Assembly: GCF_030553075.1 (NCBI RefSeq)
Contig: NZ_CP130701.1
Location: 3,224,001-3,288,000 of the forward strand
Reading direction: 5' to 3'
From: Halomonas sp. I5-271120
GTDB lineage: Bacteria > Pseudomonadota > Gammaproteobacteria > Pseudomonadales > Halomonadaceae
Length of the DNA: 64,000 bases
The position numbers and the translations under genes were made by a program. Within the stretch, counting starts at the first letter, position 1, and each line of letters opens with the position of its first letter. Of this stretch, positions 1 through 64,000 are shown in pieces. The notes below the pieces were generated by a model. The model was not told the DNA's origin. It searched no databases and worked only from the letters and a program-made list of their open reading frames with translations.

Positions 1-1
1 T

Positions 2-1270
2 CGCGCGCGGACGGGGCGTGACAACGAACGGTCGGGCGTGGCCCGTCTCGATGGCAGTTCTGCTGAGCTGGTGGCCAGCATGAATCTGTACCGAGGCGGC
101 AGCGATCAGGCGCGCTTCCGTCAGATCAGCGACGAGGTCGAACGCAGCATCAGCCTGCGCGAACAGGAGTGCGTTGGCCTTCGCCAGACCACGTCGATCG
201 CCTATCAGTCTGCCCGGCGGCTCGAAGAGCAACAGCGCTATCTGAACCAGCACCGGCAGCATATCGACCGGGTGCGTGGCGCCTATCAGCAGCAGTTCGA
301 TATTGGCCAGCGGACTCTGCTGGACGTCCTGGATAGCGAAAACGAGTACTTCGATGCCAGCCGTGCCTATGCCAATGCCCTCTATGATCAGCGCATTGCC
401 GAAGCGGAGACCCTGGCCGCCATGGGGGCGCTGCTCACTCAGCTCGAGGTGCGCCGTGAGGGGTTGCCATCTCTTGGTGAAATCGGCAGCGAGGGCTTCA
501 TGGTCGACGCCGAGACGATCTGCCCGGCACAAGGGCCGGCAAGCCTTACGCTTGATGACCTGACGGCCGGCCTCGATATTCCCAAGGCCGCTTCGCCGGA
601 TATCGTGCTCTCGGCGGATGCGCTGTTCGCGCCTGGAAGCGCCGAGCTGTCTGCCCAGGCGAGGGAAGAACTTGCGGGCCTGGCAGCGGAGCTCAAGGCC
701 CGCAACGATCTGGCCCGCGTCGTCATTGCTGGCCATGCCGACAGTTCCGGCAGCGACGCCATCAATGAGCCGCTGTCGCAAGCGAGAGCCGATCAGGTGG
801 CCGGTTACCTGGCGACCCGCGGTGTAGATAGAGAGCTGCTGGTGGCGCGCGGCTTCGGTTCTCGCCAGCCGGTGGCGACGAATGATACGGCCGAGGGGCG
901 GCGCGCGAACCGCCGTGTCGAGATCACATTTGAGACGTTGGACTTCGGCTTCGATGCCTCGACGATGCGCCCGGGGTCACTTTCCGCTGCCTACGGCGAC
1001 TCCCTTGGAGCGGCCTCTACCATGCCGGAGGCTGATGCCCAATCCACTTATCTCCAAGTGGCGGCACTGAGCGCTGCGGATCGGGCACGGGCCCTCAAGG
1101 AGGAGCTGACGGTGCGTCTTGCCAGTGAGCTGCGGGTACTCAGTGACGGCGACCTGCATCGCGTTCAGGTAGGCCCGGTGGCCTTGAAGGAGCTCCCTTC
1201 GCTTCAGGCTCGTCTGCAAGCATTGGGTTACACCGGGGCCTTTGTCGTGCAACCGGAACAGCCAAGCTGA
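2..1270 (+). CDS. TolC-family outer membrane channel fused to OmpA and SPOR domains (5' partial)
   Basis: The frame is open to the left edge, so the true start and the N-terminal half of the TolC domain lie outside the window; a GTG at 38 is only an internal codon. The visible part begins with the second TolC repeat (NLYRGG, then long helices with the FDIGQRTLLDVLDSENE motif typical of type I secretion channels). An OmpA-like peptidoglycan-binding domain follows (about 600-930; motifs GHADSSG and RRANRRVEI), then a C-terminal segment resembling a SPOR domain (about 1050-1250). It should form the outer-membrane exit of the adhesin exporter encoded directly downstream (LapE role), with the extra domains anchoring it to the cell wall. 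The TolC and OmpA parts are clear; the SPOR assignment is weaker. Confidence 0.88.
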   Translation, partial: RARTGRDNERSGVARLDGSSAELVASMNLYRGGSDQARFRQISDEVERSISLREQECVGLRQTTSIAYQSARRLEEQQRYLNQHRQHIDRVRGAYQQQFDIGQRTLLDVLDSENEYFDASRAYANALYDQRIAEAETLAAMGALLTQLEVRREGLPSLGEIGSEGFMVDAETICPAQGPASLTLDDLTAGLDIPKAASPDIVLSADALFAPGSAELSAQAREELAGLAAELKARNDLARVVIAGHADSSGSDAINEPLSQARADQVAGYLATRGVDRELLVARGFGSRQPVATNDTAEGRRANRRVEITFETLDFGFDASTMRPGSLSAAYGDSLGAASTMPEADAQSTYLQVAALSAADRARALKEELTVRLASELRVLSDGDLHRVQVGPVALKELPSLQARLQALGYTGAFVVQPEQPS

Positions 1271-1370
1271 ATGCACCCGGCCGTGAGGCGACATCTCGAG
1301 CCAGCACGCCATGCCCATCTGGCGAGAGTTTGGCTCGCGTTTTCTTATTGTTTGAATCGTCGAGGTTCCA

Positions 1371-3560
1371 TTGACCAGTGATGCCAAAAAGGCCAAGGAC
1401 GCCTCCCGCGAGCTTCCTGCTCAAGACGCGCCGCCTCCCCAGGACGACCTGCTGGCATGCCTGCAGGTGGTGGCTCGGGCTCATGACCGGGAAACCAATC
1501 CAGAAACGCTGACGGCGGGTCTGCCGCTGGAAGAGGGGCGCCTCACGCCCTCGGTGTTCGCGCGCGCCGCCAAGCGCGCCGGCCTATCGACGCGCCATAC
1601 GCGATGTCGGCTGGTCCAGCTGAACCCGTCACTGTTCCCGGTAGTGCTGCTCCTCGAGCCAATGCGTGCTTGTGTGCTGCTGTCGTTGAACGTCACTGAG
1701 CGTCAAGCCAAGGTGATTTTTCCTGAACTTGGCGAGTCGGCGGTCGATGTGTCGCTGGATGAGCTGCAGGCTCGCTACAGTGGCCGCGCCCTCTATGCTC
1801 GCCCGGCCTTTCGGTTTGATGCTCAGAGCCCGCAGCGCGGCGCTACCCGACACGGCCACTGGTTCTGGGATGTGATTCGTGAGAATCGTCGCGTCTATCG
1901 TGATGTTCTGATTGGTTCGGCGATGATCAACCTCTTCGCCATTGCCATGCCGCTGTTTGTGATGAACGTCTATGATCGCGTGGTTCCGAACCACGCTGCC
2001 GAGACACTCTGGGTGTTGGCGATCGGGATCTTCGTGGTGCTGTGTTTTGATCTGGCCCTGCGTCTGATGCGCAATGCCTTCGTGGATCTCGCTGCCAGTC
2101 GCGCCGACGTCAAGCTCTCCTCGTCGATCATGTCGAAGGTTCTAGGTATGCGGATGGAGGGGAAACCCGCCTCTACGGGCTCTTTCGCCTCGACGCTGCA
2201 GTCCTTCGAATCCGTGCGTGCTTTCATCGGTTCCGCGACGGTGGTAGGGCTGGTGGATCTGCCGTTTGTGCTGCTGTTCGTCACCATCATCGCCTTGATC
2301 GGTGTGCCCTTGGTCATCCCGATCCTGGTCGGCATCGTTTTCGTGCTGCTTTATGGTTTGGCCGCTCAGCGTCGGTTGCATGAGCTCTCGGCAACGACCT
2401 GGCGTGCCAGTGCGCAACGCAATGCCACCCTGATCGAGTCGCTTGGCAACCTGGAAACCGTGAAAGCACTGCGTGCTGAGGGGCGTATCCAGGCTATCTG
2501 GGAAAGGTCTACGGCCTTTCTATCACGCACTTCGGCTCAGCTTCGGTTGACTGCTTCCTCGGTGACCAGCGTGGCAATGTGGACGCAACATACGGTGGCG
2601 GTGGCGGTGATCGTGGTCGGCGTCTACCTGATCATCGCGGGAGATCTCACCCAGGGTGGCCTGATCGCTGCGTATCTGCTGTCGTCCCGGGCCATGGCGC
2701 CGATCAGTCAGTCGGCGGGGCTGCTGGCGCAATATCACCAGGCATCGACATCTCTTGCGTCATTGAATGAGGTCATGGCCCAGCCAACCGAACGTGCTGA
2801 CCATCAGCAATGGGTATCGCGTCCGCTGATCCGTGGCGATATCGAATTCTCGCGGGTGTCGTTGCGTTACCCGAACGAGCAGCGTGAGTCGTTGCGTGAG
2901 GTATCGCTCAAGTTAGCGGCGGGGGAAAAGCTGGCCTTGCTGGGCCGGGTCGGGTCGGGCAAGTCGACCTTGAATAAGCTACTGCTCGGACTCTACCGGC
3001 CCACTGCGGGTGCGGTGACAATCGATGGCGTGGATATTCGCCAGTTCGATCCTCTGGAATTGCGTCGGCACATTGGCTATGTGCCTCAGGATGTCAGCCT
3101 GTTCTTTGGTTCTCTGCGCGACAACGTGATCGCCGGTGGCGGAAGTGACGGCGTGAGTGATGAGACCTTGCATTGGGCCATCGACGTCGCGGGGCTCAAG
3201 GAGTTCGTCAACAGTCACCCGGAAGGGCTGGATATGCCGGTTGGCGAACGGGGTGAGCGGCTTTCCGGTGGGCAGCGTCAGGCGGTGGCAATTGCCCGTG
3301 CGCTGGTGCACGACCCCCAGATTCTTCTGCTCGATGAGCCGAGCAGCGCCATGGACCATGCAAGCGAAGAAGCCTTCAAGAAGCGTCTGTCGGCGCTTGC
3401 CAAGGCCAAGACGGTCATCGTGGTGACGCACCGCACCTCGTTGCTGTCCCTGGTGGGCCGGGTGGCCGTGGTCGATGGCGGCAAGATAGTGGCCGACGGG
3501 CCGCGGGATCAGGTCGTCGAGGCGCTGCGCAATGGCAAGATCGGGAGGGCAGCACGATGA
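1371..3560 (+). CDS. lapB: Type I secretion ABC transporter/permease, LapB-like
   Basis: An inner-membrane exporter ATPase that should drive secretion of the giant adhesin. Residues 1-130 form a C39-peptidase-like domain without an evident catalytic Cys-His pair, as usual in adhesin and RTX exporters that do not process a leader. A six-helix ABC membrane domain follows (about 160-440), then an ATPase domain with Walker A GRVGSGKST (525-533), signature LSGGQ (631-635), Walker B ILLLDE (651-656) and H-loop His687. The start is TTG, chosen because GAGG lies just upstream and the length fits the family (about 720 residues). The stop overlaps the adaptor gene start (ATGA), so the two are translationally coupled. 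The symbol is by role, not by orthology test. Confidence 0.93.
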   Translation: MTSDAKKAKDASRELPAQDAPPPQDDLLACLQVVARAHDRETNPETLTAGLPLEEGRLTPSVFARAAKRAGLSTRHTRCRLVQLNPSLFPVVLLLEPMRACVLLSLNVTERQAKVIFPELGESAVDVSLDELQARYSGRALYARPAFRFDAQSPQRGATRHGHWFWDVIRENRRVYRDVLIGSAMINLFAIAMPLFVMNVYDRVVPNHAAETLWVLAIGIFVVLCFDLALRLMRNAFVDLAASRADVKLSSSIMSKVLGMRMEGKPASTGSFASTLQSFESVRAFIGSATVVGLVDLPFVLLFVTIIALIGVPLVIPILVGIVFVLLYGLAAQRRLHELSATTWRASAQRNATLIESLGNLETVKALRAEGRIQAIWERSTAFLSRTSAQLRLTASSVTSVAMWTQHTVAVAVIVVGVYLIIAGDLTQGGLIAAYLLSSRAMAPISQSAGLLAQYHQASTSLASLNEVMAQPTERADHQQWVSRPLIRGDIEFSRVSLRYPNEQRESLREVSLKLAAGEKLALLGRVGSGKSTLNKLLLGLYRPTAGAVTIDGVDIRQFDPLELRRHIGYVPQDVSLFFGSLRDNVIAGGGSDGVSDETLHWAIDVAGLKEFVNSHPEGLDMPVGERGERLSGGQRQAVAIARALVHDPQILLLDEPSSAMDHASEEAFKKRLSALAKAKTVIVVTHRTSLLSLVGRVAVVDGGKIVADGPRDQVVEALRNGKIGRAAR

Positions 3561-4990
3561 GCCGGAAGGATGAATCCGCCCGTCATGCAGAGCAGAAAGG
3601 CTTCGAGGCCATCGGTCATGTATCGGCCCAGGGGGGTAAGGTGCTGCGCCCGTTGATTGATCGCCTCTTCGCCAAGCGTGTGTCTGCTGCTCACTTGGAC
3701 CGAGACTGGGCTACGGATGCCGATTGGGCGCGCATTCAGCAAGAGCCCCTGCGTGCTCGGGCGCTGCTTTACGGCATGGTGCTGGCGATAGTGAGTCTGA
3801 TGGTATGGGCCTATTTTGCAGAACTCGACGAGGTCAGCCGCGGCACTGGGCGTGTGATTCCTTCCTCCCAACTACAGCGCGTGCAGTCGTTCGACGGCGG
3901 GGTGGTCAATGCGATTTTGGTTGAGGAAGGCGAGAAGGTCGAGGCCGGCCAGCTATTGATGCGCATCGACCCGACCCGTTTCATTTCGACGTTTCGTGAA
4001 AATCGCGCTCGAGCGCAGGCTTTGCAGGCTCGGGCCGCGCGGCTACGTGCACTGGCAACGGGCAACGATTTCGATCCACCCGAGGCATTGCGTGCCGAGG
4101 CTCCCGAGCTCGTTGCCCAGGAGTCAGCGCTCTACGCCAGCGGCCTGTCGGCGCTTGCCGAGCAGCAGGGCGTGCTGCAGGAACGGCTCAGTCAGCGCCA
4201 GGCTGAATTCGCCGAAGCCCAGTCGCGGCTTGCCACGGCGAATCGTGAGCTCAGTCTGGCTTCACGGGAGCTGACGCTGACGCGCCCGTTGCTTAACTCC
4301 GGTGCCGTGTCAGAGGTAGAGGTGCTGCGTCTGGAGCGGGAAGTTTCTCGCGTCAGGGGTGATCGAAACCAGGCCCAGTCTCAGGTGGCGCGACTCGAGT
4401 CCGCCACAGAAGAAGCGCGGGCCCAGCTTCGGGAGGCGCAGGCGGAAAAACGTAGCGAATGGCGCAATCAGCTATCCGAAACGCTTTCCGAGCTTTCTAC
4501 GCTCGATGAGTCCAGCACCGGGCTCGAGGATCGCGTGCGGCTGGCGGAGATTCGCTCGCCGGTCGATGGCATCGTGCAGCGCATGACCATCACGACGATC
4601 GGCGGTGTCGCGCAGCCTGGCCAGGACGTGGTCGAGATCGTGCCAAGCGACGATCAGTTGCTGGTCGAGGCGCGTATCGCCCCGCAGGATATTGCCTTTC
4701 TGCGGCCAGGCCAGCCGGCCACCATCAAGCTCACGGCCTACGATTTCGCGGTCTATGGCGGTGTGCCGGCCGAGCTCGAGCATATCAGCGCTGACACCAT
4801 TACCGATGAAGAAGGTAATACCTTCTATCTGGTGCGGGTCAAGACACAGACCGATGCGCTTAATACGGGCCTCGACATCATTCCTGGCATGACCGCTGAA
4901 GTGGATATTCTCACCGGAAAGCGCACGGTCATGGAATACCTGCTCAAACCCCTGCTGCGCGCCCAGCAGAACGCCTTGACGGAGCGCTGA
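3557..4990 (+). CDS. lapC: HlyD-family type I secretion adaptor (membrane fusion protein), LapC-like
   Basis: A periplasmic adaptor bridging the ABC transporter and the TolC-like channel. There is a cytoplasmic N-terminus, one membrane helix at about residues 73-92, a lipoyl-like half (GGVVNAILVEEGEKVEAGQ), a long Gln/Glu/Arg-rich coiled coil (about 150-320), the second lipoyl half (IRSPVDGIVQ) and a C-terminal beta-barrel ending in the family motif PGMTAEVDI. Its 477 residues are normal for HlyD/LapC proteins. It starts inside the stop codon of the transporter gene and is followed after 4 bases by the LuxR-type gene, so it sits in the middle of one operon. Confidence 0.94.
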   Translation: MSRKDESARHAEQKGFEAIGHVSAQGGKVLRPLIDRLFAKRVSAAHLDRDWATDADWARIQQEPLRARALLYGMVLAIVSLMVWAYFAELDEVSRGTGRVIPSSQLQRVQSFDGGVVNAILVEEGEKVEAGQLLMRIDPTRFISTFRENRARAQALQARAARLRALATGNDFDPPEALRAEAPELVAQESALYASGLSALAEQQGVLQERLSQRQAEFAEAQSRLATANRELSLASRELTLTRPLLNSGAVSEVEVLRLEREVSRVRGDRNQAQSQVARLESATEEARAQLREAQAEKRSEWRNQLSETLSELSTLDESSTGLEDRVRLAEIRSPVDGIVQRMTITTIGGVAQPGQDVVEIVPSDDQLLVEARIAPQDIAFLRPGQPATIKLTAYDFAVYGGVPAELEHISADTITDEEGNTFYLVRVKTQTDALNTGLDIIPGMTAEVDILTGKRTVMEYLLKPLLRAQQNALTER

Positions 4991-4994
4991 GTCG

Positions 4995-5615
4995 ATGATG
5001 AAACACTGGATCCTTTTATCGTCTGATCAGGTGCCGATGCGCTGGCGCGAGGCTTTTCCCGAGGGGCGCGCCGGTGATGAGTCCGCTGTGCATGATGACC
5101 GGGAGGGGCCATGCCATGTATGGGTGCCGAGCCAGCTGCCGGACTGGGAGGAAGCGGTGGCACGGCTCGCCGCGGGTGGTGCCGTGGTCTGCGTGCTGAC
5201 GCTGCAACCGCAAAGCAGCGAGGCGCTCCGCGCCCTGGCGGCCGGGGCGCGAGGATATGCCCACCTGTTATCGCCCGCGGAGTTGCTCAAGCAGGTAGAC
5301 TTGGTGACCGAGCATCAGGGTATCTGGATGGGTAGCGAGCTGTTGTCTCAGGTCGTCGGGTCCAGCTTCCGGGCCCTTGGGGGGCGTGATGGTGTTCAGG
5401 CCGAGCGGTTGGAGCGGTTAACCGAGCGTGAGCGTGCGGTTGCTATGGCTGTGGCCGAAGGCCATAGCAACAAGGAGGTGGCCAAGCAACTCGAGATCAC
5501 CCCCCGGACTGTAAAGGCGCACTTGGGTGCCGTCTTTCGCAAGCTCGAAGTTCGTGACCGGATGCAGTTGGTTCTCATGCTCTCTCGCCAGGCACTCTCC
5601 ACTCCCCAGCACTAG
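4995..5615 (+). CDS. LuxR/NarL-type transcriptional regulator with degenerate receiver domain
   Basis: The C-terminal part (from about residue 138) is a clear LuxR helix-turn-helix: LTEREREV-like start, GHSNKEVAKQL, TPRTVKAHL and FRKLEVRDR. The N-terminal 130 residues keep the late receiver features (VCVLTLQ strand, then AAGARGYAHL, matching the usual aGAxGYl segment) but the strand that normally carries the phosphorylated Asp reads HVWVPSQLPD, so no obvious phospho-acceptor is seen. It is probably a phosphorylation-independent pseudo-receiver. Two ATG codons are adjacent; the first is used. It lies within the secretion operon just upstream of the adhesin gene, so control of adhesin or exporter transcription is likely but inferred. 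Confidence 0.87.
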   Translation: MMKHWILLSSDQVPMRWREAFPEGRAGDESAVHDDREGPCHVWVPSQLPDWEEAVARLAAGGAVVCVLTLQPQSSEALRALAAGARGYAHLLSPAELLKQVDLVTEHQGIWMGSELLSQVVGSSFRALGGRDGVQAERLERLTERERAVAMAVAEGHSNKEVAKQLEITPRTVKAHLGAVFRKLEVRDRMQLVLMLSRQALSTPQH

Positions 5616-5623
5616 TCTTCGCC

Positions 5624-5644
5624 TACTGTACTATCGGTACAGTA
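5624..5644. promoter_or_regulatory. Inverted repeat between luxR-type gene and adhesin gene
   Basis: Two perfect 8-base arms, TACTGTAC and GTACAGTA, are separated by TATCG, giving a 21-bp dyad 9 bases after the LuxR-type gene and about 100 bases before the adhesin start. The size fits a LuxR-type operator. It could also fold as an RNA hairpin, but no T-run follows, so a simple terminator is less likely. The sequence is certain; the function is inferred. Confidence 0.5.
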
Positions 5645-5742
5645 TCCCTTGCGTCGTTCACGCCGTAGCCTGACTGGCATAAGCCATATTTCTGCCTTCG
5701 ACCCTGATGTCGGAGGCGCTGCCCCAGTTGGGAGTGTTCCTC

Positions 5743-8700
5743 ATGTCCATCGCAACCGTTGTCTCTATTTCTGGTCAGGCTTGGGCGCGGGACGCCGAAG
5801 GTAATCTTCGTGAGCTGCAGCAGGGTGACCAGCTTCTGGATGGCGAGACCTTGGTGACCTCCGATAGTGGCGCGGTGCAGCTGGATTTCGAGGATGGCCT
5901 GCCGCCGGTTGCGATTGGTGGTGGCCAGCAAGTGGCGATGAGCGGCGAGTTGGATGCAGACGAGCCTGTTGAGCCGGATGAGGCTAGTGCTCAAGATGAT
6001 GGCATCGACGCTTTACTGGCGGCGCTGGATGGAGAAGGTGATCTGCTTGATGACCTGGAGGCAACCGCCGCCGGTGGTGGAGATGGCGCTGAAGGCGGCG
6101 GCCATAGCTTCATCCAGCTGGCGCGCATTGTGGAAAGTGTTGATCCTCTGGCATTCGCTTTCGATACCGCCCGCGGAAATAATGTCGACAGTGAGCTGCG
6201 GGGATCGCCGGCATTTCTTGATACCTCGGTCGTCAATGTTGCTCCTGAGGCAAGCAATGACGCCTTCACCACCGACGAAGACACCGCGCTGAGCGGCGCC
6301 AACGTGCTGGCCAATGACACCGATCCCGAGGGCGATAGCCTCTCGGTCAGCGATGCCGGCACCCGTCAGGTGACCTTCACCGGGCCCGATGGTTTTGAGG
6401 TGACCACCAGCGTCACCCTCGATGCCGATGGCAACGTGAGCTTCAACCCGGCCGGCGACTTCGACGCTCTGGGCGTGGGTGAGAGCGCCACCGGTGAACT
6501 GACCTACACCGTCAGTGATGGCAGCGCCACCGACACCGCCAGCGTGACCCTGACCGTCAACGGCGTGAATGATGGCCCGACCGGCAACACCGACGGCGGC
6601 ACCGGTGCCAGCGACGACGTCTTCACCACCGACGAAGACACCGCGCTGAGCGGTGCTAACGTGCTGGCCAACGACACCGATCCCGAGGGCGACAGCCTCT
6701 CGGTCAGCGATGCCGGCAGTCGCCAGGTAACCTTCACCGCCACGGATGGCACCGAGACCACCGTGGCGGTGAGCGTAGCCACCGACGGCACCGTGACCTT
6801 CGACCCCTCCGGCGACTTCGATGCCCTGGGCGTCGGTGAAGCCGCCATCGGCACGCTCGAGTACACCGTCAGTGATGGCACCGCCACCGATACCGCCAGC
6901 GTGACCCTGACCGTCAACGGCGTGAACGACGCCCCGACCGGCAACACCGATGGTGGCACCGGCGCCGCCGATGACGTCTTCACCACCGACGAAGACACCG
7001 CGCTGAGCGGCGCCAACGTGCTGGCCAACGACACCGATCCCGAGGGCGACAGCCTCTCGGTCAGCGATGCCGGCACCCGTCAGGTGACCTTCACCGGGCC
7101 CGATGGTTTTGAGGTGACCACCAGCGTCACCATCGATGCCGATGGCAACGTGAGCTTCAACCCGGCCGGCGACTTCGATGCCCTGGGCGTAGGCGAAGCC
7201 GCCACCGGCAGGCTCACCTATACCGTCAGTGACGGCACTGCCACCGATACCGCGACGGTGACCCTGACCGTCAACGGCGTGAACGACGCCCCGACCGGCA
7301 ACACCGATGGTGGCACTGGCGCCGCCGATGACGTCTTCACCACCGACGAAGACACCGCGCTGAGCGGTGCCAACGTGCTGGCCAATGACACCGACCCCGA
7401 GGGCGACAGCCTCACGGTTACCAGCACTGATCCCCAGCAGGTCACCTTCACCGGGCCCGATGGTTTTGAGGTGACCACCAGCGTCACCATCGATGCCGAT
7501 GGCAACGTGAGCTTCAACCCGGCCGGCGACTTCGATGCCCTGGGCGTAGGCGAAGCCGCCACCGGCAGGCTCACCTATACCGTCAGTGACGGCACTGCCA
7601 CCGATACCGCGACGGTGACCCTGACCGTCAACGGCGTGAACGACGCCCCGACCGGCAACACCGATGGTGGCACTGGCGCCGCCGATGACGTCTTCACCAC
7701 CGACGAAGACACCGCGCTGAGCGGTGCCAACGTGCTGGCCAATGACACCGACCCCGAGGGCGACAGCCTCACGGTTACCAGCACTGATCCCCAGCAGGTC
7801 ACCTTCACCGGGCCCGATGGTTTTGAGGTGACCACCAGCGTCACCATCGATGCCGATGGCAACGTGAGCTTCAACCCGGCCGGCGACTTCGATGCCCTGG
7901 GCGTAGGCGAAGCCGCCACCGGCAGGCTCACCTATACCGTCAGTGACGGCACTGCCACCGATACCGCGACGGTGACCCTGACCGTCAACGGCGTGAACGA
8001 CGCCCCGACCGGCAACACCGATGGTGGCACTGGCGCCGCCGATGACGTCTTCACCACCGACGAAGACACCGCGCTGAGCGGTGCCAACGTGCTGGCCAAC
8101 GACACCGATCCCGAGGGCGACACCCTCACGGTCAGCGATGCCGGCACCCGCCAGGTAACCTTCACCGGGCCCGATGGCTTCACCGCCACCGTGGACGTGA
8201 TCGTGGCTGACAACGGCACTGTGACCTTCGACCCGGCAGGCCGGTTCGACGCCTTGGGCGTCGGCGAGAGTGCCACCGGCACGCTTACCTACACCGTCAG
8301 TGACGGCACCGCCACCGATACCGCGACGGTGACCCTGACCGTTAACGGCGTGAACGACGCCCCGACCGCCGGCAATGACGGCACCGGTGCCGCCGACGAC
8401 GTCTTCACCACCGACGAAGACACCGCCCTGAGCGGGGCCAACGTGCTGGCCAATGACACCGACCCCGAGGGCGACAGCCTCACGGTCACCAGCACTGATC
8501 CCCAGCAGGTGACCTTCACCGGGCCCGATGGTTTTGAGGTGACCACCAGCGTCACCATCGCCGCCGATGGCAGCGTAAGCTTCAACCCGTCCGGCAACTT
8601 CGACGCCCTGGGCGTGGGCGAGAGTGCCACCGGTACGCTCACCTACACCGTCAGTGACGGCACCGCCACCGATACCGCGACGGTGACCCTGACCGTTAAC

Positions 8701-11700
8701 GGCGTGAACGACGCCCCGACCGCCGGCAACGACGGCACCGGCGCCGCCGACGACGTCTTCACCACCGACGAAGACACCGCCCTGAGCGGGGCCAACGTGC
8801 TGGCCAATGACACCGACCCCGAGGGCGACACCCTTACGGTCACCAGTACCGATCCCCAGCAGGTCACCTTCACCGGGCCCGATGGTTTTGAGGTGACCGC
8901 CGAGGTCACCATCGCCGCCGATGGCAGCGTAAGCTTCGACCCGGCAGGCGACTTCGACGCCCTGGGCGTCGGCGAGAGTGCCACCGGTACGCTCACCTAC
9001 ACCGTCAGTGACGGCACCGCCACCGATATCGCGACGGTGACCCTGACCGTCAACGGCCTGAACGACGCCCCGACCGCCGGCAACGACGGCACCGGTGCCG
9101 CCGACGACGTCTTCACCACCGACGAAGACACCGCCCTGAGCGGGGCCAACGTGCTGGCCAACGACACCGACCCCGAGGGCGACACCCTCACGGTCAGCGA
9201 TGCCGGCACCCGCCAGGTAACCTTCACCGGGCCCGATGGTTTTGAGGTGACCACCAGCGTCACCATCGCCGCCGATGGCAGCGTAAGCTTCAACCCGTCC
9301 GGCAACTTCGACGCCCTGGGCGTGGGCGAGAGTGCCACCGGCACGCTCACCTACACCGTCAGTGACGGCACCGCCACCGATACCGCGACGGTGACCCTGA
9401 CCGTTAACGGCGTGAACGACGCCCCGACCGCCGGCAACGACGGCACCGGCGCCGCCGACGACGTCTTCACCACCGACGAAGACACCGCCCTGAGCGGGGC
9501 CAACGTGCTGGCCAATGACACCGACCCCGAGGGCGACACCCTTACGGTCACCAGTACCGATCCCCAGCAGGTCACCTTCACCGGGCCCGATGGTTTTGAG
9601 GTGACCACCAGCGTCACCATCGCCGCCGATGGCAGCGTAAGCTTCAACCCGTCCGGCAACTTCGACGCCCTGGGCGTCGGCGAGAGTGCCACCGGCACGC
9701 TCACCTACACCGTCAGTGACGGCACCGCCACCGATACCGCGACGGTGACCCTGACCGTCAACGGCGTGAACGACGCCCCGACCGCCGGCAACGACGGCAC
9801 CGGTGCCGCCGACGACGTCTTCACCACCGACGAAGACACCGCCCTGAGCGGGGCCAACGTGCTGGCCAATGACACCGACCCCGAGGGCGACAGCCTCACG
9901 GTCACCAGCACTGATCCCCAGCAGGTCACCTTCACCGGGCCCGATGGTTTTGAGGTGACCACCAGCGTCACCATCGCCGCCGATGGCAGCGTAAGCTTCA
10001 ACCCGTCCGGCAACTTCGACGCCCTGGGCGTGGGCGAGAGTGCCACCGGCACGCTCACCTACACCGTCAGTGACGGCACCGCCACCGATACCGCGACGGT
10101 GACCCTGACCGTTAACGGCGTGAACGACGCCCCAGCGTCATCGGATTCCCAATTTACGGTTCAGGAAGATACAGCCTATACGCTAGATCTCGATGATTTC
10201 GGGCATTACACCGATATTGAAGGCGATGCCTTGGCGGCCATCGAAATCACTTCGCTTCCGGAAAATGGCGTACTGGAGCTATCGGGGGAGCAGGTGTCTG
10301 CGGGTGACACCATTGCTATCTCCGCTATTGAGGCCGGCGATCTCGTATTCGTGCCCGACACGAATACGGATGAAGATGGTGCCTTTGGATTCCGCGTCCA
10401 GGATGCCGCCGGTGACTGGTCGCAGAGCACTTATCAGGCCGCGGTAGTGGTAGAGGCGATTGCCGATACACCTGAGGTTGCCATCCAGCTCGGCGCCCCT
10501 TCGGAGCTCAAGGATACGCTTCAGTATGAGAGCAAGTCTCTGACCTTCGATGCTAAGCTCGGCGACGATAAGGGTGATGGCAACATCGATGGCAACTCCA
10601 GTAACTACGAGGAAAGTGTCTCCCAGACACTGAGCTTCGGCCCGCAATATGCGGGACAGACGGTATCCCTGACACTGGATGTCGATATTCAGGGTACCTG
10701 GAACCAGGGATGGGGAGTTACCGATGATTATTGGCAGGTGCTGTCAGGTGATGAGGTGCTCGAGACATTCAAATATGGTTCACCTTTGAACGAGGACGTG
10801 TCAGGGAATGTCATCACCAACATAGCCGTGGTACTTGATGAAAACGGTGAAGTGGAACTGTCGTTCCGAGCCTCTACCACTGAGAAAAGCGAAACGGTCA
10901 CCATCAATGGGGCAACCGGCGAGGTGGCCGGCACTACCTATGAGGTCGTCACAGGATATGAATATTCCATCGATATCTCGGCGGCGCTTCAGGATCGCGA
11001 TGGCTCCGAGAGCCTGAGCCTGTTGATCGAAGGGGTGCCGGAGGGCGCGACGCTTAGCCAAGGAACAGACAACGGCGATGGTACCTGGACGCTGTCGGTG
11101 GCGCCCGGAGAACAAGACTTTGCGACCAACCTTACAATGACAACACCCGCTAATGTGAATGGTGGCTTTACGCTTACTGTTAAGGCGACGGCGACAGAGG
11201 CGTCTGGCGGCGACTTGGCCGTGAATACGGCGATGGCAGTCGCATCTGCTTATGAGCCAGGAAGCCCGAGTCTCGACGCGCCGTCAGCCGAACCGATCAT
11301 TGCCGGTTACCACGGCTATGTCTCCGGCCAAGGTAATGGTAACAATACCGGCACCTATGCCAATAACAATGGCTTGAAGGAGACCTCGGCTTCCAATGCT
11401 GAAGCGATAGTCAGTGCCGATGGCTTTTACTCGGTGGAACGAAACGGCAATCCGCATTCAGAAACCAGCGATAGAATTGATCCAACCGAAGCACTTGTCC
11501 TTGAGCTGGGCCAAGCGGTAAACAGTGTGACCTTCGAAGTTCAGGGGAATGTTGGCGAGGCTCAGTGGTCTGTATTTGCCGCTAATGGCGATCGCCTTGG
11601 GGGGGGCAGCGCTCTCGGTGAGCCTAATAGTGAAGGCTTCCTGACGGTCTCCTACGATATGCCTTTTAGCTATATTGCCCTGGATGGTGGTGATGATTCT

Positions 11701-12180
11701 GCCTTCGCGGTCAAGCCAATCGGTGTCGGCATTGCGGGCACAGCCTCGGATGACACACTGAATGGGTCGGCGGGAGACGATACGCTGATCGGCGGTGAGG
11801 GAGATGACATCCTCTATGGCCAGGAGGGTGCTGATGTCTTTGCTTGGCAACTCGGTGACGAAGGGCAACCCGGCAACCCGGCCCAGGATACTGTGAAGGA
11901 CTTTTCGCTTGCCGAAGGGGATTCCCTCGATCTTGCCGAGCTGCTGGTCGACGAGCAACCTGGCTCAATTGATGACTATTTGCATGCCGCACCCAGCGCC
12001 AGTGGCGGCGACACCATCCTGCATGTCAGTACTGGCGGAGGTTTTGCTGGCGATTATGCCAACAATTCGGGGCAGGAAAATCAGACGATTACCCTGGAGG
12101 GGGTGTCGATGGGTGATCAATCGTCACAGGAATTTATCAACGATCTGATTAATAATGGCAACCTGAATATTGATCAATGA
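5743..12180 (+). CDS. Giant LapA-type repetitive surface adhesin with RTX and type I secretion signal
   Basis: A predicted cell-surface adhesin of 2145 residues. The start at 5743 is preferred over an in-frame ATG at 5707 because GGAG sits 8 bases upstream and the protein then begins like LapA retention modules (MSIATVVSISGQAWA). Residues 1-130 form the retention module with a Thr-Ala-Ala-Gly LapG site at 108-111. Residues 173-1464 are 11 tandem Ig/cadherin-like (VCBS-type) repeats. Another cadherin-like domain follows (about 1465-1580), then unassigned beta-rich domains, including one at about 1850-1995 that could be the ligand-binding tip. RTX nonapeptides occupy 1999-2033, and the end resembles a C-terminal type I secretion signal. 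The exporter genes lie upstream and lapD/lapG face it. The ligand is unknown. Confidence 0.93.
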   Translation: MSIATVVSISGQAWARDAEGNLRELQQGDQLLDGETLVTSDSGAVQLDFEDGLPPVAIGGGQQVAMSGELDADEPVEPDEASAQDDGIDALLAALDGEGDLLDDLEATAAGGGDGAEGGGHSFIQLARIVESVDPLAFAFDTARGNNVDSELRGSPAFLDTSVVNVAPEASNDAFTTDEDTALSGANVLANDTDPEGDSLSVSDAGTRQVTFTGPDGFEVTTSVTLDADGNVSFNPAGDFDALGVGESATGELTYTVSDGSATDTASVTLTVNGVNDGPTGNTDGGTGASDDVFTTDEDTALSGANVLANDTDPEGDSLSVSDAGSRQVTFTATDGTETTVAVSVATDGTVTFDPSGDFDALGVGEAAIGTLEYTVSDGTATDTASVTLTVNGVNDAPTGNTDGGTGAADDVFTTDEDTALSGANVLANDTDPEGDSLSVSDAGTRQVTFTGPDGFEVTTSVTIDADGNVSFNPAGDFDALGVGEAATGRLTYTVSDGTATDTATVTLTVNGVNDAPTGNTDGGTGAADDVFTTDEDTALSGANVLANDTDPEGDSLTVTSTDPQQVTFTGPDGFEVTTSVTIDADGNVSFNPAGDFDALGVGEAATGRLTYTVSDGTATDTATVTLTVNGVNDAPTGNTDGGTGAADDVFTTDEDTALSGANVLANDTDPEGDSLTVTSTDPQQVTFTGPDGFEVTTSVTIDADGNVSFNPAGDFDALGVGEAATGRLTYTVSDGTATDTATVTLTVNGVNDAPTGNTDGGTGAADDVFTTDEDTALSGANVLANDTDPEGDTLTVSDAGTRQVTFTGPDGFTATVDVIVADNGTVTFDPAGRFDALGVGESATGTLTYTVSDGTATDTATVTLTVNGVNDAPTAGNDGTGAADDVFTTDEDTALSGANVLANDTDPEGDSLTVTSTDPQQVTFTGPDGFEVTTSVTIAADGSVSFNPSGNFDALGVGESATGTLTYTVSDGTATDTATVTLTVNGVNDAPTAGNDGTGAADDVFTTDEDTALSGANVLANDTDPEGDTLTVTSTDPQQVTFTGPDGFEVTAEVTIAADGSVSFDPAGDFDALGVGESATGTLTYTVSDGTATDIATVTLTVNGLNDAPTAGNDGTGAADDVFTTDEDTALSGANVLANDTDPEGDTLTVSDAGTRQVTFTGPDGFEVTTSVTIAADGSVSFNPSGNFDALGVGESATGTLTYTVSDGTATDTATVTLTVNGVNDAPTAGNDGTGAADDVFTTDEDTALSGANVLANDTDPEGDTLTVTSTDPQQVTFTGPDGFEVTTSVTIAADGSVSFNPSGNFDALGVGESATGTLTYTVSDGTATDTATVTLTVNGVNDAPTAGNDGTGAADDVFTTDEDTALSGANVLANDTDPEGDSLTVTSTDPQQVTFTGPDGFEVTTSVTIAADGSVSFNPSGNFDALGVGESATGTLTYTVSDGTATDTATVTLTVNGVNDAPASSDSQFTVQEDTAYTLDLDDFGHYTDIEGDALAAIEITSLPENGVLELSGEQVSAGDTIAISAIEAGDLVFVPDTNTDEDGAFGFRVQDAAGDWSQSTYQAAVVVEAIADTPEVAIQLGAPSELKDTLQYESKSLTFDAKLGDDKGDGNIDGNSSNYEESVSQTLSFGPQYAGQTVSLTLDVDIQGTWNQGWGVTDDYWQVLSGDEVLETFKYGSPLNEDVSGNVITNIAVVLDENGEVELSFRASTTEKSETVTINGATGEVAGTTYEVVTGYEYSIDISAALQDRDGSESLSLLIEGVPEGATLSQGTDNGDGTWTLSVAPGEQDFATNLTMTTPANVNGGFTLTVKATATEASGGDLAVNTAMAVASAYEPGSPSLDAPSAEPIIAGYHGYVSGQGNGNNTGTYANNNGLKETSASNAEAIVSADGFYSVERNGNPHSETSDRIDPTEALVLELGQAVNSVTFEVQGNVGEAQWSVFAANGDRLGGGSALGEPNSEGFLTVSYDMPFSYIALDGGDDSAFAVKPIGVGIAGTASDDTLNGSAGDDTLIGGEGDDILYGQEGADVFAWQLGDEGQPGNPAQDTVKDFSLAEGDSLDLAELLVDEQPGSIDDYLHAAPSASGGDTILHVSTGGGFAGDYANNSGQENQTITLEGVSMGDQSSQEFINDLINNGNLNIDQ
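6067..6072 (+). other. Predicted LapG cleavage site (di-alanine) in the adhesin
   Basis: These two codons encode Ala109-Ala110 within Thr-Ala-Ala-Gly, followed by a glycine-rich stretch and GGGHSFIQLARI. In LapA of Pseudomonas fluorescens the LapG protease cuts between two alanines in the same motif at nearly the same residue number. Together with lapG and lapD in this window, this supports regulated release of the adhesin from the cell surface. Confidence 0.82.
6259..10134 (+). repeat. Eleven tandem 354/357-bp repeats encoding VCBS/cadherin-like domains
   Basis: Each unit encodes 117-119 residues beginning near DVFTTDEDTALSG and ending near TLTVNGVNDAPT. Units 1-5 carry the linker TGNTDGGTG (357 bp); units from 6 onward carry TAGNDGTG (354 bp). 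Units are mosaics of two variants after PEGD (SDAGTRQ or TSTDPQQ). The blocks 7218-7574 and 7575-7931 encode identical protein and look identical or nearly so at DNA level, a sign of recent duplication. Copy number probably varies between strains, and short-read assemblies would easily collapse this block. Confidence 0.95.
11737..11841 (+). repeat. RTX (calcium-binding nonapeptide) repeats of the adhesin
   Basis: Residues 1999-2033 read as about three GGxGxDxLx-type units (GSAGDDTLIGGEGDDILYG), the calcium-binding beta-roll that folds after secretion by type I systems. It lies about 110 residues before the C-terminus, the usual place next to the secretion signal. Confidence 0.88.
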
Positions 12181-12240
12181 TGGGTCTGTGGCGATATCGC
12201 AAGCCCGTGTCAGGGATGAAACGTCTCGCGAGGAGGCAGT

Positions 12241-12573
12241 GTGTACATCAAACGCAATAAGGCGGGAGATATCGAGCAGGTCAGCCGCGTAGCGACAGAC
12301 GAGTGTCGGGAGCGAATCGATGTTGACGACCCCGAACTGGATGTCTTTCTGGGACGAGAAGACAATGAAAGCGGGGCCAGGCTCGCCCAGTCGGATTTGG
12401 GTCTGGTTCGCGTGATTGAGGACCTGGTCGATGTGCTCATCGAACGCAACTTGATCAGCTTCACCGACCTACCAGAGCCTGCGCGGGAAAAATTGATGAC
12501 TCGCCAGACTCTACGTCAGCGTCGTAACAGCGTGAGTCTGTTAAGCGAGCAAGACGAGGAAGAGTCAATTTAG
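12241..12573 (+). CDS. Conserved small protein of unknown function
   Basis: It encodes 110 residues from GTG, with AGGAGG only 4 bases upstream. The N-terminus (MYIKRNKAGDI), an acidic DDPELDVFLG motif, a helix SDLGLVRVIEDLVDVLIERNL and then FTDLPEPAREKLMTRQ recall a small family common in Pseudomonas and relatives that is often labelled tryptophan synthase beta-like; nothing here supports enzyme activity. No signal peptide or membrane helix is seen. It follows the adhesin by 60 bases on the same strand and ends before a shared terminator with lapD. The function is unknown; the link to the adhesin is positional only. Confidence 0.75.
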   Translation: MYIKRNKAGDIEQVSRVATDECRERIDVDDPELDVFLGREDNESGARLAQSDLGLVRVIEDLVDVLIERNLISFTDLPEPAREKLMTRQTLRQRRNSVSLLSEQDEEESI

Positions 12574-12616
12574 GTCCCAACTTAGTTCAATGCGGTCCCG
12601 TTGTTGCTTGAACCTC

Positions 12617-12651
12617 ATAAGCCGGATTTGCCATTGGCCAATCCGGCTTAT
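12617..12651. terminator. Bidirectional hairpin terminator between convergent genes
   Basis: A 12-bp perfect stem (ATAAGCCGGATT with its complement) closes an 11-base loop midway between the small protein gene on the plus strand and lapD on the minus strand. The arm ends are A/T-rich on both sides, so it can act for both transcripts. Confidence 0.75.
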
Positions 12652-12701
12652 TCGTGACTGCCTGTATCGTGACTTTGCGCGGTACGGCTTTGCGTATTGC
12701 A

Positions 12702-14606
12702 TTAATCCTTGATCTTGATTGCTGTTCCCGTTACACCATCCATGCCGATCTCAAGGAGCACTCGATGCTCGCCAGGCGTTGATACGCCCTCGGCGATAGC
12801 CAGGATGCCCAGCGAGTGACTGAGGGTGGCCATGCCGCGAAGCAGGGTCTGTTGGGCCGGTTGATGGTCAACCCCTTTAGTAAGTGAGGTATCGAACTTC
12901 AAGTAGCTAAGACCACTGTCCTGCAGATCGGCTAGGCGAGTAAATTGCTGTCCGACGTGCTCAAGACCAATACGGCATTCGAAACGGCGCAGGTCACGGC
13001 AAAGTGACTTGAAGTCCTCCATATGATGGACGGCCACCGATTCGGGTAACTCCAGCCATAAACGCTTTGCCTCTCGAGGGTAGGCCGTCAGCAGTTCGCT
13101 CAACCGCTGTCGGAAACCGGTACTTGAAATGGCCCTTGAAGAGAGGTTGAGTGCCAGAGGGGTCTCTTCCTTTTCAAGACAATGGAGAGCACTAGTGATG
13201 CTGGCCAGATCCAGGGCGTCATCCATCCCGAACCGCGAGATCCAGCCAAGATAAACGCCTGCTGGTTGCCACTCGCCTCCCAACCATAGTCGTGACGGGC
13301 ATTCCTCGTGTAACAAGTTGCCTTCGGCATCCATGACGGGGTAACGAGCCAACTGAACGCCATGAGCGAGTGCAGCATCCAGGGCGCTGCGCCATTCAGC
13401 GTGGGTGCTAAACAGCAGGTGGCTCGCTTGCTGGTCGGCCACGCAAACCGTTCTGCCGCCACGAAGCTCAGCCTTGGCGAGTTCACCGTCAAGCTGACTC
13501 AGCAGCACGTCACGGGGTTCGTGGCGCGAAAAGCCTACAATGCCGATGGGAAGGTTGAGGATCACAGGTTGGCGATCGGCAATCGGATGCAGGCGTCGTT
13601 TGAGCTGATCTGCCACATCATCAGGTGACAGGCCATTGGGTAGCAGCAGCGCAAAATCACTACCATTGAGTCGCCCCGCCTGGCTTCCCGGATATTCCAG
13701 TGCAAACTGATGGAGTGTGGTGGCCAGGTCATGGAGGAAGCGATCGGTCTCGGGACGTCCCATTCCATCATTGAGGCCTTCAAGGTCGGCGATGCGTACT
13801 ATGGCTAAGCAGCCATGATGGAACTCTTCGTCGTTTTCCAACACATATTCAAGGCGCGTCATGAAGTAAGCGCGGTTGGCAATGCCGGTGGTTTCATCCT
13901 GCTGTAGCTTGCGCCTTAATTCTTCGAGCTGACCGCTTTCACGGGTCAGCATCTGACGTACGCTGCCAGACAGCCTGTTCATGGCCATGACAAGATCGCG
14001 AAGCTCTCGCGTCTTGGGTTCTGGTGAGGTTGTGAAGCGCCGGTTGCCGATATCGTTGGCCTGGGCAATCACTACTGACAGCGGGCGGCGGATGTGCAGC
14101 ACAAGCAGCCAGGCTATCAGCACGCTGATAAGAGCAGCGAAGGCGAACCAGGTAACCAGTTGCTGGCTACTGCGCCAGAGAGAGCGGTAAGCGTAGCTAT
14201 GCTGACTTTGAAGTGTCAGCGTGCCGTACTGTCGCCAACCGTCCTGCACGACGGCGTGGCCGGCGGGCACTGTGATGTGCGCGAGCTCTACGAACCAGGC
14301 CGGTACGTCGCCGATGAAAGGGGATGCTTCACGGCGCAGGATCAGTTCCCCGTTGGGATCACGTAACTCGATGAGCTGGTAGTGGCCGGTATCGAACTGG
14401 GCAGACAGCAAGAGTTCGATGGTGACGGGATCCTTATCGAGTTGGCTCATGGATAAGGCGAGGGCATTGGCATTGTCCTCGTTTTTTATGCGCACTTCCT
14501 GCTCGATATAGTGCCGACTGGTCGATAGGCCTACGATCAAGCTGCCGCCGAATGCCAGCACTAATACTGCTGCTATGGAGAGCCATAGCTTTGTGATCAG
14601 AGACAT
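12702..14606 (-). CDS. lapD: LapD-like c-di-GMP receptor (HAMP, degenerate GGDEF and EAL)
   Basis: An inner-membrane receptor that couples cytoplasmic c-di-GMP to control of the LapG protease. Two membrane helices (about 7-28 and 151-170) flank a periplasmic domain with Trp124 in the loop QDGWRQYG, matching the Trp that holds LapG in Pseudomonas LapD (Trp125). A HAMP segment follows, then a GGDEF domain whose signature is NGSDF and an EAL domain whose signature region reads EECPSRLW; both catalytic motifs are lost, as expected for a binding rather than an enzymatic protein. Length (634) fits LapD (about 648). It lies 43 bases downstream of lapG on the same strand, the classic pairing. Confidence 0.95.
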   Translation of the reverse strand: MSLITKLWLSIAAVLVLAFGGSLIVGLSTSRHYIEQEVRIKNEDNANALALSMSQLDKDPVTIELLLSAQFDTGHYQLIELRDPNGELILRREASPFIGDVPAWFVELAHITVPAGHAVVQDGWRQYGTLTLQSQHSYAYRSLWRSSQQLVTWFAFAALISVLIAWLLVLHIRRPLSVVIAQANDIGNRRFTTSPEPKTRELRDLVMAMNRLSGSVRQMLTRESGQLEELRRKLQQDETTGIANRAYFMTRLEYVLENDEEFHHGCLAIVRIADLEGLNDGMGRPETDRFLHDLATTLHQFALEYPGSQAGRLNGSDFALLLPNGLSPDDVADQLKRRLHPIADRQPVILNLPIGIVGFSRHEPRDVLLSQLDGELAKAELRGGRTVCVADQQASHLLFSTHAEWRSALDAALAHGVQLARYPVMDAEGNLLHEECPSRLWLGGEWQPAGVYLGWISRFGMDDALDLASITSALHCLEKEETPLALNLSSRAISSTGFRQRLSELLTAYPREAKRLWLELPESVAVHHMEDFKSLCRDLRRFECRIGLEHVGQQFTRLADLQDSGLSYLKFDTSLTKGVDHQPAQQTLLRGMATLSHSLGILAIAEGVSTPGEHRVLLEIGMDGVTGTAIKIKD

Positions 14607-14649
14607 CCCGTCGCCCCTCCGTGCCGCCTATGGGCGGTGCTGTCGATCA

Positions 14650-15354
14650 TCATAGGAATCCTTGCTCCTGCATCCTGGCCAGCACGTTACGCCAGCGTGA
14701 TAGTCGCTGGACGGGATCGGCGCGCGAGCGGTTGGAGCCGCCTGCCCAAAGGCCGTCGCTATTGAAGCTGAACACGGGGGTGAGATCGAGCCGCTCGCTA
14801 GCTGGCCGGATGGTCTCCACCAGATTGTCCAATACCTGCGGTTCTGCGCCGGGAAGTTGGTAATAGCCCAACACCATGTGTGCTTGAGAAAGCCCGCCAC
14901 GCCCAAGGCTCGCGCGCACGTAGATCAGTCGTAGCCGCTCGGTGGGAATGCCCAGCTGCATGAGGCTGATGTACTTGGCGATGGTAAAGTCTTCGCAGTC
15001 GCCATCACCCTTTCCCAGCGTTTCCAGCGGTGTGGCCCAGTAATCCTCTTGCTGCCAGATGGCCCGATCATCTAGCCAGCGAATTCGCTGGTTGAAGAAG
15101 TCGTTGACGCCCTTTAGCTGTGCGGCGATACCCAGTGGCTGCAGGCGGTCGAGCAATGCAAGCCAGGCGTTCAGGGCAGCCGTGCCCTCGGCGCCGTAGC
15201 GAGACTGCATGACCTGGCGTAATCGCGAGGGATCGAGCGCTGCGCCGACCGGCGACGACAGACCCAGGCAGGCACCCGCCAATAAACCTCCCAACCCCAT
15301 CAGCAGCTGACGTCGCTGACGGCGAAAGGTAGGGCTGGCAAGTGGTCGAGCCAT
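14650..15354 (-). CDS. lapG: LapG-like periplasmic cysteine protease (transglutaminase-like)
   Basis: A protease that should cut the adhesin retention module when c-di-GMP is low. The catalytic triad of the bacterial transglutaminase-like cysteine proteinase family is visible: Cys120 in GDGDCEDF, His159 in QAHMVLGYY and Asp176 in VLDNL; the acidic residues beside the Cys fit the known calcium site. The N-terminus has a signal peptide with twin arginines before a hydrophobic stretch (QRRQLLMGLGG) and an Ala-x-Ala-like end near residue 39, so export could be by Tat. Its length (234) matches family members. It is first gene of the lapG-lapD pair, with a CDF transporter gene upstream on the same strand. 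Confidence 0.94.
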   Translation of the reverse strand: MARPLASPTFRRQRRQLLMGLGGLLAGACLGLSSPVGAALDPSRLRQVMQSRYGAEGTAALNAWLALLDRLQPLGIAAQLKGVNDFFNQRIRWLDDRAIWQQEDYWATPLETLGKGDGDCEDFTIAKYISLMQLGIPTERLRLIYVRASLGRGGLSQAHMVLGYYQLPGAEPQVLDNLVETIRPASERLDLTPVFSFNSDGLWAGGSNRSRADPVQRLSRWRNVLARMQEQGFL

Positions 15355-15412
15355 CGACGATTTCCTGCCCGAAGGGCCTAAAGGAGAGATGTTTTAAGGC
15401 CAGGTGAATATA

Positions 15413-16633
15413 TCAGGCCTTGCCTGGCCCCTGCCAGATACGTAACCGACCGATCCAAGGCAAGCCGGCGGCATGCTTTCGCAGGCTATCGGCCGCCTCG
15501 TCGAGGTTAACTTCGGGCTGCAACTGCTGCACGTAGAGGGACACGTCGATGCGCTGGTCCAGATAGTGAAGGTCCAGGGTCAAGCAGGATTCCCAGGCGG
15601 CGAGTCCGGACCAGGCCTTGGCGAGTTCGGTCTCCACTTCCTCACGCAGCGGCAGCGCATGAAGAGGGCTCTGTGGTGGTGCGTGCTGATCGTCTTCGGG
15701 GTCGATGTGGAACGTCACATCGCTAAGGTCTGGAAATAAATGATGCAGTTGTCGGCAGACTTCATTGCCGACTTCATGGGCCTCCGAGACGGTGACTCGG
15801 GGGTGTACCACTAGGTGCAGGTCGAGCAATATCTGGCCGCCGACGGTGCGAGTGCGCAGGTCGTGCACGCCGCGAACGCCTGGGACCTGTTCGGCGGTTT
15901 CTCGCATGCGTTGCTGGTCGGACGCGGGGAGCGCGGTGTCGATCAGCTCCTGGCTCGCTTCCCACAAGAGCGAGCCGCCTATCTTACCGACCATGATGGC
16001 GACCACCACAGCCGCTGCGCCATCCAGCCAGCCGGCCCCGAGCTGAGCGCCAAGCAGGCCAACCAGCACCACCACGGTGGATAGCGCATCGGAGCGCGAG
16101 TGCCAGGCATTGGCCTCGAGAAGTTTGGAGCCTACCTGCTTGGCGATCTTCATCGTGTAACGATAGATCCACTCCTTGGCGAGCAGAGCCACCACGGCGA
16201 TGCCGATCGCCCAGGGCCCTGGCGCCAGAACCGGCGTGCCGCTGAAAAGCCGCTCAAGGCTGGCCCAGGCGATGGCACCGGCAACGAAGATCAAGATGCT
16301 GCCGAGCCACAGTGTCGCCAGCGTTTCGATGCGACCGTGGCCGTAGGGGTGACCGCTATCGGGCGCTTGACGACCGAAGTGGGTGGCGCCGATCACGAAG
16401 ATGTCGGTGAGGATGTCTGAGAAGGAATGAATGCCATCGGCCACCAGGGCCGCCGAGCCGACCATCAACCCTGCCACCAGCTTGAACATGCCCACTACGA
16501 AGTCGATGCCTGCACCAATCAGGGTGACCCGATGTGCGGCCCGTGTGTTGGCAGCGTGGTGATCAGCCTGGTTCTTGGCCGTGCTGTCGACAGCGTGATC
16601 GCCAGCCGAAGTGGGGGAGTGGGGGTGAGCCAT
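15413..16633 (-). CDS. Cation diffusion facilitator (CDF) metal exporter
   Basis: A 406-residue inner-membrane divalent metal/proton antiporter. The ATG at 16633 is chosen because GAGGT lies 8 bases upstream and the protein then begins with a His-rich stretch (MAHPHSPTS); a longer reading frame would add 46 untypical residues. Six membrane helices are apparent, with metal-site motifs DGIHSFSD in helix 2 and HSRSD in helix 5, then a cytoplasmic ferredoxin-like domain (residues about 280-345). The C-terminus carries about 80 extra residues forming what may be a second regulatory domain. The metal (zinc, iron or manganese) cannot be told from sequence alone. It lies just upstream of lapG but no functional tie is obvious. 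Confidence 0.9.
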   Translation of the reverse strand: MAHPHSPTSAGDHAVDSTAKNQADHHAANTRAAHRVTLIGAGIDFVVGMFKLVAGLMVGSAALVADGIHSFSDILTDIFVIGATHFGRQAPDSGHPYGHGRIETLATLWLGSILIFVAGAIAWASLERLFSGTPVLAPGPWAIGIAVVALLAKEWIYRYTMKIAKQVGSKLLEANAWHSRSDALSTVVVLVGLLGAQLGAGWLDGAAAVVVAIMVGKIGGSLLWEASQELIDTALPASDQQRMRETAEQVPGVRGVHDLRTRTVGGQILLDLHLVVHPRVTVSEAHEVGNEVCRQLHHLFPDLSDVTFHIDPEDDQHAPPQSPLHALPLREEVETELAKAWSGLAAWESCLTLDLHYLDQRIDVSLYVQQLQPEVNLDEAADSLRKHAAGLPWIGRLRIWQGPGKA

Positions 16634-16779
16634 GGGGATTACCTCAAACGGATGGCCCATCGCGATGGAGCCTGTGGCTGAGAGTGTGGCGGTGCCAAGC
16701 ATGGGCCGGGCGCCGCCCAGACGAAAGGCCGTAGGCGGGCCTGATGTTCGGCCTTGGCATCGACCTGGCAATCAATCGA

Positions 16780-17940
16780 CTAGAGCCGACCGGCGCGGTT
16801 GAGTACCGGGTTGGCGTATTGCGCAAGCCACCAGTCACGTAGGTGAGTGGGGACCTCTGCAAGCCGGGCATGGAAGCGCTGTCGGTCCATGTCGGTGACC
16901 TCGGTAAGGTCGACGAGGTCCGGCGCCAGGCCGCTGGCTTCGAGCGCCAGTTGGTGACTCGGGAAGAGATGATAGCCCTTCATCACCTGCTGATCGATCT
17001 CCTGGGCAACTGTTTCGGGGCTGTCGAAATCCGCCGCCAGTGGCGTACCGAAGGTCAGCTTGATTCGTCCCTTGGCGCCGGTGATCCCGGCGACGATAGA
17101 GCGAATGTCCTCGAATTCGATCTTCTGGTAAGCGCCCTCGGTATGCATGGCATAGAGCTCACGGGCCTTCTGCAGGTCGCAGGGGTCATATTCGTAGCTG
17201 ATCGACACCGGCACCATGTGCAGCTCGCGGATGATATCGCCAAGCTTTGCCTGCTTGTTGGCCTGGCGCCCTGACATGGTCAGCATCTTGATAATCGCCG
17301 GGTCGGCGCGGTCGATGCCGTCTTTGGCGCGGCCTTCGCGCTGTGCCATCCAGATCGAATGGTTATCCTCGCCAATCGAGTGGCGGATATAGCCTGACAG
17401 TAGCTGATAAGCCGCCAGCATGGCGCGCTTGCCCTTGGCTGAGCGCGGCACGATGAAGCTCTTGTTGAGGCGCATCAGATCCGACACATAGGGCTTCTGC
17501 AGCAGGTTGTCACCGATGGCGATGCGCACCGTGCTGCGGCCAGCCTGATAGAGCGCGTAGTTGACGAAGGCCGGGTCGAGGGCGATATCGCGATGATTGC
17601 CGATAAACAGATAGGCCTGGTCATGCTCCAGACGATCGAGGCCTTCCACCTCGAAAGTGTCGGTCGTGGTACGGATCATGCGCTGCATGTAGCTGGCGAT
17701 GCGCATCTGGAAGTCATAAACGCTATTCACCCCGCGCATCTCGCGGCGGATGGCGAAGCTGGCGATGGTACGCGCCAAGCGTGGCGTTAGCCGAGCGAGC
17801 CTTGGCAGCTTGAACTGGGTCAGGGCATCGAGCAGCTCGGCATTATTGGCCAGCCGTACGATGACCTCGGCCACCTCATTGTCCTGGTAGGGGCGAATAT
17901 CGGCAAAGGGGTCGTTTGTTGTGGCGGAATCTGTGGTCAC
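16780..17940 (-). CDS. PlsC-like glycerolipid acyltransferase family protein
   Basis: 386 residues with an acyltransferase core: FIGNHRDIALDPAF resembles the NHxxxxD motif, but the acidic residues fall at +2 and +6 after the His rather than +5, so it belongs to a divergent branch. VPRSAKGKRAM and the later IWMAQREGRAKDG match the substrate-phosphate motifs of 1-acyl-glycerol-3-phosphate acyltransferases. The N-terminal 90 residues are extra and there is no clear signal peptide. The likely role is in membrane lipid synthesis or remodelling; the exact acceptor is unknown. The gene stands between the CDF transporter and rdgC, all on the minus strand. Confidence 0.82.
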   Translation of the reverse strand: MTTDSATTNDPFADIRPYQDNEVAEVIVRLANNAELLDALTQFKLPRLARLTPRLARTIASFAIRREMRGVNSVYDFQMRIASYMQRMIRTTTDTFEVEGLDRLEHDQAYLFIGNHRDIALDPAFVNYALYQAGRSTVRIAIGDNLLQKPYVSDLMRLNKSFIVPRSAKGKRAMLAAYQLLSGYIRHSIGEDNHSIWMAQREGRAKDGIDRADPAIIKMLTMSGRQANKQAKLGDIIRELHMVPVSISYEYDPCDLQKARELYAMHTEGAYQKIEFEDIRSIVAGITGAKGRIKLTFGTPLAADFDSPETVAQEIDQQVMKGYHLFPSHQLALEASGLAPDLVDLTEVTDMDRQRFHARLAEVPTHLRDWWLAQYANPVLNRAGRL

Positions 17941-17989
17941 GATGAAGAAGTCACGAGGTTGAAGACGAAAAAGAGGTAAATGGCGCGGA

Positions 17990-18913
17990 TCATGGGCTGG
18001 GCGCAGCAGAGGCTTCGCCGTCCAACCAGCCGATCAGCCGTTCCACGACTTCGGCCAGGGTCTGCGCCATCAGCACGAAGTCGGCCTCCATGCGAAGTAT
18101 GGCGTCATCGCCGTCATTGGCTTGGCTGGCCTCATCAAGCAGCGCGTCGGAAAAACGCAGAGACTTGAGGGCGAGGTCGTCGTGCAGGACCATGGATAGC
18201 TGTCCTTCGACCTCGAGTGCCAGCTTGTGGGCTTGGCGTCCGCCTTCGAGCAGGGTCTGGATCTCTTCGCTGTCCAGATCCACGGCCCGGGCGCGCAGCA
18301 CGCCATCATCTCCCTGAGCCTTGAGCTCGACCTGGTCGCCGAGTAAAAGGCCGGTCGGGCGACTGTCCGCTTCCTTGAGCCATGCGGTCATGGCGCGAAT
18401 CGGCAAGGCCTGGGTCGCAAGCGGAGTCACCTTGAGGCTGCCCAGCGTCTGGCGCAGCAGGTCGAGAATTTCCTCGGCGCGGGCACGGCTGCTGGCGTTG
18501 ACGGCGATCAGGTCGCGGCGAGTGTCCCACCACAGGTCGACCTTCTGACTCTTGATGAAGGCGCGCGGCAGCAGTTCTTCGTAGACCTGTTCCTTGATCG
18601 CCTGCTTTTCCTTGCGTGGCAGCGGACGGCCTTCGGCGGCCTCCCGGTCGGCGCAGCGCTCCTCGACTTCCTCACGCACCACGCTTGCCGGCAGCACGCG
18701 CTCCTGACGTAGTGCCGACAGCAGGCGGTGCCCCTGGATCTCATGGAGGTGGCGTTCACTGCCACGGCCGCCCGGCGTCCGCCAGCCCAGCCGCGTGGCT
18801 TCGCTACCGCCCAGCGGGCGGAAGGCTTGTTCGGCGAGCTGGTCGTCCAGGTCGTCGTGGGCGATCTGCGGGGCGTCATGCAGGCGATAGAGATGCAGGT
18901 GCTTAAACCACAT
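17990..18913 (-). CDS. rdgC: Recombination-associated protein RdgC
   Basis: A DNA-binding ring protein that limits RecA activity at recombination and replication forks. The start at 18913 gives MWFKHLHLYRL, the conserved RdgC N-terminus, and 307 residues, the family length; an upstream ATG at 18952 would add 13 residues not found in RdgC. Other family segments are visible: PLGGSEATRLGW, LLPRAFIKSQKVDLWWD and SLRFSDALLDEA. It is monocistronic or shares a transcript with lpxH upstream (115-base gap). Confidence 0.95.
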   Translation of the reverse strand: MWFKHLHLYRLHDAPQIAHDDLDDQLAEQAFRPLGGSEATRLGWRTPGGRGSERHLHEIQGHRLLSALRQERVLPASVVREEVEERCADREAAEGRPLPRKEKQAIKEQVYEELLPRAFIKSQKVDLWWDTRRDLIAVNASSRARAEEILDLLRQTLGSLKVTPLATQALPIRAMTAWLKEADSRPTGLLLGDQVELKAQGDDGVLRARAVDLDSEEIQTLLEGGRQAHKLALEVEGQLSMVLHDDLALKSLRFSDALLDEASQANDGDDAILRMEADFVLMAQTLAEVVERLIGWLDGEASAAPSP

Positions 18914-19027
18914 GGCAAGTCTCTGACAAAAAAGGAGCAACATTATGGCCAAAGGGGCCTTCGGGTGCCAGCGCTGGGCCGGCGGCGCGCATTTTGTTCT
19001 GGCGCATGCGCGCCTTCTGGCCAGGCC

Positions 19028-19804
19028 TCAAGTGCTGGGCGGTGCGTCAAGCGGGAAGTCGCGCAGCTCGGGAGCTTTTCCGGCTTCGAGGCGAATATCC
19101 CAGCCTTGATCGGGCTGCCAGTCGCCCAGCACGATGCGTATGGCAGGCCGGTCATTGAGCGTGAGGTCATGGATGGCCGGGCGGTGCGTATGGCCGTGAA
19201 TCAGCAGGGCCACGCCATGTGCCTTCATGGCCTTGACCACCTCATCGGGTGTGACATCCATGATGTCCTCGGCCTTGTTGGAGTTGGCATCGCCAGACTG
19301 CTCGCGGATCTGCTTGGCCAGCGCCAGGCGCTCAGGGATAGACATCGCCAGAATCTGCGCCTGCCACTGAGGATCGCGGGCCTGGGCACGAAACGCCATG
19401 TAGGCCTCGTCACGGGTACACAGGCTGTCGCCGTGCATCAGCAGGAGCGGCTCGCCGCCGTTGTCGAGCTTGGTGGGGTCATCGAGCAGGGTGGCGCCAC
19501 AGGCATCGGCAAAGCGCTTGCCGATCAGGAAATCGCGGTTGCCATGCATCAAATAGACCGCCGTGCCGGCACTGCTCAGGCTGTTCAGCGCATTGGCGAC
19601 ACGCTGGACCAGGCCAGCGTTGCCGCTGGGTTCGGCCTCTGGCAAGTCGAGGATGTCATCGCCGACCCAGGCCTCGAAGAAATCGCCGAGGATATACAGA
19701 GCATCCGCCTTACTGGCCGTTTGCTCCAGGTAGGTGAAGAAGCCGTCGGTGATCTCGGGGGCACCCGGGTGCAGGTGCAGGTCGGAAATCAGCAGAGTCG
19801 TCAT
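19028..19804 (-). CDS. lpxH: UDP-2,3-diacylglucosamine diphosphatase LpxH
   Basis: Makes lipid X from UDP-2,3-diacylglucosamine in lipid A synthesis, at the inner face of the membrane. It has the calcineurin-like metallophosphatase motifs in order: SDLHLHPG, GDFFEAWVGDD, HGNRDFLIG, MHGDSLCTRD and HGHTHRP, giving the two-manganese site. The length (258) is slightly over the usual 240. The gene lies downstream of ppiB, as in many gammaproteobacteria, but a strong hairpin separates them. Confidence 0.96.
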   Translation of the reverse strand: MTTLLISDLHLHPGAPEITDGFFTYLEQTASKADALYILGDFFEAWVGDDILDLPEAEPSGNAGLVQRVANALNSLSSAGTAVYLMHGNRDFLIGKRFADACGATLLDDPTKLDNGGEPLLLMHGDSLCTRDEAYMAFRAQARDPQWQAQILAMSIPERLALAKQIREQSGDANSNKAEDIMDVTPDEVVKAMKAHGVALLIHGHTHRPAIHDLTLNDRPAIRIVLGDWQPDQGWDIRLEAGKAPELRDFPLDAPPST

Positions 19805-19926
19805 GGCGAGCCTGTTTTTTTAGATGCAGTTCGTTTTGGTGCCGCTGGTGAATGCTCAGCCGGCTTGGCGCCACCGTCGGGCACTTTTTACCATCGAGTA
19901 TAATTCACCACCTGACAATATAACGA

Positions 19927-19954
19927 GACACGCCCGCGCGAAGGCGGGCGTGTC
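19927..19954 (-). terminator. Rho-independent-like terminator after ppiB
   Basis: A perfect 11-bp GC-rich stem (GACACGCCCGC with its complement) and a 6-base loop start 15 bases after the ppiB stop on the minus strand. The downstream strand continues TCGTTATATTG, moderately T-rich. This separates ppiB from lpxH. Confidence 0.75.
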
Positions 19955-19968
19955 CGTAGGAGCAGTTC

Positions 19969-20481
19969 TCAGGCGTCGTCTTGAGCGTCATCCTTGAGGT
20001 AGGCGCGCTGGATCACCACGTCGTCGGCGGGTACGTCGGCGTGCATGCCGCGGCGACTGGTCGGCACGGCGCGGATCTTGTCGACCACGTCCATACCATC
20101 GACCACCCGGCCAAACACGCAGTAGCCCCAGCCCTGCAGGTTCTTGCCGCTGTGATCGAGGAAGTCGTTGTCGGCGATGTTGATGAAGAATTGGGCGGTG
20201 GCCGAATGCGGGTCCTGGGTGCGGGCCATGGCCAGGGTGCCCTTGCGATTCTTCAGGCCGTTGTCGGCTTCGTTCTCGATCGGCTCACGGGTCGGCTTCT
20301 GGTTGAAGTCGGTGTCGAAACCACCGCCTTGAACCATGAAACCGTCGATGACGCGATGGAAGAGAGTGTCGTCATAGTGGCCGTCGGTCACGTACTGCTG
20401 GAAATTCGCGGCGGTCTTGGGCGCCTTGTCGAAATCCAGCTCGATGGTGATGTCGCCGTAATTGGTCTGGAGAACAATCAT
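19969..20481 (-). CDS. ppiB: Peptidyl-prolyl cis-trans isomerase B (cyclophilin)
   Basis: A cytoplasmic cyclophilin that speeds prolyl isomerisation. 170 residues without a signal peptide. Family motifs: [16 protein letters not shown] (active-site Arg and Phe), [17 protein letters not shown] and [16 protein letters not shown]. It begins [16 protein letters not shown], as in other PpiB proteins. It is divergent from glnS with 177 bases between them, enough for two promoters. Confidence 0.96.
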
Positions 20482-20511
20482 GTCAGTTTCCCGGAAGTCT
20501 TGGTGGGCGCC

Positions 20512-20542
20512 TTGGCGTTGCGCATCTGCGTCGCGCTATAAT
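20512..20542 (+). promoter_or_regulatory. Candidate sigma-70 promoter of glnS
   Basis: A perfect TATAAT box at 20537-20542 lies 117 bases before the glnS start. The best -35 candidate is TTGGCG at 20512, with a long 19-base spacer, so the -10 box is the main support. Confidence 0.5.
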
Positions 20543-20658
20543 AGCTGTTTTGCATCGACGCGCGAAGTCGGCATCCGCCATCCGTCCAAGTCGGTTTGGA
20601 TGGGTGAGAGGGCCGGTCAGTCGCCAGCGTACTCCATCAAGAGGTTCCCAGACGCCCC

Positions 20659-22338
<1,680 letters not shown>

Positions 22339-22339
22339 T

Positions 22340-23725
22340 ATGCAGATTTACAACACCCTGACGCGCCGCAAGGAACCGCTCTCGCCGATCGAGCCCGGCA
22401 AGCTTGGCATGTACGTCTGCGGTATCACCGTCTATGACTACTGCCACATCGGGCATGCCCGGGTGATGGTGGCCTTCGATGTCATCACCCGCTATCTGCG
22501 TTCGCGGGGCTATGACGTCAACTACGTGCGCAATATCACCGATATTGACGACAAGATCCTCAAGCGTGCCGAAGAAAATGGCGAAGCGATCGGCGCGCTG
22601 ACCGAGCGCATGATTGCCGCCATGCACGAGGACGAGAACCGTCTCAAGGTCCTGCGCCCGGATCACGAGCCCCGCGCCACTCGCCACATCGATGACATCG
22701 TTGCGATGATCGAGACCCTCATCGACAAGGGCTATGCCTACGCAGCCGACAATGGCGATGTCTACTACCGTGTTCGCAAGTTTGCCGAGTACGGCAAGCT
22801 CAATAACCGCGACCCGGACGAGATGCGCTCCGGTGCGCGCATCGATGTCGGCGAGCACAAGGAAGACCCGCTGGACTTCGTGCTGTGGAAGGCCGCCAAA
22901 CCGGGCGAGGCCAGCTGGCCCTCGCCCTGGGGCGAAGGCCGTCCCGGCTGGCATATCGAATGCTCGGCGATGTCGACCTGCTGCTTGGGTAACACCTTCG
23001 ATATCCATGGCGGTGGGCCGGACCTTACCTTCCCCCACCACGAGAATGAGATCGCCCAGAGCGAAGCGGCCACCGGTTCACGCTACGTGAACACCTGGAT
23101 GCACGCCGGTGCGGTGCGCGTCGACAGTGAGAAGATGTCCAAGTCGCTGGGCAACTTCTTTACTATCCGCGAGGTGCTCGAGGTTCACGACCCGGAAGTG
23201 GTGCGCTACTTGCTGGTGGCGAGCCACTATCGCAGCCCGATCAACTATGCGCCGGATGCCCTCGATGATGCTCGTCGCTCGCTGGAGCGTTTCTACAACG
23301 CCCTGAACGGCGTCGAGGCGGTCGAAGGTCAGGTGGAGGCACGCTTCGACGAGCGCTTCACTGCGGCCATGGATGATGATTTCAACACCCCCGAGGCCCT
23401 GGCGGCGCTCTTCGACCTGGCCCGTGAGCTGAACGTGGCCAAGAAGGAGGCCCCCGAGACTGCCCCGGCGCTGGCCTTCGAGCTGAAGCGCCTGGGCGAG
23501 GTGCTGGGGCTCTTCGATCAGGACCCGGCGGCCTTCCTTCAGGCGGGCGCCACGGCGCTTGCCATCGGCGAAGACGAGATCGAGGCGCGTATTGCGGCGC
23601 GCGCCGCGGCCAAGAAGGCCAGGGACTTCGCCGAGGCTGATCGCATCCGCGAGGAACTCTCGGCGCTGGGTATCACCCTCAAGGATTCCCGCGAGGGCAC
23701 CACCTGGGTCGTTGATCGCGACTGA
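22340..23725 (+). CDS. cysS: Cysteinyl-tRNA synthetase
   Basis: Charges tRNA-Cys. 461 residues, the normal size. Zinc-site Cys and HIGH motif are in [18 protein letters not shown] (about residues 26-43); the second half of the zinc site is in WHIECSAM with [15 protein letters not shown]; the KMSKS loop is [10 protein letters not shown] (about 265-275). The gene directly follows glnS and converges on the DUF1853 gene with only 24 bases between stops. Confidence 0.98.
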
Positions 23726-23749
23726 GGCGGTGTCTGGCCGTCGCCTGCC

Positions 23750-24823
23750 TCAGCGGGTGAAGTCCACCGGGGCGGGCGGCAGCGGCAGCTTGCGCGGCCA
23801 GTCGTCGCCGACGATGAATAGCCGGTGCCAGATGTCGTCCTCACCCTTGAGCACCAGGGGCAGAGGTGCTGCGCCGGTGCTGAAGCGCGTCGCCAGATAG
23901 GCCTCGACTTCCTCGAGCGGTCTGAGCCGCTCGGGGAGCGGTGGGGCCAGCCAATGAGGCTTGTGCAGCCAGGCCCCTTGGGTGTCAGCGACCAGCTCGG
24001 CGCGAAAGGCCGGCCAGTCGTGCCAGGTGAGCCACTGGCCGCGCAGGTGCTCGGCGGTGGCTTCGACAGGCGAGGGCAACGGCCTTTTTGCCGGGTCGCG
24101 CTGCCAGGGGTAGAAGAGCACGCCGGGCATTGCCATGCGCTGATCCAGGCTTCTTTTGCCATCCTCTGGGGCAGTGGGCCTGCTCTGCATACCTCCAGTG
24201 AATTCGCTGACGGCGAGGCGCGCTTCCGGGGTGTCGATCAGCGGCAGCTGATGGTGGAAGAGATGGCTTCGCTTGCCGGCCAGGCTATCCGCGCAGCCAG
24301 GCCCCACCCAGCGCGCCTGGTCAGTGGCGTCGCCGGGGCCCTCGGTGAGGCCCAGGTAGAACTTGATCGCGACTTCCAGGTGAATGGGCAAATCGCTCGG
24401 GCGGTGCTCCTGCCGCTGGTGTTCCTGCAAGGGTGACAGTCGCCGACGGTTCGTTTGCTGATAGACCATGTCCAGCTCACCCAAGGTGCGTCGTTCGCGC
24501 ATCACCGGCAGGTTGTGGGCCAGCAGCCGTGTATTGGGTGAGCTCTCGAGCAGGAATTGCCAGAGCCGCTCGTGATAGTGCCCCAAGCGCGCATTCATGG
24601 CGCCGCCTACCCAGTCTTCCAGTGCCTGGGGAGCGGCTTCCAGCCGATCCAGGTAGTCTCGCCAGCCCCCATTCGCAAGCCCCAGTTCATCAAGCCTCGG
24701 CCGGCCAGGGCAGGGCATGCTCAGCAAGTCCGGGGCGAGGCACAGCCAGCCAAGGTCACGCACCAGCGGGTGGCGCCAGGTGTCCAGCATGCCGTCGGGA
24801 TTCGTTACTCTGTCGTCGTCCAT
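23750..24823 (-). CDS. DUF1853 family protein
   Basis: A 357-residue cytoplasmic protein of unknown function. Features shared with the DUF1853 family: LGHYHERLWQFLLESSPN, RTLGELDMVY, HLEVAIKFYLGL, WVGPGCADSL and HHQLPLIDTPEA. The spaced acidic and lysine residues (GELD, then E-x-A-x-K) look like a PD-(D/E)xK nuclease core; this is my inference. The start at 24823 is used because GAGGAATCG directly precedes the ATG; a start at 24886 would add 21 residues without a ribosome site. It diverges from osmF, with the two control regions overlapping. Confidence 0.8.
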   Translation of the reverse strand: MDDDRVTNPDGMLDTWRHPLVRDLGWLCLAPDLLSMPCPGRPRLDELGLANGGWRDYLDRLEAAPQALEDWVGGAMNARLGHYHERLWQFLLESSPNTRLLAHNLPVMRERRTLGELDMVYQQTNRRRLSPLQEHQRQEHRPSDLPIHLEVAIKFYLGLTEGPGDATDQARWVGPGCADSLAGKRSHLFHHQLPLIDTPEARLAVSEFTGGMQSRPTAPEDGKRSLDQRMAMPGVLFYPWQRDPAKRPLPSPVEATAEHLRGQWLTWHDWPAFRAELVADTQGAWLHKPHWLAPPLPERLRPLEEVEAYLATRFSTGAAPLPLVLKGEDDIWHRLFIVGDDWPRKLPLPPAPVDFTR

Positions 24824-24879
24824 CGATTCCTCAAGCCAGGACAGGCGTTTAACGTTGACGTCCTGCCAGACTATCCATC

Positions 24880-24908
24880 CTGACATTGTAACGTCAGTTC
24901 CTTATACT
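24880..24908 (+). promoter_or_regulatory. Sigma-70-type promoter of the osmF-yehYXW operon with overlapping dyad
   Basis: CTGACA at 24880-24885 and TATACT at 24903-24908 are separated by exactly 17 bases, close to consensus, 35 bases before the start codon. An imperfect inverted repeat (TGACATT then AACGTCA, 24881-24896) overlaps the -35 box and could bind a repressor. Confidence 0.65.
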
Positions 24909-24943
24909 GCCTGAATACTTGGCATACCACTGGGGTAAGTGCG

Positions 24944-25852
24944 ATGAAGCGGACATTGACATGGATAGCAGCATTGGCAACCAGTGCTATGGTCGGGCAG
25001 GCACAGGCTGCCGCCCCGGTGGTGGTTTCCTCGAAGATTGACACCGAGGGCTCGGTGCTCGGGGAACTGATCATGCAGTCGCTGGAAGCCGGCGGCATCG
25101 ACACTGAAAACCGCCTGCAGCTGGGGGGCACCAGCATCGTGCGCCAGGCGATCATCGCCGGCGAGATCGATATCTACCCCGAGTACACCGGTAACGGTGC
25201 CTTCTTCTTCGACATGGCGGACAGCCCGGTGTGGAAGAATGCCGCCGAGGCTCATGCCAAGGTCAGTGAGCTGGATCGCGAGGCCAACGGCTTGGTGTGG
25301 CTTACCCCGGCCGAGGCCAATAATACCTGGGCGATGAGCGTGCGCGGTGACCTGGCCCGGGAGCATGGCCTCGAGTCCCTTGAGGACCTATCGACGTATC
25401 TTGCGCAAGGAGGTGAGTTCAAGTTCGCCGCCAGCGCTGAATTCGTCGAATCGGAAGCGGCCTTGCCGGCATTCGAGCAAGCCTATGGCTTCGAACTCGA
25501 CTCTGACCAGCTGGTGGTGCTCTCCGGCGGTAACACCGCCGCCACCCTACGCGCCGCTGCACTGCAAACCAATGGCGTCAACGCCGCCATGGCCTACGGC
25601 ACCGATGGCGGACTGAATGCGCTGGACCTGCGCGTGCTCAAGGACACCCTGGAAGTGCAGCCGGTCTATCAGCCGGCCCCGGTGGTGCGCCAAGCGGTGC
25701 TCGACGCCTATCCGCAGATTCCCGAACTGCTCTCGCCGGTGTTCGAGGCACTGGACCTCGAGACGCTCCAGCGTCTGAACGGTGAAGTCGCCGTCAACGG
25801 TGCCGACCCGGCCAAGGTCGCGGCGACCTTCCTCGACCAGCTCGAGCAATAA
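24944..25852 (+). CDS. osmF: Osmoprotectant-type ABC transporter substrate-binding protein (OsmF/YehZ-like)
   Basis: A periplasmic binding protein for a quaternary amine such as glycine betaine or choline. The signal peptide is MKRTLTWIAALATSAMVGQAQA. The mature protein has OpuAC-type motifs: VVSSKIDTEGSVLGELI, LGGTSIVRQAIIAGEIDIYPEYTG and NNTWAMSVRGDLA. Its 302 residues match OsmF (about 305). It is the first gene of a four-gene set in the order binding protein, long permease, ATPase, short permease, the same as E. coli yehZYXW. The exact ligand is not certain; Yeh-type systems bind betaine weakly. Confidence 0.92.
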   Translation: MKRTLTWIAALATSAMVGQAQAAAPVVVSSKIDTEGSVLGELIMQSLEAGGIDTENRLQLGGTSIVRQAIIAGEIDIYPEYTGNGAFFFDMADSPVWKNAAEAHAKVSELDREANGLVWLTPAEANNTWAMSVRGDLAREHGLESLEDLSTYLAQGGEFKFAASAEFVESEAALPAFEQAYGFELDSDQLVVLSGGNTAATLRAAALQTNGVNAAMAYGTDGGLNALDLRVLKDTLEVQPVYQPAPVVRQAVLDAYPQIPELLSPVFEALDLETLQRLNGEVAVNGADPAKVAATFLDQLEQ

Positions 25853-25878
25853 GCATTTCCGGGCGGGCTCTCGCAAGC

Positions 25879-27069
25879 GTGTCACCTTCCTCGTCACTTT
25901 CACAGCGGCGCTCGGCGTCCCCTAACCGGGTGCTGTTGGCCCTGATGCCGGCAGCGCTTGCGGCGCTGACGCTTCTGGATATCGCCAGCGTTCAGCCCAA
26001 TCGCATCGTGCCGGGGCAGGGCATGGATCTATGGGCGATGCTGGGTCCCGCCGGGGTGCTCCTGACGCTACTCCCGTTGGGGATTGTCGGCCTGGCCTGG
26101 CGGGCCACGACGCTCCGGTTGCGCTGGGCCCTATGCCTGGTCGTGCTTGCCATGCTCGCTCTGCCCGTTGGGCTGGCAGGTTTCTGTCGTGTTTTTATCG
26201 ACCCCAGTGCCCCCTACGCCCGAGCGGGGTTGGCGGCGGGGTTCTGGGTGCTGCTGTTCGTGTTCATGCTGGCGCTGATCGAGCTCAAGGGGAGTCTGCG
26301 GCTGCCGCGTGGCAGTTGGTGGGGGCTCGGCGCGCTGATGCTCGGGGCCTGGGCCTTGTCGCTTGCCAGCGGGGTGTTGGATAAGCTGGCCCTGATGCAG
26401 GAGTACCTGGGTCGCAGCGACAAGTTTGTCGAAGCGCTTGTTTACCACAGTCTGTTGGTCGCCTCGGCGGTAGGGCTGAGCCTGATAATGGGGTTTGCCC
26501 TGGCACTGGCCATGCGCCGCTGGCCGCGGCTCGAGCGCAGCATCAATGGGCTTCTGAGCCTGATTCAGACCATTCCCAGCCTGGCCCTGTTCGGTTTGTT
26601 GCTGGCGCCACTGGCCTGGCTCGCCGATCGCTATGACTGGCTGGCGGCACTCGGCGTGCAGGGCATCGGCGCGGCACCGGCGCTGATCGCCCTGGTGGGT
26701 TACAGCCTGCTGCCGATGACCCGCAATACCTTCGTGGCGCTGGGTGATGTCGATCCCGGGGTTATCGAATCGGCCCGGGGCATGGGCATGAGCCCCAGCC
26801 AGATATTCCTCCAGGTGCGCTTGCCGCTGGCACTGCCGGTAATGATCGAGGGCGTGCGCATTACCAGCATTCAGGCGATTGGCCTGGCGGCGGTGGCCGC
26901 GCTGATTGGTGCCGGCGGGCTCGGCACCTTCGTCTTTCAGGGGCTGGGGCAGGCCGCCATGGATCTGGTGCTGCTAGGTGCCTTGCCGATCATCGCCATG
27001 GCGGTGATCGTCGATGGCCTGCTGACCGCCCTGGCCGGAGCGCTGCGACAAGGAGTTCGTCATGACTGA
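25879..27069 (+). CDS. yehY: ABC transporter permease, YehY-like
   Basis: An inner-membrane permease of 396 residues. The N-terminal half has four or five helices that do not belong to the transport core, as in YehY (385 residues); the C-terminal half is the binding-protein-dependent permease domain, with the ATPase-contact motif ESARGMGMSPSQIFLQVRLPLA. A GTG start at 25879 is used although its ribosome site is weak; an ATG at 25945 is possible. The stop overlaps the ATPase gene start by 8 bases, showing translational coupling. Confidence 0.9.
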   Translation: MSPSSSLSQRRSASPNRVLLALMPAALAALTLLDIASVQPNRIVPGQGMDLWAMLGPAGVLLTLLPLGIVGLAWRATTLRLRWALCLVVLAMLALPVGLAGFCRVFIDPSAPYARAGLAAGFWVLLFVFMLALIELKGSLRLPRGSWWGLGALMLGAWALSLASGVLDKLALMQEYLGRSDKFVEALVYHSLLVASAVGLSLIMGFALALAMRRWPRLERSINGLLSLIQTIPSLALFGLLLAPLAWLADRYDWLAALGVQGIGAAPALIALVGYSLLPMTRNTFVALGDVDPGVIESARGMGMSPSQIFLQVRLPLALPVMIEGVRITSIQAIGLAAVAALIGAGGLGTFVFQGLGQAAMDLVLLGALPIIAMAVIVDGLLTALAGALRQGVRHD

Positions 27070-28198
27070 GCAGGTGCGAATCGCGCTGCTGAACGTGTCC
27101 AAACGCTTTGGCGAGGACACCGCCGTTGACGGCCTATCGCTTGCCATCGCGCCTGGTGAGCTCTGTGTGCTGGTGGGCACCTCTGGATGTGGCAAGTCCA
27201 CCACCCTGCGCATGATCAATCGACTCATCGAGCACAGTGACGGCCAGATCCATATCGACGGTCAGCCGATTCGCGAGATCAACGAGCAGGCGCTGCGTCG
27301 GCGCATCGGCTATGCCATCCAGAGTACCGGGCTCTTCCCGCACTGGACGGTCGCTCGCAACATCGGCCTGGTGCCGCGGCTGTTGAAATGGCCCGCTGAG
27401 CGCATCCAGAAGCGAACCCGCGAGCTGATGCAGCTGTTGGGTCTCAATGAAGCCGAGTTCGCCGGCAAGTACCCCCACCAGCTCTCCGGCGGTCAGGCGC
27501 AGCGTGTCGGTGTGGCCCGTGCCCTGGCGGCTGACCCTGACATCCTGCTGATGGACGAGCCCTTCGGCGCCCTGGATCCTATTACCCGGGAATCCCTGCA
27601 GGACGAACTGCTCAGGCTCCAGGCGCGGCTGCACAAGACGATTGTCTTCGTGACTCACGACATGGAAGAGGCCCTGAAGCTGGCCGATCGCATCGTGGTC
27701 ATGAATCGCGGGCAGGTCGTACAGCAGGGCAGCCCCCAAGAGCTACTGACGGCACCGGAGAATGCGTTCGTCGAATCACTGCTCGGCGGGCGTGATCGGG
27801 GCCTCAAACAGGCGGGGCTCATTGCTGTGCGTGACGTGATGCACCCGACCGGTGCGCGCCGCCAGACCACGGCGGCGGCCGTCGGCGCAGATGACGACCT
27901 GCGTGAGGCCCTGTCAGTGATGCTCCTGCATCGGCTGTCGAGCCTGACCGTGGTGGATGAGCGCGATCGCACGGTGGGCACACTGGGGGTCGATGACATC
28001 ATGCACCGCAAGAACCTGCTCCCTGCCGCCTCGGCAAAGTCCTCCCACAAGCCCGCGTCCAGAAGCGACACCGGCGATGCGTCCGAAGGTAAGGCCAAGG
28101 CTCAGAATAGTTCCCAGGACAGTTCCAGGGATGATGCCAAGGATAGCGACGGGGAAACGGCGTCACCCCAGGCCTCGGAGCCTCGCCATGAGGACTGA
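27062..28198 (+). CDS. yehX: ABC transporter ATP-binding protein with CBS domain, YehX-like
   Basis: The ATPase of the osmoprotectant importer. Walker A is GTSGCGKSTT (residues about 39-48), the Q-loop is in YAIQSTGLFPHW, the signature is LSGGQAQR, Walker B is ILLMDEPFGALD and the H-loop is VTHDMEEAL. A CBS-like regulatory segment follows (residues about 255-320), as in betaine transporters that sense ionic strength. Odd: the last 55 residues are a low-complexity Ser/Asp/Lys-rich tail, unusual for this family. It overlaps both neighbours (8 bases with yehY, 11 with yehW). Confidence 0.93.
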   Translation: MTEQVRIALLNVSKRFGEDTAVDGLSLAIAPGELCVLVGTSGCGKSTTLRMINRLIEHSDGQIHIDGQPIREINEQALRRRIGYAIQSTGLFPHWTVARNIGLVPRLLKWPAERIQKRTRELMQLLGLNEAEFAGKYPHQLSGGQAQRVGVARALAADPDILLMDEPFGALDPITRESLQDELLRLQARLHKTIVFVTHDMEEALKLADRIVVMNRGQVVQQGSPQELLTAPENAFVESLLGGRDRGLKQAGLIAVRDVMHPTGARRQTTAAAVGADDDLREALSVMLLHRLSSLTVVDERDRTVGTLGVDDIMHRKNLLPAASAKSSHKPASRSDTGDASEGKAKAQNSSQDSSRDDAKDSDGETASPQASEPRHED

Positions 28199-28949
28199 TC
28201 CCGTTATCATGGGCGCTGCTATTCTATCGCCTTGGCGACGCTGGGCGGCTCCACTTGGCTGGTTCGCGGCGCTTGGCACGCTGCTGGTCGTCATGCCGCA
28301 CTTGGGGTCGCTGTTCGCTGCCATCGACCCCGAGGCCCGTGAGCCGATCTATCGTCGTGATGCCTTCGTCGATCTGTTGGCCAATCACCTGCTGCTGGTG
28401 GCCGGTGCCTCGTCCATCGCCATCGTAAGCGGGGTGAGTGGCGCGATCATGGTCACCCGGTCCTGGGGGCGTGATTTTCTGCCACTGGTCAGTCAGTTGG
28501 CCTCCATCGGTCAGACCTTCCCTCCGGTAGCGGTGCTGGCGCTTGCTGTGCCCTGGCTGGGATTCGGCGGGCTGCCTACCGTGGTGGCCCTGGTGCTCTA
28601 CGGCCTGCTGCCGATAGTGCGCAATACCCTGGTCGGTATCGGAGAGGTGGATTCCGCCACCCGGGAGGCCGCTCGAGGCATGGGCATGTCGCCAAACCAG
28701 GTGCTCTGGCAGCTCGAGCTGCCGTTGGCCGCGCCGGTCATTCTGGCCGGTATCCGCACCTCGGTGACCGTGGGGATTGCCACCGCGGCGATCGGTTCGA
28801 CCATCGGCGCCAAGACCCTGGGGGACCCGATCATCGCCGGCATCATCAATGGCAACACGGCCTACATCCTGCAGGGCGCTATCCTGATTGGTGTGCTGGC
28901 GCTTTCCATAGACAGCGTCTTCGCACGCCTGCTGCCCTCACAGCGCTGA
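28188..28949 (+). CDS. yehW: ABC transporter permease, YehW-like
   Basis: The second, shorter permease (253 residues; E. coli YehW about 243). It has about six membrane helices and the ATPase-contact motif REAARGMGMSPNQVLWQLELPLA, followed by the conserved IGSTIGAKTLGDPI segment. The start at 28188 is chosen for GGAG 7 bases upstream and overlap with the yehX stop; the much longer upstream open frame is the shadow of yehX. It is the last gene of the operon. Confidence 0.93.
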   Translation: MRTDPVIMGAAILSPWRRWAAPLGWFAALGTLLVVMPHLGSLFAAIDPEAREPIYRRDAFVDLLANHLLLVAGASSIAIVSGVSGAIMVTRSWGRDFLPLVSQLASIGQTFPPVAVLALAVPWLGFGGLPTVVALVLYGLLPIVRNTLVGIGEVDSATREAARGMGMSPNQVLWQLELPLAAPVILAGIRTSVTVGIATAAIGSTIGAKTLGDPIIAGIINGNTAYILQGAILIGVLALSIDSVFARLLPSQR

Positions 28950-28963
28950 GGGTTCTCGTATCG

Positions 28964-28986
28964 GGTTCTTGTCTCGAACCGCTTTT
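28964..28986 (+). terminator. Weak terminator candidate after yehW
   Basis: A short stem (GGTTC with GAACC, 7-base loop) is followed within three bases by CTTTTATCT. The stem is only 5 bp plus a bulged pair, so support is modest. Confidence 0.4.
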
Positions 28987-29101
28987 ATCTCTCCTGTTTT
29001 CCCACCTTGTCTCGCTCTTCCTCAACCGTTCCTGCTCGAGCCCAAGCGTGCGAGGGCGCTGGTATCGGCCGTCTCCTTTAGCGGATCAGTGACCTTTCAT
29101 G

Positions 29102-29127
29102 GCGCCTGCGACCATGGTCTCAGGCGC
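29102..29127. repeat. Near-perfect 26-bp inverted repeat
   Basis: Seven paired bases (GCGCCTG with CAGGCGC), one C/T mismatch, then an inner 10-bp palindrome GACCATGGTC. No T-run follows, so it is not a standard terminator. It may be an operator or an mRNA-processing hairpin in the leader of the dehydrogenase operon. Confidence 0.5.
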
Positions 29128-29161
29128 TGTGGCTATACAGCACCCCATGCCGGGCTCTATC

Positions 29162-29175
29162 TTACGTTAACGTAA
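29162..29175. promoter_or_regulatory. Perfect palindrome TTACGTTAACGTAA, candidate LiuR-type operator
   Basis: A perfect 14-bp palindrome 125 bases before E1 alpha. Its form recalls, from memory, operators proposed for the MerR-family regulator LiuR of branched-chain amino acid breakdown in proteobacteria, which suits the downstream genes. No liuR gene is in this window. The palindrome is certain; the regulator is inferred. Confidence 0.55.
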
Positions 29176-29300
29176 ACTTGCGGCATCGGGTCGTTATCAG
29201 GCGGACTGTGCCATCGGGTTGGTTTATGACTACCTTCTGAATAACCATGCCCTCACAAGGGGCGTGAGGCTTTTCACCACCACCCCCAGGGAAGAGCATC

Positions 29301-30515
29301 ATGACAACAACCACTTCCTCACTCGTTCACTCCCCGACCTTTCTGAAGGGCGACGAGTTTTCGATCGATACCTTCGCGTTGCTCAAGCAGGACGGCAGCC
29401 TCTTTGAAGGAGCAGCGGCGCCCGAACTCGACCGCGACAAGGCGCTGCGCATCTACCACGCCATGGTCTTCACCCGGGTGCTCGACGAGCGCATGCTGGC
29501 CGCTCAGCGCCAGGGCCGGCTGAGCTTCTACATGCAGTGTACCGGCGAGGAGGCCGCGGTAATCGGCAGTGCCGCGGCGCTGGATGACGAAGACATGATC
29601 ATGGCTCAGTACCGTGAGCAGGGGGCGCTGGCCTATCGCGGCTTTAGCTGCGACGAATTCATGAATCAGATGTTCGGCAACGAGCGTGACTACGGCAAGG
29701 GACGTCAGATGCCGATCCACTATGGCTCGGCCAAGCTGCATTACATGACCATCTCCTCGCCGCTGGCCACTCAGATTCCTCAGGCCACCGGCTATGCCTA
29801 TGGGCAGAAGCTCGCCGGCGATGGCCATTGCACTATCACCTATTTTGGCGAGGGGGCCGCCTCGGAGGGCGACTTCCATGCCGCGCTGAACATGGCCACG
29901 GTGCACAAGGTCCCGGTGATTTTTTTCTGTCGCAACAACGGCTATGCGATCTCCACCCCGGCGGTCGAGCAGTTCGCCGCCGATGGCGTCGCCCCCCGAG
30001 CCTTCGGCTACAAGATGCGGGTCATTCGGGTCGACGGCAACGACGTGCTGGCGGTCTATCAGGCCACTCTGGAGGCGCGCCGGCTGGCCGTGGAGCATAA
30101 CCAGCCGGTATTGATCGAGGCCATGACCTATCGCCTGGCGGCCCATTCATCTTCCGATGATCCTTCCGGCTATCGCAGCAAGAAGGAAGAAGAAGCCTGG
30201 CGGGAAAAAGACCCGATCCTGCGACTACGCCGCTGGCTGGAATCCCGCGAGTGGTGGAGCGATGAAGAAGAGAAGACCCTGCAGGAGCGCCTGCGTCGTG
30301 AGGTGCTAGAAACCATGAAGGTAGCCCAGAAGCGCCCGGCGCCGCCTCTCGAGAGCCTGATCACTGATGTCTACGACACCCCCACGCCGCAATTGAACGA
30401 GCAGCTTGCCGCGCTGGAAGCGCATATCCGGCTTTATCCAGAGGCCTATCCCAAGAGCGCTTCCCAAGGCTCGACTACGTCATCGGATGCCGAGAACGGC
30501 CAGGGAGGGCGCTGA
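29301..30515 (+). CDS. bkdA1: Branched-chain 2-oxoacid dehydrogenase E1 subunit alpha
   Basis: Thiamine-diphosphate-dependent decarboxylase subunit acting on the 2-oxo acids of valine, leucine and isoleucine. 404 residues. The thiamine-binding motif is visible as [18 protein letters not shown] (GDG type, then NN in [11 protein letters not shown]), and the segment [26 protein letters not shown] matches branched-chain enzymes better than pyruvate dehydrogenase. The phosphorylation-loop region [16 protein letters not shown] is present. E1 beta starts one base after its stop. No E3 gene lies in the window, so it presumably shares a dihydrolipoamide dehydrogenase encoded elsewhere. Confidence 0.92.
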
Positions 30516-30516
30516 G

Positions 30517-31494
30517 ATGGCGAACATCAATTTACTGCAGGCCATCAATCAGGCGCTGGATATCGCCATGGCCGCCGATGAGCGAGTGCTGTGCTTCGGC
30601 GAAGACGTCGGCGGCTTCGGTGGCGTCTTCCGTGCCACCAGCCACCTGCAGGAAAAATACGGCAAGGCACGCTGCTTCAACACGCCGCTGGTCGAGCAGG
30701 GCATCATCGGCTTCGCCAATGGCCTGGCCGCTCAGGGCTCAACGCCGGTGGCGGAGATCCAATTTGCCGACTACATCTTTCCGGCCTTCGACCAGATCGT
30801 TAACGAGTCGGCCAAGTTCCGCTACCGGTCTGGCAATCTGTTCAATGTCGGCGGCCTGACCATTCGCGCGCCCTACGGTGGCGGCATCGCCGGCGGGCTC
30901 TATCACTCCCAGTCGCCTGAGGCGTATTTCGCGCATACGCCGGGCCTCAAGGTCGTGGTGCCCCGCAACCCGCACCAGGCCAAGGGGTTGTTGCTGGCGT
31001 CCATCCGTGACCCCAACCCGGTGCTGTTCTTCGAGCCCAAGCGGCTCTATCGCGCCTCGACCGGTGAGGTGCCGGAAAGCGATTACCAGTTGCCCCTAGG
31101 TGAGGCCGAGGTGATCAAGGAAGGCAGCGATATCACCCTGCTGGCCTGGGGCGCCCAGATGGAAGTCATCGAACAGGCCGCTGAACTCGCCGAGAAGGAG
31201 GGTATCTCCTGCGAGATCATCGATCTGCGCAGTATTCTGCCCTGGGACGTCGAGACCGTGGCGACCTCGGTCTTAAAGACCGGCCGACTGCTGATCAGTC
31301 ACGAGGCACCGCTGACCGGCGGCTTCGCCGGCGAGATTGCCGCCACCATCCAGGAGCGCTGTTTTCTGTACCTGGAGTCGCCGATCAGCCGGGTCACCGG
31401 CCTGGATACGCCCTTCCCGCTGACGCTGGAGAAGGAATACCTGCCCGATCGCCTCAAGGTCTTCGAGGCGATCAAGGCCAGCATGGCGTACTAG
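30517..31494 (+). CDS. bkdA2: Branched-chain 2-oxoacid dehydrogenase E1 subunit beta
   Basis: 325 residues that pair with E1 alpha to form the thiamine-diphosphate active site. The start at 30517 ([15 protein letters not shown]) has GGGAGGG upstream and gives the family length; the open frame reaching back to 30406 is inside E1 alpha. Motifs: [33 protein letters not shown], and the C-terminal transketolase domain ending [14 protein letters not shown] and [11 protein letters not shown]. It is in operon with E1 alpha and E2. Confidence 0.95.
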
Positions 31495-31519
31495 AACCCG
31501 GTATCCGGACAGGAGAGCA

Positions 31520-33226
31520 ATGATGAGCGATTTTATGCTGCCCGATATCGGCGAAGGTATCGTGGAGTGCGAGGTGGTCAAGTGGCTGGTCGGCGAGGGC
31601 GACGTGATCGAGGAAGACCAGCCCGTCGCCGAGGTGATGACCGACAAGGCGCTGGTGGAGATTCCCGCGCCCTATCATGGCCGGGTCACCCGGCTGTATT
31701 ACCGAGAGGGTGAAATTGCCAAGGTGCATGCGCCGCTCTTTGCCCTGGTGGGAGATGAGGCCGGCGAGGAAGGACCGTCACCAGAAAAAGAGCACGGTCA
31801 GGCACACCAGGAGGCGTCTCAGCCGGCAACTCGAGAGACGGCCACGCGCGCGCCGGAACCAGCGTCTCAGATCGCCGCTGAATCGTTGTCTCGGCAGGCC
31901 GTCTCCGCCAGCGGCACCGACTTCGTGCTGCCGGATATCGGCGAGGGCATCGTCGAGTGCGAGGTCGTCGAGTGGCGTATCCAGGAGGGCGACGAAATCG
32001 CCGAGGACCAGCCGGTGGTCGACGTGATGACCGACAAGGCATTGGTCGAAATCACCGCACCGGAGGCCGGCCGTGTGACCCGTCTTTACTATCAGCAGGG
32101 CGAGCATGCGCGGGTGCACTCGCCGCTGTTTGCCTATCTTCCCGAAGGACTAGATCTCTCCGAAGGGCAAGCGCCCTCTAGTGCCGCCGAGCCCGCGGCG
32201 ACCAACCCGCAGATGACGCGGCAGGCGGGATCTACTGATGAGGGAGCAGTCGCGTCGCCGAGTGCACCGCAGCAAGGACGTGCCTCAGCCCAGGGCAGTG
32301 GTGCTTTCGGGCGGATCCCGGCGAGCCCGGCGGTGCGCCGTCTCGTGCGCGAGCATGCGCTGAGCCTTTCTGCCATTCCCGGCTCGGGCAAGCACGGCCG
32401 GGTGCTCAAGGACGACGTGCTGCGCTTCCTCGAACAGGGCGACCACAGCGACGAGCACCGCCAGCCATCGTCGAGCGAGACGCCTGCGCCGACGACGGTC
32501 GGTGGCACCTCCGCCGTCGGCGAGATCCGCGTCGAGCCCCTCAAGGGCATTCAGGCGGTGATGGCGCGGCGCATGGTGGCTTCGGCCAGCACCATTCCGC
32601 ATTTTGCCTACGGCGACGAAATCGACGTCACCGAGCTGCTGGCGCTGCGCGAACGCCTCAAGCCCGAAGCCGAGGCGCTGGGGGTGAGGCTGACCTTGAT
32701 GCCTTTCTTCATGAAGGCCCTGGCGCTTGCGGTGCAGGAGTTCCCGATCCTCAACAGCCGGCTCAATGATGAGGTCACCGAGATTCACTACCAGAGCGCC
32801 TGCAACATCGGCATGGCGGTGGACAGCCGGGTCGGCCTGATGGTGCCCAATGTGAAAGGCGTCGAGCGCAGGAGCCTGCTGGCCATCGCCGGTGAGATCG
32901 CGCGCCTGACCCAGGAGGCACGGGAAGGCCGCGTGCAGCAGGCAGATCTCAAGGGTGGCACCATCAGCATTTCCAATATCGGCGCCCTGGGCGGCACCTA
33001 CGCCACGCCGATCATTAATGCCCCGGAGGTGGCCATCGTGGCGATCGGCAAGACTCAGCAGCTGCCGCGCTTCGATGCCGATGGCCAGGTGGTGAGCCGG
33101 GCGATCATGACCGCGACCTGGTCGGGCGATCATCGCGTGATCGACGGCGGCACCATTGCCCGTTTCGTCAATCGCTGGAAGGGCTATCTTGAGTCACCGC
33201 AAAGTATGTTGCTGCACCTTGGCTAG
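31520..33226 (+). CDS. bkdB: Branched-chain 2-oxoacid dehydrogenase E2 with two lipoyl domains
   Basis: Dihydrolipoyl acyltransferase core of the complex. Two near-identical lipoyl domains carry the modified lysines Lys43 and Lys173 (both in MTDKALVEI), joined by Ala/Pro/Glu/Gln-rich linkers. A peripheral E1/E3-binding domain follows (about 266-305; IPASPAVRRLVREHAL), then the acyltransferase domain (about 330-568) with His538 and Asp542 in SGDHRVIDGG. Branched-chain E2 proteins usually carry one lipoyl domain, so two is notable. Two adjacent ATG codons can serve as start. The kinase gene follows after 49 bases. Confidence 0.93.
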   Translation: MMSDFMLPDIGEGIVECEVVKWLVGEGDVIEEDQPVAEVMTDKALVEIPAPYHGRVTRLYYREGEIAKVHAPLFALVGDEAGEEGPSPEKEHGQAHQEASQPATRETATRAPEPASQIAAESLSRQAVSASGTDFVLPDIGEGIVECEVVEWRIQEGDEIAEDQPVVDVMTDKALVEITAPEAGRVTRLYYQQGEHARVHSPLFAYLPEGLDLSEGQAPSSAAEPAATNPQMTRQAGSTDEGAVASPSAPQQGRASAQGSGAFGRIPASPAVRRLVREHALSLSAIPGSGKHGRVLKDDVLRFLEQGDHSDEHRQPSSSETPAPTTVGGTSAVGEIRVEPLKGIQAVMARRMVASASTIPHFAYGDEIDVTELLALRERLKPEAEALGVRLTLMPFFMKALALAVQEFPILNSRLNDEVTEIHYQSACNIGMAVDSRVGLMVPNVKGVERRSLLAIAGEIARLTQEAREGRVQQADLKGGTISISNIGALGGTYATPIINAPEVAIVAIGKTQQLPRFDADGQVVSRAIMTATWSGDHRVIDGGTIARFVNRWKGYLESPQSMLLHLG

Positions 33227-33275
33227 GTCACGCTGGTCCAGGATCATGCTGGGATCGCACTGACGGGATGAGATC

Positions 33276-35117
33276 ATGACGGCGACGTCGCTCCAGCAGT
33301 TCTACATCCCGGAAGAGCAGTCGATCTACCTGCTCAGCCATGACGATGCTAAGAAGCTCAAGGACTGGGTCGCGCTCTGCCAGACCCAGCTCGAGCAGCT
33401 CGGCTACCGTGACATCGCCCTGATCGGCAAGGGCGCCTATGGCTTCGTGTTTGCCGGTCGGGCGCGGCACCCGGCCGGCGAGGTCGAGCACGTCTTCAAG
33501 TTCACCCGGGTGACGCTACCTCAGAAGTTGCAGGACCGGCTCGAGGAAGAGGCCTTTATGCTCGAGCAGGTCGAGCATCCGCGGGTGCCCAGGCTGATTG
33601 CCTATCAGCGGGTGCGCAACCAGTCGATCCTGGTCATGGAGCGTGCACCGGGGGAGAACCTCGAAGAAGTATCGTTGCGCCACGGCCGGCTGTCGCCGCG
33701 GCTGGTGGTACATATTGCCGCGCAACTGGCGGACATCCTGCGGCACTTGCGCCGTGAGTCTGGGCGGCGCAAGCCGCTGGTGCACGGCGATATCAAGCCC
33801 TCGAACCTGGTCTTTGATGCCGCTACCGAACGTATCGCCCTGATCGACTGGGGCTCCTCGGTCTTCGCTCAGCTCGACGAGCGCCTGCAGCACGTGGCCA
33901 CCAACGTCATGGAGCTGATGTCCGATAACCTGCAGCAGACCAACGCCCGCCTGGGCGATGTCTATTTCATTGGCGAAGAGCAGCTGAACGGCGCACTGTC
34001 GTCGCCACGTTTCGATGAGCAGGGCGCGGCCGGGACGCTATATGCACTGGCCTCGGGGCAGTCCTGTCGTTTCGGCCATCGGGCGATACCGGCAACGTCG
34101 CTTGGCCTGCCCATGGAGTTTGCCCGCATGCTCGACGCCATGCTTTCGCCGGACCCGGCGCTGAGGCTGCGGGCCGGCGATTACTTTCTTGATCATATGC
34201 CGCGGCTGGCGCGCACCGTGATGGTCGAGCTCGACGAGCCCCCCGAGGCGTCACTGCTACCCGTCTGGGTGCGTCCGGCCGGGCGCGAGATCGATACCGT
34301 GGTCTACAGCTCGCGCAAGGCCTTCCTGCGCGAGGAAGGCGCGCCGGAGCAGATGAGCGAGGTTAACGACGTTCAGCTCGACCGTTACTACAAGAACTTC
34401 ATGCAGGGCATGGGGGAGACCGAGAAGGCCTTCCTGGCCGCAGTCAGCCGGCTCGGTCGCTATCCCGTGGTCGGCGGCCTGGCGATTCGCTGGGAGACTG
34501 ACGGTATCTACGTCGATATCTCGCTTAACCTGCATGACCCCTCGCTGAAGGCGGCCTTCGTCAGCGCCGTCAACAACATGATTCACCTGGCAAGGGCCAT
34601 CTACCGTCGAGGGATCTTCAAGAGCTGCCTGTTCAATGCTCGGGAGACCCTGCACGTCGACCGGCTGGGGCCGGATCAGCCCTTTATTCTCACGCCGGAC
34701 ATGCGCCTGCCCTACGAGGTCAGCGCGGTCCCCGAGCTCGAGGATCACACCCGGGTGCATTCCTATTTCGAGGATGGCCCCGACCCGGAAGAATTCCTGG
34801 TGCTGCCCGACGAGATCATCGTCTCTCTCGAGGCTCTCAACGCCATCCACCATACCGGCATGATCATCTTCGAGGCGCTGCCCACCCACTTGAAGATCCA
34901 CAGCTACTACCGGCTGCTGGATCCGGCACGCGAGTCGGAGTTTCGAAAGCGACTGGATGACATCCTGGCGGCGGTGGGGCTGATCGAGGGGCTTGGCGTC
35001 TCGGGCTTTATGAAGATGCCTTACAAGGACACCAAGTTCTTTGCCCACATCGAGCGCATGCCGGAGCGCTACTACCCCAAGAATCCTTATTCCCCCAAGA
35101 ACCCCTATGCCTCATGA
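33276..35117 (+). CDS. Hanks-type Ser/Thr protein kinase with unassigned C-terminal half
   Basis: 613 residues. The kinase domain spans about residues 45-310: glycine loop GKGAYGFVF (51-59), Lys75, helix-C Glu near 91, HGDIKPSN catalytic loop (His170, Asp172, Lys174, Asn177) and DWG in place of DFG (Asp191-Gly193). All key residues for catalysis remain. The C-terminal 300 residues match nothing I recognise and end in a YYPKNPYSPKNPY tail with tandem PKNPY units. No membrane helix or PASTA domain is visible, so it is probably cytosolic. It follows E2 by 49 bases and precedes the SMC cassette by 171, so it may belong to the dehydrogenase operon; its substrate is unknown. Confidence 0.85.
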   Translation: MTATSLQQFYIPEEQSIYLLSHDDAKKLKDWVALCQTQLEQLGYRDIALIGKGAYGFVFAGRARHPAGEVEHVFKFTRVTLPQKLQDRLEEEAFMLEQVEHPRVPRLIAYQRVRNQSILVMERAPGENLEEVSLRHGRLSPRLVVHIAAQLADILRHLRRESGRRKPLVHGDIKPSNLVFDAATERIALIDWGSSVFAQLDERLQHVATNVMELMSDNLQQTNARLGDVYFIGEEQLNGALSSPRFDEQGAAGTLYALASGQSCRFGHRAIPATSLGLPMEFARMLDAMLSPDPALRLRAGDYFLDHMPRLARTVMVELDEPPEASLLPVWVRPAGREIDTVVYSSRKAFLREEGAPEQMSEVNDVQLDRYYKNFMQGMGETEKAFLAAVSRLGRYPVVGGLAIRWETDGIYVDISLNLHDPSLKAAFVSAVNNMIHLARAIYRRGIFKSCLFNARETLHVDRLGPDQPFILTPDMRLPYEVSAVPELEDHTRVHSYFEDGPDPEEFLVLPDEIIVSLEALNAIHHTGMIIFEALPTHLKIHSYYRLLDPARESEFRKRLDDILAAVGLIEGLGVSGFMKMPYKDTKFFAHIERMPERYYPKNPYSPKNPYAS

Positions 35118-35288
35118 GTCAGTCCGCTGACCACGCATACCGCAGACCTCACTGCCCGCTCAAAGGCCCGCCGATGTTTAAGCCAGGCACCGATTAGACC
35201 GCTATTGGCATACCTGCTCGGGCTCCATCCGGGCGTCGCCTCTGGCAAGATAGGGGCCATGGATGTCAGTAACGAATAAGGACGTGGC

Positions 35289-38200
35289 ATGGCCCATCTT
35301 TTACGCATCGTGATGATTCACGGCCACCTTGACGGTGTGGTCGAGCTGAATGTCGATGGTCACACCAATATTTGCGGGACCAACGCCTCGGGGAAGACCA
35401 CCTTGCAGCGCCTGGTGCCGGTGTTTTACGGCGAGCTGCCCAACAAGGTAGTGCCCAAGACACGCATGAAGTTCGATGCCTTCTATCTGCCGCATCGCAA
35501 CAGCTACCTGGTGTATGAATACCGGCGCGAGGCGGGCAATGTCTGCCAGGCGGTGTTGACGCGCAAGAGCGATGGGGGCGTCGAGTACCGCTTCGTGGGG
35601 GCGCCATATCGCCCACAAGACTATCTGGTGGAGAGCGAGGCCGGTGTCGCGGCCCTCGATTACAGTCAGTGGGCCAGCGAGCTGCGCCGCGAGGGGGTGA
35701 GCGTATCGGCCAAGCTGGGCGCTACCTCTGAATACCGCTCGGTGATCCAGAATGATTTCACCCAGCTGCATGGCAATAGTCGCGATGGCCTCAAGCTGCG
35801 CCAGATAGCCGCTCAGTTCAGCCTGGTGAAGCCCGAACGCCGCATCCGCCACATGGAGAAGCTGATCTCGGCGGTGCATGCCAAAGAGGGCAAGATGGAT
35901 ACCCTCAAGACCATGCTGGCCGCGATCTTCGAAGAGGATGGCGTCGAGCTGCCGGTCACCCGGATTCGCAATACCAAGGCCCGCGACTGGATCGCGCAGA
36001 TGCGTCAGTCGATGCGCCTGGAGCCCATGCAGCAGTTAGTGGCGCGGCTTGGGGAGGTGGATCGCGACATCGCTGACCTGGAGGCGACGTTATGGCAGCT
36101 CAAACCCCAACTGGAGGCTGATCGTCATCGCGCCGAGCGCGGCCTGGCCGATAGCGATGAGCAGCTTGCCGCGCACCAGCGTGACTTCCAGGCCCGTGAG
36201 CGTGACTACGGACAGACCCGCGACGCGCTTAACGATCGCCTCAGCGAGCTGAACAGCGAGCTTGAACGTACCCAGCATGAGCTCACCGATCTGCAGCAGC
36301 AGTACGAGCGCTACGCCGAGGCGGACATGCCGGCCCTGGAGCGTGATCTGGAAGCCTTGCCCCAGTGGCGTGAGCAGTGCCAACAGCTTCGAGAGCACCT
36401 GACCCACATGCAGGAAGCCGTGCAGGCCAGTCAGGCGCAGCTCGATGGACGGCTGCGCGAGCTGGCCGATGTGCTGGCGCGGCAAACAGAGGAAATTCAG
36501 GGCCTCGTCGATGCCCTGGGCGATGAGAAAACCGCCAGTCGCGAGCAGCAGTGGGAGGCCGAGCGCAGTATCGAGTCGCGGTATCAGGACGAGCGTGCAG
36601 CCCTCGAGGGCAGCTATCAGGCCCGGCTCGAGCAGGGCGTCGAGCGATTGGCCGCACTCAAGGCGCAGCTCGCGTCTACCACCCAGACTGGCGAAGAGGC
36701 CCAGGAGGCCGAACTGGCCCAGGCGCGGCTGGACCAGGCGCAGAGCGATCGCAATGCCGCATCTGAGAGCCTGGAAGGCGTGCGCCACGAGCACGAGACC
36801 CTAAAGCGCGAACGTGACGCCGCTGAACGTGAGCGCGAAGCGGCCAGGCAGCGGTTGTCTGAGGTTCAGGATCATGGCTATGCGCTGCATCAGCAGCGTG
36901 ATCCTGCCCAGGGCAGTCTGCGACATTTTCTGCGCTACCACCGGCCCGGCTGGGAGCAGCAGTTGGGCAAGGTGATCGCGCCCGAATTGCTCGAGCGTCG
37001 GGATTTGTCGCCGCAGCTTTCTGAGGTGGCACCAGAAGGGGGACAGGGTGACCTGTTCGGTGTGGCCCTCGATCTGGCGGCGATTGACCTGCCTGATTAC
37101 GCACAGGATGAAGCCAGCCTGATGGCGGCTATCGAGGCGGCCGAGGACGCGCGTCAGCGGTCAGAGGCCGAGCTGCAAGCGGCCGAGAAGCAGCTCAAGT
37201 CAGGCCACGACCGCGTGCGGGAGGCCGACGAACGCCTGGGGCAGGCGCGGATTGCGCTCAAGCGAGCCGACGAGGAAGTGAAGTACGCGCTCGAGGCGCG
37301 AAGCCAGCAGCAGGAACGCCATGCCCGGCAGCAGAAAGAGCGTCGTCTGGCTGGCGAAGAGGCGCTGGCGGCTCAGGAGGCGACTCAGCAGGCACTGCGT
37401 GACGAAAAGCGTGAGCAGCTGAAGGCGATGGCAGAATCTCACCAGGCGCAGCTTTTGGAGCTGAAGGCCGATGGGCAGAGCCGACTGGATAGTCTGGATG
37501 AACAGATTCGCCAGCATAAACAGCGGCTCGATGACTTGAAGGATGAACACCGGCGTCAGCGCGAGGAGCTGGAAGCCGCCTATGATCGAGAGCTGCAGGA
37601 GCAGGGCGTTGACCCCGTTACGCTGCGAGATACCCGCTCGCGTTTGACAGCGCTCGATGAGCGTATTCGGACCACGGCTCGGCGCCGCGAAGAACTCGAC
37701 GCCTATACCCGTTTCATGCGCGTTGAATGGGGCGAGCGCAAGCCACAGCTGGTCGACAAGGAAGCGGTGCTGTCGCGTGACCTGCAGGCGGTCAAGCGCG
37801 AACTCGAGCAATGCAGGCAGGATTTCCAAGCGGCCAAGTCGGCGCATCAGGATGCGGTCAAGGCACTCAAGACCCAGCGCGACGCGCAGCAGCAGGTGAT
37901 CGACGCCCTCAAGCCGCTGCTGAGCCAGTTGGCCGGCCTGGGGCTCGGCGCGTCGACTCAGCCGATCAGCGAGGCGCCCGGCGATGTGCATGAACGCATG
38001 GAGCGGGCGCGGCAAGCCCTGGCCAGTCGCAGTCATGAACTGGATACCCTGCGCAAGGGCTGCGAGCAGGTGGAAAGCGAGTTGATCAAGGGCGCCACGT
38101 CGGGCTTCGTCGAGACCCTCGACGCCGAGCGGGCCAAGCTTGTGGAAGATGACCCCGAGCAGGCTGGCAACCCTCGGCGTCACCTACCGCTATTGCGCGG

Positions 38201-38981
38201 CATGCTTCAGCTGCTGGAGGATCAGCAGCAGCAGCTGATCCAGGAGGGGCGCAACCTTGGCGATGACCTGGACAAGTTCTTCACCGTCTTTCGCGACCTC
38301 AACCGCCGCATCAGTGCCCAGAGTCGTCGCCTCTCCGAAGAGGTCGCCGACGACCTGCGCCTCGAGGGCATCAGCAAGGCCGAAGTGCGTATCCAGTCGA
38401 CCATCGATGAGCTGGGCTTCTGGGAGCCTCTTAAGCTGTTTGCCGAGCATTTCAGGGCGTGGCGCGGCGACGGCCTGCCCAGCGATGACTATCTCAATGC
38501 CCTGGCCGATGTGGTGGACCTGCTGCGCAGCGATCAGCAATACAGCTTCGAGAGCCTGCTGCGCCTCGAGCTTTACTTGAACGAAGGCGGCAACGATCTG
38601 GTGATCAAGAACGATCGCCAGCTTCTGGAATCGTCTAGCCACGGTATGGCCTACCTGATCCTGTGCAAGTTCCTGCTTGCTTTCACTCGCTTGCTGCGCG
38701 GCCAGGCGGAGATCGCCATCCACTGGCCCATCGACGAGATCGGCACGCTGGCCTATCACAACGTCGAAAAACTTTTCGATGCCTGCGACAGCAACCGCAT
38801 CCATATCGTCGGCGCCTTTCCCAACCCCGAGTCGGACGTGCTGATGCTGTTCCACAATCGCTATCTGATCGATCGCGACGACAGCCGCCCCAACCGTCGT
38901 TGTCTGAAACGCATCGAACCGCGGCTGAGTCGCCTGGCCGAGCGGCTGCAGGCCCGCGCCACCGAGGAGGTCGTAGAATGA
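35289..38981 (+). CDS. SMC/MukB-like ATPase of a Wadjet/MksBEFG-type system (JetC/MksB-like)
   Basis: 1230 residues built as an SMC motor. The N-terminal ATPase half has Walker A GTNASGKT (30-37), then very long Gln/Glu/Arg/Ala-rich coiled coils (about 250-560 and 640-1000) around a possible hinge (about 560-640). The C-terminal ATPase half has Walker B near IHWPIDEIG (about 1145-1155) and an unusual signature region, SSSHG, where SMC proteins have LSGGQ-like sequence. It should form a DNA-loop-extruding dimer with the kleisin and MukE-like products encoded downstream. AAGGACG precedes the ATG. Its last codon overlaps the next gene (ATGA). The family assignment is solid at the level of an SMC-like condensin; the defence role is inferred from the Toprim partner. 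Confidence 0.85.
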   Translation: MAHLLRIVMIHGHLDGVVELNVDGHTNICGTNASGKTTLQRLVPVFYGELPNKVVPKTRMKFDAFYLPHRNSYLVYEYRREAGNVCQAVLTRKSDGGVEYRFVGAPYRPQDYLVESEAGVAALDYSQWASELRREGVSVSAKLGATSEYRSVIQNDFTQLHGNSRDGLKLRQIAAQFSLVKPERRIRHMEKLISAVHAKEGKMDTLKTMLAAIFEEDGVELPVTRIRNTKARDWIAQMRQSMRLEPMQQLVARLGEVDRDIADLEATLWQLKPQLEADRHRAERGLADSDEQLAAHQRDFQARERDYGQTRDALNDRLSELNSELERTQHELTDLQQQYERYAEADMPALERDLEALPQWREQCQQLREHLTHMQEAVQASQAQLDGRLRELADVLARQTEEIQGLVDALGDEKTASREQQWEAERSIESRYQDERAALEGSYQARLEQGVERLAALKAQLASTTQTGEEAQEAELAQARLDQAQSDRNAASESLEGVRHEHETLKRERDAAEREREAARQRLSEVQDHGYALHQQRDPAQGSLRHFLRYHRPGWEQQLGKVIAPELLERRDLSPQLSEVAPEGGQGDLFGVALDLAAIDLPDYAQDEASLMAAIEAAEDARQRSEAELQAAEKQLKSGHDRVREADERLGQARIALKRADEEVKYALEARSQQQERHARQQKERRLAGEEALAAQEATQQALRDEKREQLKAMAESHQAQLLELKADGQSRLDSLDEQIRQHKQRLDDLKDEHRRQREELEAAYDRELQEQGVDPVTLRDTRSRLTALDERIRTTARRREELDAYTRFMRVEWGERKPQLVDKEAVLSRDLQAVKRELEQCRQDFQAAKSAHQDAVKALKTQRDAQQQVIDALKPLLSQLAGLGLGASTQPISEAPGDVHERMERARQALASRSHELDTLRKGCEQVESELIKGATSGFVETLDAERAKLVEDDPEQAGNPRRHLPLLRGMLQLLEDQQQQLIQEGRNLGDDLDKFFTVFRDLNRRISAQSRRLSEEVADDLRLEGISKAEVRIQSTIDELGFWEPLKLFAEHFRAWRGDGLPSDDYLNALADVVDLLRSDQQYSFESLLRLELYLNEGGNDLVIKNDRQLLESSSHGMAYLILCKFLLAFTRLLRGQAEIAIHWPIDEIGTLAYHNVEKLFDACDSNRIHIVGAFPNPESDVLMLFHNRYLIDRDDSRPNRRCLKRIEPRLSRLAERLQARATEEVVE

Positions 38982-39604
38982 CTGAACATGGCCCATTGAT
39001 CGAGCGCTTGCTGGCCGGCGATTTCATCTGTGCGGTGAGCGACGAGAGCGCCTTTCGGCGCCTGCAGGACGAGCAGATCCGCGAGCAGCTCGACACCTAC
39101 CTGCGCCCGCTCAATCGGCGACTGGCCGCCAACCCGGAGAGCAGCGTCTATTTTCTTGCCTGGCGGCACGTGAACGACGAAGCCCGGGAGCAGCTCTCCC
39201 AACAGTTGGGCGAGACGCTTCACAGCCTGTTGCCCCTGCTCGAGTGGCTACGGCTGGTGCAGGAGGCGCTGGGGCGCGATGCCCTGATTGCCCCGGGCGA
39301 CGTGCTCAAACCGGCCGAATTCAGCGCCAAGTGTGAGGATAACCAGAGCCTTCGCGAGCGGCTGGAACGACTGGCTACCGATAGCTTCTTCGGCTCCCAG
39401 AGCGAGCAGCTCGACGCGCAGTTGAAGCAGGTCTTCAAGCGTCTCAAGGAGCATGGCTATCTACTCCAGCCGCATGCCGACCGACAGGTCTACCTGGTAA
39501 CCGGCAAGGTCGATTACCTGATCGACCTGGTGCGTTTCATTCGCGACGAGGAGAACCTGCCCATCGACGAGGAGGCGCCGGCGACTCAGGAGGCCCTGCT
39601 GTGA
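38978..39604 (+). CDS. MukE-like subunit of the SMC cassette (JetB/MksE-like)
   Basis: 208 residues. The ATG at 38978 overlaps the SMC stop (ATGA) and gives the expected MukE/JetB size; the longer open frame upstream lies inside the SMC gene. Helical N-terminal part (LIERLLAGDFICAVSDESAFRRL), then winged-helix-like repeats and an acidic tail. By position and size it is the dimeric subunit that binds the kleisin. Sequence identity to known MksE/JetB cannot be judged by eye, so the assignment rests on size, fold-like features and gene context. Confidence 0.75.
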   Translation: MTEHGPLIERLLAGDFICAVSDESAFRRLQDEQIREQLDTYLRPLNRRLAANPESSVYFLAWRHVNDEAREQLSQQLGETLHSLLPLLEWLRLVQEALGRDALIAPGDVLKPAEFSAKCEDNQSLRERLERLATDSFFGSQSEQLDAQLKQVFKRLKEHGYLLQPHADRQVYLVTGKVDYLIDLVRFIRDEENLPIDEEAPATQEALL

Positions 39605-40845
39605 GTGAGGTTCACGCCCTGGAAAGCCGACTGCTGACCACCGGTACCGAACGGCTGGCGCTGCTTGGCAAGCACGCCGATGCACTGATGCAGGGCTATA
39701 CCCGCGACGAGGTGCCGCTTGAGGCACTGACCGATGCAGCCTTACGCAAGCTGCTCGCGGCTCGGATTCTGTGGCGGCCCGATGAGCAGAGCGGTGTAAA
39801 ACTGTCCCCCAAGGTCCGGGATCTGATCGCCGAGATGCTTGCCGACGAGACCCGGCGACACGTCAATGCCGGTGTCGCCGAGACGCTGGAGCTTATCCGC
39901 AGCCTGGTGCAGAGCTATCGTGAGGCGCGTAGTCGCGGTGAATACTGGCAGCAGGAGCAGCAGCTCTTGCGCCTGCGTCAGGAGGTGGACGACCTCAACG
40001 GTCGCTTCGCCGATGCCATCGACAGCCTCTGGCAGCGCCTCAACAGCGACTTTGGGTTTGTCAGTCGCCTGAACGACAAGATTCGCGAGAACCATCGCGC
40101 CCAGAAGCAGATCGAGCGCCTGCTGGACGGCCTGGCGCTGATCGACTTCGACGAGCTGATCGAACTGGTCGGCAGCGATGGCACCCTGCGCAAGTTATTG
40201 ATCAGCCAATTGCAGCAGCAACTCAGCCAGCACTACACCAGCCTGCGAGAAGTGCAGCGACGCCTGATCGAGCTGATGGCGCGCTTTCGTCAGCAGCAGT
40301 CGCGTAGCCGCCTGGTGGCCGGCATGGCAGCTTTCCTGCGCGAGCACCCGGGGTTCGTGCCCGGCAACTATGCCCGTCGTAGCGAGGTCCCGGCCCTGGT
40401 TAACCGTGCCACCTCGCTTACTGCGGCGGCGGCGCCCGCGCTGGACCGTCACCGGGATACCGCTGTGCTCAGCGAGCTGGTTCGCCAACTGCCGGCACCG
40501 GTGCAACCGCCACAGGCCGTGGAGGCCGCTCAACCCGCCGAGCAGCAGCAGGAATCTCGCGTCGCCGCTCGTCAGCAGGCCCTGAAGCAGGATGTCGAGC
40601 GTTTCTACCTGGCGGTGGTCGATGAGGCTGACGCCTCCGGCGTCAGTGCCTTGGGCTATCTACACGCCAGGGATCTGGATTGGCAGGACGAGATTTGGCT
40701 GTTCCAGGTGATCGCCGAGTATCAAAGCCTGCCGCGCAGCGAGCAGCGCGCCTTTCGTCTTCATCAGGAAGAGAGCCAGGCCAGCAGCTTCAATCACGTG
40801 CGGCTGATCCACGACGTCACGCTGCAGCTGGCGCTTCCCGCATGA
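39601..40845 (+). CDS. Kleisin-like subunit of the SMC cassette (JetA/MksF-like)
   Basis: 414 residues from GTG, overlapping the stop of the preceding gene (GTGA). N-terminal winged-helix-like region, a helical middle with coiled-coil tendency (about 100-260), a Pro/Ala/Gln-rich linker (about 295-325) and a second compact domain at the C-terminus (DVERFYLAVVDEADASGVSALGYL). This layout, two globular ends joined by a flexible linker, is that of MukF-type kleisins, which close the SMC ring. The next gene starts within its stop codon. Confidence 0.75.
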   Translation: MSEVHALESRLLTTGTERLALLGKHADALMQGYTRDEVPLEALTDAALRKLLAARILWRPDEQSGVKLSPKVRDLIAEMLADETRRHVNAGVAETLELIRSLVQSYREARSRGEYWQQEQQLLRLRQEVDDLNGRFADAIDSLWQRLNSDFGFVSRLNDKIRENHRAQKQIERLLDGLALIDFDELIELVGSDGTLRKLLISQLQQQLSQHYTSLREVQRRLIELMARFRQQQSRSRLVAGMAAFLREHPGFVPGNYARRSEVPALVNRATSLTAAAAPALDRHRDTAVLSELVRQLPAPVQPPQAVEAAQPAEQQQESRVAARQQALKQDVERFYLAVVDEADASGVSALGYLHARDLDWQDEIWLFQVIAEYQSLPRSEQRAFRLHQEESQASSFNHVRLIHDVTLQLALPA

Positions 40846-41750
40846 CGCTCTCTAGCGCCGCCCGTCGTGCCCTCAACGAAGTCGAGCGGCGGCTGCGCGG
40901 TCAGCCAACGCTGGAAAAGGCGCGCAGTGCCAAATGGGTCAAGGAAGTTGAGGCGTGGTGTGCTCAGCAGGATATCGATCTGCGCGCACGACAGAACGTG
41001 AAAACGCTGCGATTTGATCGTGATCTGCTCTCCAAGATCAATCGCGTGCTGGAGAGTCTTGGGCAGGCGCCACTGGGCGTTAGCCTCAGTGGGCTCACCA
41101 CGTCTGAACAGGCCTACCTGGGAAGTGAGGAAGCGAAAGGCGTGGGACAACGCCCGCGATTCCGGCGGGTGCTTGTCAACCTGCCGCTCGAGTCCTCTCT
41201 GTCTTGGCTTTCCGCCGAGTCTCGCCAATATCGCGACCTGGACTGGCCGTCGATTGACCTGGGGGCCTTCGATGCGCTCATTCAGATAGAGAATCTCGAC
41301 AGTTTCTATGCCTTTAGCGGCGACACAGAGGCCAACGTCATTCGCTCGACAACTGCTCGTCGCATTTGTCGGCCGCTGGTGGTCTATCGCGGCGACAAGC
41401 ACTACGGCGGCGGCTTTGCTGCCCTGGCCAGGGCGTGGATGGACACCGGCAAGCCGCATGGCTATCTGGGTGACTTCGATGCCTCCGGCGTGTCGTTTGC
41501 GCTGGCGAGCCAGTCAACGCATCTGATCTTGCCACCATTGGAATGGCTTGCCGCCAAAGTGACCGGCGAGCATCTGCCGCCAGAGCAAACGAAGACACAG
41601 GCCGTGCTTCGTCAACACCTGAAAAGCCTCCGTCGAGATCATCCGTTGCAGCCTTATCTAGCGCTCATGTTCGGCCAGCAGCGCGGGCTCCGGCAGCAGT
41701 GGTTTGGGGCCGATCTCGAGTGGGTGCCGCTGGGCCTTGGGTCGGACTAG
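40842..41750 (+). CDS. Toprim-domain nuclease subunit, short JetD/MksG-like
   Basis: 302 residues from the ATG overlapping the kleisin stop (ATGA); an in-frame start at 40680 lies inside the previous gene. The C-terminal half has Toprim hallmarks: Glu150 in IQIENLDSFY, then Asp211 and Asp213 in YLGDFDASGVSFA, the metal-binding set of topoisomerase VI-like and JetD nucleases. The N-terminal 130 residues are helical and basic and may be a DNA-binding arm. Known JetD/MksG proteins are near 380-400 residues, so this is a shortened version. In Wadjet systems JetD cuts plasmids that the SMC complex has fully reeled in. The family is inferred from motifs plus context. Confidence 0.8.
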   Translation: MTLSSAARRALNEVERRLRGQPTLEKARSAKWVKEVEAWCAQQDIDLRARQNVKTLRFDRDLLSKINRVLESLGQAPLGVSLSGLTTSEQAYLGSEEAKGVGQRPRFRRVLVNLPLESSLSWLSAESRQYRDLDWPSIDLGAFDALIQIENLDSFYAFSGDTEANVIRSTTARRICRPLVVYRGDKHYGGGFAALARAWMDTGKPHGYLGDFDASGVSFALASQSTHLILPPLEWLAAKVTGEHLPPEQTKTQAVLRQHLKSLRRDHPLQPYLALMFGQQRGLRQQWFGADLEWVPLGLGSD

Positions 41751-41779
41751 ACTTTCTGCGTCTGAGCGCTCTGTGTCTC

Positions 41780-42316
41780 CTATAGCGAGGCCGCTGAGCG
41801 AGCCGCCTGGTCATAGAGCCCCGACATGGCACGCAGCAGCCCTGCCATCTGGTGCATGTCTTCGCGGCCGATGCCCAGCGAGGACAGCGACTCGACCAGA
41901 CAGTCCTCGCGGATCTCGGCATAGCGCTGGCAGGCCGCACGACCCTCATCGGTGGTGCGGAAAAGGGTTTCTTTCCCCTGTTTCTCGCCGGCCACCAGGC
42001 CGTGCTTGCCGAGTTTCTTCAGCGCATAGGTGACGGTGTGGGTGTCCTCGACGTTGAGCACCAGGCAGATATCCGCCTGGCGCTTGGCTCGTTCGCGATG
42101 GTTGACGCTGTGCAGCACCAGTACATCCAACACCCCGAGTTCCGGGTATCCCGCCGCTGTCATGCAACGCACCATCCAGCGGTTGAAGGCATGCCCCGAA
42201 ATGATCATGCCAAACTCGAACTCCGACAGCTCCTGTGCGCTGTGGGAGAGGTGTTCCGACGACACGATCGGGCCGCGGCGGGTCGCGGCGGGTGCGACGA
42301 CGCTGTCCTTGCTCAT
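41780..42316 (-). CDS. MarR-type winged-helix regulator linked to the TRAP transporter
   Basis: 178 residues. The ATG at 42316 shares one base with the stop of the TRAP large permease gene (TGATG), so translation is coupled. The middle has a MarR-like winged helix: LGVLDVLVLHSVNHRERAKRQADICLVL, then NVEDTHTVTYALKKLGKHGLV and a wing with KQGKETLFRTTDEGR. It probably controls the dctPQM operon it sits in. It converges with the JetD-like gene, 29 bases apart. Confidence 0.83.
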   Translation of the reverse strand: MSKDSVVAPAATRRGPIVSSEHLSHSAQELSEFEFGMIISGHAFNRWMVRCMTAAGYPELGVLDVLVLHSVNHRERAKRQADICLVLNVEDTHTVTYALKKLGKHGLVAGEKQGKETLFRTTDEGRAACQRYAEIREDCLVESLSSLGIGREDMHQMAGLLRAMSGLYDQAARSAASL

Positions 42317-43614
42317 CAACTGTTCCCCATGGCCTCGGGCAGGTAGGTAACTATCTGTGGAAAGAGAGTGATCAGGATAACACCCAGCAGCATCAGGCCG
42401 AAGAAAGGCAGCGCGGCCCTGGCGATATGCAGAATGTTGCGCCCGGTCATGCCCTGCAGCACGAAGAGGTTAAAGCCAACCGGCGGTGTGATCTGTGACA
42501 TCTCCACCACGATCACCAGGAAGATACCGAACCAGATCAGATCGATGCCGGCGGCCTCGACCATCGGCAGCATGATCGAGGTTGTCAGCACCACCACCGA
42601 AATGCCATCGAGGAAGCAGCCCAGCAGGATGAAAAAGACCGTCAGCACGGCCAGCAGCATCAGTGGCGACAGCCCCAGGGTGCCGATCCAGGCGGCCAGG
42701 TCGCTTGGCAGGCCGGTGAAGCCCATGGCAGCGGTCAGGAAGGAGGCGCCGGCGAGGATGAAGGCGATCATGGTCGAGGTCTTGACCGCGCCGAGTATCG
42801 CCTCGGTGAAGATGCGCCGGCTCATGGCGCCCTGCAGCTTCGCTAGCAACAGCGACAGCACCACGCCGACGGCAGCCGCCTCGGTGGGCGAGGCAATACC
42901 GGCATAGATTGAGCCGATCACGCCCACGATCAGCGCGAACAGTGGAATCAGGCGGCGGGATGCCCGCAGCTTGTCCTTGAAGCTCATTCGCGCCTCGGCC
43001 GGTGGCACCTTGTCCGGATAGCGCCAGGACCACAGCATCAGGTAGCCGGCGAATAGCGTGATCAGCATCACACCCGGCAGCACACCGGCCATGAACAATC
43101 GCGCGATGGACTGGTCGGTGGCTACCGCATAGACGATCAGGATGATCGATGGTGGAATCAGCAGGCCAAGGGTCGCCGAGCCGGCCAGGGTGCCCAGCAC
43201 CAGGCGCTCATCGTAGCCACGCTTGGTAAGTTCGGGAATCGACATCTTGCCCATGGTGGCGCAGGTGGCAGCCGATGAGCCGGAGACCGCCGCGAACAGG
43301 CCGCAGCCGACCACATTGGTATGCAATAGGCGCCCAGGAATGCGTTGGAGCCAGGGCGAGAGGCCGCTGAACATGTCCTCGGCGAGGCGCGAGCGAAACA
43401 GGATCTCGCCCATCCAGATGAACATCGGCAGGGCGGTCAGCTCCCAGCTGTAGCTTGCGCTCCAGATATCCGAGGCCATCACGTCGCCGGTGGGAATCGA
43501 GCTGAACTGACTGATGGCGATCCAGGCGAGCCCCATCAGGGAAAAGGCCACCCAGACGCCGCTGCCGAGCAGCAGCAGCAGGGCGACCAGCAATACGGTC
43601 ATCATGACGAGCAT
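42316..43614 (-). CDS. dctM: TRAP transporter large permease (DctM)
   Basis: 432 residues, very hydrophobic, about 12 membrane helices; the family motifs MWMGEILFRS-like (FIWMGEILFRSRLAEDMF), GSATLGLLIPPSIILIVYA and GIASPTEAAAVG are present. It carries out sodium-driven uptake of an organic acid delivered by the binding protein. It follows dctQ by 15 bases, and the MarR-like gene overlaps its stop. Confidence 0.95.
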   Translation of the reverse strand: MLVMMTVLLVALLLLLGSGVWVAFSLMGLAWIAISQFSSIPTGDVMASDIWSASYSWELTALPMFIWMGEILFRSRLAEDMFSGLSPWLQRIPGRLLHTNVVGCGLFAAVSGSSAATCATMGKMSIPELTKRGYDERLVLGTLAGSATLGLLIPPSIILIVYAVATDQSIARLFMAGVLPGVMLITLFAGYLMLWSWRYPDKVPPAEARMSFKDKLRASRRLIPLFALIVGVIGSIYAGIASPTEAAAVGVVLSLLLAKLQGAMSRRIFTEAILGAVKTSTMIAFILAGASFLTAAMGFTGLPSDLAAWIGTLGLSPLMLLAVLTVFFILLGCFLDGISVVVLTTSIMLPMVEAAGIDLIWFGIFLVIVVEMSQITPPVGFNLFVLQGMTGRNILHIARAALPFFGLMLLGVILITLFPQIVTYLPEAMGNS

Positions 43615-43629
43615 GGGAGAACTCCGTGC

Positions 43630-44181
43630 TTATTCTTGGCCGCTATCGTCGACCTGGAAGGTCGCCGGGCGAGTCAGGGCTATGACCAGGGTATTGACCC
43701 AGGCCTCGAGCAGCGCCAGGCAGAACAGCAGCGTGCCGATCAGCATGGCGCTCTGCGGAATCCACAGCGGAATGCGTAAAAGCCCGTAGGAGGTCTCATT
43801 GAAGGCGATGCTGTCGGCCAGCAGGCGGTATTCATAGAAGGCCAGATAGCTTGCCAGCAGGAGTGCCAGGCTCAGGCACCATAGCTCGATGAACACCCGG
43901 ATTTTGGGCGGCAGGTTGCCGATCAGCAGGGTCACGCGGATATGGCCGCCATTGACGAAGGTGTAGGCCAGCCCCAGGAAACTGGCGCCCACCAGCAGGA
44001 AGCCGGAGATTTCGGAGAGGCCGGGGATAGTCAGCCCCAGGCTGTCCAGGCCCAACTGTTCTGCGGCCATGTCAGCCAACCGGCCAAGGATCTGGGCGGT
44101 GATCAGCGTACAGATCAAACACAGGCAGAGGGCCGCGCCATAGGCACCGAGGTCATACAGCGGGCGGAGTCGGAATTGCAT
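43630..44181 (-). CDS. dctQ: TRAP transporter small permease (DctQ)
   Basis: 183 residues with four predicted membrane helices and the family segment LGLAYTFVNGGHIRVTLLIGNLP. It partners the large permease. Its ribosome-binding sequence (AGGTACG on the minus strand) lies inside a 13-base tandem repeat that forms the leader, an unusual arrangement. Confidence 0.92.
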   Translation of the reverse strand: MQFRLRPLYDLGAYGAALCLCLICTLITAQILGRLADMAAEQLGLDSLGLTIPGLSEISGFLLVGASFLGLAYTFVNGGHIRVTLLIGNLPPKIRVFIELWCLSLALLLASYLAFYEYRLLADSIAFNETSYGLLRIPLWIPQSAMLIGTLLFCLALLEAWVNTLVIALTRPATFQVDDSGQE

Positions 44182-44183
44182 GA

Positions 44184-44257
44184 GACGTACCTATTGAAGT
44201 ACCTGTTTGAAGCACTTGCTAGAAGTACTTGTTAGAAGTACCTGTTAAGAAGTACCT
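44184..44257 (-). repeat. Six 13-base tandem repeats in the dctQ leader
   Basis: On the plus strand the units read GAAGTACCTGTTT, GAAGCACTTGCTA, GAAGTACTTGTTA, GAAGTACCTGTTAA and partial ends. On the transcribed strand each unit contains AGGTAC or AAGTAC, so the block repeats a Shine-Dalgarno-like sequence up to the dctQ start. Slippage here could tune translation. Confidence 0.85.
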
Positions 44258-44277
44258 CGGCGAGGGAAGGGCAAGGC

Positions 44278-44295
44278 CCCGGCGACATGGCCGGG
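44278..44295 (-). promoter_or_regulatory. Small hairpin between dctP and dctQ
   Basis: CCCGGC and GCCGGG close a 6-base loop just after the dctP stop. Such hairpins often protect the binding-protein message or reduce read-through into the permease genes. There is no T-run after it. Confidence 0.4.
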
Positions 44296-44324
44296 ACCCT
44301 AGCTAATCGCGTGTTGTGCTGGAT

Positions 44325-45326
44325 TTATTCCTTCGCGTCGCGGTAGTTCTGGAGAATCTGCATGCCCTGCGGGCCGGCGCGATCGACCCACTCTTCGGTC
44401 ATCATGCTGCCGATGTCTTGTAGCGCCTTGGCCAGTTCGGGGCTTGGCTCGCTGACGGTGATGCCGTTCTCCTTGAGGGTTGCCAGGGCATCCTGGGTCT
44501 CCTGGCGGCTCATGTCCCAGCCGCGCTGCTCGGCTGTCTTCGCTGCCTCCAGCACGGTCTGCTGAGTCGCCTCATCCAGGCGCGAGAAGGCACGTTCACT
44601 GACGATCACCATGTTCTTGGGTAGCCACAGCTGGGCGTGGTTGAAGTGGCTCAGATAGTCCCAGGCCTTGGTGTCGGCGCCGGTGGCCGGCGAGGTCACC
44701 ATGGCATCGACGCGGCCGGTGCTGAAGGCGGTGGGGATGTCCGGCACCTCGATTTGGGTCGGCACGGCATTGGCCAGGCTCGCCAGGCGCTCGCTTGACG
44801 TGTTGTAGGCGCGCATCTTGAGGTTGCGCAGATCCTCGATCTTCTCGATCTTATCCTGGGTGTAGATACCCTGGGGTGGCCAGGGTACGGCGAACAGCAG
44901 GCGCAGCCCCTGTTTCTCTAGCTCCTCGCCAATGATCTCGCGAGAGGCCTCCCACAGTGTCCAGGCGTCTTCGTAGTTGGCTGCCAGATAGGGCACCGAG
45001 TCGACCTCGAAGACCGGATTCTCGTTGGCCAGACGCGACATGATCAGCTCGCCCGCCGGCACGATGCCGCGACGGACCGAGTTCTTGATCTCGGCATGAT
45101 CGATCAGCGAGCCGTTGGAGTGCACGGTGATATCGAGCTCGCCGTCGGTGGCTTCGCGTACGTCATCGGCAAATTCGCGAATGTTCACGGTATGGAAAGT
45201 GCGATCACCGTAAGGGGTTGGCATGTCCCATTCGGTGGCGGCCTGGGCGCTGGTGGCAAGCGTCAGGCTAGCGGCGGCAACACCGAGGCTGGCGAGACTT
45301 GCGCTGGCAAAGGTCTTGGCGGTCAT
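44325..45326 (-). CDS. dctP: TRAP transporter substrate-binding protein (DctP family)
   Basis: A periplasmic binding protein of 333 residues. The start at 45326 has GAGGA upstream and gives a normal signal peptide ending at AQAA before TEWDMPTPYG. Family motifs: IPAGELIMSRL-like segment, LKMRAYNTSSERLASLANAVPTQIEVPDIPTAFSTGRVDAM, where the Arg in LKMR normally binds the substrate carboxylate. The neighbouring glutarate genes suggest a C5-dicarboxylate such as glutarate or 2-hydroxyglutarate as ligand; that is inference. Confidence 0.92.
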   Translation of the reverse strand: MTAKTFASASLASLGVAAASLTLATSAQAATEWDMPTPYGDRTFHTVNIREFADDVREATDGELDITVHSNGSLIDHAEIKNSVRRGIVPAGELIMSRLANENPVFEVDSVPYLAANYEDAWTLWEASREIIGEELEKQGLRLLFAVPWPPQGIYTQDKIEKIEDLRNLKMRAYNTSSERLASLANAVPTQIEVPDIPTAFSTGRVDAMVTSPATGADTKAWDYLSHFNHAQLWLPKNMVIVSERAFSRLDEATQQTVLEAAKTAEQRGWDMSRQETQDALATLKENGITVSEPSPELAKALQDIGSMMTEEWVDRAGPQGMQILQNYRDAKE

Positions 45327-45659
45327 CGAAAAATCCTCATTGTTATTGGCGAGGTTATTGTCGGGGGCATCGGTACATGGCCAAGCATCGCATGGATACG
45401 GCGAAACCAATGTACGAGAGGAAGCCTAGGTCGAGATAGTTGCCCGCGTCAACGATGTTTCGACTCTTTGGCAGCGTTTTAACAATAAAATATAGATAAA
45501 TTATTTTTCTGAATGCGGCGAGAGCGAGAGCGAGAGAGAGGGCGAGGATGTTGCTAAAGGGGGGAAGGCCCCGCCACGCCAGCTTGTGTATCGCGAGAGG
45601 CGGGGGGAGCAGAGGTGCATTGGGCGCTGACGCTGGCCCGGTAAGCTGGAGGCAGGGAG
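45327..45659. other. Intergenic region upstream of dctP
   Basis: No gene is seen in these 333 bases. There is an AT-rich stretch (about 45475-45515) suitable for the dctP promoter and a purine-rich simple repeat of GAGAGC units (about 45519-45545). A G/C-rich inverted segment near 45555-45575 may end the csiR transcript. Confidence 0.55.
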
Positions 45660-46394
45660 TCAGACCAGTCCGCGGGCCTTCATCAGGTCGGTAATGATCG
45701 GCACTGGCGTCATGATGTGATCGCGAGTCAGGTCGCCGGCCCGCTTGGCATCGCGGGCGAGTATCGCATCGACGAGGTCGGCATGTTCCTGGCGTTTGGC
45801 AGCCAGAGCTCGGTCGGAAAATACCGTCTGGCAGAGCCATAGGTGGCGATAGCGAGCGGCCTGGTCGAATAGGCTTTCTCGGGCCATCAGCAGCTGGCGC
45901 GAGCCACAGCCGGCGACCAGGGCGCTGTGGAATGCCTGGTGTCGCCTGTCCCAGACATCGAGCATTTCATCCGGACCATGTACCTCGGCCACCTTGGCCA
46001 GCGTGTGGGCCTTGGCCAGTATCTCTGCCTCCCAGGTGTCGTCGCCGCGTTCGATTGAAAGTTGCACCAGCATGGCTTCGAGCTGGGCCCGGGCATCATA
46101 GATATCTTCAAGTTCCTCGATCGACATTGGGGCCACGCGATAGCCGCGCTGGCTGATGGCCACCACCATGTGCTCGGATACCAGCTGTGACAGGGCTTCA
46201 CGCAGGGGGCTGATGCCAAGCGCATATCGCTCCTTCAGGCGGCTCATCAAGAGCTTCTCACCCGGCTGGTAGATCCCACAAATAATGTCCTGCTTGAGCC
46301 AGGCATAGGCGCTGATGCCCATGTTCTGACGAGGCCCTTCTTGCCGGGCGCTGCTCTGGCGTGGGGCGTTGTCCTTGGGTGGGGAGTGATCCAT
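45660..46394 (-). CDS. csiR: GntR-family regulator CsiR (GlaR), repressor of glutarate catabolism
   Basis: 244 residues. An N-terminal winged helix (GEKLLMSRLKERYALGISPLREALSQLVSEHMV) and a C-terminal FCD ligand domain (DARAQLEAMLVQLSIERG, HQAFHSALVAGCGSRQLL, RARYRHLWL-like) match E. coli CsiR along the whole length. CsiR represses csiD/glaH and is relieved by glutarate. It has about 20 extra N-terminal residues compared with E. coli; a start at 46322 is possible. It is divergent from glaH, and the shared region holds a strong palindrome. Confidence 0.93.
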   Translation of the reverse strand: MDHSPPKDNAPRQSSARQEGPRQNMGISAYAWLKQDIICGIYQPGEKLLMSRLKERYALGISPLREALSQLVSEHMVVAISQRGYRVAPMSIEELEDIYDARAQLEAMLVQLSIERGDDTWEAEILAKAHTLAKVAEVHGPDEMLDVWDRRHQAFHSALVAGCGSRQLLMARESLFDQAARYRHLWLCQTVFSDRALAAKRQEHADLVDAILARDAKRAGDLTRDHIMTPVPIITDLMKARGLV

Positions 46395-46489
46395 TGGCGC
46401 TATCCATCGCGAGGTGATGACAATATCTACATGATACCCAATCCGACGGTAACGAGCATATCGTCCCGGGCGCTGTTATTTTTGACGAA

Positions 46490-46515
46490 ATATAAAAACG
46501 TCGACATTTTTGTAT
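46490..46515. promoter_or_regulatory. AT-rich 26-bp imperfect palindrome, candidate CsiR operator
   Basis: The dyad is centred on GTCGAC (46500-46505) with A5 and T5 arms and two mismatched pairs. It contains AAAA-N5-ACAT, the reverse complement of the ATGT-N5-TTTT element reported for E. coli CsiR (from memory). It lies between divergent csiR and glaH and overlaps the -35 box of the glaH promoter, where a repressor would block transcription. Confidence 0.65.
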
Positions 46516-46529
46516 ATTGTGGCTATTAT
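46501..46529 (+). promoter_or_regulatory. Candidate sigma-70 promoter of glaH
   Basis: TCGACA at 46501-46506 and TATTAT at 46524-46529 are 17 bases apart, about 100 bases before the glaH start codon. The -35 box falls in the centre of the palindrome. Confidence 0.5.
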
Positions 46530-46630
46530 TTGGTTTGTCCATGCATCAAAAGCTCAGGTTAAAAGGCTCGTGCATGCCCTGAGTGGCTTGTGGACCGCTT
46601 TTATTATGATGATTTGCTCTGGAGGTTCCG

Positions 46631-47611
46631 ATGACTGTCTTGACCCAGTTCGACGCGACTGCCGTGCCGGCCCCTCAGGCGCTAGAAGGCTTCACCCTCA
46701 CGCCTTCTGACCAGTCGCCGCGCCTGCTTGAGCTGACGCTGTCTCGCGAGGTGGTCGATGCCTTTGTCAGTGCCGTGGCCGAGTGGCCGGTGCAGGCACT
46801 GGAATACAAGTCTTTTCTGCGTTTTCGCATTGCGCGCATTCTCGATGATCTGTGCAGCAACACCCTGCAGCCGTTGCTGATCAACACATTGGCTGATCGC
46901 CGAACGGGCGGCCTTTTGGTCACTCCGGAGGGCCTTAACCAGGTCGAGCAGGCCGAGGACATGGTCAAGGTATCCACTGCGGTAGCGCATCTGATGGGGC
47001 GTTCCAACTTCGATGCCATGAGCGGTCAGTATTACGCTCGCTTCGTAGTCAAGAACGTGGATGAGTCGGACAGCTACCTGCGGCAGCCGCATCGGGTCAT
47101 GGAACTGCACAATGACGGTACCTTCGTCGAGCAGGACACGGATTATGTGCTGATGATGAAGCTCGACGAGCAGCACATGGAGGGAGGGAATTCGCTGCTG
47201 CTGCATCTCGACGACTGGGAGCACCTGGCGCATTTCTATCATCATCCGCTGGCGCGTCGTGAGATGCGCTGGACGGCGCCACCCAGCAAGCGAGTCGACA
47301 AGGACATCTACCATGCGGTATTCGATGTCGACCGCGACGGTCTGCCGGTCATGTCCTACATCGATCAGTTCGTGCAGCCCAAGGACTTCGAGGAAGGCAA
47401 CTGGCTGGCCGACCTCTCCGATTCGCTTGAGAACAGTGCGCATCGGTTGTCGGTACCCGTGCCGGTTGGTAGCTTTCTGTTAATCAACAACCATTATTGG
47501 CTGCATGGCCGTGACCGTTTTACGCCGCATCCTCAACTGCGTCGTGAACTGATGCGCCAGCGGGGGTACTTCACCCATGCCAATACGTTGCGCCAGTCGC
47601 GTCAGCGCTAG
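46631..47611 (+). CDS. glaH: Glutarate 2-hydroxylase GlaH (CsiD)
   Basis: An iron(II)/2-oxoglutarate-dependent oxygenase that turns glutarate into L-2-hydroxyglutarate. 326 residues. Iron ligands are at His160 and Asp162 (in MELHNDGTF) and His292 (in [11 protein letters not shown]), the same numbers as in the E. coli enzyme, with Arg residues near 309 for 2-oxoglutarate. GGAGG lies 7 bases before the ATG. lhgO follows on the same strand, giving the two-step route from lysine-derived glutarate to 2-oxoglutarate. Confidence 0.96.
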
Positions 47612-47676
47612 ACTTTGTCTGAACACTATTCGGCGGGCGTCAAAAGCACGACATTCCCAACAGCGAGGAAATGCCG

Positions 47677-48879
47677 GTGTACGATTTCATCATTCTGGGC
47701 GGCGGCATTCTGGGCATGTCCACCGCCATGCAGTTGGCCAAGGCCTATCCTGATTGCCGTCTGTTACTGGTCGAGAAGGAAGCCGGCGCGGCCCAACACC
47801 AGACTGGCCACAACAGTGGCGTTATCCATGCCGGTGTCTATTACACGCCGGGCAGCCTGAAGGCGCGCTTCTGTCTCGAAGGCAATCGCGCTACCAAGGA
47901 TTTTTGCGATGCCCAGGGCATCCGCTATGACGAATGCGGCAAGCTGCTGGTCGCCACCAATGCGCTGGAAATGGAGCGCATGCAGGCGCTGTGGGAGCGC
48001 ACCGCCGCCAATGGTCTCGAGCGAGAGTGGCTGGATGGCGATGCGCTGCATGAGCGGGAACCCAACATTACCGGTATTGGCGGTATTTTTGTGCCGTCGA
48101 GCGGCATCGTCGACTATGGCGCAGTGACGCGGGCAATGGCTGCCGAGTTCGAGCGGTTGGGCGGCGAGATTCGTTATTCCACCGAGGTGAGAGGCATTCA
48201 GGAGCGTTCCCGGGAGGTGGTCGTGCAAACCTCCCAGGGAGATATCGCCGGCAAGTTTCTGGTGACCTGCTCGGGGTTGATGGCTGACAGGGTGGTGCGC
48301 ATGTTGGGCGAGACCCCAGGGTTTACCATCTGCCCCTTCCGTGGCGAATACTATCGTCTGCCCGAGAAGCATAACCACATCGTCAATCACCTGATCTACC
48401 CAATCCCCAACCCGGCCATGCCGTTTCTGGGGGTGCACCTGACCCGAATGATCGATGGCAGCGTCACGGTGGGGCCCAACGCGGTGCTGGCGCTCAAGCG
48501 CGAGGGGTATCGCAAGAGCGATGTCTCGTTGACTGACATGGCACGGATGTTCACTCACCCCGGCATCCTCAAGGTGCTAAAGGCCAACCTGCGCCCGGGG
48601 CTGATCGAAATGAAGAACTCCCTCTATAAGCAGGGCTATCTGGAAGAGGTTCGCAAGTACTGCCCGAGCCTCACGGCGGATGATCTCGAGCCTCACCCGG
48701 CCGGTGTGCGGGCGCAGGCGGTATCCCGTGAGGGCAAGCTGATCGACGACTTCCTGTTCGTCGACACGCGGCGCACGGTCAACGTCTGCAACGCGCCTTC
48801 GCCGGCGGCCACCTCAGCGCTGCCGATCGGCGAATACATCGTCGATCGGGTCAAGGAACGCCTGGCTGACGTGTGCTGA
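47677..48879 (+). CDS. lhgO: L-2-hydroxyglutarate dehydrogenase LhgO
   Basis: An FAD enzyme at the inner membrane that oxidises L-2-hydroxyglutarate to 2-oxoglutarate and passes electrons to quinone. The N-terminal dinucleotide fold IILGGGILGMSTAMQL and the family motif HQTGHNSGVIHAGVYY are clear; the C-terminus has GVRAQAV and the NVCNAPSPAATSALPIG segment. The GTG at 47677 gives MYDF, as in E. coli, with GAGG 9 bases upstream; an ATG two codons earlier has only 3 bases spacing. It forms an operon with glaH (gap 65 bases) and converges with the SulP gene. Confidence 0.95.
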   Translation: MYDFIILGGGILGMSTAMQLAKAYPDCRLLLVEKEAGAAQHQTGHNSGVIHAGVYYTPGSLKARFCLEGNRATKDFCDAQGIRYDECGKLLVATNALEMERMQALWERTAANGLEREWLDGDALHEREPNITGIGGIFVPSSGIVDYGAVTRAMAAEFERLGGEIRYSTEVRGIQERSREVVVQTSQGDIAGKFLVTCSGLMADRVVRMLGETPGFTICPFRGEYYRLPEKHNHIVNHLIYPIPNPAMPFLGVHLTRMIDGSVTVGPNAVLALKREGYRKSDVSLTDMARMFTHPGILKVLKANLRPGLIEMKNSLYKQGYLEEVRKYCPSLTADDLEPHPAGVRAQAVSREGKLIDDFLFVDTRRTVNVCNAPSPAATSALPIGEYIVDRVKERLADVC

Positions 48880-48907
48880 GCCGAGGTGTGGAGCGGGGCG
48901 TTGGCGC

Positions 48908-50620
48908 TCAGTCCGCGCGCTGACGTAGCTCGCACCAGGCCGCATAGGTACTGAGGAAGACTCGGCCGCTAAGGCTTTCCAGCAGGTCGCTCTGCTTGAG
49001 CTTGTCCATCACCGGCCCTTTGACCTCAGCGAGGTGCAGGGTGACCTCGGAATCCTTGAGGCGCTCATTGATGGCATCGAGGCTCTCGAGGGCCGAGGCG
49101 TCGATCAGGTTGACCGCCGAGCAAATCAGGACGACATGCTCGACCTCAGGCCGGTTGGCGATCAGGGCGTAGACGGTGTCTTCCAGATAGCGGGCATTGG
49201 CGAAGTAGAGGCTCTCATCGATGCGCAGCAGGGCCACATGGCTGTCGCTCTCGACGTCATGACGGGTGATATTGCGGAAATGTTCGGTTCCCGGCACGCG
49301 CCCGACCAAGGCACTGTGGGGGCGGCTGGTGCGATACAGGAAAAGGCCGATCGACAGCGCTACCCCGGCGATGATGCCCGCTTCGACGCCTTCGACCAGG
49401 GTCAACAGTATGGTGGCTGCCATGGCGGTGAAGTCGCTACGCGAATAGCGCCAGGTCTGGCGGATCATCTTCACGTCGACGAGAGTCAGGATCGATACCG
49501 TGATGGTGGCGGCCAGGGTGGCCACCGGCAGGTGGTAGAGCAGCGGCGTCAACGCCACGGTCACCAGGGCAATGCCGATAGCCGCGATGGTGCCGGCAGC
49601 AGGGGTCTGAGCGCCGGCATCGAAGTTGATCACGGTGCGAGAGAGCCCACCGGTGACCGGCATGCCCGCTGACACGGCGGCGGCGATATTGGCCGTGCCC
49701 AGCCCGATCAGCTCCTGATTGGGCGAAATACGCTGGCGGCGCTTGGCGGCCAGCATCTGGCCCATGGACACCGACTCGACGAATCCGACTACGCTCAGCA
49801 GCAGGGCGGGTACCAGCAGTTCGTGCCACAGGGACAGATCGAGGACCGGCAGCGTCAGGGGCGGTAAACCGCGGGGAATGTCGCCGACCACGGCGACGCC
49901 CTGGTTGGCGAGATCGAAGCGCCAGGTCACTAGCGTGGTCAATATCACGGCAAACACCGGCCCAGCCTTGGCCAGCAGATCGGCGGCGCCGGCGGGCAGG
50001 CCGATCGCGCGCAGGCCCTGGCGGCCGCGGCGGCGCATCAGCACCAGAAAAGCGAGGCTCCCGGATCCGATGGCAAGCGTCGCGGCATGCGTATCGGTCA
50101 CGCTCGTGATCAGGTTCGGTAACAGCTCGGCGACGGTAAAGCCCGGCGCGGAGATGCCTAGGAGGTTGGCGACCTGGCTGGTTGCGATCAATAACCCCGA
50201 TGCCGTAAGAAAGCCGGAAATCACCGGGTGGCTGAGGAAATTGGCGAAGAAGCCAAGCTTGAGGGCCCCCATCAGCGTCAGCATCAGACCCGAAAGCAGG
50301 GCCAGCACCATGGCCGCCTGCAGATATTCCGCGCTGCCGACTACCGCTACGGGCGCCAGGGCAGCGCCGGTCATCAGGGCAAGAATCGCGACCGGACCCA
50401 CCGCCAGGGTGCGGCTGGTCCCGAACAGCGTATAGGCCAGTAGCGGCAGTATGCTGGCATAGAGCCCGACCACCGGCGGCAGCCCGGCGATGATGGCATA
50501 GGCCAGCGACTGCGGGATGACCATGATGCTCACGATGATGCCGGCCACCAGATCGGCCGCAAACAGGCGGCTCGTGTAATGAGGAAGCCAGGTCAGGATG
50601 GGCAGGTAGCGCTTCAGCAT
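48908..50620 (-). CDS. SulP-family anion transporter with STAS domain
   Basis: 570 residues. The membrane part (about 1-400) has the SulP pattern: ADLVAGIIVSIMVIPQSLAYAIIAGLPPVVGLYAS at the first helices and a mid-protein GGLSRTVINFDAGAQTPAAG signature. A cytoplasmic STAS domain closes it (about 430-560; VVLICSAVNLIDASALESLD). Substrates in this family include sulfate, bicarbonate and dicarboxylates; the sequence does not decide. rarD lies 6 bases upstream on the same strand, so the two are likely co-transcribed. Confidence 0.93.
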   Translation of the reverse strand: MLKRYLPILTWLPHYTSRLFAADLVAGIIVSIMVIPQSLAYAIIAGLPPVVGLYASILPLLAYTLFGTSRTLAVGPVAILALMTGAALAPVAVVGSAEYLQAAMVLALLSGLMLTLMGALKLGFFANFLSHPVISGFLTASGLLIATSQVANLLGISAPGFTVAELLPNLITSVTDTHAATLAIGSGSLAFLVLMRRRGRQGLRAIGLPAGAADLLAKAGPVFAVILTTLVTWRFDLANQGVAVVGDIPRGLPPLTLPVLDLSLWHELLVPALLLSVVGFVESVSMGQMLAAKRRQRISPNQELIGLGTANIAAAVSAGMPVTGGLSRTVINFDAGAQTPAAGTIAAIGIALVTVALTPLLYHLPVATLAATITVSILTLVDVKMIRQTWRYSRSDFTAMAATILLTLVEGVEAGIIAGVALSIGLFLYRTSRPHSALVGRVPGTEHFRNITRHDVESDSHVALLRIDESLYFANARYLEDTVYALIANRPEVEHVVLICSAVNLIDASALESLDAINERLKDSEVTLHLAEVKGPVMDKLKQSDLLESLSGRVFLSTYAAWCELRQRAD

Positions 50621-50626
50621 GGGGCT

Positions 50627-51556
50627 CTACTTTTGGCTGGCAGCGGCGGGAGCAGTGCGGGCGCGAGACGACCAGGCCGACCATGAGTATAGCGCAAGGC
50701 CCACCCAGATCAGCAGAAAGCTCGCCAGTTGCAGCGGTGCCAGAGGTTCATGGAACACCAGCAGGGCGATGCCAAACTGGATGCTCGGGTTGATGTACAT
50801 CAGAAAGCCGAGGGTAGCCAGGCGTAGCCGCCGGGCTGCACCGGCAAATGCCAGCAGAGGCAGGGCGGTAATCACCCCGCTGGTGATCAAGAGTGCCGTC
50901 TTGGTCGGGGTTTCCAGGAAGTGTCCGCTGCCCTGGACGCCTAGCCAGGCGACGGCGGCCAGGGCCACTGGGAATAGCAACAGCGTCTCGACGAATAGCC
51001 CCGACAGGCCATCCAGCGGCACCTGTTTGCGCAGCAGGCCATAGGTGCCAAAGGAAAAGGCCAGCGCCAGGGTGATCCAGGGCAGCTCGCCCAGGCCCAC
51101 CAGCTGAATAACGATGGCAATGCCGGCGAGGATGACCGCCACACCCTGCAGGCGGTGCATTCGCTCGCGCAGCACCAGCATGCCCAGCGCCACATTGACC
51201 AGTGGTGTCAAAAAATAGCCGAGACTTGCCTGCAGTACCTGACGGCTTTCCACGGCATAGATGTAGATGCCCCAGTTTATGGCGATCAACACTGCGCAAG
51301 CCAGCACTCGACCGAGGCGTCGGGGCTCTTTTAGAGCGCCGATGACGGGAGACCAGCGCCCCAGCACGCTGACCAGTATCACCAGAAACAGGCATGACCA
51401 GAGCACGCGATGGGGCAGAATCTCGAGAGCCGGCACGCCATCGAGGAGTGCAAAGAACAGCGGGAAACAGCCCCACATCACATAGGCGCCCAGGCCCAGC
51501 GTGACCCCCTTGGCAGCCTCTGGGTCCCGGGGTGAGGAAGTCGTCGTTTGTCCCAT
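50627..51556 (-). CDS. rarD: EamA-family transporter RarD
   Basis: 309 residues with ten predicted membrane helices. RarD features are visible: GAYVMWGCFPLFFALL, EILPHRVLWS, INWGIYIYAVESRQVLQASLGYFLTPLVNVALG and FLMYINPSIQFGIALLVF. It is a drug/metabolite-type exporter or permease of uncertain substrate. It is upstream of the SulP gene with a 6-base gap. Confidence 0.92.
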   Translation of the reverse strand: MGQTTTSSPRDPEAAKGVTLGLGAYVMWGCFPLFFALLDGVPALEILPHRVLWSCLFLVILVSVLGRWSPVIGALKEPRRLGRVLACAVLIAINWGIYIYAVESRQVLQASLGYFLTPLVNVALGMLVLRERMHRLQGVAVILAGIAIVIQLVGLGELPWITLALAFSFGTYGLLRKQVPLDGLSGLFVETLLLFPVALAAVAWLGVQGSGHFLETPTKTALLITSGVITALPLLAFAGAARRLRLATLGFLMYINPSIQFGIALLVFHEPLAPLQLASFLLIWVGLALYSWSAWSSRARTAPAAASQK

Positions 51557-51735
51557 TGCTGCGTCCCTGCCTCGCCTTGGAAAAGCCCTAAGCTAGCATA
51601 ACGCCTTCATCAGCCCCAGCCGATGTTGATGGAACCGGCCCATTCCGGCCCTGTAATCGGCAGGCGCACGACGACACGAGGCGGCCGAGACCGTTACGAT
51701 AGGGAGACACAGGCTTGATCAACGGAGGGCATGGC

Positions 51736-52539
51736 ATGAGCGACTTGAGAACCACTCTGGTGCAGTGCGACCTGCGCTGGGAAGATCCCGAGGCCAATTG
51801 TGAGATGCTCGAGGAACTGCTCGGCGAGCTGGGCTCGGCCGAGACGGATCTGATCGTGCTACCCGAGATGTTCGCGACCGGCTTCACCATGAACTCCAGG
51901 GAAATGGCCGAACCCATGGCCCAGAGCAGAACCGTTGCCTGGCTCAGGCAGCAGGCAAGGTCGCGTGGCTGTGTGGTGACAGGTAGCGTTGCCATCGAAG
52001 ATGACGGCAGCTGTTACAATCGGCTGATATGGGCGCGGCCTGACGGCAGTATCACCCACTATGACAAGCGTCACCTGTTCCGGATGGCCGGGGAGCATGA
52101 ACGCTATGGTGCCGGTGATGAGCGAGTGATCGTCGAGCTCAAGGGCTTCCGTCTGCTGCTGTCAGTCTGTTACGACCTGCGCTTCCCGGTGTGGATGCGT
52201 CAGCATCCGGACCAAGGCGAGCATTTCGAGTACGACGTGCTGTTGTGCATCGCCAACTGGCCGGCCCCGCGCCGCCAGCCGTGGCGGACCCTGCTGGCAG
52301 CCCGAGCGATCGAGAATCTCGCGTTCGTGATCGGCGTCAATCGTGTTGGCGAAGATGCCAAGGGCCTTGCCTATGCTGGCGACTCCATGCTGCTGGACTT
52401 CAAGGGCGAGCCGATCGTCGATCGTCCCCGTGATCAGGCCTTCCTCCACACCGTGACTCTCGAGCGACAGCCGCTCGAGGATTTTCGCGACAAGTTTCCC
52501 GCCTGGCGGGATGCCGATGATTTTGAGGTTTCTTTTTAA
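51736..52539 (+). CDS. Nitrilase-superfamily omega-amidase-like hydrolase
   Basis: 267 residues from the ATG at 51736, which has GGAGGG upstream; the longer frame from TTG at 51715 covers the ribosome site. The Glu-Lys-Cys triad of carbon-nitrogen hydrolases is Glu44 (LPEMFATGF), Lys111 (YDKRHLF) and Cys145 (SVCYDLRFP). These match YafV/Nit2-type omega-amidases, which hydrolyse 2-oxoglutaramate-like compounds in metabolite repair. Its stop overlaps the next start (TAATG), so translation is coupled to the pseudouridine synthase, an unexpected pairing. Confidence 0.92.
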   Translation: MSDLRTTLVQCDLRWEDPEANCEMLEELLGELGSAETDLIVLPEMFATGFTMNSREMAEPMAQSRTVAWLRQQARSRGCVVTGSVAIEDDGSCYNRLIWARPDGSITHYDKRHLFRMAGEHERYGAGDERVIVELKGFRLLLSVCYDLRFPVWMRQHPDQGEHFEYDVLLCIANWPAPRRQPWRTLLAARAIENLAFVIGVNRVGEDAKGLAYAGDSMLLDFKGEPIVDRPRDQAFLHTVTLERQPLEDFRDKFPAWRDADDFEVSF

Positions 52540-53240
52540 TGCGTTTGGACAAGTTTCTCAGCGACACCACCGACCTGACCCGCAGCCTGGCCAAGAAGGC
52601 CATGCATCGGGAAGAAGTCATGGTCGATGGTGTTGTCGTCAAGAACCCGGCTACCCAGGTCGGTTCGCACAACAAGGTAAGCTGGCTGGGCCAGACACTG
52701 GCGCTGGTTGGGGTGCGCTATGTGATGCTGCACAAGCCCGCCGGCGTCGAGTGCAGTGCCCGTCGCGGCCTTTACCCACTGGCACATGAGCTCATCGAGC
52801 TGCCCAAGGCAGAGCGCATGAATACGGTGGGACGCCTGGACGTCGACACCACCGGCCTGGTGCTGATGACTGACGATGGGCAATGGTCGCATCGGATTAC
52901 TTCGCCTAAGCGGCGCTGCGAGAAGGTCTATGAGGTGACCCTCGCCGAGTCGCTGGAAGGTGAGGAGGCCCAGCGCGCGATCGAGGCATTCCAGGAAGGC
53001 GTGCTGCTTAACGGTGAGGAGCAGCCGACCAAGCCGGCTGAGCTGGAGATGCTTGGCTCCCATCAGGCCAGGCTGGTGCTGATCGAAGGCAAGTATCACC
53101 AGGTCAAGCGCATGTTCGCCGCCATTGGTCATCATGTGACGGAACTGAACCGTTCTTCGATCGGCCCGATCGAGCTGGATGCAGCGCTGGCTCCCGGTGA
53201 GTGGCGCCATCTCAGCGAGGAAGAAATCGCCGCTTTTTAA
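52539..53240 (+). CDS. rsuA: RsuA-family rRNA pseudouridine synthase
   Basis: 233 residues. An N-terminal S4 RNA-binding domain (MRLDKFLSDTTDLTRSLAKKAM) precedes the RsuA/RluB/E/F catalytic domain with the nucleophile Asp in GRLDVDTTGLVLMT, and the later KVYEVTL and GKYHQVKRMFAA motifs. The short form and S4 domain favour 16S rRNA position-516 modification (RsuA), but the exact target within the family is not proven. It overlaps the amidase-like gene by one base. Confidence 0.9.
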   Translation: MRLDKFLSDTTDLTRSLAKKAMHREEVMVDGVVVKNPATQVGSHNKVSWLGQTLALVGVRYVMLHKPAGVECSARRGLYPLAHELIELPKAERMNTVGRLDVDTTGLVLMTDDGQWSHRITSPKRRCEKVYEVTLAESLEGEEAQRAIEAFQEGVLLNGEEQPTKPAELEMLGSHQARLVLIEGKYHQVKRMFAAIGHHVTELNRSSIGPIELDAALAPGEWRHLSEEEIAAF

Positions 53241-53360
53241 GGGAATCTACACCGAGCAAGTATACCGTTATCTTACTCGGTATGAAGTCGGTGTAAGAAG
53301 CCTTGAGTGAGTAGTCGTGGTTGAGTGGTTCTGGAAAGGTTGTGATTGAGAGCCTGTGCT

Positions 53361-53435
53361 AGAGAGGCCCCTGGTGGAGAGTTCCTTGATAGAGAGTTCC
53401 TTAATAGAGAGGTCCTTAATAGAGAGGTCCATGCA
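53361..53435. repeat. Five 15-base tandem repeats in an intergenic region
   Basis: Consensus AGAGAGGTCCTTAAT, with units at 53361, 53376, 53391, 53406 and 53421; the last three differ by one or a few bases. The 15-base period keeps frames open, which is why short open frames appear on both strands (about 53268-53537), but none has a ribosome site or recognisable product. The rest of 53241-53538 holds only a weak CCGAG/CTCGG inverted repeat (53252-53280). Confidence 0.85.
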
Positions 53436-53538
53436 AGGAGGGTGAGCAGAGGATATTGGGAGCAAGACCTGCACATAAAAACCAGGGAGAAGGGGCGCTC
53501 TCCGAGAGCGTGGATATCGTTTGGCCCGTCAACTTAGA

Positions 53539-54126
53539 TCAAAACCGGAAAATCAGCGAGGCGGTGGCCATGGTCAGGTGGTCGAGGTCATTGGAGTCGA
53601 TGACCTCGTATTCCAGTTGGCCTACCAAGGAGCGGTATAACCGCATGTTGGCTCCCATCCCGTAGATAGGAGCAGTACCGCCCATGGACCCTGACGACTC
53701 GGGGGAATCGATGCTGCCGCGCCATTCTGCGAGCCCCGATTTGGCAAAGACGCCGACACGCCCCATCTTCACACCGGCCAGCAGGCTGCCGTTCATGCTG
53801 ATGGTATCGAGAAGGGTGGGAGAGCCATCGAGTGACACCGAGACATTGTTGCTCTCGAGGTAAGCAAGCTCTGCGCCAAATTCCAGGTGCGGAAGGCGAG
53901 AAAAGAAATAGCCGGCCATAACACGAAAGCCGGTGGTATCGCCGTTGGCGGTATTCACCTTGCTTCCGCCAATTGTCAGGCCATTGTCCAGAGCAATGCC
54001 GCCATCGTCGGTGTCCGCGTAGATCGAGCTGTTGTCAGATCTGGCAGCCAATGCCGTGGAGCTAATGCCCAGTAGACAGAGCAGCGTCAAATGGATCAGA
54101 CAGCGGCTCAATGCGGGGGGCGTCAT
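53539..54126 (-). CDS. Small outer-membrane beta-barrel protein (OmpA/OmpW-like size)
   Basis: 195 residues with a clear signal peptide (hydrophobic LIHLTLLCLLGISSTALA ending Ala-x-Ala). The mature part alternates polar and hydrophobic residues as in an eight-stranded barrel (GFRVMAGYFF, LEFGAELAYL, SLLAGVKMG, VGVFAKSGLAEW, GQLEYEVI) and ends in Phe after LIFRF, the outer-membrane assembly signal. Resembles the porin-like OmpA beta-barrel family. No partner genes suggest a specific role. Confidence 0.82.
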   Translation of the reverse strand: MTPPALSRCLIHLTLLCLLGISSTALAARSDNSSIYADTDDGGIALDNGLTIGGSKVNTANGDTTGFRVMAGYFFSRLPHLEFGAELAYLESNNVSVSLDGSPTLLDTISMNGSLLAGVKMGRVGVFAKSGLAEWRGSIDSPESSGSMGGTAPIYGMGANMRLYRSLVGQLEYEVIDSNDLDHLTMATASLIFRF

Positions 54127-54205
54127 GTGATGTTCGCCTTTGCTTGGACTCCGGTGGAGTCAGCCATTCATCGGCTTAAAGCTTAGTGCTCGGCACGAGG
54201 TTTAT

Positions 54206-54667
54206 CTACTTTTTGTCATTCAAGGGCTTGGCGCCGTTGCCAGTTTTCCCCCTGAATTTGCTGCGCAGGGTGAACAGCAGCGACTTGAAGGCCTGCGTCA
54301 ACACGAAGACAACCCAGCCGGCCGTCGCCAGGATATTGACCATCAGCATCTTCTGACTGCCGCTTAGCGGCGTGGTCAGAAGTCCCTCGACCACCACCGC
54401 AAAGAACAGCGCCATCAGCAAGGGCAGGGCGAAAAGGTGCATCTGCATTTCAGTGCGCCGACGGCGGACCCGGAAACGGCGCAGGGTGATGCGCATCGGG
54501 CGGTGGCCCCAACTGACCACCAGAATGGTCGCGACCAGGGTTAAAGCCGCCACCGTTGGCATCGTCGAGCCATCCCATATCGAGAAACTGACCGACCAGG
54601 CCAGGGCCAGCCACATGGCGCCCTCCAGGGCGGCAATGATATCGGCTGACTGGCGAACCCTTGGCAT
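54206..54667 (-). CDS. Small integral membrane protein of unknown function
   Basis: 153 residues from the ATG at 54667, with GGGAGA upstream. Four predicted membrane helices in two pairs (about 11-30, 34-52, 75-95, 107-130) separated by an Arg-rich loop (GHRPMRITLRRFRVRRRR), so that loop is cytoplasmic. The C-terminus is basic. I do not recognise a family and the neighbours give no clue. Confidence 0.72.
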   Translation of the reverse strand: MPRVRQSADIIAALEGAMWLALAWSVSFSIWDGSTMPTVAALTLVATILVVSWGHRPMRITLRRFRVRRRRTEMQMHLFALPLLMALFFAVVVEGLLTTPLSGSQKMLMVNILATAGWVVFVLTQAFKSLLFTLRSKFRGKTGNGAKPLNDKK

Positions 54668-54861
54668 GATGTCTCTCCCTGAATAAAGGCCACCATAATA
54701 CGTAACCCGACGGGACTTGTCGCAAGCCCTTATCGCAAGCCTTGCTTTCCTGAAGACCAGTCTATCTCGCCAACACCCTGATTCGACGGATCGCTCAGGG
54801 GCCACGCAGTGAGGTCGAGACGTTATACTATGCCCCCGCCATCTACCACACAGGATCCGCC

Positions 54862-55902
54862 GTGAATCAGCTGACCATCACCACTCCCGACGATTGGCAC
54901 CTTCACCTGCGCGATGGCGAGCCGCTTGAGGCGGTCTTGCCCTACAGTGCCCGCCAGTTTGCTCGGGCGATCATCATGCCCAACCTGACCCCACCGGTCA
55001 CTACCACCGAGCAGGCCCTGGCCTACCGGGAGCGCATCCTTGCGGCGCTGCCCGACGGGGCGAACTTCGAGCCGCTGATGGTGCTCTACCTCACCGACAA
55101 CACCCCGGCCGAGGAAATCGAGCGGGCCGCGGCCAGCGGTGTGATCAAGGCAGTCAAGCTGTATCCCGCCGGGGCCACCACCAACTCATCCTCTGGCGTC
55201 ACCGACATTCGCCACTGTGATGCGGCCATCGGCGCCATGGCGCGCCTGGGCTTGCCGCTGCTGGTGCATGGCGAGGTAACCTCGCCGGAGATCGACATCT
55301 TCGATCGCGAGGCGATCTTCATCGAGCGGGTCATGGCGCCGCTGCTCGAGCGTCACCCGACCCTCAAGGTGGTGTTTGAGCACATCACCACGGCGGATGC
55401 GGTGAACTTCGTGCGTCAGGCGTCGGATAACGTCGCCGCTACCATCACCGCCCATCACCTGCTGTTCAACCGCAACCATATGCTGGTCGGCGGTATCCGT
55501 CCGCACTATTTCTGCCTGCCGGTGCTGAAGCGCGAGACCCATCGCGCAGCGCTGATCGAGGCGGCGACCTCCGGTTCGCCCAAGTTCTTCCTGGGCACGG
55601 ATAGTGCCCCCCACGCCCGCGGGGCCAAGGAGTCGGCCTGCGGCTGTGCTGGCGCCTTCACCGCGCCCGCCGCTCTTGAACTCTACGCGACGGCTTTTGA
55701 GCAGGCAGGGGCATTGGATAAGCTCGAGGGCTTTGCCAGCCACTTCGGCGCGGACTTCTATGGGCTGGCGCGCAATCAGGGCACGGTAACCCTGAATCGC
55801 GAGGACTGGCAGCTGCCTGGCGAGCTTGCCTATGTCGGTGATGACGTGATCGTACCGCTGATGGCAGGCGAATCGCTGTCCTGGAAACTGGCTGACGCCT
55901 GA
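54862..55902 (+). CDS. pyrC: Dihydroorotase (class II, PyrC)
   Basis: Third step of pyrimidine synthesis: cyclises carbamoyl aspartate to dihydroorotate. 346 residues, the class II length. The zinc ligands are visible in [10 protein letters not shown] (His pair), the carboxylated Lys in [16 protein letters not shown], His in LVHGEVT and FEHITT, and Asp in [11 protein letters not shown]. It begins [15 protein letters not shown] from GTG, with AGGATCC upstream. It is likely transcribed alone. Confidence 0.97.
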
Positions 55903-55959
55903 AACACGCATGCCCCATGAACGACTGCTCTATGGCGACCGACGTATGATGGCTTTCTC

Positions 55960-58398
55960 ATGACTGACGCGCTCACTCTGCCCATCGAGGCCCGCCTGCC
56001 GGCTATCCGTGAAGCACTGGCCGGACACTCCCGAGCCCTGCTGGTCGCCGAGCCCGGCGCCGGCAAGACCACCCGGGTGCCGCTTGCCTTGCTCGACGAG
56101 TCCTGGTGCCGTCAAGGCAAGCTGTTGCTGCTCGAACCGCGTCGCGTGGCGGCTAGGCTCGCCGCGCGCTACATGGCCGAGCAGCTCGGTGAGTCGCTTG
56201 GTGAGACGGTGGGCTATCGCATGCGCGGCGAGAGCCGTGTGGGACCAAACACCCGGCTAGAGGTCATCACTCAGGGGGTGCTAACACGCCTCTTGCAGGA
56301 CGACCCACTGCTCGAGGGCGTGTCCGGGATTATCTTCGATGAATTCCACGAGCGCAGCCTGGAGGCGGATCTGGGGCTGGCGCTGACCCTGGATGCACAG
56401 CAGGGACTGCGCGATGACCTGCGACTGCTGGTGATGTCGGCGACCCTGGACGTGGACGCGCTCAAGCAAGTGCTGGGCGATGCTGCCCCGCTGATCGACT
56501 GTCCCGGCCGTTCCTATCCGGTGACGACTCATCACCGACCGGTGAATGCGCGTGACGATGCTGCCCGTCAGCAGGCGGTGGTCGTGCGCGAGGCGCTGGC
56601 TGAGAATGAGGGCGATCTACTGGTGTTCCTGCCCGGTGTCGGCGAGATTCGCCGCCTGGCCCGGGCGCTGTCCAGCCTCCCGGACGATGTCGCGGTGCTC
56701 GAGCTGCACGGCCGTTTGCCGCTCACTGAGCAGCAGCGTGCACTTAGCCGGGATGACCAGGGCCGGCGCCGGGTGGTGCTGGCCACCGCCATCGCCGAGT
56801 CCAGCGTGACCGTCGATGGCGTGCGAGTGGTGATCGATGGCGGTTTCGAGCGGGTTCCGGTCTTTCAGGCGCGACTGGGGCTGACGCGTCTGGCCACCCA
56901 GCGACTCAACCGGGCCAGCGCCGACCAGCGGCGCGGCCGTGCCGCTCGCCAGGGTCCGGGGGTATGTTATCGACTCTGGGCCGATGAACAGCCGTTGCCG
57001 GCTCACGGTGATCCCGAGATATTACAGGCCGACCTGGCGCCGCTGGCCTTCGAGCTGGCGCGCTGGGGCATTCAGGATGCCGCGGCGCTCGAATGGGTCA
57101 CGCCACCGCCCGTGGGCCCATTGGCCGCGGGTCGTGCCTTGCTTGAGCGTCTTGACGTGCTCGATGACGATCACCGGCTGACCTCGCTGGGGCGTGGCTG
57201 CATTCGCTGGCCCTGTCATCCGCGCCTGGCGGTGATGCTCGAACGGGCGAGTGAACTCTATGCCATGCCGCTGGCCTGCTGGCTGGCGGCGCTGCTCGAG
57301 TCACGCGCTGGCGGCGACGCGCGCGACCTTTCGGTGACGCTCTCGCAGTTGCCCGGTCGCGATGCCCAGGGCGCCGAGGCACAGTGGTTTCGCGATGCCA
57401 AGCGTCTGTCCGGCATCGCCCAGTGCGGCCTCAAGGTGGCGTCGCTAGCGCCGTTGGGAGAACTGCTGGCGCTGGCCTATCCCGAGCGGGTGGCGCTCTA
57501 TCAGTCGCCAGGGCGTTTCAAGCTGGCCGCCGGCAACCTGGCGCTGCTCGAGGCGAACCATCCGCTGGCCCATGCCGAGGCGCTGGTGGCAGCGGAATTG
57601 GACGGCCAGGCTCAGGGCGCGAAGATCTATCGCGGCGCGGCATTATCCTTGTCACGACTTGAAGCGCTTTTTCCTCAGACGCGCGAATTTCATCCGCGTC
57701 TTGAGTGGAGCGATGAAGAAGGACGACTGATCGGAGAGGAGGTACGCTCGCTGGGTGAACTGGTACTCGAGCGACGGCCCTTGAAGGCCCTGCCCGCCGA
57801 GGCGGTCCGCGAGGCGTTGTTGGCGGCAGTTCGCCGACGTGGTCACCTGGCCGTCGATGCGGCGGCCGAGCAGCTGATGGCGCGCGTGGCCTTGCTCCGC
57901 CAGACCCTGGGCGACCCTTGGCCTGATTGGTCGCAGAAGGCGTTGCTTGCCGATCTTGAGGTCTGGTTGGCGCCCTATCTGGATGGCGTGCGGCGGCTCG
58001 ACAAGCTCGACCGCCTGCCACTGGCGTCAATCCTGCTGGATCGGCTCGATTGGCCTCAGCGCCAGACCCTTGATGACCAGGCGCCGACCCATTTGGCGGT
58101 GCCCAGTGGCTCCAGGGTCCGGCTCGACTATACCGGCGCCGAGCCGGTGCTGGCGGTCAAACTGCAGGAGCTGTTTGGCCTCGCGGAGACGCCGCGTATC
58201 GCCGGCGGGCGAGTGCCGGTGCTTTTACACCTGCTGTCGCCCGCGGGTCGTCCCCTGCAGGTCACTCGAGATCTAGCGAGCTTCTGGGCCAACGGCTACT
58301 TTGAGGTGCGCAAGGACATGCGCGGGCGCTATCCGAAGCATCCCTGGCCTGAAGATCCATGGAATGCCCGAGCCACCGCCCGCACCAAGCAACGCTAG
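55960..58398 (+). CDS. hrpB: ATP-dependent helicase HrpB
   Basis: 812 residues of a DEAH-type RNA helicase. Motif I is AEPGAGKTT (about 29-37), motif II is DEFHERS in place of DEAH, motif III is SATLD, motif V/VI region QRRGRAARQGPG. The C-terminal HrpB domain follows, with the family end FWANGYFEVRKDMRGRYPKHPWPEDP. The DEFH variant is normal for HrpB. Its cellular role is unsettled. It converges on the aminotransferase gene with 6 bases between stops. Confidence 0.96.
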   Translation: MTDALTLPIEARLPAIREALAGHSRALLVAEPGAGKTTRVPLALLDESWCRQGKLLLLEPRRVAARLAARYMAEQLGESLGETVGYRMRGESRVGPNTRLEVITQGVLTRLLQDDPLLEGVSGIIFDEFHERSLEADLGLALTLDAQQGLRDDLRLLVMSATLDVDALKQVLGDAAPLIDCPGRSYPVTTHHRPVNARDDAARQQAVVVREALAENEGDLLVFLPGVGEIRRLARALSSLPDDVAVLELHGRLPLTEQQRALSRDDQGRRRVVLATAIAESSVTVDGVRVVIDGGFERVPVFQARLGLTRLATQRLNRASADQRRGRAARQGPGVCYRLWADEQPLPAHGDPEILQADLAPLAFELARWGIQDAAALEWVTPPPVGPLAAGRALLERLDVLDDDHRLTSLGRGCIRWPCHPRLAVMLERASELYAMPLACWLAALLESRAGGDARDLSVTLSQLPGRDAQGAEAQWFRDAKRLSGIAQCGLKVASLAPLGELLALAYPERVALYQSPGRFKLAAGNLALLEANHPLAHAEALVAAELDGQAQGAKIYRGAALSLSRLEALFPQTREFHPRLEWSDEEGRLIGEEVRSLGELVLERRPLKALPAEAVREALLAAVRRRGHLAVDAAAEQLMARVALLRQTLGDPWPDWSQKALLADLEVWLAPYLDGVRRLDKLDRLPLASILLDRLDWPQRQTLDDQAPTHLAVPSGSRVRLDYTGAEPVLAVKLQELFGLAETPRIAGGRVPVLLHLLSPAGRPLQVTRDLASFWANGYFEVRKDMRGRYPKHPWPEDPWNARATARTKQR

Positions 58399-58404
58399 CC
58401 GTCA

Positions 58405-59787
58405 TTAGGTGTCTAGTCTGTTTGACCCGCTTGCGAGCGTCTTTACGAATGCCGTGATGGCGTGAATGCCGTCGCGGACCTTCTCGAGGCCTGGATGCGC
58501 GATCACGGAGCCCGAAGTGGTCAGCAGGGCGGCACCATCGAAATCGACGTAGGCCAGGCGGACCGTTAGCCGTTCGGCGGGGGCGCCGAAGGCGGAGCCG
58601 GGCAGCAGGGCCACGCCGCACTCATCCAGCAGGGCTTCGGTCAACTCGCTGCCGGTGGTGATGCCGCGCTGGGCCAGGGCCTCGCGATGGGCTTCGAAAT
58701 CCGGGTAGAGATAGAAACCACCGTCGGGCGCATGAGTGCGAATGACCGCGTCATCAAGTTCAGCGGCGGCCCACTGGCCGATCTCTGCAAGGATCTCTCG
58801 CTGGCGCGTGATGTAGGCGTCCAGTGCCGGTGTGCGCTGGTAGGCCACGCAGGCAGCTTCCTGTATTGGGCTTGCGACGCTCGACCAGGTCTCGGACGCG
58901 ATGCCAAGCAGCCGTGAGAATAGCGCCTCGCCAAGCGAGGCTGGCACATGCATGGCGCCCAAGCGCCAACCGCCCGCGCCACACCATTTCGACAGACCGG
59001 TGGTGGTCACTGTGCCTTCCGGGTAATCCCGTGCGAAGGCGCGATGGCTGCCGTCATGGTCGAGCACTCCGTATATCTCGTCGGATAGCACCAGCAGATC
59101 ATGCCGCCTGGCGACGTCAGCGAGTTTGGCCTGTTCGGCATGATCAAGCGACAGGCCGGTGGGGTTGCCTGGCTGGTTGAGGATCAGCAGGCGGACTCGG
59201 TTGTCCGACTCTGTCTTTTCTCCCCTCATTACTCCTTTTTCGGTTGGGGCGCGATCGGCCAGGGCTGCTTCGAGTGCGGCGGCGTTGACCTGCCAGCGGC
59301 TCTCGAAACTGCACGTCAGGCGCCGGGTGGCGAGCTGGCACATCCGCGCCTGGGGCGCATAGGAGACCCAGGCCGGGTCTGGGATCAGCACTTCGGCGTC
59401 GGCAGGCAGCGCCTTCATCAGGGCGAACAGCAGAAGCTTCGAGCCCGGGGCCAGCAGCATTTCTCCGGCCTGCCAGTCGACGCCATCTACCTCGCGATGA
59501 AAGGCTGCCACCGCTTCACGGGCTGAGGCTAGGCCCTGTACTGGCAGGTAGGCCTTGTCGGCGGCATGGGCGGCCAGGGCCTCGACGGCTGGTGTGAAGA
59601 CCGGGAAGGGCGACTGCCCGAAACCGAACTTGATCACCCGCTGACCGCCGGCCTCGCGCAATCGTGACTGCTCGTTGATCAGCAGGGTGTCTGAAGCGCG
59701 GGGAGCCTCGCCGGCATTGAGCCGTTGAGTCAAAGTCGACGTTCTGGCGGATGCCGAGTCATGGTGGGCGGATGAAGAAGAGGGCAT
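58405..59787 (-). CDS. Class I/II PLP-dependent aminotransferase
   Basis: 460 residues of the aspartate aminotransferase fold. The PLP lysine is in TTGLSKWCGAGGWRLG, with the following Arg for the phosphate; NQPGNPTG and LVLSDEIYG are the cofactor-binding segments, and a C-terminal Arg in LTVRLAY binds the substrate carboxylate. The substrate is not clear from sequence. The RpiR-type regulator gene lies 74 bases upstream on the same strand, suggesting an operon that handles an amino acid or amino sugar product. Confidence 0.88.
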   Translation of the reverse strand: MPSSSSAHHDSASARTSTLTQRLNAGEAPRASDTLLINEQSRLREAGGQRVIKFGFGQSPFPVFTPAVEALAAHAADKAYLPVQGLASAREAVAAFHREVDGVDWQAGEMLLAPGSKLLLFALMKALPADAEVLIPDPAWVSYAPQARMCQLATRRLTCSFESRWQVNAAALEAALADRAPTEKGVMRGEKTESDNRVRLLILNQPGNPTGLSLDHAEQAKLADVARRHDLLVLSDEIYGVLDHDGSHRAFARDYPEGTVTTTGLSKWCGAGGWRLGAMHVPASLGEALFSRLLGIASETWSSVASPIQEAACVAYQRTPALDAYITRQREILAEIGQWAAAELDDAVIRTHAPDGGFYLYPDFEAHREALAQRGITTGSELTEALLDECGVALLPGSAFGAPAERLTVRLAYVDFDGAALLTTSGSVIAHPGLEKVRDGIHAITAFVKTLASGSNRLDT

Positions 59788-59861
59788 GTCAGCCTCCTGA
59801 GGCTTGGGCTCTTGTCGGGTGGTGTCTGTTGGGGGCGGGTGACGTTGGTCGCGGGTCTGAG

Positions 59862-60821
59862 TTATTCGACGCCAAGGCGTGCAATCAGCGCCTCTCGGCG
59901 ACGAATCCTCTTGATGGCGTCCGGTCCCAGGCGAGCGGCCAGTCGGGAGAGCAGCATTTCGACTAGCAGGAACAGTGAACTCATCGGATTGAAGAAAAAG
60001 GGCCCGCTCGCTGGGGCGACCAGCGTGTAGTCGCTCAACCCCGGGACTTCACCACGAGGATGGTTGGTCAGGCCGAGAATCGGCGTGCCCTGGTCGGCCG
60101 CCGCCCGGGCATAGGCCAGGGTGCTACGGCTCTCTGGGCGAAAGGCGATAGCGACGACGCAGTCCCGCTCGTCGAGATCCAGCACGCGTTCGACATCGAC
60201 ACCGGCGGTGGAGGCAATCAGTTGGACGCCATCGCGAAGATAATCGAGGTAGTAGGCCAGGTAGTGAGCGGCGGCAAAGCTCGCGCGTAATCCCACGACG
60301 TGCACTCGCCGGGCGCTAATCAGCTGAGAACAGGCAGCTTCCAGGGTGGCGTTATCGAGTGCCTCCAGGCAGGCGGCAACATTGTCGTGCTCGGCCTGAC
60401 AGAGCAGCTGCTCCGGTGCCATGGCGCTTGAGGAGGTACTCTGTTTGGCATCACCGATCAGGCGCTGGGCACGGCTCGAATAGAAGCTGCTGTCGGCAAG
60501 ATCCTCGCGGAAAAGCGCCTGAAAGGTCTTGAAGCCCTCGAAGTGCAGGGTCTTGCACAGGCGAGTCAGGGTCGAGGCATTGACGCCATGATCCTGAGCC
60601 AGCGTCGAGATGTTGTTCAGACCGACCTGCTGAGGCTGGGCCAGGAAACTTTCCAGCAGCGTCAGCGCCCGGGCCGAAAGCTTGGGGAGCGGCGCGTTTC
60701 GCCAGTGCTTATCGCCCCGCCGCGCAGCCTCTACCAGGCGTGCCAGTGTCGCAAGGTCGTGAGGGGGAAGTGCATCTTCAGAGGGCGAGTCTTCGGGCGA
60801 TGCTTGGGGTAATGGGGGCAT
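59862..60821 (-). CDS. RpiR/MurR-family transcriptional regulator
   Basis: 319 residues from the ATG at 60821, with GAGGA upstream; the frame is open another 78 codons but that stretch covers the promoter. N-terminal helix-turn-helix of the RpiR type (NISTLAQDHGVNASTLTRLCKTLHFEGFKTFQALF), then a SIS domain (about 150-300; RRVHVVGLRASFAAAHYLAYYLDYL and PILGLTNHPRGEVPGLSDY). SIS domains bind phosphosugars, but RpiR proteins paired with aminotransferases often govern amino acid or taurine-type use. A strong palindrome lies 50 bases upstream of the start. Confidence 0.9.
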   Translation of the reverse strand: MPPLPQASPEDSPSEDALPPHDLATLARLVEAARRGDKHWRNAPLPKLSARALTLLESFLAQPQQVGLNNISTLAQDHGVNASTLTRLCKTLHFEGFKTFQALFREDLADSSFYSSRAQRLIGDAKQSTSSSAMAPEQLLCQAEHDNVAACLEALDNATLEAACSQLISARRVHVVGLRASFAAAHYLAYYLDYLRDGVQLIASTAGVDVERVLDLDERDCVVAIAFRPESRSTLAYARAAADQGTPILGLTNHPRGEVPGLSDYTLVAPASGPFFFNPMSSLFLLVEMLLSRLAARLGPDAIKRIRRREALIARLGVE

Positions 60822-60870
60822 CGGGTATCCTCTAGCCAGCACTTGGGTATGACGGTAATGGTAATCTTTG

Positions 60871-60896
60871 TTTGCATAAACGCAAATATATTTGCG
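60871..60896. promoter_or_regulatory. Nested inverted repeats, candidate RpiR operator
   Basis: CGCAAATATATTTGCG (60881-60896) is a perfect 16-bp palindrome, and a further TTTGC at 60871 pairs with the GCAAA inside it. This AT-rich patch in GC-rich DNA sits 50 bases upstream of the regulator start, suited to autoregulation. The remaining bases up to 61114 contain no gene. Confidence 0.65.
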
Positions 60897-61114
60897 AAAT
60901 ATCGGTTGTGAGGCCTGCCCCGTACGATGAGACATCCCCGGGGCCTTTGGTCGGCGTCGGCGGATGAGAAGACTCTGGCTGCAAGAGCGGGACGCGTTAA
61001 TTCCGGTTGAATAACATCTTGTGTTCAACTCTGCCGGGGTCGCGTCCACCGTCAAGATGGATCGCCGATGCCAATCCTTTCGCTGTATGAAGATCTAGGA
61101 GACATGTTCGCCTC

Positions 61115-61906
61115 ATGCCAGATATCAGCAGTTTATCTCCCTTGATGCTCGGCACGCTTGGCAGCCTGGTGGCCGGCCTGATGACAGCCGTCGGGGCTTT
61201 GCCCGTTCTATTCGGCAGGATTCCATCGCCCGCCATGCGTGACCTGTCGCTGGGGTTTGCTGCTGGCGTCATGCTCTCTGCGTCTTTTTTCTCCTTGATC
61301 ATTCCCGCCCTCGATGCTGCCGGTGGGCGATATGGGGAAGGAATGATCCCGGCGGCCATCGTGTCTGTGGCGATTCTTCTGGGTATTGGAGCGGTGGCAC
61401 TGCTCAATGAGCTCTTGCCGCATGAACACTTCGAGAGCGGGCCAGAAGGGCCTGCGAGTGTGTCGCTGCGGCGGGTCTGGCTATTCGTCATGGCGATCAC
61501 GATCCATAACTTTCCGGAAGGCCTGGCCGTGGGCGTCGGTTTCGGATCGGATGGGCTAAGCGGCGGGATGCCGCTTGCCATCGGTATCGGACTACAGAAC
61601 ATGCCGGAAGGCTTGGCAGTTGCCGTGGCACTGATGGGGGAGGGCTATCGGCGCCATCAGGCATGGGGCATTGCGGCTATCACCGGCCTGGTTGAATGCT
61701 TCGGCGGTCTATTGGGGGCGGGCATCACCACGCTGTCGTCATTGCTGTTGCCCTGGGGGCTTGCCTTTGCGGCGGGCGCCATGCTCTATGTCATCAGTCA
61801 TGAAATCATTCCCGAAACGCATCGTAACGGTCACCAGAAAAAGGCGACCGCGGGCCTCTCGATCGGCTTGGTGATGATGCTCTTCCTTGACGTCTGGCTA
61901 GGTTGA
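61115..61906 (+). CDS. ZIP-family divalent metal transporter
   Basis: 263 residues with eight predicted membrane helices. The ZIP metal-site helices are clear: HNFPEGLAVGVGFGSD (helix 4) and NMPEGLAVAVALMGEG (helix 5); an acidic/His loop (LPHEHFESGPEG) separates helices 3 and 4. It is ZupT-like in size and motif and probably imports zinc, manganese or iron. AGGAGA lies 12 bases upstream of the start. Confidence 0.9.
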   Translation: MPDISSLSPLMLGTLGSLVAGLMTAVGALPVLFGRIPSPAMRDLSLGFAAGVMLSASFFSLIIPALDAAGGRYGEGMIPAAIVSVAILLGIGAVALLNELLPHEHFESGPEGPASVSLRRVWLFVMAITIHNFPEGLAVGVGFGSDGLSGGMPLAIGIGLQNMPEGLAVAVALMGEGYRRHQAWGIAAITGLVECFGGLLGAGITTLSSLLLPWGLAFAAGAMLYVISHEIIPETHRNGHQKKATAGLSIGLVMMLFLDVWLG

Positions 61907-62104
61907 GCCGGATAGGCGTACACGATGGTTGACCTCGGCGCTCAAAAGCTTCAAGGTGCACACAGTTGGTTAGCAAGCAGTAGAACGTCAGATGTAAGCG
62001 ATCCCTTTGGTCGTGCTGGTGTATTTCTTTCTTGTTTACCCACTGCTCTATCGGGTAACACCCGGCAATTGTATCAACGCGCTAACAGCGCAAGGATCGT
62101 AAAA
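61907..62104 (+). promoter_or_regulatory. Long 5' leader region of the cold-shock gene
   Basis: The 198 bases between the ZIP gene and the csp start hold no gene; an open frame runs through from 61925 but only its last 67 codons look like protein. Long untranslated leaders are usual for CspA-type genes, where they fold differently with temperature. A purine-rich AAGGATCG precedes the ATG. Confidence 0.55.
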
Positions 62105-62308
62105 ATGGCAACTGGCACAGTTAAGTGGTTCAACGACGCTAAAGGCTTCGGCTTCATCGCACCGTCCGACGGCGGCGACGATGTCTTTGCTCACTTCTCC
62201 GAAGTTAAAATGGAAGGCTTCAAGTCCCTCCAAGACGGTCAGGAAGTGACCTTCGAAGTGACCCAAGGTCAGAAAGGCCTGCAGGCTTCGAACATCCAGC
62301 CGGCGTAA
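62105..62308 (+). CDS. CspA-family cold-shock protein
   Basis: A 67-residue single cold-shock domain that binds single-stranded RNA. RNP1 is KGFGFI and RNP2 is VFAHF; it begins [11 protein letters not shown] as most CspA-type proteins do. The ATG at 62105 gives the family length. A hairpin terminator follows after 49 bases. Whether it is cold-induced or constitutive cannot be seen. Confidence 0.96.
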
Positions 62309-62357
62309 CGCCGCTGATCCTGGCATCGCCAGGCATTAGAGGCTTCTAGTCTCTGCA

Positions 62358-62386
62358 AACAAGGCCCGCGCAATGCGGGCCTTGTT
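62358..62386. terminator. Hairpin terminator after the cold-shock gene
   Basis: A 12-bp stem (AACAAGGCCCGC with its complement) around a 5-base loop GCAAT. The T-run is weak on the plus strand (TTGTTGCG), but stem strength and position fit a terminator. Confidence 0.7.
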
Positions 62387-62907
62387 GCGTCCAGGCCTTG
62401 GAATTGAAGAAGACCAAGGTCTATTACTCTGACAGCGGCTCGGACGCGCTGAGCGAGCTCCTCGGCCTAGACTCGCTTGATCTTGTAAGCCATGGCCGGA
62501 GGCACTCCTGTGGCTCACAGGCCTTGTCGATTTTACGACCGGGCCTACTAGGCTTTGATCACCGCCAGCCTGAACCAAGTCATTGATAAATAATTATTTA
62601 TCTACTTGATCCTGTCATTGGTATCCAAGTAGACCCCCGCCTGCGCGAGCACCGCGATTAGATATCTCACACTCATTCGATGATGAAAATGATGATGTGA
62701 AATCCCAATAGTTTTGTAACCTAGTGAAAGCGATCTTCATTTATTGTAACTAAATTCCCTGGATGAAGGTGGCTACCCGACAGGTGGCTTGTGATCCGTT
62801 TGGCTGGCCGGGGTGATACAAAAAGATAAGAATATATGGCATTTCGCCAATACTGGAAACTGGTTTCAGTGGCGGTAGCGTGGTTTTATTTCGCAAGGGA
62901 GTACGTA
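62387..62907. other. Long AT-rich intergenic region before the polysaccharide export gene
   Basis: No supported gene is seen; a short open frame at 62398-62586 starts with TTG, lacks a ribosome site and has no family features. From about 62575 the DNA is markedly AT-richer than the rest of the window and holds palindromes (62585-62632), so it looks like a large promoter region for the exopolysaccharide locus starting at 62908. Confidence 0.6.
62585..62602. promoter_or_regulatory. Perfect 18-bp palindrome upstream of the polysaccharide export gene
   Basis: GATAAATAATTATTTATC is a perfect palindrome, immediately followed by an inverted repeat CTACTTG (62602-62608) with CAAGTAG (62626-62632). 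The cluster lies 280-320 bases before the start codon and is a good candidate for regulator binding. Confidence 0.55.
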
Positions 62908-64000
62908 ATGGAAGAAATATTCCATGCTGGGGAAGTTCATAAAAGGGCCGTTGGAAAGTCTTATATTTCCATCAGTCTTTCTCTGTTGCTGTCAGTTATT
63001 ATCTTGGCTTCCCAAGGCTGTGCCTTTGCGCCAGGAGGACATATAAGCTATGAGACTGACTCCCCTCCTATAGATGACTTAGTCGATATTAAGGCCATTA
63101 CGCCTGAGCTCGTGGCGGCCTATCGGAAAGATATCAATGGCGACATTGCTAGCTTGGTTCCACCTGAGATTCAGCAAGAGCTCGATGACTATCAATACCT
63201 CGTCGGGCCAGGGGATATTCTGAGTATCATTGTTTATGATCATCCGGAACTTACCATTCCGGCCGGCGCCGAGCGCAGCGCTGCGGAAACCGGGAATACC
63301 GTACATCCGAACGGGACAATTTTCTATCCTTATATCGGTAGCGTTCGTGTTGCAGGTAAGTCGTTGGATGAGATTAGGCGGCTTATTACTACCAACCTGT
63401 CTAATTACATCAATGATCCACAAGTTGAAGTCAATATCGCCGCCTACCGTTCCAAGAAGGTCTATGTGAGTGGTGCAGTCACTTCGCCAGGAACGTTGCC
63501 GATTACCAGCGTGCCCTTGACGGTGCTTGACGCGATGAGTCAAGTCGGTGGCGCCACCGAGAATGCCAACTGGCACAGTGTGATACTCAATCGGAAGGGC
63601 GGTAAGCAGGAAATCTCCCTGTATGCCTTGTTGCGGCAGGGCGATCAGGCGCAGAACCTGTTATTGAAGGATGGAGATGTTCTCCATGTGTCGACTCTTG
63701 AGAATCAGAATGTCGCCGTGCTCGGTCAGGTACGCACCCCCGGTAATCTAGCCCTCGGCAATGAGCGGATTACATTGACAACGGCCTTGGCAAGAGCTGG
63801 CGGTGTCATTGAAACAACCGCAAAGCCCTCCGGAATATTCGTGATACGGGTGCAGCCTCCAGAGAGTGATAAGCTGGCTACCGTTTATCAGTTAGACATC
63901 AGCAATGCCGCTGCATTGACTATGGGAACTCACTTCCCGCTACAACCAAAAGATGTAGTTTATGTGACGGCTGCGCCACTGGCTCGCTGGAACAATGTTA
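62908..64000 (+). CDS. Wza-type outer-membrane polysaccharide export lipoprotein (3' partial)
   Basis: The reading frame runs off the right edge after 364 codons. The start at 62908 has AAGGGAG upstream. The N-terminus is a lipoprotein signal (hydrophobic LSLLLSVIILASQ before GC). The mature part has a polysaccharide export domain (YLVGPGDILSIIVYDHPEL, PNGTIFYPYIGSVRVAGKSLDEIR) and SLBB domains (KKVYVSGAVTSPGTLPI; NVAVLGQVRTPGNLAL), as in Wza. It should form the outer-membrane pore for capsule or exopolysaccharide and is probably the first gene of that locus. Codon use is more AT-rich than its neighbours, common for surface polysaccharide loci. Confidence 0.92.
   Translation, partial: MEEIFHAGEVHKRAVGKSYISISLSLLLSVIILASQGCAFAPGGHISYETDSPPIDDLVDIKAITPELVAAYRKDINGDIASLVPPEIQQELDDYQYLVGPGDILSIIVYDHPELTIPAGAERSAAETGNTVHPNGTIFYPYIGSVRVAGKSLDEIRRLITTNLSNYINDPQVEVNIAAYRSKKVYVSGAVTSPGTLPITSVPLTVLDAMSQVGGATENANWHSVILNRKGGKQEISLYALLRQGDQAQNLLLKDGDVLHVSTLENQNVAVLGQVRTPGNLALGNERITLTTALARAGGVIETTAKPSGIFVIRVQPPESDKLATVYQLDISNAAALTMGTHFPLQPKDVVYVTAAPLARWNNV

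Follow-up and report, generated by a model that had tools for sequence, protein, structure and literature searches.

Does the run of four genes near the middle of the window (the 64,000 nucleotide stretch of the genome of the halophile Halomonas sp. I5-271120 analysed here) encode a plasmid-cutting condensin, and if so, does it belong to a described type or to a lineage of its own? The preliminary description, made from the sequence alone, placed four plus-strand genes at 35289-41750, each overlapping the next by 4 bases. ORF coordinates and reads of the junctions (ATGA at 38978-38981, GTGA at 39601-39604 and ATGA at 40842-40845) confirm this layout. The identities given to the genes (SMC, MukE-like, kleisin-like and Toprim) are upheld by Pfam for genes 1, 2 and 4 and by predicted folds for genes 3 and 4.

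Subunits of the cassette

Gene 1 (35289-38981, + strand) encodes an SMC ATPase of 1230 aa that occupies the MksB/JetC position and matches Pfam DUF3584 (PF12128) over nearly its full length (E 1.8e-238). Followed by an MksE-type KITE and a kleisin, it has the makeup by which we define a DUF3584-type SMC cassette. Walker A (GTNASGKT, residues 30-37, 35376-35399, + strand) and Walker B (IHWPIDEIG, residues 1144-1152, 38718-38744, + strand) are intact; the GxNxxGK(T/S) pattern of the former and the DE of the latter are kept in 22/22 DUF3584 heads compared. The ABC signature region (ESSSHGM, residues 1114-1120, 38628-38648, + strand) is without the SGGE of JetC1 and Smc rows. The Pfam domains of known Wadjet SMC proteins (PF13558/PF13555) are absent from gene 1, and the MukB N-terminal domain (PF04310) gave no match to it at E<=1 and none in the genome at E<=0.001. 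A separate housekeeping Smc is encoded in the genome.

Similarity to known systems is detectable at the profile level (N-terminal head vs JetC/MksB, E 3.9e-13). In a tree of SMC heads, the DUF3584-type proteins form a single clade (support 100/99) apart from JetC1/MksB, JetC2 and MukB, and the window SMC falls outside the JetC1 and JetC2 clades. This tree comprises 40 chosen rows, several of them long branches. JetC3 of type III Wadjet was not matched in 203 genomes of the class or 299 of the phylum, searches in which the controls gave no signal either.

Gene 2 (38978-39604, + strand, 208 aa) encodes a KITE subunit of the MksE family (PF21980, E 6.7e-9, 36.8 bits vs a cut-off of 27). We aligned chosen sets of 28 nucleases, 37 kleisins and 31 KITEs; MksE is matched by 29 of the 31 KITEs at E<=0.01. 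DUF4194 scores 18.4 bits on the window protein, under its cut-off of 32.7, and is matched by 12/31 at the same threshold. Comparison with the JetB profile (E 0.0043, probability 8) does not stand out from a mismatched control pair (0.0058).

Gene 3 (39601-40845, + strand, 414 aa, GTG start) was assigned as a kleisin by its predicted fold, which is nearest to MukF by structure ranking and a second aligner. The Pfam family of JetA (PF18982) was found in 4/4 control kleisins scanned, and neither in the window kleisin nor in the 37 aligned family kleisins at E<=0.01. Profile comparison with JetA showed no similarity. The earlier remark that all four proteins look remote from the best-known families is right only in part, as Pfam cut-offs are passed by genes 1, 2 and 4.

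Gene 4 (40842-41750, + strand, 302 aa) encodes a JetD/MksG-like Toprim nuclease of Pfam DUF7281 (PF23947). Its mechanical ORF starts farther upstream, at a TTG (40680); we prefer the ATG at 40842 because of the 4-base overlap and the alignment with the starts of relatives. Glu150 (codon 41289-41291, + strand) and the Asp211-x-Asp213 pair (codons 41472-41480, + strand) are invariant in 28/28 aligned nucleases (the window protein and 27 chosen relatives, down to 17% identity to it), and these residues are retained in 7/7 mobile copies checked. The nuclease profile is similar to JetD/MksG (E 2.1e-8), and the predicted fold resembles the Toprim of Topo VI A, MksG and JetD. Pfam JetD_C is matched by 4/28 members at E<=0.01, PADLOC JetD models match some relatives weakly (one JetD3 model, 6/28), and a search of solved structures with the nuclease profile returned only MksG (E 0.24). 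The same search with the kleisin, KITE and SMC yielded unrelated matches only. The 28-nuclease alignment has no tyrosine position that is fully or almost fully conserved, which would fit metal-dependent hydrolysis rather than transesterification of the Topo VI kind.

Structure prediction, proposed as a check of the first reading, yielded models in support of a kleisin like MukF and of a Toprim like that of Topo VI A, MksG and JetD. Foldseek alone gave no match at E<=0.001 for either model; the fold calls come from the ranking and the second aligner, plus the conserved residues in the case of the nuclease.

Gene order and genomic context

The order SMC-KITE-kleisin(-nuclease) is shared by all but two of 130 related loci: 84 have SMC-E-F, 44 SMC-E-F-G, the remaining two only an SMC piece, and none another order. 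All but one of these loci were found via SMC similarity (129); a phage locus was found via its kleisin. Four of the 84 three-gene loci duplicate others, and the 44 four-gene loci include two degraded copies with an interrupted SMC (L160, L164). Control loci of JetC1, MksB and JetC2 have kleisin-KITE-SMC in 11/14 cases, with 3/14 not parsable, and in 9/11 the SMC is followed by an ORF of nuclease size; their subunits were assigned by size and place, in part by Pfam. The published order of the MksBEF family is F-E-B(-G) (PMC10123090), and E. coli has mukF-mukE-mukB. The contrast drawn with known Wadjet operons is thus right for the sampled loci, and the survey of homologous loci that had been suggested gives one constant order. 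SMC-first order is far beyond chance, and chance adjacency of the four genes is rejected given its retention in 128/130 loci. Together with the separate SMC clade and the distinct Pfam families, this constancy supports the suggestion of a separate subtype.

The genes around the locus read as mostly metabolic, and include what we take to be an aceF-like E2, MarR and a TRAP transporter. The exception is a kinase with PADLOC matches (33276-35117). It was considered as a fifth subunit and rejected, as it lies 171 bp upstream and is present in 4/22 family loci (L051, L055, L057 and L058). Of these 22 loci, L057 comes from the same species as the window, and for L052 hardly any sequence upstream is available. 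A scan of the locus found no promoter-like sites and two terminator-like sites (vs a shuffled mean of 3.8).

Distribution, nuclease loss and mobile copies

In the taxonomic family to which the window belongs, Pfam DUF3584 exceeds its cut-off in at least 141 of 275 genomes, a patchy distribution. Counts from the genome survey are lower bounds because few candidates were scored per genome (mostly two). Most of the loci opened in this family have an intact, fast-evolving nuclease, and the neighbours differ from locus to locus.

Other relatives lack the nuclease. Among the best 80 of 359 in the genome contig set (mostly Alteromonadaceae, with nine from Shewanella), 75 loci keep the SMC-E-F core without it, a share that overstates nuclease-less cassettes in general because the 80 were picked as the most similar to a query that itself lacks the nuclease (L020). 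One Alteromonadaceae/Shewanella locus retains a decayed nuclease remnant. A tree of relatives (67 chosen rows, with several long branches, as in the nuclease tree) has nine label changes, which alone do not separate nuclease gain from loss; the direction is given by the decayed remnant, by the presence of the nuclease in deep divergent rows and by the nuclease tree, the deep forks of which are weak. The nuclease is detachable: it was shed in several relatives and the motor core was retained.

Values of dN/dS for the compared copies are well below 1 (16 chosen pairs, three saturated in part or whole, others with dS above 1). In three unsaturated pairs, both partners of which lack the nuclease, dN/dS of the core is low (0.00-0.07). 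Some family members are broken; in G632, for instance, stops interrupt the SMC.

Four-gene copies are carried by conjugative and other plasmids. One adjoins Tn7-like transposition genes, and another is in a cyanophage (L161). No relatives were confirmed in the viral contig set. Plasmid carriage, in one case beside Tn7-like genes, is as expected for a defence or competition module.

Proposed function and alternatives

The cassette is probably a Wadjet-like anti-plasmid SMC nuclease machine of a separate lineage, in which the nuclease is an effector that evolves fast and can be lost while the core persists. Gene content and order, intact motifs in the ATPase and the Toprim, predicted folds, the clade, relatives whose nuclease is absent or decayed, and mobile carriage were computed; we infer complex formation, loop extrusion, circle cutting and plasmid defence. 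An SMC dimer (gene 1) would be closed by the MukF-like kleisin (gene 3) and a dimer of the MksE-type KITE (gene 2). The complex may reel in DNA through ATP-driven loop extrusion, and the Topo VI A-like Toprim (gene 4) would cut once extrusion is exhausted on small circular DNA. Incoming plasmids would thereby be removed, as worked out for Wadjet/MksBEFG. A literature search found no experiment on the DUF3584-type family. For Wadjet, one study reports a negative association with small plasmids in Bacillota (PMC12287153).

Defence cannot be all that the core does, because it is retained in many relatives that lack the nuclease. The conserved nuclease-less cores, by their number among the best 80 of 359 relatives and the low dN/dS of the three unsaturated pairs, favour a second chromosome-organising condensin (MksBEF-like) in which the Toprim would act on the host chromosome, as a regulator or as an aid to decatenation, rather than as a plasmid-killing effector. 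For the window copy we consider this unlikely, given the patchy SMC and differing neighbours in its taxonomic family, the nuclease that most of the loci opened there carry, intact and evolving fast, and four-gene copies on plasmids and in one phage. Less probable still is an anti-phage system, the target of which would be phage DNA or DNA other than plasmids (linear or nicked molecules, or replication intermediates). Lamassu, an SMC-type defence, has known anti-phage activity according to a review (PMC10586767), and phage and plasmid copies could serve inter-element warfare; however, the subunits resemble MukBEF/Wadjet, and LmuB models match weakly. That the genes are chance neighbours, or the remains of a decaying locus that do not work together, is very improbable: some family members are indeed broken, but the window's four genes are intact and overlap, dN/dS is well below 1, and even very divergent relatives keep the order.

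Beyond the Wadjet-like reading of this locus, there is perhaps an even chance that DUF3584-type cassettes are a further major MukBEF/Wadjet branch beside JetC1/MksB and JetC2/MukB. Alteromonadaceae and Shewanella would have lost the nuclease on several occasions; the strongly conserved SMC-KITE-kleisin complex that remained would now work as a chromosome condensin, and nuclease-bearing copies would spread on plasmids, beside Tn7-like genes and in a phage as plasmid-killing modules. If true, close relatives that differ in having the nuclease, among them a pair with a decayed remnant, would make the proposed turn from defence to condensin directly testable. Such related species, with similar cores, allow us to ask if loss of the cutter alone makes a defence machine a chromosome organiser. 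The plasmid and phage copies suggest that mobile elements also use such machines as weapons against each other.

Comparison with known systems

The DUF3584-type cassettes are a separate, little-described branch of DNA-folding, DNA-cutting machines. PADLOC models barely detect them despite their presence in so many genomes of the window's taxonomic family, and therefore surveys that use such models probably undercount plasmid-cutting condensins. As in Lamassu, an SMC-like ATPase is present; the window cassette adds a KITE and a kleisin. With MukBEF of Escherichia coli it shares a MukF-like kleisin model and a signature region without GGE in the SMC, but MukB is longer (1486 aa), is grouped with JetC2 by the tree of SMC heads (97/90, long branches) and has no adjoining nuclease gene.

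MksBEF shares the Pfam MksE family of the KITE and differs in its order. The MksBEF of P. aeruginosa, without MksG, has the same three-gene form as the Alteromonas and Shewanella relatives, and likely derives through loss of JetD according to a review (PMC10586767); the window copy, in contrast, retains its nuclease. Closest in composition are Wadjet JetABCD of types I/II and MksBEFG (EptABCD), which likewise combine SMC, KITE, kleisin and a Topo VI A-like Toprim in a tight operon, with profile similarity of the SMC N-head and nuclease and a similar nuclease fold; the E and DxD of a JetD-like Toprim are common to types I/II and the window. Their order, however, is kleisin-KITE-SMC-nuclease, their SMC is PF13558/PF13555 rather than PF12128, their kleisin is PF18982, their KITE is of the DUF4194 family where the window has PF21980, and their nucleases are 375-439 aa in the controls vs about 300 aa for the PF23947 protein. 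Direct membership in PADLOC types I-II is thus rejected on the basis of the separate SMC clade and the other Pfam families.

Organization and protein families of the cassette

The cassette occupies the positions given in the preliminary description, all on the + strand of the window: 35289-38981 (SMC ATPase), 38978-39604 (MksE-type KITE), 39601-40845 (MukF-like kleisin) and 40842-41750 (Toprim nuclease). Its junctions, read from the sequence, are likewise ATGA, GTGA and ATGA. The window sits on a 3.8 Mb contig of a 4.04 Mb genome in two contigs. The SMC was identified as Pfam DUF3584 (PF12128, E 1.8e-238, nearly full length covered). The KITE passes Pfam MksE (36.8 bits vs. a cut-off of 27) and scores under the cut-off for DUF4194, and the nuclease, whose named relatives are mostly from Halomonas and kin, passes DUF7281 (37.7 bits vs. 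27). A Pfam scan of the window kleisin assigned no family. Window proteins included, MksE was identified in 29 of 31 aligned KITEs (DUF4194 in 12), DUF7281 in 27 of 28 aligned nucleases (JetD_C in four), and any one Pfam family in at most two of 37 aligned kleisins.

PADLOC models hardly recognize these proteins. The best score of the window SMC was 19.2 bits, and genes 2-4 had no Jet-type match. Weak JetC1 matches, confined to the first 42 residues, were found in two of eight further SMCs, and the KITEs matched no model. No JetD model matched the nuclease of the window, and each detected at most six of the 28 aligned ones, with a best E of 3.7e-6.

The Walker A (GTNASGKT) and Walker B (IHWPIDEIG) motifs of the window SMC are both intact, and their key residues are conserved throughout the 22 DUF3584 heads in the comparison. 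The ABC signature region, SSSHGM in the window SMC, is variable among these heads, none of which has the SGGE of JetC1 and Smc rows. Across the 28 nucleases, with identity to the window's nuclease down to 17%, the invariants include K99, E150, N151, R183, D211, D213, G216 and Q285; no tyrosine is fully or almost fully conserved.

Gene order and SMC lineage

The SMC-first order described earlier holds across relatives. We compared 130 loci (121 plus nine from separate searches, plasmid and phage records included), retrieved by SMC similarity except for phage locus L161, which was detected through its kleisin. Profile searches gave SMC-KITE-kleisin in 84 (four of them duplicates of others), SMC-KITE-kleisin-nuclease in 44 (including degraded L160 and L164, with an interrupted SMC), an SMC piece alone in two (L028 and L166), and no other order. 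In contrast, E. coli MukBEF is ordered mukF-mukE-mukB. Kleisin-KITE-SMC was the order in 11 of 14 control loci retrieved with the PADLOC JetC1 and JetC2 models (L146, L152 and L154 were not parsed), with a nuclease-sized ORF directly after the SMC in nine of the 11. Among control proteins scanned, Pfam identified JetA (4/4), DUF4194 (4/4) and JetD_C (2/2); five control SMCs, MukB among them, carry SbcC_Walker_B and have no DUF3584 match.

In a tree of 40 chosen SMC head rows with housekeeping Smc as the root, all 22 DUF3584 rows fall into a single clade (100/99, and in 100% of 200 bootstrap trees), 11 JetC1/MksB rows form a separate one (98/94), and JetC2 groups with MukB (97/90) on long branches. 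JetC3 rows are absent because no JetC3 SMC was found in the genomes searched. In profile comparison, the DUF3584 N-head is similar to JetC/MksB (E 3.9e-13), as is the cassette nuclease to JetD/MksG (E 2.1e-8). The KITE profile (E 0.0043, probability 8) did not stand out against a mismatched control (E 0.0058, probability 6); for the kleisin, no similarity was seen.

Distribution and genomic surroundings

DUF3584 is above the cut-off in 141 of 275 Halomonadaceae genomes, 10 of 369 sampled from the class and 18 of 349 sampled from the phylum. The window's genome encodes one DUF3584 copy and a housekeeping Smc, and has no MukB match. A second, divergent DUF3584 lineage occurs within the family (L041-L046, from genomes G478, G459, G476, G577, G434 and G414); these genomes score 506-555 bits vs. 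about 730-830 for the main lineage, and in the SMC tree L041 and L046 cluster with L162 and L167, both plasmid copies.

Neighbouring genes vary within the family, and the E2-kinase neighbourhood of the window recurs in four of 22 family loci. A protein-kinase-like gene (33276-35117, 613 aa; Pkinase 66.5 bits, PADLOC PD-T4-6-type match 82.9 bits) lies 171 bp upstream of the cassette. One family cassette is degraded (L160, G632:C1:600000-618000): several stops interrupt its SMC region, and its nuclease is in fragments. SMC matches are also split in further family genomes.

Nuclease absence, probable loss and selection

The 80 loci most similar, of 359, to the nuclease-less locus L020 comprise nine from Shewanella, one labelled Endozoicomonas and a remainder labelled nearly all as Alteromonadaceae genera. 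A nuclease is present in five and absent from 75, a share biased because the query itself lacks one. The core proteins of the locus labelled Endozoicomonas sp. G2_1 (L061, NZ_JAGHQT010000019.1) nest among Alteromonadaceae, which may reflect a mistaken label or transfer of the cassette. Nuclease absence is not limited to Alteromonadaceae and Shewanella, since L039 (G960, family f199) and L052 (G371, Halomonadaceae), three-gene loci close to the window's clade, also lack it.

Mapped onto a tree built from SMC heads, KITE and kleisin (67 chosen rows), nuclease presence switches at least nine times. These switches could reflect fresh gains or inheritance with repeated loss. The latter fits better, because the nuclease tree, weak as its deep forks are, keeps groups together: five Alteromonadaceae nucleases (100/99), L029, L030 and L032 (97/96), and ten Halomonadaceae rows (100/100), with three more in another clade. 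The most telling case for loss is Alteromonas ponticola L080, in which the three core genes are full length and, 3' of the kleisin, the start and a short end of the nuclease gene survive, with ~0.6 kb gone between them compared with near relative L088, which has a full nuclease. In Bowmanella, L118 and L119 are distinguished by the nuclease stretch, on either side of which their sequences match. Among the controls, L149 (G033, JetC1/MksB-type, kleisin-KITE-SMC) has no nuclease-sized ORF right after the SMC, possibly the same sort of loss within the known JetC1/MksB lineage.

We calculated dN/dS for 16 chosen pairs, three of them partly or wholly saturated. Core values were 0.00-0.07 in three unsaturated nuclease-less pairs (L116-L119, L093-L094 and L133-L137). 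Five nuclease-bearing Halomonadaceae pairs (the near-identical pair of the window and L057, its own species, left out) gave 0.06-0.19 for the core and 0.11-0.30 for the nuclease. A constrained core is not peculiar to nuclease-less lineages, as that of L029-L030 is also low (0.015-0.028; nuclease 0.17). The core values of L050-L052, in which L052 lacks the nuclease, run against a simple story (0.19-0.23).

Copies on mobile elements

SMC matches occur in 26 plasmid records. Six of the seven opened encode SMC-KITE-kleisin-nuclease in the same order: Marinobacter pMAQU02, Aromatoleum plasmid 1, one Vibrio plasmid, two Acinetobacter plasmids and an Enterobacter hormaechei IncC plasmid (NZ_OR497351.1, L164:753-15676). 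The last adjoins Tn7-like transposition genes of TnsA/TnsD type; ISSod4 splits its SMC, and KITE, kleisin and nuclease remain. The available part of a Tn7-cargo survey records Wadjet through JetD COG4924 only (PMC8649781). The seventh, Enterobacter cloacae IncHI2A plasmid CP035634.1 (L166:6965-7654), has an SMC stub alone, about the first 230 residues followed by insertion sequences; the same 17% SMC match occurs in at least nine other plasmid records.

Among 50,697 phage records, one has a complete cassette: the 209 kb record of the cyanophage Dolichospermum phage Dfl-JY45 (L161:3687-10042, PP438435.1 86907-93262). Its four genes are all annotated as hypothetical, its SMC has 28.7% identity over 97%, and the nuclease catalytic E, D and D are conserved. 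We found no literature naming this phage, and IMG/VR scans returned no confirmed cassette relatives. E150, D211 and D213 are present in all seven mobile-copy nucleases checked; G216 is Ser in one.

Relation to known systems

Wadjet, as described in reviews, combines an SMC core with the Toprim nuclease JetD, and complexes of this type sense circular DNA, which leads to nuclease activation (PMC10586767, PMC10512200). Judged by its anatomy, the window cassette should act like Wadjet, and we infer that it would extrude loops, cut DNA and serve in defence.

Halomonas and Wadjet are named together in one paper among those searched. A search that mostly did not reach subscription papers found none naming DUF7281, and no title among the five papers naming DUF3584 concerned plasmid defence or condensins. 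Nor was the phrase "type IV Wadjet" found, in a search that papers with fewer matching terms could escape. MksBEF was reportedly defined, with subfamilies, by Petrushenko et al. in 2011, and parts of the DUF3584-type lineage may already be listed there. Thus, we treat the cassette as a variant of the known SMC-nuclease kind.
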